Positions 1-35,551 of a DNA stretch of 35,551 nt are shown here, one piece after another (the first letter of the stretch is position 1; each line of letters starts with the position of its first letter). Below the pieces are notes generated by a model. That model did no database searches. It saw only the letters and a program-made list of their open reading frames with translations, and was not told where the DNA came from. This DNA is from Owenweeksia sp. GTDB lineage: Bacteria > Bacteroidota > Bacteroidia > Flavobacteriales > Schleiferiaceae. A program made the translations under genes and the position numbers. The stretch covers positions 1 to 35,551 of the forward strand of contig NZNV01000005.1 of NCBI GenBank assembly GCA_002695025.1, read 5' to 3'.

Positions 1-2
1 AT

Positions 3-452
3 GTCATTCTTTTGGGTGAACAAGCCGGTCTTCAGGTAATCCCACTCACCGAAAACAAATACCTGAACCGGACTTTGCCTACTAACCAATCCGGTAATCT
101 TATCCCCCGGACCGACAACTTCACCCCGGCCAATCAGTACGTCATTATCCGGGAACGGGGAGAAATACAGGTCAGTTCCGGCACTTCGGAAAACCTGGTG
201 CTTTACTACATCACCGATCAAACCCGGCTTACGATTAATACGGTCATACACCCCTACCTGATTGATACCATCAAGAAATACATGGATTGGTCTTACGAGC
301 GGGATAGAATACGACCACTGGCCAGAAGGGTAGCCGAAGCCAAACAGGAATACCGGGAGGCCCTTATGATCCTTAGAGGCCGCAAAAACCGGCTATCCAA
401 GAAAAAGATCCTGCAACTGATCAGCCAGAACAAATTTTACGGATTGCGCTAA
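3..452 (+). CDS. Phage structural protein, probable head-tail ring/adaptor-region protein (5' partial)
   Basis: The reading frame is open to the left window edge. The codons before the TTG at 12 still read as protein (VILLGEQAG), so the gene very probably starts outside the window and the TTG is not the start. The visible part has a beta-rich N-terminal half and a basic, helical C-terminus (about residues 95-146) with many Arg, Lys and Gln. Its stop overlaps the ATG of the nozzle gene by one base (TAATG), so the two are translationally coupled. Proteins of this sort sit just upstream of the nozzle gene in podovirus-like phages of Bacteroidota, which suggests a role at the head-tail junction; that is inference from position, not from a recognised domain. 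Confidence 0.6.
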   Translation, partial: VILLGEQAGLQVIPLTENKYLNRTLPTNQSGNLIPRTDNFTPANQYVIIRERGEIQVSSGTSENLVLYYITDQTRLTINTVIHPYLIDTIKKYMDWSYERDRIRPLARRVAEAKQEYREALMILRGRKNRLSKKKILQLISQNKFYGLR

Positions 453-3325
453 TGGAATTCATCACCAAAACCTTTGAAGGTGGCTGGAATGCGGAAGCAG
501 ACCCGGCCAACCTTCACCCTACCGAATACCTGGAAGCGGAAAATATGCAAATGATGGCTACCGGGATGAATAATGGCTCGGTTCTCAAACCGGTGCCGGG
601 TACCGATCTGATTCCACATAACATCAGCAGTCTGAACGGCTATTGTGTGGGGATCATCAAAGACAAATCAAAGTCACGATTTTTCTACTTTATGAAGACC
701 AGTGCCTCAACCGAAGGGGATAAGATTTTTGAATACAACCTGCAAACCGGCAGCACAAAGTTAGTATTGGAGTGGACAGGTTTCAATTTCCAGGAAACGC
801 ACCTGATCACCGGTGGCGGGGTAATCGGTGACCTGCTCTTCTGGACAGATGATCTCAGTGCCCCGCGCTTTATCAATGTGGAACGGGCCAAATCCGGTGA
901 TTATCCTACACCGCTACAGGAAGAAAACATATCCATTAACCGCAGACCACCCAATTTCCCTTTGCAGAACACCAAACTTCTGAAAAGTGAAATCCCGGTT
1001 GGCTTCTTTGAAAAAGGATCGGTGGCCTTTATCTACCGTTATGTGTACCTGGACCACGAACCTTCAACCTGGTCCATTCCCTCCCGGTCTACCCTGCCGA
1101 ACTGGTACTTTGGAGAAAAGTGTGATCAGGTCAAAGTGGAAATCCCACTGCATGAAACTATTCCTGAAGATGTGGCCGAAATCCATTTTGCCGCCATCGA
1201 CAAAGAAACCTGGGCTACGGTAATCTTTGAAAAGGTCAAACGTTCGGAAAAGCCGGATCAGTTCATGGATCACCCAGGCACACTTTTCAAAGCTTATTTC
1301 AACGGTCAGTTCAACGGCCCGGCAGTGCCGGAGACTGAAGTTTACAAAGACTTTGCCTATGTCCCCTTACAGGCTAAGGCTATGGAGGTAGCCCAAAACC
1401 GGGTGTTTATGGGCAACGTTCAGCAAAGCTATAATGAGGTGGCTCCCACAGAAATCCAGACGGATATTACCGTTTCCGCTCAATCCATTGCAGGCTACAA
1501 CAAGGGCAGTATTGTACTGGTCTACCGCAGGGAACAATACAACGGTACTACATGGGTAGCCACAGGAGAATATTATGTGGACAATCCATTGCCCCAAGGT
1601 TACAGGTTTAATAAGCTGGTCACCTGGAACGAAGATGCTCCACTGAAGGCCATAACCCAGGCCCATATTGACACCAGTAATGGCAACGGGGGCTTTTATC
1701 CCACACAGGAGGTAATGGGTACCATCGGAGGGGTCAAATACCGGGTAATACAGGTATCCGGCACCCCGCGTTGGGATGATGGACAAAACCACTTTGACTA
1801 CCATGTTCCGGGCGAATCCGATCATGCCCGTGGCAGCTCCAGGGGCATTGGCATTGTATTCCGTGATGAATACAACCGGCACCAGGGGGTTACTAAAGCA
1901 GGTGCTTACACCGTTCCCTGGCGCTTTGATGTGGAAACTTCTTTTGGTAGTCACCTGAATATGGTTTCGGTTATACCCACCGCATCGTATCAATCCTATG
2001 CGGTCGATGAAATTCCTTCCTGGGCGACACACTACGAGGTGGTAATGACCAGGGATTTGAGTAAGGCTAACCTGATCCAATCCGAACTAACGGATATGGC
2101 CGGGGGAACCCTAACCTCCAACCCGGATAATGGGGTAACCTGGCACACCGAAGCCACGTTGATGTATGTGCAGGAGGATGAAGGCGAATACACGTATTTC
2201 CCCATTTCGGTAAAATCCTCCGGCACCGTGGTCCCTCAACCACCCATCGGTCAGTATTTGGGTATTCATAAACGGGTGTTGCCTGACCAGGAGGGTTACC
2301 AGTTCCAGGAAGGGGAGGTGGCTACCATTATTCCTTCGCACCAGGGCTTTCCCGTGTTTACCGTGAAGATCGTGAAAGACTCCCCGGATTACATTTTATG
2401 CGAGGAAATTGACCTGACCCCCTGGGCCAAAGTAGACTTTAATGTGCTGGTGGAAATCTACAACCCTACCGCTACAGATAAAAGCACCTACTACGGCACT
2501 GGCATTGTCTATCCCGTAGCACAGCCAGGAACTTCATACCGGCAATATGGCCGAGGCGAGCTGGAGGTATTACCGGATTCCTTCATTTTTAATGTGCTGG
2601 ACTATTTTCGCAGCCACAGTCCCCACACCCACACCGGAACGGTGTATTCCTGGTTCAACCGCTCGGTAACTTCCATAGATATACTGCCGCAAAGGAACTA
2701 TCAGACCATTATTTTCAGTGATCCCTATTTTGCCGGTACCCGGATCAACGGCCTGCACAACTTCAATCCGCTCAATGAGGATTACACCCCCTCGGAAGAC
2801 GGTCCAATCCAAAAACTGATCATTGCCGGAAGGACCAACAGCGAGGGAACGGTCATGCTGGCTATTGGCAGCAAAGGAACCTCTTCGGTTTACCTGGGAG
2901 AAGCACAGATCAGCGACAGCCAGGGCACGGCCTTTTTCTCGAAAACCAATTCCGTGATCGGAAGCATCAACCCTTTGAAAGGAGGTTGGGGAACCCAAAA
3001 CCCGGAAAGTGTTGTGGAGCAAGGAGGGCACGTCTGGTTTTTTGATCTGGCGCAAGCTGAATTCATACGCTATGCCTCCAACGGTTTATTCCCGGTCAGC
3101 AATTACAATTTCAGGCAATACCTGAAAAACAAGGTCCGGGAAATGACCACCTACAAAAAACAACAGGAGTCCGTGGCACTTTCTGGCGCGGTATATCTGC
3201 GGGTGTATGGTGGCTATGATGAGAACAGCAACGAGGCGTTAGTTTCCTTCACTTATTTCAGTAATGTACTATCTGAGGAAGCTCCCGGAGGGGGTGGTGT
3301 GGATAGCCCTGGCCTGGGTGGATAA
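452..3325 (+). CDS. Tail nozzle ('muzzle') protein, T7 gp12 / crAss-like type
   Basis: A 957-residue protein, probably the beta-propeller tube protein at the end of a short-tailed phage, through which DNA passes on ejection. The opening (residues 1-55) has the usual nozzle pattern: a statement of sites followed by an N-rich strand and 'GSVLKPVPGT'. The middle is beta-rich with repeated short strands and aromatic residues, and the end has the family-typical 'VWFFDLAQAEFIRY' stretch and 'VYGGYDENSNEALVSFTY' (about residues 861-935). It has no signal peptide or membrane segment. The C-terminus is a glycine-rich tail (GGGG, then GLGG). Homologues often continue directly into the module found here in the next gene, 11 bases downstream. 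The family assignment rests on pattern recognition and gene order; I am fairly sure it is a tail tube protein and less sure of the subfamily. Confidence 0.65.
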   Translation: MEFITKTFEGGWNAEADPANLHPTEYLEAENMQMMATGMNNGSVLKPVPGTDLIPHNISSLNGYCVGIIKDKSKSRFFYFMKTSASTEGDKIFEYNLQTGSTKLVLEWTGFNFQETHLITGGGVIGDLLFWTDDLSAPRFINVERAKSGDYPTPLQEENISINRRPPNFPLQNTKLLKSEIPVGFFEKGSVAFIYRYVYLDHEPSTWSIPSRSTLPNWYFGEKCDQVKVEIPLHETIPEDVAEIHFAAIDKETWATVIFEKVKRSEKPDQFMDHPGTLFKAYFNGQFNGPAVPETEVYKDFAYVPLQAKAMEVAQNRVFMGNVQQSYNEVAPTEIQTDITVSAQSIAGYNKGSIVLVYRREQYNGTTWVATGEYYVDNPLPQGYRFNKLVTWNEDAPLKAITQAHIDTSNGNGGFYPTQEVMGTIGGVKYRVIQVSGTPRWDDGQNHFDYHVPGESDHARGSSRGIGIVFRDEYNRHQGVTKAGAYTVPWRFDVETSFGSHLNMVSVIPTASYQSYAVDEIPSWATHYEVVMTRDLSKANLIQSELTDMAGGTLTSNPDNGVTWHTEATLMYVQEDEGEYTYFPISVKSSGTVVPQPPIGQYLGIHKRVLPDQEGYQFQEGEVATIIPSHQGFPVFTVKIVKDSPDYILCEEIDLTPWAKVDFNVLVEIYNPTATDKSTYYGTGIVYPVAQPGTSYRQYGRGELEVLPDSFIFNVLDYFRSHSPHTHTGTVYSWFNRSVTSIDILPQRNYQTIIFSDPYFAGTRINGLHNFNPLNEDYTPSEDGPIQKLIIAGRTNSEGTVMLAIGSKGTSSVYLGEAQISDSQGTAFFSKTNSVIGSINPLKGGWGTQNPESVVEQGGHVWFFDLAQAEFIRYASNGLFPVSNYNFRQYLKNKVREMTTYKKQQESVALSGAVYLRVYGGYDENSNEALVSFTYFSNVLSEEAPGGGGVDSPGLGG

Positions 3326-3336
3326 ATATTTGAATT

Positions 3337-3873
3337 ATGGCAGACTTTGAAGAAACCATTGGCTATTCGGAAGTAAAAGATCGCTTCACTTCCCGATTTG
3401 GCTTTATACCGGAAGGCTTTGTCCACCTGGGAAAAAACCTGTATTCCTTTCTAAACAAACGCTTATTCGTACACTACGGAAACAGTGGGAATAACCACTT
3501 CTACGGTGTGGAGCACAATTCCAAAATCCGGCTGGTCTGTAACGAGGTTCCTGCCACGGTGAAAATATTCAAATCCATCCGCATACACGGCACCGGCAAA
3601 CCCTCTAAAATTGTGTTGAAGACCTCGCATCCATACCCCCAGGAAACTGATATTTTCCCGGACGAAATGAAAGTCATTGAAGGGGATATATACGCGCCTA
3701 TACTCAACGATAAGTTCAGCCCTAACGTGAATGGTTCTGAGTACCAGAAAATGCTATCAGGGGACCCGATGCGTTCCAAACGGCTGGAAATCGAGATAAC
3801 CTACAATCATCTGACCCCCTTCGAGCTCCGGGGTCTGACCATTGGTTACATCCGCTCTCCCGGACACCCTTAA
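3337..3873 (+). CDS. Probable C-terminal module of the tail nozzle as a separate protein
   Basis: A 178-residue beta-rich protein. Residues 5-62 (ETIGYSEVKDRFTSRFGFIP, then LYSFLNKRLFVHYG and FYG) match the motif that in podovirus and crAss-like nozzle proteins follows the 'YDxxxxEAxxSF' strand inside a single polypeptide. Residues 65-95 (LVCNEVPATVKIFKSIRI) continue the pattern. A TGA codon lies two codons upstream of this ATG in the same frame, so it is not simply a frameshifted tail of the preceding gene. The A/T-rich leader just before the ATG suits Bacteroidota initiation. I infer that it assembles with the 957-residue protein. Confidence 0.55.
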   Translation: MADFEETIGYSEVKDRFTSRFGFIPEGFVHLGKNLYSFLNKRLFVHYGNSGNNHFYGVEHNSKIRLVCNEVPATVKIFKSIRIHGTGKPSKIVLKTSHPYPQETDIFPDEMKVIEGDIYAPILNDKFSPNVNGSEYQKMLSGDPMRSKRLEIEITYNHLTPFELRGLTIGYIRSPGHP

Positions 3874-3874
3874 A

Positions 3875-3932
3875 TTTTTGCCCTTCCCCGGTGGAATAAC
3901 GGCACTTTTGCGTATTCACAAACCTTGACACT
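3875..3932 (+). promoter_or_regulatory. Probable phage late promoter, copy 1
   Basis: The gap holds TTTTG (3876-3880), five bases, CCCCGGTGGAATA (3886-3898), eight bases, and TTTG (3907-3910), then 22 bases to the ATG at 3933. The same words with the same spacings and the same distance to the ATG occur at 12358-12414. The outer boxes resemble Bacteroidota -33/-7 elements but are 3-4 bases further apart than in the other promoters of this window, so a phage factor may be needed. Confidence 0.55.
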
Positions 3933-4505
3933 ATGCCAATAGGAGCCATTTTGGGAGGGGCACAAATAGCCACTGAATTAGGAATGGGACTCTTCCAACT
4001 GATCAAAGGTGTATCATCCCACCCCAAAGCACCTCAAGCCCCAAAGTATCAAAAGAGCCAGGCCATTTCAGATATGGCGGCTTTCAATCAAAGCCTTCTC
4101 AACGGCAGAAGTACAGCCGCTAAGATCGGTGAGCGGAATATCCGGGCCAACCAAGCCAATACAGCTGCGCAGATTCAGGACACGGCTACCAACCCCGCCC
4201 AGGCATTGGCCCTTATTTCCGCTAATTCTGGCCAGACCAATAATGCCATAAATAACCTGGCGGTACAGGAGGATCAGGATTTCCAGAACCGCCTTCGCAA
4301 CTACATGAATTCACAAAGGCTCCTGGCCGGTGAAGAGCAAAAGGAATTCCAGTACAACCAACTACTTCCTTATGAAGCTAAAATGAAGGATTACGAAAGA
4401 GCCCAGGCTGAAAAATCCCGGCTCTTAGGTGCGGGTATCAGCAACCTTCACTCAGGCATGGGTAATGCTGCCGGATTAGCTCAATTCTACCAAAAGCCTG
4501 CCTGA
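3933..4505 (+). CDS. Internal virion (DNA ejection) protein, T7 gp14-like
   Basis: A 190-residue protein with a hydrophobic, small-residue-rich N-terminus (residues 1-27, IGAILGGAQIATELGMGLFQ), followed by a long Ala/Gln/Asn-rich helical region (about 45-175) with no Cys. This is the layout of the smallest ejection protein of T7-like phages: a membrane-active helix plus a coiled body. It is the first of three adjacent genes of increasing size (190, 549 and 2062 residues) with almost no spacing, the usual gp14-gp15-gp16 order. A dedicated promoter-like element precedes it. The role is inferred from layout and order, not from a specific catalytic motif. Confidence 0.55.
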   Translation: MPIGAILGGAQIATELGMGLFQLIKGVSSHPKAPQAPKYQKSQAISDMAAFNQSLLNGRSTAAKIGERNIRANQANTAAQIQDTATNPAQALALISANSGQTNNAINNLAVQEDQDFQNRLRNYMNSQRLLAGEEQKEFQYNQLLPYEAKMKDYERAQAEKSRLLGAGISNLHSGMGNAAGLAQFYQKPA

Positions 4506-6154
4506 TGCCACAACAATTTAAGGGAAATTCATTTTCTGATCAAAATGAAGGTTTAGCCATTCGTTTTGGTCAACGTTATGATCAACTAAAGATCGCGGAG
4601 GCTCAAAAACAGGACAAGCAACGCCAGGATCAACGTTTTAGAACCCTGGAAGATCAGGCCCGTAAACAGGCCGAAATGGACCCTGTGACGGGCGGGTACG
4701 GGCAGGATCTTTTGAACGCCCAAATCGAGGAATTACAGGCAGAAGTCAATGAGCAGTTAAATCAAAACACTGACCTTTCTAAAGTCCAGGCATCCCTTCG
4801 TAAAAGAGCCTTACAGATCAAAACGGATCATGCCACCAATGTGCAGCAAACCGCCTATGCCAATGAGTTGATGCAGGATGCCAAGCAAAATGAACTGGTG
4901 GATGAAAGCAAGGTGGATGAATACCGCCAATCGGTATTGTATCAGCAGGATCAGGAAGGGCAAACTATTACCCAAAACGGTAAGCGTGAATTAACCCCGA
5001 TTGATAGTTGGGATTTTCCGAAAAGCCCGGAGGAACTGTATTTCGCCCCCAACGGCAGCCGGTTTGCGAACTGGAATAAAGTTTCCAACAACTTCTTCGA
5101 AGCTTTCCGCTCAGGCAGCACCACGCTTAAAAGTAGCAGTGAACAGCCAGAAACCGCCTACCGGGAACTTCAAAAGGTGTCAGCTATCCGTTTCTTTAGC
5201 CCGGATCGAAATGGGAATTTCACCCTCAGTCGCGAAGAATTGACCAACCTCCAGAATACCGAAAAAGGAAAGCAACTCCACGATTTCTTTCGAAGGATCA
5301 CCGGAGAGGAAAAACCATTAATTGAATTTGTGAAGGATGATCTGCATAAGGCCGCTAAAGAAGACCCCTGGTTGGACCGAGGTATGAAGGATGCCGTTAT
5401 CGAGGCCACAAAAAAAAATGGTTCGAATCTCAACCAGGATCAGATTGAAGCGGTGGAAAAGAACTGGCTACTGCATACCCTGGAGAACCAAGCCACCGGT
5501 GACTTTTCCTTTTCTACGGATTATGAAAAAAAAGACCCGAAGGATCATTCTGAAGGAGGTGGTAGTGTCTTTATGAATGCGGCAGGCGGTTTTGGCGGTA
5601 TAAATACGAAGAAAGGTAGGCTATACGTGGAAGAAATGACCACCCAGGAGATTGCTTCCACTTATGGGCCGGTTGGTGAAAACGGAGAAGGGGCCGGAGC
5701 TTCACCGGAAAACACCTTTGCTATATCCCTTTCCCTGGCCGGGGAAACGGGCATTGAACTACCCGCCCGAACTTCGGATTCCAGGGATGGTAAAGTAGCA
5801 GAGGATTTCAGGCTAACAGACCTTAGATATGATCGTAACGGCAACTTTTATTACCGAGGGGTTTATGCCACTGATGAAGGCATGAATCTAAGAGGTGAAG
5901 GAAATGTTAAGAAGGCCGGACAGCGTACAGGCTGGATTAGCATGACTGAAGATGAAGAGTCTCTTTTCACAACCCGTACAGAAGGCATTTCCCCTATTGT
6001 ACTCATGTCGCTAACTGATGGCTTCTTTGAGAAATTCCCCGAACTCCAATCCCGCTATGGAAAAAAGTCCAAACAAATCCGTTCCGTAATCACGGAGGAT
6101 GATCCTACGCCTGAAACCACCGAAACTGACATTTTAGACCTAACCGGTATTTAA
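4505..6154 (+). CDS. Internal virion (ejection) protein, gp15-like position
   Basis: A 549-residue hydrophilic protein; its ATG overlaps the stop of the preceding gene (TGATG). Residues 1-140 are Gln/Lys/Glu-rich and strongly helical or coiled-coil, with many QDKQRQDQR-like runs. The middle (about 300-345) is Lys/Asp-rich, and residues 360-500 are Gly/Glu-rich and beta-like. No membrane segment or enzyme motif is visible. Position between the small hydrophobic protein and the giant protein suggests the middle component of the ejection tube. An A9 run at 5410-5418 lies inside the gene. The function is inferred from gene order only. Confidence 0.5.
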   Translation: MPQQFKGNSFSDQNEGLAIRFGQRYDQLKIAEAQKQDKQRQDQRFRTLEDQARKQAEMDPVTGGYGQDLLNAQIEELQAEVNEQLNQNTDLSKVQASLRKRALQIKTDHATNVQQTAYANELMQDAKQNELVDESKVDEYRQSVLYQQDQEGQTITQNGKRELTPIDSWDFPKSPEELYFAPNGSRFANWNKVSNNFFEAFRSGSTTLKSSSEQPETAYRELQKVSAIRFFSPDRNGNFTLSREELTNLQNTEKGKQLHDFFRRITGEEKPLIEFVKDDLHKAAKEDPWLDRGMKDAVIEATKKNGSNLNQDQIEAVEKNWLLHTLENQATGDFSFSTDYEKKDPKDHSEGGGSVFMNAAGGFGGINTKKGRLYVEEMTTQEIASTYGPVGENGEGAGASPENTFAISLSLAGETGIELPARTSDSRDGKVAEDFRLTDLRYDRNGNFYYRGVYATDEGMNLRGEGNVKKAGQRTGWISMTEDEESLFTTRTEGISPIVLMSLTDGFFEKFPELQSRYGKKSKQIRSVITEDDPTPETTETDILDLTGI

Positions 6155-6157
6155 TCC

Positions 6158-9100
6158 ATGAACGAAGAAAAAGCACAGGCCATATTTAATGCCCTGGTCA
6201 GCTCACCGCATTTTAAGATCGAAAACAACTTTGACCGTTTCAAAGCCATCCTTTCCGACCCGGAGCGCAGCCGCAAACTATATACTGCTTTGGCTTCCTC
6301 GGATAAAATAAAGGTGCAGCCTTCCTTTGAAGAATGGCAAGCCAGCTACACCACTCCCGCACCTCAAAAAAAAAAGACCCTACCCAACGGGCCCGTGCCA
6401 GCGGAAAACTCGGAATCACCCTCCAAATCGGTCGATGGCGACTATTCATTGGATTACAATGCGGGTTCAAAGAATAAACAAACCGAATATGCCACCACTT
6501 TTGAAGACTTCTTGGGGATTCAGAACGTGGAAGAAAGCCCTGATCAGGAAAAACCTGAACAAGCCCTGACCGAACTTGAAAAGTTTGGTCTTGAGCAATC
6601 CCAAAAGGCACTACCCGTTCAGGACAACATCACCGGCCAACCGGATCAAAAGCGTATCGAATTCCTAAGTGATCCCGGTTCGTTCTGGAATGAAAAGCAT
6701 TACTTCCATGCGGAAAATGTGGACCCCAAAGTCCTGGAGATCGGGCGTAAAAAAGACCTGACCGAAGAGGATCAGGAATTTCTTCAATCGCAACTGGTCA
6801 GCCCCGGTTTCTATGAGGTGGGTCCCAACGAGAACGCAGCCGGTTTCTACCTAAGTCGTCACGCGAAACGGGAGGAACAAAAGCTGGAGGCCCTGCGCAC
6901 CCGGACGGAAAACAAGGTTGAAGAAATAAGTCAAACCTTCCAGGAACTCAACACTCAGTTTGAGCAGGAAACCGACCCGGCCAAACGGGAAGAACTGGTA
7001 AACAGCTTTGCACGACAAAAGCAGAACTATGAGGCATTGGTAGAAGACTACCAAACCAAAGCCCTTTTAGCCAGTAAGCGCATTCAAAGCCTTCAATCGG
7101 ATGCCAACGGGGAATATGCTCATTCAGTAGAAACCTTTTTCCGGGCTGCGGGGGATGAGATCAACAAAACACCTCAATACTTGGCTTCTGCCGGTTCCAC
7201 CCTACTCTACCTGATCGGTGAAGGGGTGAAGCTGGCCCCGCATTTAGGACAACCCGGCTCTTTAGGGGTCTATATGGCTACCGGTGTACCTCATGCGGAA
7301 ACGGAAAAGTGGTCCAAAGCCCTGGAAAGGATTGGGGACGACCTCTATCAGGCTTCTTTGGAAGGTTCCCGGACAAACTATAAGTCTGACCGAATTGTAA
7401 ACCAGGATACCGCAAAAACCCTGGGGACAGCTACCGGCCAAATGGTTTCCATTGTAGCGGCTGGTTACCTTACCGGAGGTACCGGTGCCCTGGCGATGGG
7501 CTTCGGGATGGGTGCCGATGAAATGTACCAATCGGCCAAATCACAGGGCATTGATGATAAGGATGCCCGGCTATTGGGGGCAGCTACCGGTCTGATCTAT
7601 GCCGGTCTGGAAAAGTTTGGTGCCGATCAGGTGACCAAAAAGCTCCTGGGTACCGAACTAAAATCCCAGGTGATCGACTACCTGATCAAAAAAGGGGTGT
7701 TTGAAATTGCAGAGGATCGGCTGAAAGCGGAAGCCATCAAAACCGGTATCCGGGAGTTTGTACCGTCTGGTATCCTGGCTAAAGAACTGGCAAAACGCGG
7801 TAAAGAATTCATGGTGGAAACCGGTAAGGCAGGACTGATCGAAGGGGTAACGGAAGGCTTACAGTCCATCGCCTTTGATGGTATTCAAAATACCTATAAC
7901 CTGCTGGAAGGTGAAAAACGCCTGAATGCTCCGAGTATGTTCTCCCCTGAAATGTGGCAAAAGGCGTATGAGAATGCCAAATCAGGACTGATGGCCGGTG
8001 CTTTCCTGGGGGGTACCGTGAACCTGGGACAACTGTCGGCCACTTCCAGGGATGGCTACCATCTGGCTATGGATTTTGCTACCGATGATCAGAGCTTCCA
8101 ACTTCTGAGTTCTGAAATTCAAAAGCGGGAAGACCTGAGCCAGGAACAGAAAATAGATCTTCAGGACAAGATCAGTACCATGCGTGAAACGGCAATCACT
8201 ATTCCTGAGAACATACCCGAAGCCCGAAGGCAGCAAATCTTCTCCCTGCTCTATCAGAAAAAGCAACTGCAACGCACCGTAGAAGGCAAGGATGATGTAT
8301 TTGTCAAAGATGTAGAAGAGAAAACCAAAGAACTGGACGATCAGATCAAAAAATTACTGGCCCCGGATTATGCCCTGGAGCCGGAAGACACACAGTTGAT
8401 GGAGGCACTAAACCAAGTAAAAGGTGATCCTTCCGCAGGGGGTGAATACATGGCTGTACGGAACCGCCTGGAAGATATTGACCATAAGCTGAATTCTGGA
8501 TTTTACCAGGGTAGAAAAGAGCGGTTATTGAAAAGGGAACGAACTCGCTTAAAGTTGTTGGAAGCCGAATTGAAAAGCCAGTTTCGCATTCCAATGAAGA
8601 CCGTACCAGATCGGCAGCGAACCAGCCGTGGCAAGGTGTACACAGGTGAGAATATCCAAAACTTGAAAACCGGTTCCCGGAAAACCAACCGCCTGATCAA
8701 AGATGTGCTGCAAATCGTTCCTGGGATGAATATTGAAGTATTTGATTCACCTTCGGAAATGCAATTAGCTCTTTCGGAAATCAAAGGCGAATATTGGGAC
8801 AACTCTGAGGGCTATATACCAGAAACCAACACCCTATTTGTCACGAAAGGTTCGGAAGGTGGCGAACAGCTTTACAATGAGTTGGCCGGGCACCTACTAA
8901 CCCGATTGGAGAACCAAGACCAGGATCACTTTCAAGAACTCCTGAAACAAGCGGATGAATTTAAAATGAAAGACCCGCTTTTTGAAGAGGATAAAGCCAA
9001 AGCTGAAGGCTACTTCCAGTGGGCCACCGAACAACACGGCAAGGTAACGGACGGCCAACTGGAGAACCCCCAGGAAGTAGCCGGTGCTGCATTTACGGCC

Positions 9101-12100
9101 CTGGTTTCGGATCGTCTTTCGGGTCGTTTAAAGCAAACCAAAGGATGGAAAAGCACCATTCAGGATATGGCCAGAAGCCTGGGTATTTCATCACTTTTTG
9201 ACCGGCTCAACGAGCAGGGTAAGTCCCTTGAAGATTTGGAGGTCAGGGAATATACATCATTAGGCGACTTGATCCATAGTATCCAAACTACCCTTCGGAA
9301 TTCGGACCCTGAAATTCCGCTTGGTCGATCAAAAAAAAGTTTGAATGAAGCCAATACCGAAAATCTTTCTCCAAGTTACCCCAGGTTAACCCCTCTACCG
9401 GAATTGGTTTCTGATCCTCTCCGGGAAGATTATCAAAAGGTAGAGGCCATCAATATGCAACGGCAACAAAAGTTGAAAGACATCTACAAGTCTCAAAAGT
9501 TAGGACTGAATAAACGTACCCGCATACAATTTGAACAGGCCTTTACCAATCGTGCAGCGCTCTTCAACCAGAACCTTAAAGAGATTAGTAAGGGAGCTAC
9601 CCGAAAGGTTAAAGAACTGGCCGAAGATGTGGTAACCATGCGAGACTTGGCAGCAGGTTCACAGGGAAGGGCTGAACAGTTCACCTCTAAAGCATTCCAG
9701 GAGCTTTGGGGCGTTAGCCTAAACCCATTAAGGCCCAAACTGGATAATGGTTTAACCCCGGAAAGCTACCGCACCTTGAACGATATGATCAGCCATGTAC
9801 GAAACGTGGAAATCAGTCTGAAAGCCCAGGAAGTATTGAACGAGGTGGAACCGGAGATAGAGAGCCTTCAAACGCAAATCCGGCAAACCCGGACGCAATT
9901 GGAAACTTTGGAAAACTCTGGAATTAACCTGTCCGCTAAAAACCAGAAGGCACTCCAACAACTGCGAGGGCGACTTAAAAAAGACAAGTCTGAACTCAAA
10001 GAACTCCAGGAGCGCAGGGATAAATATGCCGACCTGGAATATGAGGGTGGTCTTCTCCCGGATCAAAGTCAGGCGTGGTTGGATTATATGCAGTTGCAAA
10101 AGCCCGAATATTTCAAGGACCTGATGGGCCGGGCCAATAAGTACTTTGATTATCAAAAGCAGTTAGTAGAGGAACTTCATAAGGAGGGTTTACTAAATGA
10201 TGCCCAGGCCCAGGAATTACACCGCTTTAAATACTCCCCCCGCTTTTACATAGATCACCTCTTTGATGATGAACTGAAAGGGGAAATTGCCGGGCAACAA
10301 GGCAAAATAGCTGGCTCCAATGGTGTGCGTGGTTTGAAGGGTGGTTCTGAAAAACTGCTGTATAACGACTCGGAATGGCTTTTATCCAATGCGGCTAAAT
10401 CCACCTTTAAACGCATTGCGGTCAACCGCGCTTCTAAAGCTATATACGATCTTGCTTCTGAGCATTCCGACAACGGTATTTTCAAGATAGTTGAACCTAT
10501 CGGCAAAGACCGCTACGGCACTCTTCAGTACCCGGAAGAAAGTTCTACGGGCCATGAGATCGTTCCCTTGTACCGCGATGGTCAGAAGTATGCTGTGGAA
10601 ATGCCAATTGAAATGGCGAACCAGCTAAGGGATAAGAAAAAAGGCATCACCGATGATTACCTGACCAATGCTATTCAGATCGTGGGCGGGGTTAAAGTCC
10701 TTAAAGCAATGGCAACCGGTTACAACCCCTTGTTTGCTGCCGCCAACTTTGCCAGGGATGTGGGCTTTTCGCTATTCTTTACGGATCACTACAGCTCTCA
10801 CCTCCCCCTGGCCGCTATTCAGCTAATGAGTGATATTGGAAAGAACATCGGAGCCAGGACCATGCAGCGCCCTAATTACTCCAAGGCGGTGGAAGAAGGG
10901 ATTTTAATGAACTTCTTAACTACCCAGGGGATGGTCAAGGCCGGCAAGGGTCAAAGTAAAACGGTCAAATCGTATTGGAATGAGGTCGGAAAAATGATCT
11001 CGTATTTGGGTGAAAGCAGTGAATTGGTAATGCGGCTGGCCCTTCGTGATCGCTCCATAAAGAACCAGACCAAAGCCCTGCAAAAGGAACTTCAAAGCCG
11101 GGGCGAAAACCGGGAACTGAACGACCAGGAACAAAAGGCCATTCAGTTCAGGGCTACCCATGAAGCAAGGAATTTTATCGACTTTAACCAGGGTGGTCAT
11201 GTGTCCAAGTCACTAGATAATTTCCTGCCCTATTTCAATGCTGCAATACAGGGTACGCGTTCAGGGATCAAACACGCCAAAAAGAACCCCTCTGCCTTTA
11301 TCTGGAAGCAAGCGCAACTAGGTATTCTGACCATGTTGTTGTACGAATGGAATAAGAACCAAATACCCGACCTGGAGGACCGTATTCACCCTAAGATACG
11401 CGAGAAGAATTTCATCATTGCCACACCCTGGAAAGATGAAAACGGGGAATACCGTTATTTCACCATTCCCAAAAGTCACGAACTGGCACCTTTAACAACC
11501 CTTTACGAGGATTTATACCGGGCGGGAACCGATGAGGCCAAAATGCTGGAGGTATGGAATAACGCACGCTCGGCCCTGGCCGACCTTATTCCCATAGATT
11601 TTACAGAGCCAGGCCAAAACCTGCCTCCTACTCTTAAAGCGGCCATGTCCTATTCCGAAAACAAAGACTACTTCCTGGACAAACCCATCGTACCAGCTTC
11701 GCAGATGGTAGAAGGCTTTGAAGAATTGGAATACAATGCCTATACCCCGGAACCTTGGAAAGCCCTGGGGGAAGCCACCGGACTCTCACCGGAAAGGGCC
11801 AGGGAAGCCTTTGCCAACGTCTTTACTGATCCTGAGAATCACCCCCTGACCAATATAGCAGAGCTGGCCCTGCATTATGGTTTCTTTGATGGCTCTGACC
11901 TTGGAAAGAACTGGCTGGAAAACGTATTCAGAAGACACGTTCGCACTACCTACAGGCGCACTGATCAGGAGGCGGTTGAAGAGATCGGCAACCTGGAAAA
12001 GGGCGAAACCTTACGCCTCAATAAAGAACTGGAACAATACCGGGAAGATATTCAGGATGGAGAAGCCGGGGCCTGGGATCGCCTGGAAAGCTGGCTGCAA

Positions 12101-12346
12101 TCCGATGAGGTACCGGCTGAACATAAGGAACGATTGGTAGAGCGTTTTAAACGGGGTATGGAACTACAGAACGCGAGCCGGGAAGCCCGTACCATACTCT
12201 ATGAGAACGACCCGGAAGCGGCTGCCGGTTACCTGAAAGCCTACCGCGACAATATGAGTGCAAGGGAGTTTGAAAAGCTCCTGAATGAATTGGAAAAGGC
12301 CGGGTTCAGTCCGAGTGACCGTTTCAGGAGGGAGTGGACAAACTGA
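6158..12346 (+). CDS. Giant polyvalent internal virion protein (gp16-like) with LPD38-like region
   Basis: 2062 residues, the largest gene here. Residues 1-65 form a small helical repeat also seen at the N-terminus of other Bacteroidota phage ejection proteins. Residues about 240-310 and 1200-1290 are coiled coil. Residues about 420-495 and 608-625 are Gly/Ala-rich hydrophobic stretches that could insert in a membrane. Residues about 860-935 (MNIEVFDSPSEM, then LYNELAGHLL) look like a zincin-type peptidase segment in which the HExxH motif is not intact. Residues about 1497-1711 (GGVKVLKAMATGYNPLFAAA, ESSELVMRLALRD, NFIDFNQGGHVS, PYFNAAIQGTRSG) match the large-polyvalent-protein LPD38-like pattern. 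It probably travels in the capsid and is ejected with the DNA. A10 (6366-6375) and other A runs interrupt the gene. Confidence 0.65.
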   Translation: MNEEKAQAIFNALVSSPHFKIENNFDRFKAILSDPERSRKLYTALASSDKIKVQPSFEEWQASYTTPAPQKKKTLPNGPVPAENSESPSKSVDGDYSLDYNAGSKNKQTEYATTFEDFLGIQNVEESPDQEKPEQALTELEKFGLEQSQKALPVQDNITGQPDQKRIEFLSDPGSFWNEKHYFHAENVDPKVLEIGRKKDLTEEDQEFLQSQLVSPGFYEVGPNENAAGFYLSRHAKREEQKLEALRTRTENKVEEISQTFQELNTQFEQETDPAKREELVNSFARQKQNYEALVEDYQTKALLASKRIQSLQSDANGEYAHSVETFFRAAGDEINKTPQYLASAGSTLLYLIGEGVKLAPHLGQPGSLGVYMATGVPHAETEKWSKALERIGDDLYQASLEGSRTNYKSDRIVNQDTAKTLGTATGQMVSIVAAGYLTGGTGALAMGFGMGADEMYQSAKSQGIDDKDARLLGAATGLIYAGLEKFGADQVTKKLLGTELKSQVIDYLIKKGVFEIAEDRLKAEAIKTGIREFVPSGILAKELAKRGKEFMVETGKAGLIEGVTEGLQSIAFDGIQNTYNLLEGEKRLNAPSMFSPEMWQKAYENAKSGLMAGAFLGGTVNLGQLSATSRDGYHLAMDFATDDQSFQLLSSEIQKREDLSQEQKIDLQDKISTMRETAITIPENIPEARRQQIFSLLYQKKQLQRTVEGKDDVFVKDVEEKTKELDDQIKKLLAPDYALEPEDTQLMEALNQVKGDPSAGGEYMAVRNRLEDIDHKLNSGFYQGRKERLLKRERTRLKLLEAELKSQFRIPMKTVPDRQRTSRGKVYTGENIQNLKTGSRKTNRLIKDVLQIVPGMNIEVFDSPSEMQLALSEIKGEYWDNSEGYIPETNTLFVTKGSEGGEQLYNELAGHLLTRLENQDQDHFQELLKQADEFKMKDPLFEEDKAKAEGYFQWATEQHGKVTDGQLENPQEVAGAAFTALVSDRLSGRLKQTKGWKSTIQDMARSLGISSLFDRLNEQGKSLEDLEVREYTSLGDLIHSIQTTLRNSDPEIPLGRSKKSLNEANTENLSPSYPRLTPLPELVSDPLREDYQKVEAINMQRQQKLKDIYKSQKLGLNKRTRIQFEQAFTNRAALFNQNLKEISKGATRKVKELAEDVVTMRDLAAGSQGRAEQFTSKAFQELWGVSLNPLRPKLDNGLTPESYRTLNDMISHVRNVEISLKAQEVLNEVEPEIESLQTQIRQTRTQLETLENSGINLSAKNQKALQQLRGRLKKDKSELKELQERRDKYADLEYEGGLLPDQSQAWLDYMQLQKPEYFKDLMGRANKYFDYQKQLVEELHKEGLLNDAQAQELHRFKYSPRFYIDHLFDDELKGEIAGQQGKIAGSNGVRGLKGGSEKLLYNDSEWLLSNAAKSTFKRIAVNRASKAIYDLASEHSDNGIFKIVEPIGKDRYGTLQYPEESSTGHEIVPLYRDGQKYAVEMPIEMANQLRDKKKGITDDYLTNAIQIVGGVKVLKAMATGYNPLFAAANFARDVGFSLFFTDHYSSHLPLAAIQLMSDIGKNIGARTMQRPNYSKAVEEGILMNFLTTQGMVKAGKGQSKTVKSYWNEVGKMISYLGESSELVMRLALRDRSIKNQTKALQKELQSRGENRELNDQEQKAIQFRATHEARNFIDFNQGGHVSKSLDNFLPYFNAAIQGTRSGIKHAKKNPSAFIWKQAQLGILTMLLYEWNKNQIPDLEDRIHPKIREKNFIIATPWKDENGEYRYFTIPKSHELAPLTTLYEDLYRAGTDEAKMLEVWNNARSALADLIPIDFTEPGQNLPPTLKAAMSYSENKDYFLDKPIVPASQMVEGFEELEYNAYTPEPWKALGEATGLSPERAREAFANVFTDPENHPLTNIAELALHYGFFDGSDLGKNWLENVFRRHVRTTYRRTDQEAVEEIGNLEKGETLRLNKELEQYREDIQDGEAGAWDRLESWLQSDEVPAEHKERLVERFKRGMELQNASREARTILYENDPEAAAGYLKAYRDNMSAREFEKLLNELEKAGFSPSDRFRREWTN

Positions 12347-12357
12347 CACCCCCAAAA

Positions 12358-12414
12358 TTTTGCAATGCCCCGGTGGAATAGGTAGAGGTTTGCAGCCTAA
12401 CCTAATTACCACTT
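12358..12414 (+). promoter_or_regulatory. Probable phage late promoter, copy 2
   Basis: Second copy of the late element: TTTTG (12358-12362), five bases, CCCCGGTGGAATA (12368-12380), eight bases, TTTG (12389-12392), then 22 bases to the ATG at 12415. The 13-base core is identical to copy 1 and every spacing is conserved. It would drive the lysis cassette. Confidence 0.55.
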
Positions 12415-12786
12415 ATGATCATTGTAATGCTGCTGGCCTGGGTGATCGCCCAGGTGCAAATTATCCGTCAACGGGAAAAAGAAAGTGAGGCTTCGCCCGA
12501 AAAGTTTGATCTGGTATTCTATTTGAAAGACAACCGCATCAAACTGGCTTCTGGTCTGGTTCTTTCTCTTTGTCTCTCCGGGGTATTGTTTCATGTAGAA
12601 GGCTGGCTTCAGGAATGGGTCAAAAACACTTTTGGCTTCTCCCTCCCTGTAGCCATCCTCTATTTCCTGATCGGTCTGGTACCGGAACGCATACTGGCCT
12701 CTGTTAAACAGCATACCAACGGCTTTTTACAACCCTCGCAGGTCACTCATAAAGGCGTAACCTATAACCGGAAATCGAATGGCTGA
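12415..12786 (+). CDS. Small membrane protein, candidate holin
   Basis: 123 residues with three hydrophobic stretches (about residues 1-17, 42-60 and 75-92), separated by charged loops, and a polar basic tail. It overlaps the following endolysin gene by eight bases. A small multi-pass membrane protein directly ahead of an endolysin is the classical holin position: such proteins form lesions in the inner membrane that let endolysin reach the peptidoglycan. No specific holin family is recognised, so the call rests on topology and neighbour. Confidence 0.55.
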   Translation: MIIVMLLAWVIAQVQIIRQREKESEASPEKFDLVFYLKDNRIKLASGLVLSLCLSGVLFHVEGWLQEWVKNTFGFSLPVAILYFLIGLVPERILASVKQHTNGFLQPSQVTHKGVTYNRKSNG

Positions 12787-13354
12787 TTTTGAATGGGCCT
12801 ACCGCCATACTTCCAATAAGGAAGGAGGGTACGTCAACGACCCTTCCGATTACGGCAGGGAAACCTACCGGGGGATTTCCCGCAGGTGGCATCCGTATTG
12901 GGAGGGTTGGAAAATTGTTGATGAAGTAAAGACCACAACACGCCTGCGTGACCTGACCCGTTGCTTGAACCAGCGGGAAGACTTGCAAAAGCTGGTTAAA
13001 ACGTTTTATAAGGTAACCTTCTGGAATGTCCATAAACTTGACCTGGTACAGGACCAGGTATTGGCCGAATGTATTTTTGATACCGGTTTTCACCTGGGGG
13101 CGAAGGATGCCGTGCTGATCCTTCAACGTGCGCTAAACGTCACCAATGCCCAGGGTAAATACTACCCTGATCTGATCCGGGATGGTGACCTTGGGCCGGT
13201 TACTTTACTAGCGATTTCACGGCACCGCTACCCGGCAATTCTTTTATCGGTATTCAATATCCTGCGCGGATACTATTTCGTACAACGCATGGAAGAAGAT
13301 CCTAAGCAGGAGAAATTCATAGGGTGGTTTAACAGATTACGATGGAACCCATAA
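12779..13354 (+). CDS. Endolysin, glycoside hydrolase family 108 (N-acetylmuramidase)
   Basis: 191 residues. Residues 1-32 carry the GH108 signature, with the catalytic Glu in KEGGYVNDPSDYGRETYRGI. In most family members the part after the Asp reads GGxTxxGI; here the second Gly is replaced (YGRET). The C-terminal half (about 100-185, from the 'LQRALN' stretch to 'DGDLGPVTLLAI') matches the predicted peptidoglycan-binding domain that follows in this family. It cleaves the glycan backbone of peptidoglycan at lysis. No signal peptide is present, so release depends on the upstream membrane protein. It overlaps both neighbours (8 and 13 bases), a tight lysis cassette. Confidence 0.85.
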   Translation: MADFEWAYRHTSNKEGGYVNDPSDYGRETYRGISRRWHPYWEGWKIVDEVKTTTRLRDLTRCLNQREDLQKLVKTFYKVTFWNVHKLDLVQDQVLAECIFDTGFHLGAKDAVLILQRALNVTNAQGKYYPDLIRDGDLGPVTLLAISRHRYPAILLSVFNILRGYYFVQRMEEDPKQEKFIGWFNRLRWNP

Positions 13355-14031
13355 ATAAGAAACCTTCTCGCCCCCTCCCTACCTGGGTAACTGTTTTGTC
13401 TATTGTCCTGGCTAGTGGAACGGTTCAGGTGATCGCTAACTTCTGGATTGAAGCCAGGAAACTGCGCTTTGAAGAGTTGGAGAAAGAAAGGTTGGTGAAA
13501 GATCGTATCCGTAAGGCTGAACAAGCCGTATTAGACGGTCACCTGATCTATGAGCATCTGAACAACTTGCGCAATGAGATTGGACTGGATCACATTATTG
13601 GTATTTATGCCATCCATAACCACGGAGGGGTCCCGGCTACCGGGGAATCCCGCCAAATAACACTCTTGTTTGAAACCCACAGCACCCCTGCAGATTTTAG
13701 CAAGTCGGATTGGATTGGCAGAGAACTCTTTGAAGGTTTCAACTGGTTTTATGCCCAGGTGTTGCGCTACGGGATTTATTACGTGGAGGACGTTCAGGAA
13801 TACTCTTCCCTGTATAAATCTGAAACCGCGGAATACCTGAATTACATTGGCACGGGTGCCATACTAGCCGTTCATCTGAAAAGCACCCCTTCCGCTACTC
13901 TATACCTGAGTATTGAATTTCCTGAAAGTTACCCGGACAGGACGGACCCCAATCTGAATATGAAGGTTCTGAATGCGGCTCAACGTATCCGGCCATTACT
14001 TACGACCCACGAAAACCTGATCTATGAATAA
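13342..14031 (+). CDS. Membrane-anchored protein of the lysis cassette, unknown function
   Basis: 229 residues. One N-terminal transmembrane segment (about residues 14-33, TWVTVLSIVLASGTVQVIA) is followed by a charged helical stretch (38-65, coiled-coil-like) and then a mixed alpha/beta domain (about 70-225) that looks GAF- or sensor-like in pattern but has no motif I can name. It overlaps the endolysin gene by 13 bases and the next gene by 8, so it is cotranslated with the lysis genes. Possible roles are a lysis accessory or a membrane-tethered phage protein. The gene is well supported by coding pattern and packing; the function is unknown. Confidence 0.7.
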   Translation: MEPINKKPSRPLPTWVTVLSIVLASGTVQVIANFWIEARKLRFEELEKERLVKDRIRKAEQAVLDGHLIYEHLNNLRNEIGLDHIIGIYAIHNHGGVPATGESRQITLLFETHSTPADFSKSDWIGRELFEGFNWFYAQVLRYGIYYVEDVQEYSSLYKSETAEYLNYIGTGAILAVHLKSTPSATLYLSIEFPESYPDRTDPNLNMKVLNAAQRIRPLLTTHENLIYE

Positions 14032-14689
14032 CACCGCCCGGATCATCGGCACTATCCTTCTTCTTGCCCTAATAGCTAGTCTATCCTGGAACTGGATACA
14101 AAACAACCGCCTGGATAAGGCCTTCCTTACCAATGCTGATCTGACCTATGAATTGAATTCCTATCGGGATGAATTAGGCAGATCAGTTGCAGAAAAACAA
14201 AGCATCCTGGCCGATAAAAAACACCTGCAATCTTTCTATGATACAAAGCTTCGCACCCTGGCCGATGAATTGAAAGTGAATAGGAAAAAGATTGAGGGGA
14301 TTACCCAGGTAAGCACTCAAACGGTGGATACAATATGGCTTCCTTTAAAGGATACCTTAAAGTTTTCGCTGGAGAGCTTTTCCCAAACGCAATGGGGTTC
14401 TTATAAGTTGCAAAATGATAGCCTGGGGCTACGGTTATCTTACCGAATTAAGGACAGCCTGAACTTCGTGGAACACTATTCCCGTAAGTGGTTCTTAGGC
14501 CCTAAGACCTATTACTTAAAGGGCATTAGCTATAATCCGGCTACTGAGATCAGGGGGATTGATCATATCGCAATCTCGAAAACGGATAAACGGTTTTCCC
14601 TGGGTTTGCAGGCGGGGTATGGAATCACTGCAAATGGTTTGAAGCCTTATTTAGGGATTGGGTTAAATTATAGTTTGATCCACTTTTAA
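14024..14689 (+). CDS. Spanin-like membrane protein with coiled coil and beta C-terminus
   Basis: 221 residues. An N-terminal inner-membrane segment (about 7-25, IIGTILLLALIASLSWNW) is followed by a coiled coil (about 40-95), a beta-rich domain (110-185) and a last 35 residues of alternating aromatic/small residues (RFSLGLQAGYGI, then YLGIGLNYSLIHF) resembling outer-membrane beta-strands and ending in Phe. An inner-membrane anchor, a periplasmic coil and an outer-membrane-seeking end are what a unimolecular spanin needs to fuse both membranes at the last step of lysis. This is inference from layout; similar proteins are annotated only as hypothetical. It is last in the late operon, and its stop overlaps the convergent repressor gene by four bases. 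Confidence 0.55.
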   Translation: MNNTARIIGTILLLALIASLSWNWIQNNRLDKAFLTNADLTYELNSYRDELGRSVAEKQSILADKKHLQSFYDTKLRTLADELKVNRKKIEGITQVSTQTVDTIWLPLKDTLKFSLESFSQTQWGSYKLQNDSLGLRLSYRIKDSLNFVEHYSRKWFLGPKTYYLKGISYNPATEIRGIDHIAISKTDKRFSLGLQAGYGITANGLKPYLGIGLNYSLIHF

Positions 14690-15243
14690 TTCCTGGTCAG
14701 CTTCTCCTTGGTCGTTTCCCTGAAAATTTGAAAAGTCTGTTTTAAAGTAGCATAATCTTCCTCTAGTTTTTCAAGCCGCTCCCGGCACTCCTTGCCGGTA
14801 TACTCTTTTGAATTTTCCTGGCCTATGATATAGGCGAATGGTAACTTGCTGTGTCTGTTTATCGCCATAACGTGTTCCAGAGATACCTTTTGATAGCCAC
14901 CTTCGATTTTGGAATAGGTGGCTTTTGAAACCTCCAGGATTTTTGCCATTTCCACCTTTTGAAGGTTCAGGGAAACTCTGATCTCTTTCAATCTTTCGTG
15001 GAGTTCAACAGGACCTGAACTTGCCATACTCATCTTCCCGGTCCCGTGCATCAGCCAATCAATATTACAGTTCGGGTAAGCCTCGTTAATAGCCGCTGCA
15101 ATCTCCCATCCAAAGTCACCACCTTTCAAAGCCTCCAAAAGCGAGGCATTCTTGATTTTGACTTTTTTGAGAAAATGGGCTTGGTTGATACCTTCTATTT
15201 GCAGAAACTGCCTTAAACGGACGGCACGTTGAGATATATTCAT
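14686..15243 (-). CDS. Prophage repressor-like protein with two XRE-type HTH domains
   Basis: 185 residues, read leftward between late and early operons. The first HTH-like domain covers about residues 5-66 (RLRQFLQIEGINQAHFLKKV, then NIDWLMHGTGKM). A canonical Cro/C1-type HTH follows at about 81-138 (LKEIRVSLNLQKVEMAKILE, then SKATYSKIEGG). Residues 150-180 are a Lys/Glu-rich coil that may dimerise. It has no LexA-type Ser-Lys peptidase domain, so induction would not follow the lambda CI self-cleavage route. Divergent placement against the early operon, with an inverted repeat at the early promoter, makes it the probable lysogeny repressor. Its ATG starts 113 bases left of that region. Confidence 0.8.
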   Translation of the reverse strand: MNISQRAVRLRQFLQIEGINQAHFLKKVKIKNASLLEALKGGDFGWEIAAAINEAYPNCNIDWLMHGTGKMSMASSGPVELHERLKEIRVSLNLQKVEMAKILEVSKATYSKIEGGYQKVSLEHVMAINRHSKLPFAYIIGQENSKEYTGKECRERLEKLEEDYATLKQTFQIFRETTKEKLTRN

Positions 15244-15313
15244 GGTTGTATAAATGGTTGGTTGACTACTGATTAAGTTCGGCTAAAATAACTAAAAACA
15301 ACTTTTTAACAAG

Positions 15314-15359
15314 AGTTTCAAATTTAAAGTTTCTATTTTGGAAACTAAAACTAGATTTG
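15314..15359 (+). promoter_or_regulatory. Early promoter with overlapping operator
   Basis: TAGATTTG (15352-15359) fits the Bacteroidota -7 consensus TAnnTTTG exactly. TTTC (15330-15333) lies 18 bases upstream in the -33 position. Overlapping the -33 and spacer is an inverted repeat, AGTTTC (15328-15333), seven bases, GAAACT (15341-15346). A further direct AGTTTC lies at 15314-15319. This is a plausible binding site for the divergently encoded repressor. Confidence 0.6.
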
Positions 15360-15425
15360 TCGCAGATAAATACGGAAGCCTCCCCGGTTTCCATGACCTT
15401 AAACCTATTAATTAACATATTAAAA

Positions 15426-15755
15426 ATGATTAAAACCCTCGAAAAAATTATCGAGGCTCATTTCCGGTTACGTACTATTCCTAAAAAAGAACAACTGTTA
15501 AGATTGTGCGAAATCCTTGAGATTAACCGTGAAATGGTGCGTTTAGGCCGTGACCTCTCCAAAGATGTTCCCTATGTGTTTGTATCCAACCGCTATGAAG
15601 ACGCCTTCCTGATCTTTAGGGCACCTGATAGCACGATTACCGTTCAAATTGCCAACCTGATTACATCTAAAAATGCCGACTCAAATCAAAGTGTCCATAG
15701 CAGAAGACCTGCTTTGGATTTCAGGAGTGAACTACCCACTCAAGCCTCTGCGTGA
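15426..15755 (+). CDS. First gene of the early operon, unknown small protein
   Basis: 109 residues from the ATG at 15426, which follows an A-rich leader. An in-frame ATG at 15393 and a TTG at 15357 are alternatives; the TTG overlaps the -7 box and so cannot be the start of transcripts from this promoter. Residues 1-45 are helical and charged (KTLEKIIEAHF, EQLLRLCEILEINREM), the rest beta-like (YVFVSNRYEDAFLIF). The last 27 residues overlap the next gene in another frame and may be poorly conserved. No family is recognised. Being first after the repressor-controlled promoter suggests a regulator or an anti-host early protein, without direct evidence. Confidence 0.5.
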   Translation: MIKTLEKIIEAHFRLRTIPKKEQLLRLCEILEINREMVRLGRDLSKDVPYVFVSNRYEDAFLIFRAPDSTITVQIANLITSKNADSNQSVHSRRPALDFRSELPTQASA

Positions 15756-15921
15756 TCATTTACTCCGGCACTATCCCGGATTGTGTTTACAGCACTGTTT
15801 AGGAATACGTCTTTGCCAGGGTGTTCCCAAATGGACCTTTAATTGGGATAAAATCTACGATGAGGCGCGTAACCGAAGAATTATTAACCTATATATCTTA
15901 ACCCATGCCCACACCACCTAA
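15673..15921 (+). CDS. Small early protein, unknown
   Basis: 82 residues, overlapping the preceding gene by 83 bases in a different frame and the following ERF gene by 17 bases. The protein has a credible composition (Trp at 15, 53 and 56, helical end YDEARNRRIINLYI) and fills a stretch that would otherwise be empty, so I think it is real. The length of the overlap is unusual: either this gene starts later than the ATG at 15673 or the previous gene ends in sequence of little value. No domain is recognised. Confidence 0.45.
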   Translation: MPTQIKVSIAEDLLWISGVNYPLKPLRDHLLRHYPGLCLQHCLGIRLCQGVPKWTFNWDKIYDEARNRRIINLYILTHAHTT

Positions 15922-16600
15922 AGTTTACCAAAGCTTAAGCAACATTCTCAATGCTATTTCCCCGATCCTGAAAGACCAACAGGGACACGGTTACAAATTC
16001 CGGGGGATAGATCAGGTACTCAATGCCTTTCACCCCCTCTTTAAAATCAATAAACTGATCATTGTCCGTTCTGAAATAGAAACTACACGAGAGGTAAGGG
16101 AAGTGGAAAAGACTTCCCCGGATGGAAAAAAGACCTATAAAAAGTATTACGTGGATAGCTCCTTTAAGGCCACGTACCACCTAACATCACTAGAGGACGG
16201 GTCACAAATAACTACCGGTGGCTATGGGGAAGGGCAGGATGCTTCCGGTGGCGACAGTTCGGCCATGATCGCCCAGGCCAATGCTTTCAAACGAATCTTG
16301 CTTGAACTTTTTTGTGTACCCACCGAAGAAATCAAAGACAGCGACATGCACAAGGTACTGGAGGTAGAAAAGCAGGTTACTATTGAAAAAGCACAAGCCA
16401 GAGAAGCTATTAAGCCAGCGCCAAAAGAGGCCGACCTCAAGCAAATTGAAACGCTGCTCTTATCTGGCAAACGTAAGGAAGCAGAAACCTTTGCCAATAA
16501 GTTTGACATTGATGATAAAACACGCGCCACCATTAAACAACGGGTGGCCGAAGCGAAAGGAAAAAAAGCCGTTGAAGCTGCCCGGCAAAAGGCTTCATAG
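15905..16600 (+). CDS. ERF-family single-strand annealing protein
   Basis: 231 residues. Residues about 8-145 match the ERF superfamily, with the characteristic GYKFRGIDQVLNAFHPLF (29-46), a beta-rich middle with a 'TTGGYGEGQDASGGDSSAMI' loop and an 'ANAFKRILLELFCVPTEE' helix. The remainder (about 150-231) is Lys/Ala/Glu-rich and helical. ERF proteins anneal complementary strands during phage recombination and genome circularisation. The next gene encodes a YqaJ-type exonuclease, the usual partner that makes the single-stranded ends, so together they form a Red-like recombination pair. Confidence 0.85.
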   Translation: MPTPPKVYQSLSNILNAISPILKDQQGHGYKFRGIDQVLNAFHPLFKINKLIIVRSEIETTREVREVEKTSPDGKKTYKKYYVDSSFKATYHLTSLEDGSQITTGGYGEGQDASGGDSSAMIAQANAFKRILLELFCVPTEEIKDSDMHKVLEVEKQVTIEKAQAREAIKPAPKEADLKQIETLLLSGKRKEAETFANKFDIDDKTRATIKQRVAEAKGKKAVEAARQKAS

Positions 16601-16635
16601 AAAATAACCCCCACTCACATAAAGCACTTTAAATC

Positions 16636-17664
16636 ATGCTCAAAAGACTAGAGCGGAGGCTGAATATTGTCTCAACTAAAGGAATGAACCGGGACCAGTG
16701 GTTGGAAACCCGTAACGGATTGTCCGGTATTGGTGGTTCTGAAATCGGTACCCTCTTTGCCCTGAACCCCTGGAAATCCGCAGTGGAATTATTCTACCAT
16801 AAGGTAGGTTATATGACCCCTAAACCCCTGGAAAGTGAATCCGCTTTTCACGGCACAAACCTGGAAAACTATATACGCCATTTGTGGGAGCATTATACGG
16901 ACTCCGTAGAGGGTATGATGCAGTCTTTCAATACGAGCCAAAATACCTTGCGAAAGGCACGAACGGTAGACGGCATCCTGATCAATCCAAAGTACCCCTT
17001 TCTCTTCGCCAATGTGGACGGGATCATTACCAAGCACCCGGTTTACAACAATAAGCTGGGGGTGTTGGAGATCAAAACAATCTCGCACCGGGTATCTGAA
17101 ATGTGGGAACACGGTATTCCACCGGCCTACCTGTTCCAAATTCACTTGTACTGCCTGGTTACAGGATGCGAATATGCTGAACTAGCCAGCCTGAAAGATG
17201 GTCAGTTCTTTGAATGTATTCCCATCCCTATTTCACGGGACATCCAGGAAAACATAATTGAACGTGGTCAGGACTTCATGCGCAGGGTTACTTTGGGTGT
17301 GGAGGCTATGCAGAACATCCTGAATGAGGATGAATTGCTACAATACCTTTCTGAACTCGAACCGGATTATAAGGATGATCCTGACCTGCTCTACCAGTTC
17401 TATTCGGAAAAGCACAAACAGCGACTTTCCGAGAACATCATAGAAGAGCCAGACCCGGAACTCTACCTCCTTGCTAAAGAGCATAGCACACTTGGCACAC
17501 AGATCAAAGCGCTTGAGAAAGAACAGACGACCATTAAAGTAGCCTTGCAAAGGATCATGGAACGCCACGGTGCCCAGGTGGTCAATTTCGGAAAGGACCA
17601 GGAGGGCAACCCTAAAGGCCGGATCACTTGGAGAAAACAATTCAGAATAACGGTAACAGGCTGA
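16636..17664 (+). CDS. YqaJ-like viral recombinase/exonuclease
   Basis: 342 residues with the lambda-exonuclease (PD-(D/E)XK) fold of the YqaJ family. Visible motifs: W22 and R26 with GSEIG (34-38) near the N-terminus, the metal-binding Asp in ANVDGI (D128), E145-x-K147 in LEIKT, and the helix YLFQIHLYCLVTG (165-177) that closes the core. Residues about 240-310 are a helical, Glu/Lys-rich extension. It would resect double-stranded DNA 5' to 3' and hand the strand to the ERF protein upstream. A 35-base gap precedes the ATG, and the next gene starts one base after the stop. Confidence 0.85.
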   Translation: MLKRLERRLNIVSTKGMNRDQWLETRNGLSGIGGSEIGTLFALNPWKSAVELFYHKVGYMTPKPLESESAFHGTNLENYIRHLWEHYTDSVEGMMQSFNTSQNTLRKARTVDGILINPKYPFLFANVDGIITKHPVYNNKLGVLEIKTISHRVSEMWEHGIPPAYLFQIHLYCLVTGCEYAELASLKDGQFFECIPIPISRDIQENIIERGQDFMRRVTLGVEAMQNILNEDELLQYLSELEPDYKDDPDLLYQFYSEKHKQRLSENIIEEPDPELYLLAKEHSTLGTQIKALEKEQTTIKVALQRIMERHGAQVVNFGKDQEGNPKGRITWRKQFRITVTG

Positions 17665-17665
17665 T

Positions 17666-17956
17666 ATGGTACTGGTCATTGATACAGAGAACCCTCAAAG
17701 CCTGGAAGCCTTAAAGTCTATCATCGCACAAGTGGTTGACGAAAAGGTAACCCCGCTCCTGGAAGATATGAAAGTATCCTCCGGTGGTGAAAAATCCATA
17801 CTGGACACGGATGAAGTCCAGGCTGAGTTTAATCTGTCCAAAGCGACCCTTCACAATTATCATAAGCGGGGACTGAAATACTTCCCCGCTTCTCCTAACC
17901 GGTATTTCCGGGAAGACATCATGCAATTTTTCAGAAACAATTTAATCCAACACTAA
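17666..17956 (+). CDS. MerR/excisionase-type helix-turn-helix protein
   Basis: 96 residues. A helical N-terminal half (7-35) is followed by a winged-HTH of the MerR/excisionase kind (about 46-93): LDTDEVQAEFNLSKATLHNY reads as the helix-turn-helix and 'GLKYFPASPNRYFREDIMQFF' as the wing and last helix. Such proteins in Bacteroidota mobile elements act as excisionases or as small regulators. It sits in the early operon and far from the integrase, so I cannot say which. Start chosen at the ATG one base after the exonuclease stop. Confidence 0.7.
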   Translation: MVLVIDTENPQSLEALKSIIAQVVDEKVTPLLEDMKVSSGGEKSILDTDEVQAEFNLSKATLHNYHKRGLKYFPASPNRYFREDIMQFFRNNLIQH

Positions 17957-17957
17957 T

Positions 17958-18356
17958 ATGCAACTGATCCAGATTATCGAAGACGCGGTTCGTAAGAACT
18001 GCAACGTAGCACCCACCTACAGCAACGCCAAAAAGAAACTCACCAATGCTTTTTCTGAGGATGACCCTCAGCTTCCACGCATCATGTTTGTGGGGCTGTG
18101 CCACCAGCACGGTATCCGTTCCCAGGAAATACAGGACTATTTGTGCCTGACCAAATCACAGGTTGATAAGAAGATTGGTGAATTCCAAGGGTTCATAGAT
18201 GAGGGTCAGCCCCACTACGAAAACCGCCAGAAAGGGGCGCACTATGAAGCCGACAATACCGGTTACCGCTTCCTGGTACAGGCCAATATGTGTAACAGCT
18301 ATTTATCTTCCAGGGTTACCTCTTTTGTGGGCCTCCGGGAGATCACGGGAGCCTGA
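17958..18356 (+). CDS. Early protein with HTH-like region (possible DnaA-domain-IV-like)
   Basis: 132 residues. Residues 1-60 (IIEDAVRKNCNV, then LPRIMFVGLCHQHGI) and 60-85 (RSQEIQDYLCLTKSQVDKKI) have the helix pattern of the DnaA origin-binding domain or related phage replication helix-turn-helix proteins: a helix, a 'sxxeI' turn and a recognition helix. The similarity is weak and I would not call it DnaA. The rest is polar, ending in a short helix. It is packed between a small HTH protein and the replication protein, which supports a role at the phage origin. Confidence 0.55.
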   Translation: MQLIQIIEDAVRKNCNVAPTYSNAKKKLTNAFSEDDPQLPRIMFVGLCHQHGIRSQEIQDYLCLTKSQVDKKIGEFQGFIDEGQPHYENRQKGAHYEADNTGYRFLVQANMCNSYLSSRVTSFVGLREITGA

Positions 18357-18358
18357 TC

Positions 18359-18961
18359 ATGGTAACGGTCATTGATCATAGGGCCCGCAAGCTGTTGAAG
18401 CTGACTTTAAAGGAGTATGCGGTGGTCAACTATATCCACCAGCATTCTACAGGTGGCTTTGCTGATATAACCATTTCTGAGTTAAGTGAAGAACTCGGTC
18501 TTGAGCAAAGGCTATATCCACTGCTTATCCTCCTGGAAAAGAAAGGGTGTATTAACATCCTTGAAAGCAAGTCCAAGAAAACTATAAATGTCGTCAGCAC
18601 TGACCTCTGGTATGATGTGGTTATTCGGGGTCAGCTCAAGGAAGGTGGCAACGCCTTCCTGAATCAACTTACCGAAGATTGTGTGGTCTACCTGAACGTA
18701 AATGCGGGTCGCAGATTCGATTGGCGTTTATACGTGGATCATGTGGAAAGTGCGCTTAAAGTCCTCAAGAAACGCTATCCCAAAATCTCTGAAGAGCGCA
18801 TTTGCAAGAGTTTCCAGGCCGTTATAGAATATAAGATCAACACCTGGGGGAAAGATCCTACCATGCGGGAATACCTGACCCCGGTCACCCTCTTCAGGCC
18901 CACCAAATTTTTAGGCTACCTCGGAGAAGTCAAGGAATACCTTCAAAACCCCAGGAAATAA
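18359..18961 (+). CDS. Phage replication protein with winged-helix and conserved phage C-terminal domain
   Basis: 200 residues. Residues about 12-75 form a winged helix (LKEYAVVNYIHQHS, then TISELSEELGLEQRLYPLLI). Residues about 148-195 match the conserved phage C-terminus often found in replication-initiation proteins: VIEYKINTWGKDPTMREYL, then PVTLFRPTKFLGYL. It lies directly ahead of the primase-helicase (two-base gap), so it probably binds the phage origin and helps to recruit it. The domain pairing is clear; the biochemical role is inferred from family and position. Confidence 0.7.
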   Translation: MVTVIDHRARKLLKLTLKEYAVVNYIHQHSTGGFADITISELSEELGLEQRLYPLLILLEKKGCINILESKSKKTINVVSTDLWYDVVIRGQLKEGGNAFLNQLTEDCVVYLNVNAGRRFDWRLYVDHVESALKVLKKRYPKISEERICKSFQAVIEYKINTWGKDPTMREYLTPVTLFRPTKFLGYLGEVKEYLQNPRK

Positions 18962-18963
18962 AG

Positions 18964-20730
18964 ATGTACGTTGATTCAATAACCGACCTCGGAATTGACC
19001 TCAAAGGTAAACGGAGGGGTACCGTAAAGGTACTCTGTCCTAGATGCAGCCACCGCAGGAAAAAGAAAAGTGAACCCTGCCTGACCGTCAACCTACAGGA
19101 GGGTTGGTACAAGTGTCATAATGATGATTGTGACTTCAAGGGCACGGTGGCTAAGTCCCAGGATCAGGAACCCAGGTCTTACACCATCCCGGAGCATCGA
19201 CCTGGAAACCTATCGGAGCGCACCCTGGACTACCTGACACAGGAAAGGGCACTTTCCAAAGAGGCCATTGAATACTTTAAGATCACTGAATCATCCGAAT
19301 GGTTCCCCCAGGTGGAACGCAAACGAACCGCCATCAACTTTAATTATTTCCGGGAAGGTTCCCTGGTCAATATTAAGTTTCGGGATAGCCAGAAGAATTT
19401 CAAGATGGCTCCTGGTGCAGAACTCATCCTATACGGTCTGGACAACATCAGCGGTAAGGAATGGGCGGTGATCACAGAAGGAGAATTTGATGCGCTGGCC
19501 TATTACACTGCCGGCATTTATAATGCTTGCAGTGTACCTAATGGTAGCCCAGGTATAAAAGAGGACGGTTCCCCTGCTAAAATGAACCTGGAGTTCCTGG
19601 AAAACTGCTACGATACCCTCAAGCCGATTTCAAAGATTTATTTGTCTTTTGACCAGGATGCGGCAGGTCAGGCTTTATTAGAAGAAATGTCAAGGCGGTT
19701 GGGCCGCCACCGTATTTTCATTATTGATCTTCCCGATGGTTGTAAAGATGCTAACGATGTTCTGATCAGCTATGAACCTGCCGTCCTAAAAGAGTGCTTT
19801 AACAATGCCCGTCCCTATCCGGTAGAAGGTATAGAGCGCGCCCATGATCTAAGAGAGGGTGTACGCCAGTTATATGAGCATGGCTTTCCAAGAGGTAGTA
19901 AACTGGACAATTATCCCGACCTGAATGAACTGATTAGCTGGTTGCAGGGAGAATTCAATCTCGTTACCGGGTTTCCGGGTCACGGAAAATCAAACTGGCT
20001 GGACAACATCTGCATTGACATTGCCAAAGAGCACGGATGGAAATTCGGGATTTTCTCAGCTGAAAAGCCGGGTGAGTACCATACCCTTGAACTAATCCAA
20101 AAGCTATTTGGTAGATCTGCCCGGAAACTGTCAGAGAGTGAATTTGAGAAAGCCTTTGACTTCATTCACGAGCATTTTATCTGGATCAAAATTGATGAGG
20201 TGGATATTACGCTCAGTGGGCTTATTGCTAAAGCGGAAGAGTTGGTCATGCGCTATGGCATTAATGGGTTCATCCTGGATAATTGGGCTTACGTAGAGCA
20301 TAAGGTTCCACAGGGCAAGACAATGGAAGCTTATATAGGCGATTGTATGACCCTCATAAGACGGTTCTGTAAGCACTTCAACTGCTCTTTGTTCCTAGTG
20401 GCCCACCCCCGAAAACCGGAAGCACCAGTGACCAGCAAATGGCATATCGGGGATGGTTACATCGTTTCCGGGTCTGCGCATTTCTTTAACAAAGTGGATA
20501 ATGGTTTTACGGTTTTCCGTGACTTTGAGAAGGGTATAACCATTGTCCGGGTCTGGAAGGTCAGATGGTGGTTTTTGGGGAAATGCGGCTTCGCAGAATT
20601 TTCCTATGACCCGCAGTCGTTCCGGTACGAAGAGTTCCTGGCCCCTACCAAAGACTTAACCTACGAAGAGAAACTGTCTCAAAAGAGAGGCGGCTTTTCG
20701 GGACAACCCATAACCGGTGACGACCTATGA
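18964..20730 (+). CDS. T7 gp4-like primase-helicase
   Basis: 588 residues. An N-terminal zinc finger (C25, C28, C51, C56) is followed by a TOPRIM primase core with the acidic motif in AVITEGEFDALAYY (about 167-181) and the metal-binding SFDQDAAG (about 228-235). A RecA/DnaB-type helicase domain has Walker A GFPGHGKSNW (about 335-345), Walker B-like GFILDNW (about 434-440) and LVAHPRKP (about 475). This is the Twinkle/T7 gp4 layout, which unwinds the duplex and primes the lagging strand. I see no DNA polymerase in the window, so it may use the host enzyme or one encoded further left. The stop overlaps the next ATG (ATGA). Confidence 0.9.
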   Translation: MYVDSITDLGIDLKGKRRGTVKVLCPRCSHRRKKKSEPCLTVNLQEGWYKCHNDDCDFKGTVAKSQDQEPRSYTIPEHRPGNLSERTLDYLTQERALSKEAIEYFKITESSEWFPQVERKRTAINFNYFREGSLVNIKFRDSQKNFKMAPGAELILYGLDNISGKEWAVITEGEFDALAYYTAGIYNACSVPNGSPGIKEDGSPAKMNLEFLENCYDTLKPISKIYLSFDQDAAGQALLEEMSRRLGRHRIFIIDLPDGCKDANDVLISYEPAVLKECFNNARPYPVEGIERAHDLREGVRQLYEHGFPRGSKLDNYPDLNELISWLQGEFNLVTGFPGHGKSNWLDNICIDIAKEHGWKFGIFSAEKPGEYHTLELIQKLFGRSARKLSESEFEKAFDFIHEHFIWIKIDEVDITLSGLIAKAEELVMRYGINGFILDNWAYVEHKVPQGKTMEAYIGDCMTLIRRFCKHFNCSLFLVAHPRKPEAPVTSKWHIGDGYIVSGSAHFFNKVDNGFTVFRDFEKGITIVRVWKVRWWFLGKCGFAEFSYDPQSFRYEEFLAPTKDLTYEEKLSQKRGGFSGQPITGDDL

Positions 20731-21053
20731 ATTGGAAGAAAGTTGAAAAGAAGGTCGATCCCCTGATCAGCCATATTCCCCCGACAGATATTCATAAAAC
20801 ACACGTTTTCTGGCGAAACTCCAAGGGCACAATCCAATGGCGAACCGACCCGGAAAAGTTAAATGTATCACCCATGACTAAGGATGAGTTCTTATCCCTT
20901 ACTCCAGGCACCAAAGGCGTACTGCTGAGGCTTCCTGATATGGGTAATCTATACAAAGAGCTAAAGTTGACCGCTGAGGTGGATTATGCCTCCCTCAAGT
21001 CATTTTTCAGGCTCCAACTGCTATACACGAGTACTAAATTCAAAATCAAATAA
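20727..21053 (+). CDS. Early protein, unknown
   Basis: 108 residues, overlapping the primase-helicase stop by four bases and the next start by one, so it is translationally coupled on both sides. It is Lys-rich at both ends, with a mixed middle (PGTKGVLLRLPDMGNLYKEL), and has no Cys, membrane segment or known motif. Packing in the replication operon argues that it is a real gene with a replication-related job, but nothing in the residues identifies it. Confidence 0.6.
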   Translation: MNWKKVEKKVDPLISHIPPTDIHKTHVFWRNSKGTIQWRTDPEKLNVSPMTKDEFLSLTPGTKGVLLRLPDMGNLYKELKLTAEVDYASLKSFFRLQLLYTSTKFKIK

Positions 21054-21406
21054 TGCAAGTAAAATTAACAGGACACATCAAACGCATCGCTGAAACTCAA
21101 CATTTCGGTGAAAACTTCTGCAAGCGAAGTGTGATCATTGAAACCCAGGAAAAGTACCCCCAGGTATTGGAAATTGAACTACACCAGGACCGCGTGGACC
21201 TCATCGACCCTTATACGGAAGGTGAAAAGGCTACTTTCCATATTAACGTCAGGGGAAGAGAATGGACCAGCCCTAAATCGGAAGTACGGTATTTCATTAC
21301 CCTCATAGCCTGGAAAATTGAAAAGACTGACACCAGCTCTAACGGTCAATCAGAACCTACCTTCCAGGGCCAAAAAGACGAAGATGAAGATGATCTGCCG
21401 TTTTAA
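21053..21406 (+). CDS. DUF3127-type OB-fold protein with SSB-like C-terminal tip
   Basis: 117 residues. Residues 1-92 match the DUF3127 pattern of Bacteroidota (LTGHIKRIAET, then FCKRSVIIETQEKYPQVL, 'YTEGEKATFHINVRGREW', 'ITLIAWKIEK'), a small OB-like domain that resembles single-stranded DNA-binding proteins. A flexible linker follows, and the last ten residues are acidic and end in DDLPF, the same kind of tip by which bacterial SSBs bind partner proteins. It sits just after the replication genes. I infer that it is the phage SSB; the fold is from family knowledge, the tip is seen directly. Confidence 0.75.
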   Translation: MQVKLTGHIKRIAETQHFGENFCKRSVIIETQEKYPQVLEIELHQDRVDLIDPYTEGEKATFHINVRGREWTSPKSEVRYFITLIAWKIEKTDTSSNGQSEPTFQGQKDEDEDDLPF

Positions 21407-21414
21407 TCCACACC

Positions 21415-21546
21415 ATGACGGTAACTGGATACGATATACCACCGGACCCAAAAGAACGGGAATGCCTGTATTGCCAGGAACCTAGTTATGGTTCCTTTTG
21501 CAGCGCAGGTTGTGAAAAGGCATACCGGATTGATCTGGAGTTATAA
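21415..21546 (+). CDS. 43-residue four-cysteine zinc-knuckle protein
   Basis: A short gene starting at the ATG at 21415, eight bases after the SSB-like gene, and ending at the TAA at 21544-21546. Cysteines C17, C20, C29 and C33 form a CxxC...CxxxC pattern (ECLYCQE, then FCSAGCEKAY) typical of a small treble-clef/zinc-knuckle protein. It is the last gene before the operon terminator, whose stem overlaps its stop codon. No further homology is evident. The regular Cys spacing and packing make it credible despite its size. Confidence 0.6.
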   Translation: MTVTGYDIPPDPKERECLYCQEPSYGSFCSAGCEKAYRIDLEL

Positions 21547-21570
21547 TGGGGGCGATTGCCCCCATTTTTT
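21545..21570 (+). terminator. Rho-independent terminator of the early operon
   Basis: Nine-base stem AATGGGGGC (21545-21553) and GCCCCCATT (21558-21566) with a GATT loop, followed directly by a T run to 21570. It ends the rightward early operon. The integrase stop lies in the T run, so the two operons converge here. Confidence 0.85.
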
Positions 21571-23092
21571 ATGCTGCTCCTTTTTCATCCTGAATATCCC
21601 TAATCACTTTTAACATGCTTGGCTTTTCTGCATCCCCGGCCAGGTTTCCCTCAGACAGCCAATCAACGTACTTACGTACTTTATTTCGGAACACACTAGG
21701 CACGAACCTACGGTACTTCTCATAGGACTTGGAATTTTTGGAATGCCCGGACATACGCTTTATATCGGCATCATCCATACCCATAATCTGCATATAAGTA
21801 ATGCTGGTCCTTCGCATGGTGTGGGTGGACACCATTTCATACAAGGGCCGTTCTTCTATGATCAGATCACGGGTTTTAGGGTCCCGGTATTCGTGTTTAT
21901 AGATTTCGTGCATACAATCGAATTCTTTGAAGAAAGACTTCAATGTTGGGGACATATTGGATACAAAACTTCTTCGGCTGGTCGTATTCCTTCCCAAAGG
22001 ATGAAAAGCATCACCGTATTTTTTAAGGTTACGTTTAAGCAAATCAGCTACAACGGGATACAAGTATGAATTAACACGGACATTTGTTTTCCGTGTGAGC
22101 TTTTGAAATTCCACCTCTCCATTAACTTCATTTAAGTGCTGTTCAGTAGATTCGTATATATCCGAACCTCTACTGGTGGTGGATAAAGCAAACAGGACAT
22201 AATTATAGGCCCGTTCATGTGGTTTGGATAGTTTATATGGGTCAATCTCATCACTAGCGAATAGTATCTCCATCATTTCCACCGGTAACACAATAGTATC
22301 CGCATCCTCTTCCGGTAACGACAATTTAATCTTGGGTTGGATGAAAGCATATTCGTCAAACCGATTCGTCAAACCAGCCTTAACCTTATGTATAATAGCT
22401 GATATTGAATTAACCCCAAGTTTCTTATTCCCCGGATCAAGTCTTCGCTTTAAATCGCGATCAGCCAGGTAATCGTAGAAACCCTCGAACAGATCATTAT
22501 AAGAATCCCTGATCTGAATGCGCTTATAAGAATCCCTTGTTCTGGACAAGTCAAAATTACTTAATGGCTGATCCAGCTCCATTTCCTCCAGGTACTCCAA
22601 AAAATTCTGAATCTTGAGAGTGTAGGAACGAACAGTGTCTTCCGCAAAGGGTAACCTCTTTCTAGTTTTGATGGTGCCGTTGCCTATTTGCTCCAGGTAT
22701 TCTTTAAGCACCTTACTAAGCAATATCGCATCAAAACTTTCAACAGTATCCCCATTATCTGTGCTACTCAAAGACTGTGGTTTCCTTTTACCTTTATTCT
22801 TAAACTGGCCGGTGATTGCCCTTAACTTTTCGAGGCTACTTACATCCTTTCCTTCAAGAGCCTTTTCTATGCGGTTTTTCAATAACCTGCATTTTGCCGC
22901 CACCTGTCTGGCTTCAACCAACTTACTTTCGGTACAAGTACCTTTGTCAAATTTGGCGCCTGCTGGTAGTTTTAGTCCGGTGCTTATACGGTCTTTAACA
23001 TCCTTCTTACCAGTATGCACCGTAATTATGATAATTCCATTACCTCTCACGGCATACTTTATATCCAAATCGGCATTAACATTGTTATCCAT
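21569..23092 (-). CDS. int: Tyrosine recombinase (prophage integrase)
   Basis: 507 residues from the ATG at 23092 (MDNNVNADLDIKYAV). Going further upstream to 23203 gives a Cys/Ser-rich stretch unlike an integrase N-terminus, so I rejected that start. Residues up to about 175 include a helical arm-binding/linker region, about 125-240 the core-binding domain (ILLSKVLKEYLEQIG, TVRSYTLKIQNFLEYLEEM), and the C-terminal half the catalytic domain: R308 in TTSRGSDI, HTMRR, then GHSKNSKSYEKY with the nucleophile probably Y460. It is read convergently to the early operon. Inserts or excises the phage by site-specific recombination; the likely attachment region is to its right. Confidence 0.9.
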   Translation of the reverse strand: MDNNVNADLDIKYAVRGNGIIIITVHTGKKDVKDRISTGLKLPAGAKFDKGTCTESKLVEARQVAAKCRLLKNRIEKALEGKDVSSLEKLRAITGQFKNKGKRKPQSLSSTDNGDTVESFDAILLSKVLKEYLEQIGNGTIKTRKRLPFAEDTVRSYTLKIQNFLEYLEEMELDQPLSNFDLSRTRDSYKRIQIRDSYNDLFEGFYDYLADRDLKRRLDPGNKKLGVNSISAIIHKVKAGLTNRFDEYAFIQPKIKLSLPEEDADTIVLPVEMMEILFASDEIDPYKLSKPHERAYNYVLFALSTTSRGSDIYESTEQHLNEVNGEVEFQKLTRKTNVRVNSYLYPVVADLLKRNLKKYGDAFHPLGRNTTSRRSFVSNMSPTLKSFFKEFDCMHEIYKHEYRDPKTRDLIIEERPLYEMVSTHTMRRTSITYMQIMGMDDADIKRMSGHSKNSKSYEKYRRFVPSVFRNKVRKYVDWLSEGNLAGDAEKPSMLKVIRDIQDEKGAA

Positions 23093-23222
23093 ACTTTTGA
23101 ATTTATGTTGCTTGGAACAATGGCGAAAAGTACTTCCCCGTTTAGAGGTGATTGCAAAAAAACAGGGGTATCGAAAATGAGTGGGGGACACACCGGGGGA
23201 CACACCGGCCAGTTTTGGTCGA

Positions 23223-23249
23223 TTCCCGAAAAGGTCAAACCTTCGGGAA
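23223..23249. repeat. Inverted repeat (hairpin) beside the terminator
   Basis: TTCCCGAA (23223-23230) and TTCGGGAA (23242-23249) pair perfectly. The interior GGT/ACC adds three pairs after a two-base bulge. No T run follows on either strand, so it is more likely a protein-binding site or a structural partner of the adjacent terminator than a terminator itself. Confidence 0.45.
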
Positions 23250-23256
23250 CCCGCAT

Positions 23257-23283
23257 AAAAAAAGCCCCACCGAAGTGGGGCTT
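23257..23283 (-). terminator. Rho-independent terminator of the HEPN/zinc-ribbon operon
   Basis: Nine-base stem AAGCCCCAC/GTGGGGCTT (23262-23270 and 23275-23283) with a CGAA loop (TTCG on the transcript). On the minus strand it runs into seven T. It lies about 250 bases after the stop of the zinc-ribbon gene and ends that leftward transcript before the integrase. Confidence 0.8.
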
Positions 23284-23373
23284 GATTAACCTAAAAGGTC
23301 AAGTCATGAAACCTCCCCACTGTCTAAAATAATCTAAAGTTATCTAAAGGCGCTTATTTTCAGTACTTATCGT

Positions 23374-23389
23374 AATTGGTTATCCTCTG
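23374..23389. repeat. Direct repeat, left copy (flanks the HEPN module)
   Basis: AATTGGTTATCCTCTG. A copy lacking one T stands at 25510-25524, on the other side of the two-gene HEPN module. The sequence to its right makes an inverted repeat, CCTC TGC GAGG, like a tyrosine-recombinase core site. Confidence 0.5.
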
Positions 23390-23530
23390 CGAGGTTTAAC
23401 AATATTTAATCAAATATAAAGTATCATGGCAATCCCGGACACATTTACCCCCTATTGTGTCCGGCTATGTCCGGCAACGGAATATCGAATGTCCAAATAA
23501 GGTTTTACTAAATAATAGGGGGATTGGATT

Positions 23531-23917
23531 TCAAATAAAGATGTCGATGTCCTTTCCTGATCCGTCACAGTTAGGGTTTATGCACTCAACTTCACCCTGT
23601 AAATCACCAGCCTGAGATTCCAGAAACTTCGTCCCGCACTTCCGACACTTACAGTTCCAGGGAAATTCATTATCACTATACCCCAGATAATTACCAAATA
23701 TAGTATAGGCCTTTTCATAAGTGATCAGTAATTCCCTCGCCTCTTGGTCATTAAGAGAGCCCTTTCTTTTACCATGTATCTTAGCCACTAGGTTACTTTG
23801 GTCCGTAGGGCGATCTGTCAAGCCACTCATCCGAACTATGGCTAATGTTTTGATGAATTCTAATGAACTGAGGCTTTTAATACGCTCTATAATTCCGTTG
23901 GTCTTTGCCACAATCAA
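23531..23917 (-). CDS. Zinc-ribbon protein, partner of the HEPN protein
   Basis: 128 residues read from a TTG at 23917; a GTG two codons later and the ATG at residue 30 are alternatives, so the N-terminus is unsure. Residues 1-85 are helical and basic. Residues about 88-120 form a zinc ribbon with four Cys in the pattern CRKC...CINPNC, between a WNCK stretch and an acidic end. It starts 10 bases after the stop of the HEPN gene, so the two are one operon, and it is followed by the terminator. Low G+C like its neighbour. It might be an antitoxin, an RNA- or DNA-sensing subunit or a substrate adaptor; I cannot decide. Confidence 0.6.
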   Translation of the reverse strand: MIVAKTNGIIERIKSLSSLEFIKTLAIVRMSGLTDRPTDQSNLVAKIHGKRKGSLNDQEARELLITYEKAYTIFGNYLGYSDNEFPWNCKCRKCGTKFLESQAGDLQGEVECINPNCDGSGKDIDIFI

Positions 23918-23927
23918 TAAGTTTATT

Positions 23928-25457
23928 TTAGTTTGGCAATTGGGTGTCTATTTGAAAGGAAGCCACATTACCATCATGTACTTTTTCTCTTTCCTCCCAT
24001 GTTACTCCTAGTGAAAGATAAATAATTGCCTCTCTAGCTAGTTTTAAAACTTTCAAAGCTTTGGCCTGAAGCTCTTCAATAGAAATGGAATATGATAATT
24101 TGTCTTCAAGAAGTTCAGGTGTAAGCTCATTGAGCAAATCATCTTCGTATTCTCTAAAGCCTTTGTGTTCAACATGGTTTCTCATTTTTACCAAGTCAGA
24201 AGCATCTGGTTCCAATGCAGACTTAAAATTATCACTCTCATAAAACAAGTCCTTACTTACCCAATATAAGGCGCGAAACATAAGATTTGGCTTTGAAGTA
24301 AAAACTTCTCTTAGCTGCTTATTCCGATCTGACCATACTTTCCTAAAGCTAACATCATGCTCTTTAATGCCTAAGTCAAGATAGTAATTCAGGAAATAAC
24401 CCACTTTATCAAATAAAGAATAGGCAATCCTAAAGCCTGTCTTTAGGTGTTCAACCCTCATCGAGTGTACAGATGAATCAAGCATTTCAAATTTTAAAAC
24501 ATGCTTATCAGCATAGTGTTGGGAGTGTTCCTTGAAACCTTTGAATAAAAAGACTCGGGCACTTATATACTCCTGCTTGATCTGATTAAAGAAGCTGTGG
24601 TATGAACCAGCTTTTTCTCTATTTACCACCATAGTGGGTAAGGCAAATGGATCATGGGTTGCAATTGGGTAAGGACCCAAATCGTTCAGGGGGTTCAGAA
24701 AAAGAGTATTATTTAAGCACCATTCTCTGTAGAGCTTTTCTTCAGTGGAAGAAGTCTCAGAAACCACGTTTAAATCAGGGGAGTAATCCAAAACCCAGGG
24801 GCTTTCAGATTCCAGCGTTTTTACAGCCTTTCTATAATATTCTAATGCATTCTGGTACATTGGAAACTCGATTGCTCTTTTTAAATACTTATAGCCCAAG
24901 CCAACGTATATACTTTTATGTCCTGCATCATATAAGCTATTGAAGCCAGTATAGATCATACTATTGCCTTTAGCACCCAAAGCCATAGGAAAGTTCGAGT
25001 CAATCTCAATCGCCTTATTCCAATTTTCCAATGCTGCGACAAACCTCCCACAGAAGTCAAAACTATTTGCAAGATTGGTATGAATCTGACAAAGACGGGA
25101 ACTTGAATCTTCAATTTTGATAGGATCAAAATACTTTACTGCACTTCTTAGGTTGATAATTTCTTGTTCGACTTGTGTATGGTCCCACTTCCAGGCTTCA
25201 GAATAAGATTGGTTCTTGTGTCGTATATCAGCCCAGGCCACACTTAGGTAATAATGATACACACTCCGTTTTGTAGGAAATAGGGATGAGGACTCTATTT
25301 TTTGAGACAAGTCGATAGCCTTGTTTGCTCCCAAATCTGTTCCTAAATCATTTGAAAGCTCAATAAGTTCCAAAAATACATTCAAAGCCTCTTCTTCCGA
25401 GTACCCCTCTAAAGATTCAATTTCCAAAAGCTTAGTTAGCTTATCACTCTTATTCAT
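23928..25457 (-). CDS. LA2681-like HEPN protein with TPR-like N-terminus (putative RNase)
   Basis: 509 residues from the ATG at 25457. A TTG at 25493 lies upstream of the -7 box and is rejected. Residues about 1-230 are helical repeats of TPR type, with a clear repeat in AALENWNKAIEIDSNFPMAL. The C-terminal third matches the LA2681-type HEPN family, with the Rx4H motif intact as R426-N-H-V-E-H431 (MRNHVEHKGF). HEPN proteins with this motif are usually metal-independent ribonucleases in toxin-antitoxin, abortive-infection or CRISPR-type defence. Two rows that I counted had about one-third G+C, against about half in phage and efflux genes, so it was probably acquired separately. The position beside the integrase suggests phage- or island-borne defence cargo. 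Target RNA and trigger are unknown. Confidence 0.75.
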   Translation of the reverse strand: MNKSDKLTKLLEIESLEGYSEEEALNVFLELIELSNDLGTDLGANKAIDLSQKIESSSLFPTKRSVYHYYLSVAWADIRHKNQSYSEAWKWDHTQVEQEIINLRSAVKYFDPIKIEDSSSRLCQIHTNLANSFDFCGRFVAALENWNKAIEIDSNFPMALGAKGNSMIYTGFNSLYDAGHKSIYVGLGYKYLKRAIEFPMYQNALEYYRKAVKTLESESPWVLDYSPDLNVVSETSSTEEKLYREWCLNNTLFLNPLNDLGPYPIATHDPFALPTMVVNREKAGSYHSFFNQIKQEYISARVFLFKGFKEHSQHYADKHVLKFEMLDSSVHSMRVEHLKTGFRIAYSLFDKVGYFLNYYLDLGIKEHDVSFRKVWSDRNKQLREVFTSKPNLMFRALYWVSKDLFYESDNFKSALEPDASDLVKMRNHVEHKGFREYEDDLLNELTPELLEDKLSYSISIEELQAKALKVLKLAREAIIYLSLGVTWEEREKVHDGNVASFQIDTQLPN

Positions 25458-25480
25458 TTCAAGGCTTTTTGTTGATAGTA

Positions 25481-25511
25481 CAAAGTAAAACAACGGAGAA
25501 GTTACTTGAAA
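25481..25511 (-). promoter_or_regulatory. Probable promoter of the HEPN operon
   Basis: On the minus strand: TTTC (25508-25511), a 20-base spacer, TACTTTG (25481-25487), then about 23 bases to the ATG at 25457. The -7 box is one base short of TAnnTTTG. It overlaps by two bases the right-hand copy of the direct repeat, so the repeat and promoter share bases. Confidence 0.4.
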
Positions 25512-25524
25512 TTGGTATCCTCTG
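25510..25524. repeat. Direct repeat, right copy (flanks the HEPN module)
   Basis: AATTGGTATCCTCTG, identical to the left copy at 23374-23389 except for one missing T. It lies between the HEPN promoter and the end of the RND pump gene, a plausible junction between cargo and host DNA. Confidence 0.5.
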
Positions 25525-25549
25525 ATTTAATGGCTATTCATAAAACAGG

Positions 25550-28500
25550 TTATTTGTGCTTTATCAAGCTGTAAACCGATGGTATCACCAACAAATTCAG
25601 CACGGTTGCAGTCAGCAACCCACCCAGGATCACTACCGCCATAGGGCTTTGAATTTCATTACCCGGCTCGCCTCCTTTTAAAGCCAGTGGGATAAGAGCC
25701 AATGCAGTAGTAAGGGCCGTCATGATGATCGGGTTCAAACGATCCAAGGTTCCTTTTAAAATAAGGCCTTCACCTTTTTCGCCCTCTTTTTCCAAATCCT
25801 GGTAACGCGAAATAAGCAGAATACCGTTTCGCGTAGCAATACCAAACAAGCTGATAAAGCCAATGGTAGCTGCAATACTGATGATACCAGAAGTGAAATA
25901 CACGATTAAGATTCCTCCGATCAAAGCCAGCGGTAAGTTCAGCAAAACAATACCGGCCAGCTTCAAATCCCTGAACTCAAAATAAAGCAATAGGTAAATG
26001 ACCAGGATAGCCAGTGCAGCGGTGATCAATAGCATCTGTGAAGCTTTAGCCTCACTTTCAAACTGACCGCCATACTCAACCCGATAACCTTGGGGAAGAT
26101 TGATTCCCGCTTTTACGTTTTCCTGTAACTCCGTTACGACTCCCCGCAAATCCCGTCCCTGCACGTTTGCTGACACCACTACTTTGCGCTGTACATCTTC
26201 CCGGCTGATTCGGTTGGGGCTGCTTACTGAACTGATCTTAGCCACCTCGGAAATCGGTACACGGCTACCGTTTGGTAAGTCCACCAATGCATTGCGTATT
26301 TCCTCCAAGCTTCCGCGAAAATCTTCCTTATAACGTACTACCAGATCAAAGTGCTTTTGCCCCTCATAAACCTGTCCCACTGCTTCACCACCAAAGGCCA
26401 CTTCCACAAAGTGCATAAGGTCAGCAGCCGTCATACCATAGGCTGACAAAAGTGTGCGATTTGGAGTAATACGGATTTGAGGTACTTCCACTTGTTGTTC
26501 AACGGATACATCAGCCAAGCCCTCAATATTTTCAGCGATCCCTTTTACCTCTTTACCCAGACCATAGAGACGGGCGAGGTCTTCCCCAAAGAGCTTCACG
26601 GCAATGTTCGCTCTGGTCCCTGAAAGCATGTGGTCTATACGGTGGGCAATAGGTTGTCCAATAGTGATGTTCACTCCGGGAACCACGCTAAGCTTTTCGC
26701 GAACCTCCTCAAAAAACTCCTCTTTGCTTTGACCATCTTCCAGTGTAAAAGGCGCATCAATCTCAGCTGCATTTACCCCTTGTGCGTGTTCATCCAACTC
26801 TGCCCGTCCGGTTCTGCGTGTAACCACTGTAACTTGCGGCATGTCCAGCAATAACTCTTCAACCTGTTTTCCGGTTTTGTTGCTTTCCTCCAATGACATG
26901 CCCGGTAAGCCTACCACACTGATGACCAGAGAGCCTTCATTGAATTCCGGCAGAAAACTTCGTCCCAATTGAAAAAAGAGCACCAGGCTTACCAGGAAAA
27001 CGGCAATTGTAGCCCCGATTACCCATTTGGAATACTTCAACGATTTATGGAGAATGCGGGAATAACCGTTCCGCAGCCATCGCTCTGTTCTGGTACCTTC
27101 CGATTGCTTTTGCAACAACTTTTCCTTTTTAAGCAAATAGGAACACAGCACTGGAGTAAGCGTAACTGCCACGATCAATGAAGTCAGCACCGAAGTAATA
27201 AAGGCAATGCCGAGCGGGGTCAATAAGCGGCCTTCCATACCACTGAGAAAGAAAAGAGGTATAAACGAAACGATGATGATCAATGTGGCAATGATAATTG
27301 AGCTTCTGATCTCAGCAGAGGCATCCTGTACCACTTTAAGGACCGGCTCCCGCTGATCTTTTGGTAAGGCGGCATTTTGACGCAGGCGTTTGAAAACATT
27401 TTCCACATCAATAATGGCATCATCCACCAAAGCACCAATGGCGATGGCCATACCGCCCAGGCTCATGGTGTTGATGGTATATCCCAGCAGGTTTAAAACG
27501 ATTACCGAGACCAGAAGCGAAAGAGGTATGGCCAGCAATGAAATGACCGTGGTACGCCAGTTCATCAGGAAAATGAAAAGCACCAGTACTACAAAGAAAG
27601 CCCCTTCCAGCAAAGTTTGCTGAAGGTTGTTGATGGAGGCGTTGATGAAGTCCGCTTGCCGAAAAATGTGACTTTTGATCTCCACACTTTCAGGTAACGT
27701 TTCATTCATTTTGGTTAAAGCTTCTTCCATCCGCCCGGTCAGTTCCAGCGTGTTGACATCCGGCTGCTTGGTAATGGTCATGATCACAGCCGGAGAAGCA
27801 TTGAGCGAACCATCACCGATCTTATCGGCTGCCCCAATTTTCACTTGGGTCACATCCGAAATCCTGATGGGTTGGTCATTTACTTCTTTGATCAATGCCT
27901 CTTGCAGATCATCCACATCATAAGCACGCCCTTCGCCTTTGATGTTGTACTGGTTGCCAAACTCGTTGTAAAAACCGCCCGTTGTATTCACATTGGCAGC
28001 TTCCACCGCTTGTTGTAATTCTTCCAGACTAATCCCATAATGTTTCATTCGGTTGGGATTGGCCAGCACCTGGTATTGCTTGTATTCACCACCTATGACG
28101 ATCACATTGGCAATACCCCCCAAGGCCTTCAGTTGCGGCCTTATCGTCCAATCCGCGAGGGTACGTAATTCCATTGGCGACAAACTGTCGGAACGCACCC
28201 CTAACAGCATCACTTCACCCATAATCGATGAAATTGGAGCCATGGTAGGTTCACCAATGCCCTGCGGCAATTTTTCCCGCACAGCGGGAATACGCTCGCT
28301 TACAATCTGCCGGGCGCGGTAGATATCCGTATCCCAATCAAATTCTACCCAAACAATGGAAATACCAGCAGCCGAAGATGATCTGATCCTGCGGACATTG
28401 GGCGCTCCGTTCATAGCTGTTTCCAATTGGAAGGTCACCAGCTTTTCCACTTCCTCGGATTCCATGCCGTGTGCCTCGGTCAGTAGGGTTACGGTAGGAG

Positions 28501-28633
28501 CGGTAAGGTCGGGAAACACATCCACGTTCATGTTGCGGGCAACGTAGATACCCGATACCGTCAGCACCAATGCTGTAAGGAGCACCAGTAAGCGGTTATG
28601 CAGGGATATGTCAAGAATTCTATTTAGCATCAT
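25550..28633 (-). CDS. Heavy-metal efflux RND pump, CzcA/CusA type
   Basis: 1027 residues, the usual length for HME-RND pumps. It opens with an inner-membrane helix (NRLLVLLTALVLTVSGIYVA, about 13-32) and shows the family pattern MNVDVFPDLTAPTVTLLTEA, a large periplasmic region, a first helix bundle (about 337-535) with the proton-relay motif GALVDDAIIDVEN (D404, D405), a second periplasmic domain, and a last bundle (about 855-1020) ending with 'GIATRNGILLISRYQDL' and 'NLLVIPSVYSLI'. It pumps metal ions from the periplasm through the adaptor and outer-membrane factor encoded just upstream. The metal (Cu/Ag or Zn/Co/Ni/Cd) cannot be read from the sequence. It is the last gene of the operon; no clear terminator follows. 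Confidence 0.9.
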   Translation of the reverse strand: MMLNRILDISLHNRLLVLLTALVLTVSGIYVARNMNVDVFPDLTAPTVTLLTEAHGMESEEVEKLVTFQLETAMNGAPNVRRIRSSSAAGISIVWVEFDWDTDIYRARQIVSERIPAVREKLPQGIGEPTMAPISSIMGEVMLLGVRSDSLSPMELRTLADWTIRPQLKALGGIANVIVIGGEYKQYQVLANPNRMKHYGISLEELQQAVEAANVNTTGGFYNEFGNQYNIKGEGRAYDVDDLQEALIKEVNDQPIRISDVTQVKIGAADKIGDGSLNASPAVIMTITKQPDVNTLELTGRMEEALTKMNETLPESVEIKSHIFRQADFINASINNLQQTLLEGAFFVVLVLFIFLMNWRTTVISLLAIPLSLLVSVIVLNLLGYTINTMSLGGMAIAIGALVDDAIIDVENVFKRLRQNAALPKDQREPVLKVVQDASAEIRSSIIIATLIIIVSFIPLFFLSGMEGRLLTPLGIAFITSVLTSLIVAVTLTPVLCSYLLKKEKLLQKQSEGTRTERWLRNGYSRILHKSLKYSKWVIGATIAVFLVSLVLFFQLGRSFLPEFNEGSLVISVVGLPGMSLEESNKTGKQVEELLLDMPQVTVVTRRTGRAELDEHAQGVNAAEIDAPFTLEDGQSKEEFFEEVREKLSVVPGVNITIGQPIAHRIDHMLSGTRANIAVKLFGEDLARLYGLGKEVKGIAENIEGLADVSVEQQVEVPQIRITPNRTLLSAYGMTAADLMHFVEVAFGGEAVGQVYEGQKHFDLVVRYKEDFRGSLEEIRNALVDLPNGSRVPISEVAKISSVSSPNRISREDVQRKVVVSANVQGRDLRGVVTELQENVKAGINLPQGYRVEYGGQFESEAKASQMLLITAALAILVIYLLLYFEFRDLKLAGIVLLNLPLALIGGILIVYFTSGIISIAATIGFISLFGIATRNGILLISRYQDLEKEGEKGEGLILKGTLDRLNPIIMTALTTALALIPLALKGGEPGNEIQSPMAVVILGGLLTATVLNLLVIPSVYSLIKHK

Positions 28634-28670
28634 TCAAAAATTTGAAGGTTAAGCCTTGGTCTTAATTCAA

Positions 28671-30167
28671 TTAGTGTGCGTGACCGTGAGCAGGTGCTGA
28701 GCCAGCCATTGAAGCCATTTTAACCTGATAAGCACCGGTCGTTACTACCCATTCACCGTTTTGCAAACCTCTGGTAATAGTTACCCTATCACCGTTGAAA
28801 GCACCTATTTCCACTGGGCGCATCGCAAAGGCCTCTCCTCCGTTTTGTACCACTACTTTGTAGGTGCCAAAATCTTCCAGTAAGGCATCTTTGGGTATCA
28901 CCAAACCCATTTGATTGTTGGAATAGCCTAATTGAACTTCGGCCAGATTACCCTCCACCGCAGTAACCGGGCTTTTGACTTCGATGAAAACAGACAGCAT
29001 GGGATTACCTTCGGTCACATTCTGTCCAACGGAAACAACCTTTCCCTTTACGGGCAGTGTTTTTCCACTATCCAGTACCCAGACTTTTTTAGTTTGAGTG
29101 ACCAACCCCCGCTTTTCAGGTGAAACCCGTGCCTGGATCATGCTGCTCAGTTCAGAGCCTACCGTAATCAAAGGCTGTCCTGCACCAGCAAAAGCACCGT
29201 TTTCTACGGATATGTCTTTCACATAGCCATCAAAAGGCGCACGGATAGCAACTCCATTGGCTCCATAATTATTAAGCAATTGCTGATAATTGGCCTGTGC
29301 TACCGCATAGCGTTTCTCTACTTCCTCAAATTCAGCATCAGGCACAACCTGTAATTGATGCAGTTCCTTTTTACGATCGTATTCGCTTTTCACCTGTTCA
29401 AATTCAGCTTTGGCCTTACGGATCTCGGACTCAATACCGTTTACATTCAGGTCCTTTCCGCTGATACGCATGAGCACCTGCCCTTTTTTTACAGCAATGC
29501 CCTGAACCATGCTGGGAACCTCATACAGAACATTACCGGAAGAGCCGGCATTGAGGGTTCTTTGCGTTCCGGGTTCGGGCATCCATCTGCCCGCCAGTTT
29601 GATCATCCCGTAAACCGTGTCTTCCTGCACAGGAGCCGTTTGAAAACCAATCTTCCAGGCTTGTTCCTTCAGAAAACTGATCTCCGGTTCGCTTTGATCC
29701 CTTTTGGAAAGGACTTCGGTGGCTGTCTCATCATCGGGATATACCTGTACTTTTCCCAGATCAAACCTTTGTTTAAAAAGAGGCATATCCAGGTCAATTA
29801 ACAATTGATATTCCCCCGCTTCCTTGGGTTGTAGAGCAGGAGTGAAGATGCCAGGCGAAGAAGGTTTCTGAACAGTATGGCGAATACCTGTTTTTCCTTT
29901 GATCAGGCTTACGGTTACCTCGCCTTCTTTCACGGGTTGATGTCCATCAAGGATGGTGAAGTGAGCCGCAAAACGGCTGGTGTTACCGACCACAAAAGCT
30001 GGGTATTCCACAAAGAGTTCCACATCATTGGTCCAGATAGTAGTATCTACACTTAACTCACTTCCATGACCATGTGCATCTTCCTCATGAGCATGTCCGT
30101 GACTGGATGATTCCGTACAGGCCGCCAGCATCACTAAACCCGGCAGCATTAAAAATAGGTTTCTCAT
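28671..30167 (-). CDS. RND efflux membrane-fusion lipoprotein (CzcB/CusB type)
   Basis: 498 residues from the ATG at 30167. A start at 30365 would overlap the upstream His-rich gene and add a Met/Thr-rich stretch without sense. Residues 1-17 are a lipoprotein signal with lipobox LVMLAAC, C17 being acylated. A His-rich stretch follows (SSSHGHAHEEDAHGHGS, 21-37), then a beta domain, a coiled hairpin (about 235-305, AKAEFEQVKSEYDRKKEL), a lipoyl/barrel-type region with VAIRAPFDGYVKDISV, and a second His run at the end (PAHGHAH). It links the RND pump to the outer-membrane factor, and the His ends may collect metal in the periplasm. The pump gene follows after 37 bases. Confidence 0.88.
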   Translation of the reverse strand: MRNLFLMLPGLVMLAACTESSSHGHAHEEDAHGHGSELSVDTTIWTNDVELFVEYPAFVVGNTSRFAAHFTILDGHQPVKEGEVTVSLIKGKTGIRHTVQKPSSPGIFTPALQPKEAGEYQLLIDLDMPLFKQRFDLGKVQVYPDDETATEVLSKRDQSEPEISFLKEQAWKIGFQTAPVQEDTVYGMIKLAGRWMPEPGTQRTLNAGSSGNVLYEVPSMVQGIAVKKGQVLMRISGKDLNVNGIESEIRKAKAEFEQVKSEYDRKKELHQLQVVPDAEFEEVEKRYAVAQANYQQLLNNYGANGVAIRAPFDGYVKDISVENGAFAGAGQPLITVGSELSSMIQARVSPEKRGLVTQTKKVWVLDSGKTLPVKGKVVSVGQNVTEGNPMLSVFIEVKSPVTAVEGNLAEVQLGYSNNQMGLVIPKDALLEDFGTYKVVVQNGGEAFAMRPVEIGAFNGDRVTITRGLQNGEWVVTTGAYQVKMASMAGSAPAHGHAH

Positions 30168-30177
30168 AAAAATTCCT

Positions 30178-30426
30178 TTAGTGTTGATGGTCATGTCCAT
30201 CTTCGTGTTCGTGATGATCCTCAATGGTTGTAGAATCTTCATCCACGGTAAATTCCTCCTGTTCATGATGGTGGTCACCATTTTCATGGCTATGCCCATG
30301 ATCTTCTCCCTCATGCATGTGGGTTTCGCTGCCGTGATCGTGACTATGTTCATTATGGTTTGCACCGGAATTGCATCCGAATATGAACACTAAGGCTGCG
30401 ATGAAAAGACTTACTTTAAATTTCAT
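30178..30426 (-). CDS. Small His-rich lipoprotein, periplasmic metal binder
   Basis: 82 residues. Residues 1-18 are a lipoprotein signal ending at a Cys (FIFGC), and the mature part is almost only His, Glu, Asp and Gly (HNEHSHDHGSETHMHEGEDH, then DHHHEQEE and EDHHEHEDGHDHQH). It would sit on the inner face of the outer or outer face of the inner membrane and bind divalent metal or copper ions, as a buffer or feeder for the efflux complex. It is 10 bases upstream of the adaptor gene. Function is inferred from composition and neighbours. Confidence 0.75.
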   Translation of the reverse strand: MKFKVSLFIAALVFIFGCNSGANHNEHSHDHGSETHMHEGEDHGHSHENGDHHHEQEEFTVDEDSTTIEDHHEHEDGHDHQH

Positions 30427-30444
30427 AATGATTGTTTTATAGGT

Positions 30445-31629
30445 TTATAATTGATGTTTTAAGAGTTCTGCTCTGAGTTGTTGAATTTCCTTTTCGATCT
30501 CCAGCATCCGGTTTTCCGCTTCGCGGTAAAAGGACACTTCGCGATAATAATCCATGAAGGAAATCTCACCCAGTTCGTAGGATTTTTGAAGGAGCATTTC
30601 GCTGTTCAGGCCATTCATAGCCCTTTCATACTCCCTGAATTTGTTAAGCAGCATTTGATAGCGTTGAATTTGGGAAATAAAAGTGCCTTTAAAGGATGTC
30701 ATAAGCTCGGATTGATATTGATCGTAATAATCAACCTGTGCTTTTGCTACTTTTACGTTACTGCGGCCACTCCATAGCGGAATACTGATCCCGCCATAGA
30801 ACCCCGAGTAATTACTTCCAGATACGCCCTGGTAGTTATAGCCAGCCGTAATGTCCGGCAGCAGTAGGTTTCGTTCCACTTTCAGTTTTTGCTGAGCCAC
30901 CTTCTTTTGTTGTTCCAATAAGGCAATTTGTGCATCCCGATTGAGCCGTTCATTCCAAAGACTATCCGAAACTGGAATTTCAATAGTGTTCGGATAGGTG
31001 GACATTTGAAGATTTACCTCATTACCACCATTCAGAGATTGCAACTCTTGTTTTATGCTGTTTTCACGCGTATCAAGTTCTTCCAGGGCAAACTGCTGAT
31101 CCAGCCAAATGATCCGGGCTTTATTCCGGTCTAAAATCCCGGTTTGTCCTTTATCAAATAAAGTCTGTATCTGGTCATTTACCTTTTTGGACTGGTTTAC
31201 ACGTTCCTGAACCAATTGCCGCTGCTTTTGAAGGTAGATCAACTCAAGACCCAGCTTTTGGGCTTTTAGCAAAACTGCCTGCCGGAGTTTCTGGTATTCA
31301 TACTCCAGGCGTTTTTCCTGCTCGTCTATCCAATTATCTCTTGCGGCATATACCGTTGGAAACTCAAACTGCTGCGAGATTTCAAATTCGGTATAGTCTC
31401 CAGTATTATGTTCACCAAACGGCAGATAGTAAGCTGAAGCCTGTGGGTCGGGTAGCTTGTTTTTCGATTTGTATTGCCAGCTTTCGCCATCTATATGGCT
31501 GCGGTAAGCCACCAGGGTTTTATTGTTGGCTGCAATGGATTGCAGCAACTGGTCTAAGGATGATTGCTGCGCCTGAAGTGAACCTATGCAAAGCACAAGT
31601 CCTATCAGGACTAATAATGATTTATACAT
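30445..31629 (-). CDS. Outer-membrane efflux factor (TolC/CzcC family)
   Basis: 394 residues. It has a Sec signal peptide ending in LQAQQ (residues 1-22), then the TolC-family layout: two related halves of long helices with short beta segments (NYQGVSGSNYSGFYGGISIP, about 267-286, is the typical outer-membrane strand). It would form the outer-membrane channel of a tripartite system with the adaptor and pump encoded downstream. It is somewhat short for the family but begins and ends normally. A 61-base gap with a palindrome separates it from the His-rich gene upstream. Confidence 0.87.
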   Translation of the reverse strand: MYKSLLVLIGLVLCIGSLQAQQSSLDQLLQSIAANNKTLVAYRSHIDGESWQYKSKNKLPDPQASAYYLPFGEHNTGDYTEFEISQQFEFPTVYAARDNWIDEQEKRLEYEYQKLRQAVLLKAQKLGLELIYLQKQRQLVQERVNQSKKVNDQIQTLFDKGQTGILDRNKARIIWLDQQFALEELDTRENSIKQELQSLNGGNEVNLQMSTYPNTIEIPVSDSLWNERLNRDAQIALLEQQKKVAQQKLKVERNLLLPDITAGYNYQGVSGSNYSGFYGGISIPLWSGRSNVKVAKAQVDYYDQYQSELMTSFKGTFISQIQRYQMLLNKFREYERAMNGLNSEMLLQKSYELGEISFMDYYREVSFYREAENRMLEIEKEIQQLRAELLKHQL

Positions 31630-31658
31630 ACATGAATTTCTTTAGGTCAATGAAATAG

Positions 31659-31678
31659 ATATCCCTATATGGGAATAT
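31659..31678. repeat. Palindrome ahead of the outer-membrane factor gene, possible operator
   Basis: ATATCCC (31659-31665), five bases, GGG-A-ATAT (31671-31678), an inverted repeat with one bulged base. It lies 30 bases upstream of the ATG at 31629 on the minus strand. No T run follows, so it is not a typical terminator. It could be a metal-regulator site for an internal promoter. Confidence 0.35.
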
Positions 31679-31690
31679 TCAATTCTTGAT

Positions 31691-32170
31691 TTAACCTAAA
31701 GCGGGAGGGCCACGTAAGCCGTGACCGGACGAAAAGTATTGAGAAGAAGGGGGTTCTATGAACTCAAATGAACCCGAGTAGTCATGGTCAAGTTTATCCG
31801 GGAATTTCCACAAATCAGCATGGAGATATTGAACCTTGAAAAGCTTTGGAAGCAGATCACTCTTGGAAGATGTCCTATAGACCAATTCATGGTCATGTCC
31901 ATTAAAATCGGAATGACTGTGAGAATGGATTAGTGAATTTTCAAACGGATTCTCAGTAGGGTTGGAAGGAATTTCATCATCGGTTCCCTGGTCTTCATGA
32001 TGATGGTGTTCCTGGTGATCATGAGCATGGCTATGATCATGTTGAGCTAAGGAAACAGTTTGATGATTATCCTGGTGTTCGTGATGGGTATGAGGAATGA
32101 AATCATGCAGCAGCAAAAGCACATAAGCACTTAGCAATAACAATGACCATATACCGCGACAGGATTTCAC
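31691..32170 (-). CDS. His-rich exported protein at the head of the efflux operon
   Basis: 159 residues from a GTG at 32170; no other start is available. A hydrophobic N-terminal signal/anchor (residues 6-22) is followed by a long His-rich region (about 26-58, with HTHHEH, HDHSHAHDHQEHHHHED) and a second one (about 80-95, HSHSHSDFNGHDH). The last 15 residues (SSGHGLRGPPALG) look like the end typical of small Bacteroidota proteins encoded ahead of czc-type operons. It is probably a periplasmic metal-binding or sensing protein, but that rests on composition and position. Same strand as, and 61 bases ahead of, the outer-membrane factor. Confidence 0.7.
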   Translation of the reverse strand: MKSCRGIWSLLLLSAYVLLLLHDFIPHTHHEHQDNHQTVSLAQHDHSHAHDHQEHHHHEDQGTDDEIPSNPTENPFENSLIHSHSHSDFNGHDHELVYRTSSKSDLLPKLFKVQYLHADLWKFPDKLDHDYSGSFEFIEPPSSQYFSSGHGLRGPPALG

Positions 32171-32175
32171 ATCTA

Positions 32176-32207
32176 CAAAGTAACCTTTAATTTCCCAAAT
32201 CCCAAAA
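32176..32207 (-). promoter_or_regulatory. Possible promoter of the efflux operon
   Basis: On the minus strand: TTTTG (32203-32207), a 20-base spacer, TACTTTG (32176-32182). Boxes and spacing match the HEPN promoter. Only five bases separate the -7 box from the GTG at 32170, so the message would be leaderless or nearly so; this weakens the call. Confidence 0.35.
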
Positions 32208-32286
32208 CTTATCTGGTTTCAGGAAATAAGAAGATGATCGTTTTAACATCATAGACCCTCCATAAAACTCTTTATTATTTGGTGTA

Positions 32287-32328
32287 ATGACTAGATAGCT
32301 TTGTAGCTTATTTAAAAGCGATAGTCAT
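32287..32328. repeat. Imperfect inverted repeat between efflux operon and the left-reading accessory genes
   Basis: ATGACTA (32287-32293) and TAGTCAT (32322-32328) pair perfectly, with an inner GCTTT/AAAGC pairing. It lies just downstream of the 73-residue gene on the minus strand. There is no T run, so it is a weak terminator candidate at most; it might mark an element boundary. Confidence 0.35.
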
Positions 32329-32346
32329 CCTTGGTTGAAGCCATAC

Positions 32347-32568
32347 TTATTGGATTAGGGATATATACCGGTCCGGGTCCTGTTGCAAGGCTTTCTTCAT
32401 TTGCGACACTTCACAGCCCAGGTCGTATTTGTTATGGTAGTAGTCCTTGACTTTTTGCGTTCCTTCTTCCTCAGAATCGGCCTGCACAAAGTCAAGTATA
32501 GTTTTGGTGAACCCTAGGGCCGGGGCATGAACCTCCCGGTCAAAGTCCACTCTGACAAAGTATATCAT
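32347..32568 (-). CDS. Small accessory protein, unknown
   Basis: 73 residues, ATG at 32568. It has a beta-alpha-type start (MIYFVRVDFDREV), a helical middle with an acidic patch (ADSEEEGTQKVKDYY) and a helical end (MKKALQQDPDRY). No motif is recognised. It is the last gene of a leftward cluster with the broken peptidase and the large acidic protein, 22 bases after the peptidase stop. Similar small proteins are common in plasmids and integrative elements, which is all that can be said. Confidence 0.55.
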   Translation of the reverse strand: MIYFVRVDFDREVHAPALGFTKTILDFVQADSEEEGTQKVKDYYHNKYDLGCEVSQMKKALQQDPDRYISLIQ

Positions 32569-32590
32569 GGTATGTCTTTAGGTTAGGTGA

Positions 32591-33510
32591 TTAAGCTACC
32601 CGGTCAAAAGGCAGCTCTTCAGTGTATTCAGAATCGCTCAGGTAGGTATTGCATTTCGGGCAATAGGGATGAAACATTTCATCGACCTTTACTTCACTTT
32701 CACAATCCAGGCACACGCCAATGGAGGTTATATGGGGAAGTATTTCCGGTACATCGGGAAAGTCAGAAAGCCAGTCCGGAAAATGATCGTGCCGTTCATG
32801 CCCCAGCTTCTCAATGATCTCTTTGACCAGGGCATGGCAGTTGATCACGTCCTGGATGTTCACGTATTCCTGATCGGTATGGGGGTTGTAATAGCCACAC
32901 GCGATATTGGCTACCGCAATATCCAGTCCCCGCTCTTTGAGTTCCACCACATCGGTTAAATAGCCTTCGGAAGGTTCGTATCCGCGCTTAACGAGCAAAG
33001 GCAGCACTTTATCTTCAAACTCAGGGCCGAAGAGTTCGGTATAACCTCCGTACTGGATAAAGTCTTTATTACCCATCCTGTCAAGCAGCAATCTTCAAAG
33101 AAGGATAATCTGGCCCGGCTGCTACCGACACATCCGATCTCTTCATTGGTAAAAAAGACGACTTTCATGTGTTTGAAGGTTCTGAGCATTTCCAGGGCGA
33201 TAAACACTCCTACTTTATCATCACCTCCTATACCGACTTGCCGGACGGAATGGGTATCCATCGCAAAGAGGTTGTCACCGGTCTGGTAAATCTGAAAGTC
33301 TTTGTAGCAATCGTGTACGGTATCCATGTGGGCCACCACACAGGGATATAACAGGGCCTCTCCCCTGGTGACGTAAATGTTACTGGCATGGTAGCTGATC
33401 CGGGTGTCGGGGATGGCTTTGACCTGGCTTTTGATAAACTGGCGCATGGCCTGTTCTTTATGACTGGAGGTTTGCACCACCAGGGTGTCTTTTAGTTGTT
33501 GTATGTTCAT
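32591..33510 (-). pseudogene. Frameshifted M20/M28-like metallopeptidase with C-terminal zinc ribbon
   Basis: Two frames carry one protein. From the ATG at 33510 the first part reads VVAHMDTVHD (H61, D63), GGDDKVG (D97, D98) and FFTNEEIG (E123, E124), which are metal-ligand motifs of zinc aminopeptidases. Its frame then leaves the homology near 33080-33095. The rest continues in another frame from LLDRMGNKDF through GYYNPHTDQEYVNIQDV to a zinc ribbon (CLDC...CPKC) and the stop at 32591. The span is 920 bases, two short of a multiple of three. At the junction a single TGCTGCTT word stands where homologues would need a few more residues, so loss of about ten bases between repeats is possible. 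As it stands, no full-length peptidase can be made unless the ribosome shifts. Confidence 0.65.
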
Positions 33511-33529
33511 TGGGTTTGGGTTTGAGGGT

Positions 33530-34912
33530 TTAGGCGGCCTGCGAAAAGTCTTCCGTCTCATCTTCTTCATTAAGGCCGTAATAATCCAGGGCTTCTTGTT
33601 CATCGTCCTGATGTACGTATTCACCATTTTCCAATTCAACGGCTTCGTCTTTGGGGATATAATCATCATGGTAGTCGCTCCATACGACCTGATCCAGGTG
33701 GTAGTCTTCATAAGTGACATTGGAGTAAACCGTATTATCCTGGTGGGCATAATCCCCATCGGCCAGTTCTACCGCATCCTCCCTGGCTAAGTCCCTGTAT
33801 TCTATCCTGCTCCAAACGCACTCATCGGGTAGACCATGTTCATCCCGGTAGTCCAGGTAGATGGCATCTTCATGGTGGCAATAGCCTCCTCCTACCTGGC
33901 AGTATTGGGCATCAGCCGCAGAAATCTGGTTCCCGGTGTGTTCATCATAAACCCGGTGATCATCATCATACCCTCCATGTGTATCTTCCAGGGCTACGTC
34001 ACCATATTCACTATCGTTCCACAGGGTACCCCCGGATTTATAAGTGAAGGTATCCATATAGGGGTACTCGCTAAACTCTGAATAGTGCAGGTCTACGGAT
34101 ACGGAGTCAAAGACTTTCTTGCCTTGGTCTATAAAAGCGTTCTTATCACTGCAATTCTGAGCGGCTTTATAGACCCAGCCTTTACGGTCTGCATAATCCT
34201 TGAAGGCTTCCACATCACAGTCCCTTACACAATAGATTCGGTCCATGACATTCCTGGCCTCTCCTTTAAAGAACACATCCCACCAGACCAGGGCACGGCC
34301 CAATATGGCCTTATGCTCATCAAACAGCACAAGCATGGACACAGTGTTTACATTTTCGGTATAAATATCCAAATAGTCCTGACAGCATTCGTAGCGCATA
34401 CAACTGTCCCAAAGAGTACCTACAATCCCGAACTTATGCGAATAGTGATCTTCGTGGTAATACTTGCGAATATCCTCGCCTTCTACCAACCCAAAATCAT
34501 AGTAGCCTCCGGTCGCATCACAGAAGGATTTAAACAGGTTGGAGAACTGTTCTATATCCTGGTCTTTGAATGGTTTTAGCCCTTCGGGGGTAAACAGCTT
34601 TCGGATCACTTTCCCGGCCTTGCCCCGGAACCGCATATTGGCCTCCCAGGGGCTCATATTAGCCAATGCCATACGCTCTAAGCGGTCTTCGGTCAGGTAG
34701 CTGATAAAGTGTGGGGCATCCTGGCTAAAGCCCAGGAAATTGACCTGCCCGGAAAAGTGTTTCTTATCCTTCCTCCGGTAGCGATCTTTAGGGTTTTCGA
34801 TTTCATCGGTGATAACTTTACAGACAGGGTTGTCCCTGCTTTTGGACTTCAAAAAGTCCAGCAACTGATTGTCAACAACCAATCTGGTCATTGACCCAAT
34901 CCTAGAATTCAT
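33530..34912 (-). CDS. Large acidic Tyr/Asp-rich repeat protein of mobile elements, unknown function
   Basis: 460 residues from the ATG at 34912 (MNSRIGSMTRLVV). A GTG at 34960 gives a 16-residue extension, rejected as less natural. The N-terminal 310 residues look globular; residues about 165-225 hold GIVGTLWDSCMRYECC and a beta-rich MLVLFDEHKAILGRALVWWD, a pattern also found in proteins of large phages and plasmids. The last 140 residues are degenerate acidic repeats with alternating Tyr and Asp/His (VYDEHTGNQI, VWSDYHDDYIPKDEAVEL) and end in EDETEDFSQAA. No catalytic motif is recognised. It is 19 bases upstream of the broken peptidase gene, so probably one operon. Confidence 0.6.
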   Translation of the reverse strand: MNSRIGSMTRLVVDNQLLDFLKSKSRDNPVCKVITDEIENPKDRYRRKDKKHFSGQVNFLGFSQDAPHFISYLTEDRLERMALANMSPWEANMRFRGKAGKVIRKLFTPEGLKPFKDQDIEQFSNLFKSFCDATGGYYDFGLVEGEDIRKYYHEDHYSHKFGIVGTLWDSCMRYECCQDYLDIYTENVNTVSMLVLFDEHKAILGRALVWWDVFFKGEARNVMDRIYCVRDCDVEAFKDYADRKGWVYKAAQNCSDKNAFIDQGKKVFDSVSVDLHYSEFSEYPYMDTFTYKSGGTLWNDSEYGDVALEDTHGGYDDDHRVYDEHTGNQISAADAQYCQVGGGYCHHEDAIYLDYRDEHGLPDECVWSRIEYRDLAREDAVELADGDYAHQDNTVYSNVTYEDYHLDQVVWSDYHDDYIPKDEAVELENGEYVHQDDEQEALDYYGLNEEDETEDFSQAA

Positions 34913-35003
34913 AATTTTGTATTGTAGATGATTTATGGCTTCCCTGCTGTGTTGGCGCACTTAGGGAAGCACATGGAACTTTTCCAGGCATTTATAGAAA
35001 AGG

Positions 35004-35041
35004 AAAGCGGTGCTGGGATTAGGAAGATCCAGGCCCGCTTT
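35004..35041. terminator. Possible bidirectional hairpin terminator
   Basis: AAAGCGG (35004-35010) pairs with CCGCTTT (35035-35041), and an inner CTGG/CCAG adds four pairs after two mismatches. It is followed by further T on the plus strand and by a T-rich stretch on the minus strand. It lies between the acidic repeat gene and the gene at the window's right edge. Confidence 0.4.
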
Positions 35042-35073
35042 TTACTTTAGATAGTCAGAGAACTAAAGAGGGT

Positions 35074-35551
35074 TTAGCCCTCATCTTTATTATCCTGCTC
35101 CTGGCTGGTGTCCGAGGCTAAATACTCCTTGTATTCTTCCTGTTTAACAAACCCTAGTAGGACACCGCCCCTGGTACATACTCGTATATTGCCCTTATTA
35201 TCATAGACCGTATTGAGTTTATCCTGGTTGGCCTTTTTCATGGCCTCGAATATTTCGATATGGCTTACCCGGTCCGGGCGGTTAAAGGTGATCTTCAGTT
35301 CACTGAGTTTATCCCCGTATTTGATCCAATCATACCTGTACGGCTTTTCTTCATTGCCGTAGCCGTCACGAACGGTATGATCAATACCCATAAGAGAGTT
35401 GTACATAATAGTTTGGCCTTCGTTTAGCTTTTCCACACCTCCTATTTTCTCTACAAAGGCCTTTACCTTTTCCCGGCTATCGTAGATATTAATGGCCGTC
35501 CAATGGATATGGCCTTTTTCATCTTTGAACATGATCCCGATATGGGAGTAG
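35074..35551 (-). CDS. Accessory protein, unknown (5' partial)
   Basis: The frame is open to the right edge of the window: upstream of the ATG at 35532 it still reads YSHIGI, and MFKDEKGHIHWTAINIYD looks internal to a domain, so the start probably lies outside. The visible part has a beta-alpha region (residues 1-60), a DNA/RNA-binding-like basic middle (KLSELKITFNRPDRVSHIEI, then MKKANQDKL) and an acidic tail (SQEQDNKDEG). No family is recognised. It is the most upstream visible member of the leftward accessory cluster. Confidence 0.5.
   Translation of the reverse strand, partial: YSHIGIMFKDEKGHIHWTAINIYDSREKVKAFVEKIGGVEKLNEGQTIMYNSLMGIDHTVRDGYGNEEKPYRYDWIKYGDKLSELKITFNRPDRVSHIEIFEAMKKANQDKLNTVYDNKGNIRVCTRGGVLLGFVKQEEYKEYLASDTSQEQDNKDEG

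Follow-up and report, generated by a model that had tools for sequence, protein, structure and literature searches.

An LA2681-family TPR-HEPN gene, probably a stand-alone candidate effector, beside an integrase-linked zinc-ribbon gene at a prophage border

The question raised by this locus is whether two closely spaced genes at the border of a prophage, one for a TPR-HEPN protein and the other for a small zinc-ribbon protein, form a new two-gene defence system, as the original prediction proposed, or whether the HEPN gene is better regarded as an effector in its own right. The window, by which we mean the whole stretch of DNA that was analysed, is the entire contig C8 (35,551 bases). The features discussed are the following.

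23928–25457, minus strand: TPR-HEPN protein of the LA2681 family (509 amino acids, ATG start, intact open reading frame)
24711–25457, minus strand: N-terminal TPR superhelix, the presumed sensor (residues ~1–249; TPR_1 match, AlphaFold2 model and fold listings)
23976–24620, minus strand: C-terminal HEPN domain, the presumed RNase (residues ~280–494; PF18733 and model helices)
24165–24182, minus strand: Rx4H active-site motif, R426-N-H-V-E-H431 (alignment of 82 sequences)
23531–23917, minus strand: small zinc-ribbon protein (~124–128 amino acids), linked to the integrase and not a conserved HEPN partner
23242–23312, minus strand: integrase leader with a hairpin terminator (hairpin at 23262–23283), conserved at four integrase copies
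21569–23203, minus strand: tyrosine integrase of the prophage (544 amino acids; PHROG and Pfam)

Read along the minus strand, the HEPN gene is followed after a gap of 10 bases by the zinc-ribbon gene and then by the integrase, beyond which lie phage genes, mostly on the plus strand. The integrase matches the PHROG integrase family phrog_1 (E = 1.7 × 10−13) and Pfam Phage_integrase (E = 1.1 × 10−4), the latter with 22.5 bits and hence under the cut-off of 27.1. No relative of it was detected at E ≤ 10−3 among the neighbours of the 80 HEPN loci described below, in a search without a positive control. Ten phage-side proteins were scanned against PHROG: seven have named functions (virion structural protein, endolysin, repressor-like regulator, Erf-like, RecE-like, primase-helicase and SSB), one belongs to an unknown family and two are without a match. 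The two genes lie next to an integrase at a prophage border, as predicted. On the other side, the HEPN gene starts 92 bases past the stop of a co-directional pump gene (25550–28633; 1,027 amino acids) that we read as cusA-like, and its reading frame could be extended to a TTG at 25493. The predicted zinc-ribbon frame of 128 residues is present, with a TTG start 10 bases past the HEPN gene (a GTG lies at 16 bases) and its end at 23531; its paralogues point to a start a few codons later (124–126 amino acids).

The HEPN protein itself is as it was predicted to be, with TPR repeats and a C-terminal HEPN domain whose R426 and H431 are intact. It matches Pfam PF18733 (HEPN_LA2681) over residues 280–487 (E = 1.3 × 10−60, 204.7 bits, cut-off 27) and TPR_1 over residues 125–156 (32.6 bits, cut-off 27.8). 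In an alignment of 82 HEPN sequences, made up of the window, one viral contig and 80 loci, with the relatives L002–L004 left out, R426 and E430 occur in all 82, N427 in 78 and H431 in 81; R426 and H431 are kept together in 81, the sole exception being L098, which has K in place of H431. The AlphaFold2 model (pLDDT 92.1, pTM 0.92) has a TPR superhelix at residues ~1–249 and a helical HEPN part at residues ~280–494. When the N-terminal part (residues 1–226) is compared with solved structures, by profile or by fold, TPR proteins come out on top, and most of the VIA-align listing for the whole model consists of TPR proteins (best Z 15.9, rmsd 2.5, 125 aligned). Foldseek with the whole model had no match that reached E ≤ 0.001, the proteins it listed being TPR or other, mostly helical-repeat, ones. 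Because these fold searches used the whole protein, the absence of a HEPN fold from them is uninformative and the identity of the HEPN half rests on Pfam. A score above the profile cut-off, an intact Rx4-6H motif and the TPR fusion place the protein in HEPN_LA2681 (PF18733), and it is the single member of the family encoded in its genome. Neither it nor the zinc-ribbon protein matches any PADLOC-DB v2 family at E ≤ 1. We infer, in agreement with the original prediction, that this LA2681-like protein is probably an RNase and that it likely acts in defence.

The architecture had been thought not to be a described one, which is not supported. Anantharaman et al. (2013; PMC3710099) tabulate the LA2681 HEPN as active, ‘Fused to TPR, and in operon with TPR’ and ‘Bacteria > Archaea’ in the part of that paper available to us, and PLSDB plasmid annotation already uses ‘LA2681 family HEPN domain-containing protein’. 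In the open literature searched, we found the LA2681 HEPN named in PMC3710099 only, and PF18733 nowhere. The accessible portions of PMC13092281, PMC9122126, PMC11087260, PMC12839542, PMC9519451 and PMC10799925 describe no TPR-HEPN of the LA2681 family as a tested defence, although several of these papers report HEPN systems without a family name, among which, supplements included, an LA2681 member could hide. The HEPN gene of the window is an intact, ordinary member of a known, apparently uncharacterised family.

A scan of the genome collection with an alignment of seven HEPN sequences gave 240 confirmed relatives, the best 80 of which were kept as loci; these best 80 come from many bacterial phyla and some archaea. 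The spread is patchy, with 9 of the 295 genomes of the window’s class matching at E ≤ 0.001, four of which (the window included) align beyond the TPR stretch. Relatives were also present in 14 plasmid records, in one phage record and in one viral contig (L015), the viral contigs having been searched with one protein as query, which limits the result to close relatives. The family varies in its gene arrangement. On a Haloplanus plasmid (L020:5860–7484), the annotation gives two genes that overlap, one for the TPR part and one for the LA2681 HEPN part, and an AAA ATPase and a MazEF-like pair come next. In Chryseobacterium tagetis (L090:7995–11242), the LA2681 gene and a gene for a 576-residue DUF4209 protein overlap by 4 bases; DUF4209 is linked to a HEPN family in the part of PMC3710099 available, and the two genes are a possible two-HEPN pair.

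Co-occurrence of the HEPN and zinc-ribbon genes across genomes was the test that the original prediction had set for itself. We assembled 89 HEPN loci (the 80 kept loci plus one viral contig, six plasmids and two genomes) and searched their 9,182 open reading frames of at least 40 amino acids with a profile of the zinc-ribbon family. At E ≤ 10 the profile matched in none of the 89 loci and recovered all three known copies as a positive control; it is built on three sequences from one genome, and distant forms could escape it. There is room for such a gene in 87 of the loci, where the sequence continues for 400 bases or more past the HEPN gene. A family-free search for small same-strand frames with two Cys pairs within 400 bases of the HEPN gene returned four candidates, none of them zinc-ribbon-like and one (L051) HNH-like by eye. 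Among 49 whole HEPN-bearing genomes, in a search that held no positive genome, there was likewise no zinc-ribbon relative. Even the commonest neighbour family within 300 bases, a type I specificity subunit, accompanies no more than 6 of the 89 HEPN genes, and such variety is as expected of a one-gene effector. The claim of a dedicated zinc-ribbon partner fails on these counts and on the behaviour of the zinc-ribbon gene elsewhere in its own genome.

That genome has three copies of the zinc-ribbon gene, the paralogues on contigs C18 and C15 being 47% and 43% identical to that of the window. Each precedes, on the same strand, an integrase of one family, and only the copy in the window has a HEPN gene. 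On C15, one opposite-strand frame lies between the zinc-ribbon gene and the integrase, and a 138-residue frame without a Pfam family overlaps the zinc-ribbon gene from upstream; on C18, the upstream gene is divergent and is read by us as a response regulator. In the simplest reading, zinc ribbon and integrase are a fixed pair, with an upstream slot that holds the HEPN gene on C8, another frame on C15 and nothing on C18. The region upstream of the pair on C15 (L016:1–6492) contains an SRAP-family gene and several frames without Pfam families, and may be a further element of this type that carries different cargo.

The last ~45 residues of the zinc-ribbon protein form a Cys-rich ribbon, which resembles HVO_2901 (NCBIfam NF041915) without belonging to it (24 bits against a cut-off of 80, E = 2.5 × 10−5). 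Pfam has no family for the protein at E ≤ 1, comparing the zinc-ribbon family profile with solved structures yielded only weak matches (best E = 0.19), and the single-sequence model (pLDDT 47.8) is too poor to use. In 395 genomes from the phylum, and in 60 relatives, the three-copy profile picked up nothing beyond the copies of its own genome; searches of viral contigs, plasmids and phage records with the single sequence confirmed no relative. Weak single-protein matches in two genomes, G220 (E = 3.2 × 10−4) and G214 (E = 8.3 × 10−4), were dropped, the three-sequence profile being silent on them at E ≤ 10 with the window copy as control. The protein is perhaps a DNA-binding regulator or an accessory of integration.

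These observations bear on whether the two genes could still be a true module in which the zinc ribbon serves as antitoxin, regulator or co-factor of the HEPN RNase. The shared strand and the 10-base gap speak for it, as might the zinc-ribbon N-terminus, which is predicted, with very low confidence, to be helical and could bind DNA. They are set against the lack of any zinc-ribbon relative in the HEPN loci and HEPN-bearing genomes, the failure of the Cys-pair check to find a distant form, the two copies of three that do without a HEPN gene and keep the integrase, and the different gene that lies close upstream on C15. We therefore consider such a module very unlikely, and the pair is probably not a new two-gene defence system.

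Base composition separates the genes in the same way. The HEPN gene has 37.5% G+C, the lowest among the regions compared; the zinc-ribbon gene (41.6%) has the value of the integrase (41.5%), and the pump gene (47.8%) and the phage region at 1–21406 (47.4%) are higher. The two genes had been described as much poorer in G+C than their surroundings: the direction stands, and the figure of 32–33% does not. The difference between the two genes is a further point against a module. That between the HEPN gene and the pump gene bears on another explanation, in which the HEPN gene would be a host housekeeping or metal-stress gene of a cus-like operon, unrelated to the prophage. Its start, 92 bases past the cusA-like stop on the same strand, would fit such an operon, but the compositions differ (37.5 versus 47.8%), the family occurs patchily and, among the clusters listed, no single pump family stands beside relatives in more than 2 of 80 loci, all of which makes membership in a pump operon most improbable.

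One promoter and one terminator had been assigned to the two genes, and neither is upheld. A sigma-70 scan to 25700 and a search with a Bacteroidota-type consensus to 25760 revealed nothing promoter-like ahead of the HEPN gene. The sole terminator-like hairpin in 23100–25700 is that at 23262–23283, ~250 bases past the zinc-ribbon stop, and it belongs to the integrase leader. The leader and its hairpin precede all four integrase copies whose start is assembled: a 106-base query against the rest of the genome (E ≤ 0.001) matched only on C18 (95% over 83 bases), C15 (100% over 63 bases) and C3 (94% over 71 bases). As C3 has the leader and no zinc-ribbon gene, the hairpin goes with the integrase. 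The leader is 94–100% identical among these copies (window:23242–23312, L016, L017 and L111), whereas the three other integrase proteins are only 58–66% identical to that of the window; it could be an attenuator or an attachment-related site. No Rfam family reached its gathering threshold in the window. Since the HEPN and zinc-ribbon genes lie so close together, their co-transcription is likely, and regulation of the HEPN gene by the zinc ribbon is possible in this one genome.

The exact limit of the element was sought with 141 bases around the 5′ end of the HEPN gene, for which no further copy turned up, only short matches (best E = 0.157). In the two genomes of the same genus the best matches to the pump gene are 35% identical, and with no close orthologue there is no uninterrupted site for comparison. 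The block before the integrase, a candidate for the attachment core, contains the terminator and sits within the region common to the zinc-ribbon-bearing copies. As the attachment site was not found, the placement of the HEPN gene within the element is putative.

To what extent the family is associated with defence can be judged from the neighbours of its other members. Among the 80 HEPN loci, HsdM-like proteins occur in 12, HsdS-like in 7 and HsdR-like in 6, with at least one of the three in 14; in 33 control stretches from HEPN-bearing genomes (all that existed of 40 sought), a small and not fully matched set that always starts 3 kb into contig 1, there is one HsdM-like and one HsdS-like protein, both in the same stretch, and no HsdR-like protein. 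Representatives of the Hsd clusters match type I M and R subunits whose structures have been solved, as well as specificity subunit families (Pfam, PADLOC and solved structures). The nearest neighbours, defined as the first protein of at least 150 amino acids on each side (142 proteins, scanned in two halves), matched 275 + 259 PADLOC models and the control proteins (130) 0 + 17, which are counts of models, inflated by redundant type I models, and not of proteins. For the control, 142 frames were drawn and 130 scanned, 12 frames at stretch edges being left out and five others at edges kept. Seven of ten hand-picked neighbours match PADLOC: PrrC (L074), QatA (L099), AbiU (L057), PDC-S05 (L071), a type I specificity subunit (L078), and a Pycsar cyclase and a TIR effector, both beside the HEPN relative of L015; those in L036, L039 and L060 have no PADLOC match. 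Four of the six plasmid relatives viewed lie near helicase, methyltransferase, NACHT or HNH genes, one lies near an AAA ATPase and a MazF-like toxin, and one is among hypothetical genes. By its company, the LA2681 HEPN family looks like defence. Two loci are of interest in themselves. In L074 (7995–10650), PrrC directly follows the TPR-HEPN gene inside a type I restriction locus, placing two presumed RNase effectors in one locus. The TPR-HEPN relative on an IMG/VR viral contig (L015:5998–9246) adjoins the Pycsar cyclase and TIR effector, with what we read as an integrase-like frame on one side and a portal-like frame on the other; this is likely a prophage defence hotspot.

The window itself offers no such company: the neighbours of its HEPN gene are phage, integrase and pump genes, with no defence genes, which counts against a defence role here. 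An RNase that serves the prophage rather than general defence, for example in lysogeny or in superinfection exclusion against related phages, would be in keeping with the adjoining integrase, with the integrase-like and phage-like frames that we read in L015 next to the Pycsar pair, and with the precedent of prophage HEPN defence by Tha as presented in the available part of PMC11087260. However, the relatives are found on bacterial and archaeal genome contigs (240) and on plasmids (14 records), often among restriction or other defence genes, and the viral relatives are one phage record and one viral contig, the latter from a query confined to close relatives. Taken together, we hold a prophage-serving RNase to be unlikely. 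Quite unlikely, too, is an arrangement in which the zinc ribbon, as a regulator associated with three integrases of one genome, drives the cargo slot, so that expression of a captured TPR-HEPN RNase would follow the state of the prophage as a lysogeny-controlled defence.

We favour the reading that the HEPN gene is probably a stand-alone accessory LA2681 effector, carried as cargo between host-like genes and the zinc-ribbon–integrase end of the prophage. A TPR superhelix, confidently predicted, leads into a HEPN domain whose sequence shows the complete R-N-x-x-E-H motif. By analogy with the HEPN superfamily, two HEPN domains would pair, their two motifs forming a composite RNase site. The TPR arm may lock the enzyme; once the arm binds a phage product or senses a disturbed host process, the released HEPN domain would cleave cellular RNA and stop both growth and the phage. 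The zinc-ribbon gene would stand apart from this, tied to the integrase and perhaps acting on DNA or in integration. Widespread, with a near-invariant motif, often found among defence genes and without a match in PADLOC-DB v2, the LA2681 TPR-HEPN family is a clear, apparently uncharacterised candidate for one-gene RNase defence, and recognizing that the zinc ribbon goes with the integrase avoids the naming of a false two-gene system.

Of known systems, the closest is the LA2681 family itself (PF18733; PMC3710099), which, as far as the available part of its description goes, has the same C-terminal active-motif HEPN and N-terminal TPR; we found no difference in the protein, and the setting beside a zinc-ribbon gene and an integrase is particular to the window. 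HEPN-MNT toxin–antitoxin pairs likewise combine a HEPN RNase with a small neighbouring gene, but the neighbour here is a zinc-ribbon protein without a Pfam family and not a nucleotidyltransferase. With no minimal nucleotidyltransferase adjacent, only the zinc-ribbon protein and the 1,027-residue pump-like protein, we rejected membership in that class. PrrC-type RNases occur among hsd genes, as some LA2681 relatives do, and one relative (L074) is directly beside PrrC; PrrC carries an ABC-type ATPase (PMC3710099, in the part available), whereas the LA2681 proteins carry TPRs. Tha from Staphylococcus aureus prophages comes closest among the worked-out prophage HEPN RNases that we met, and it may serve by analogy as a model; it is described in the accessible part of PMC11087260 as having a C-terminal HEPN with Rx4H and providing defence as a non-specific RNase. 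Tha-1 is given there as 301 amino acids long with no discernible N-terminal domain. The likeness, drawn from description and not from sequence, is that of a prophage-borne Rx4H HEPN in both cases, with the long TPR arm present only in the protein of the window.
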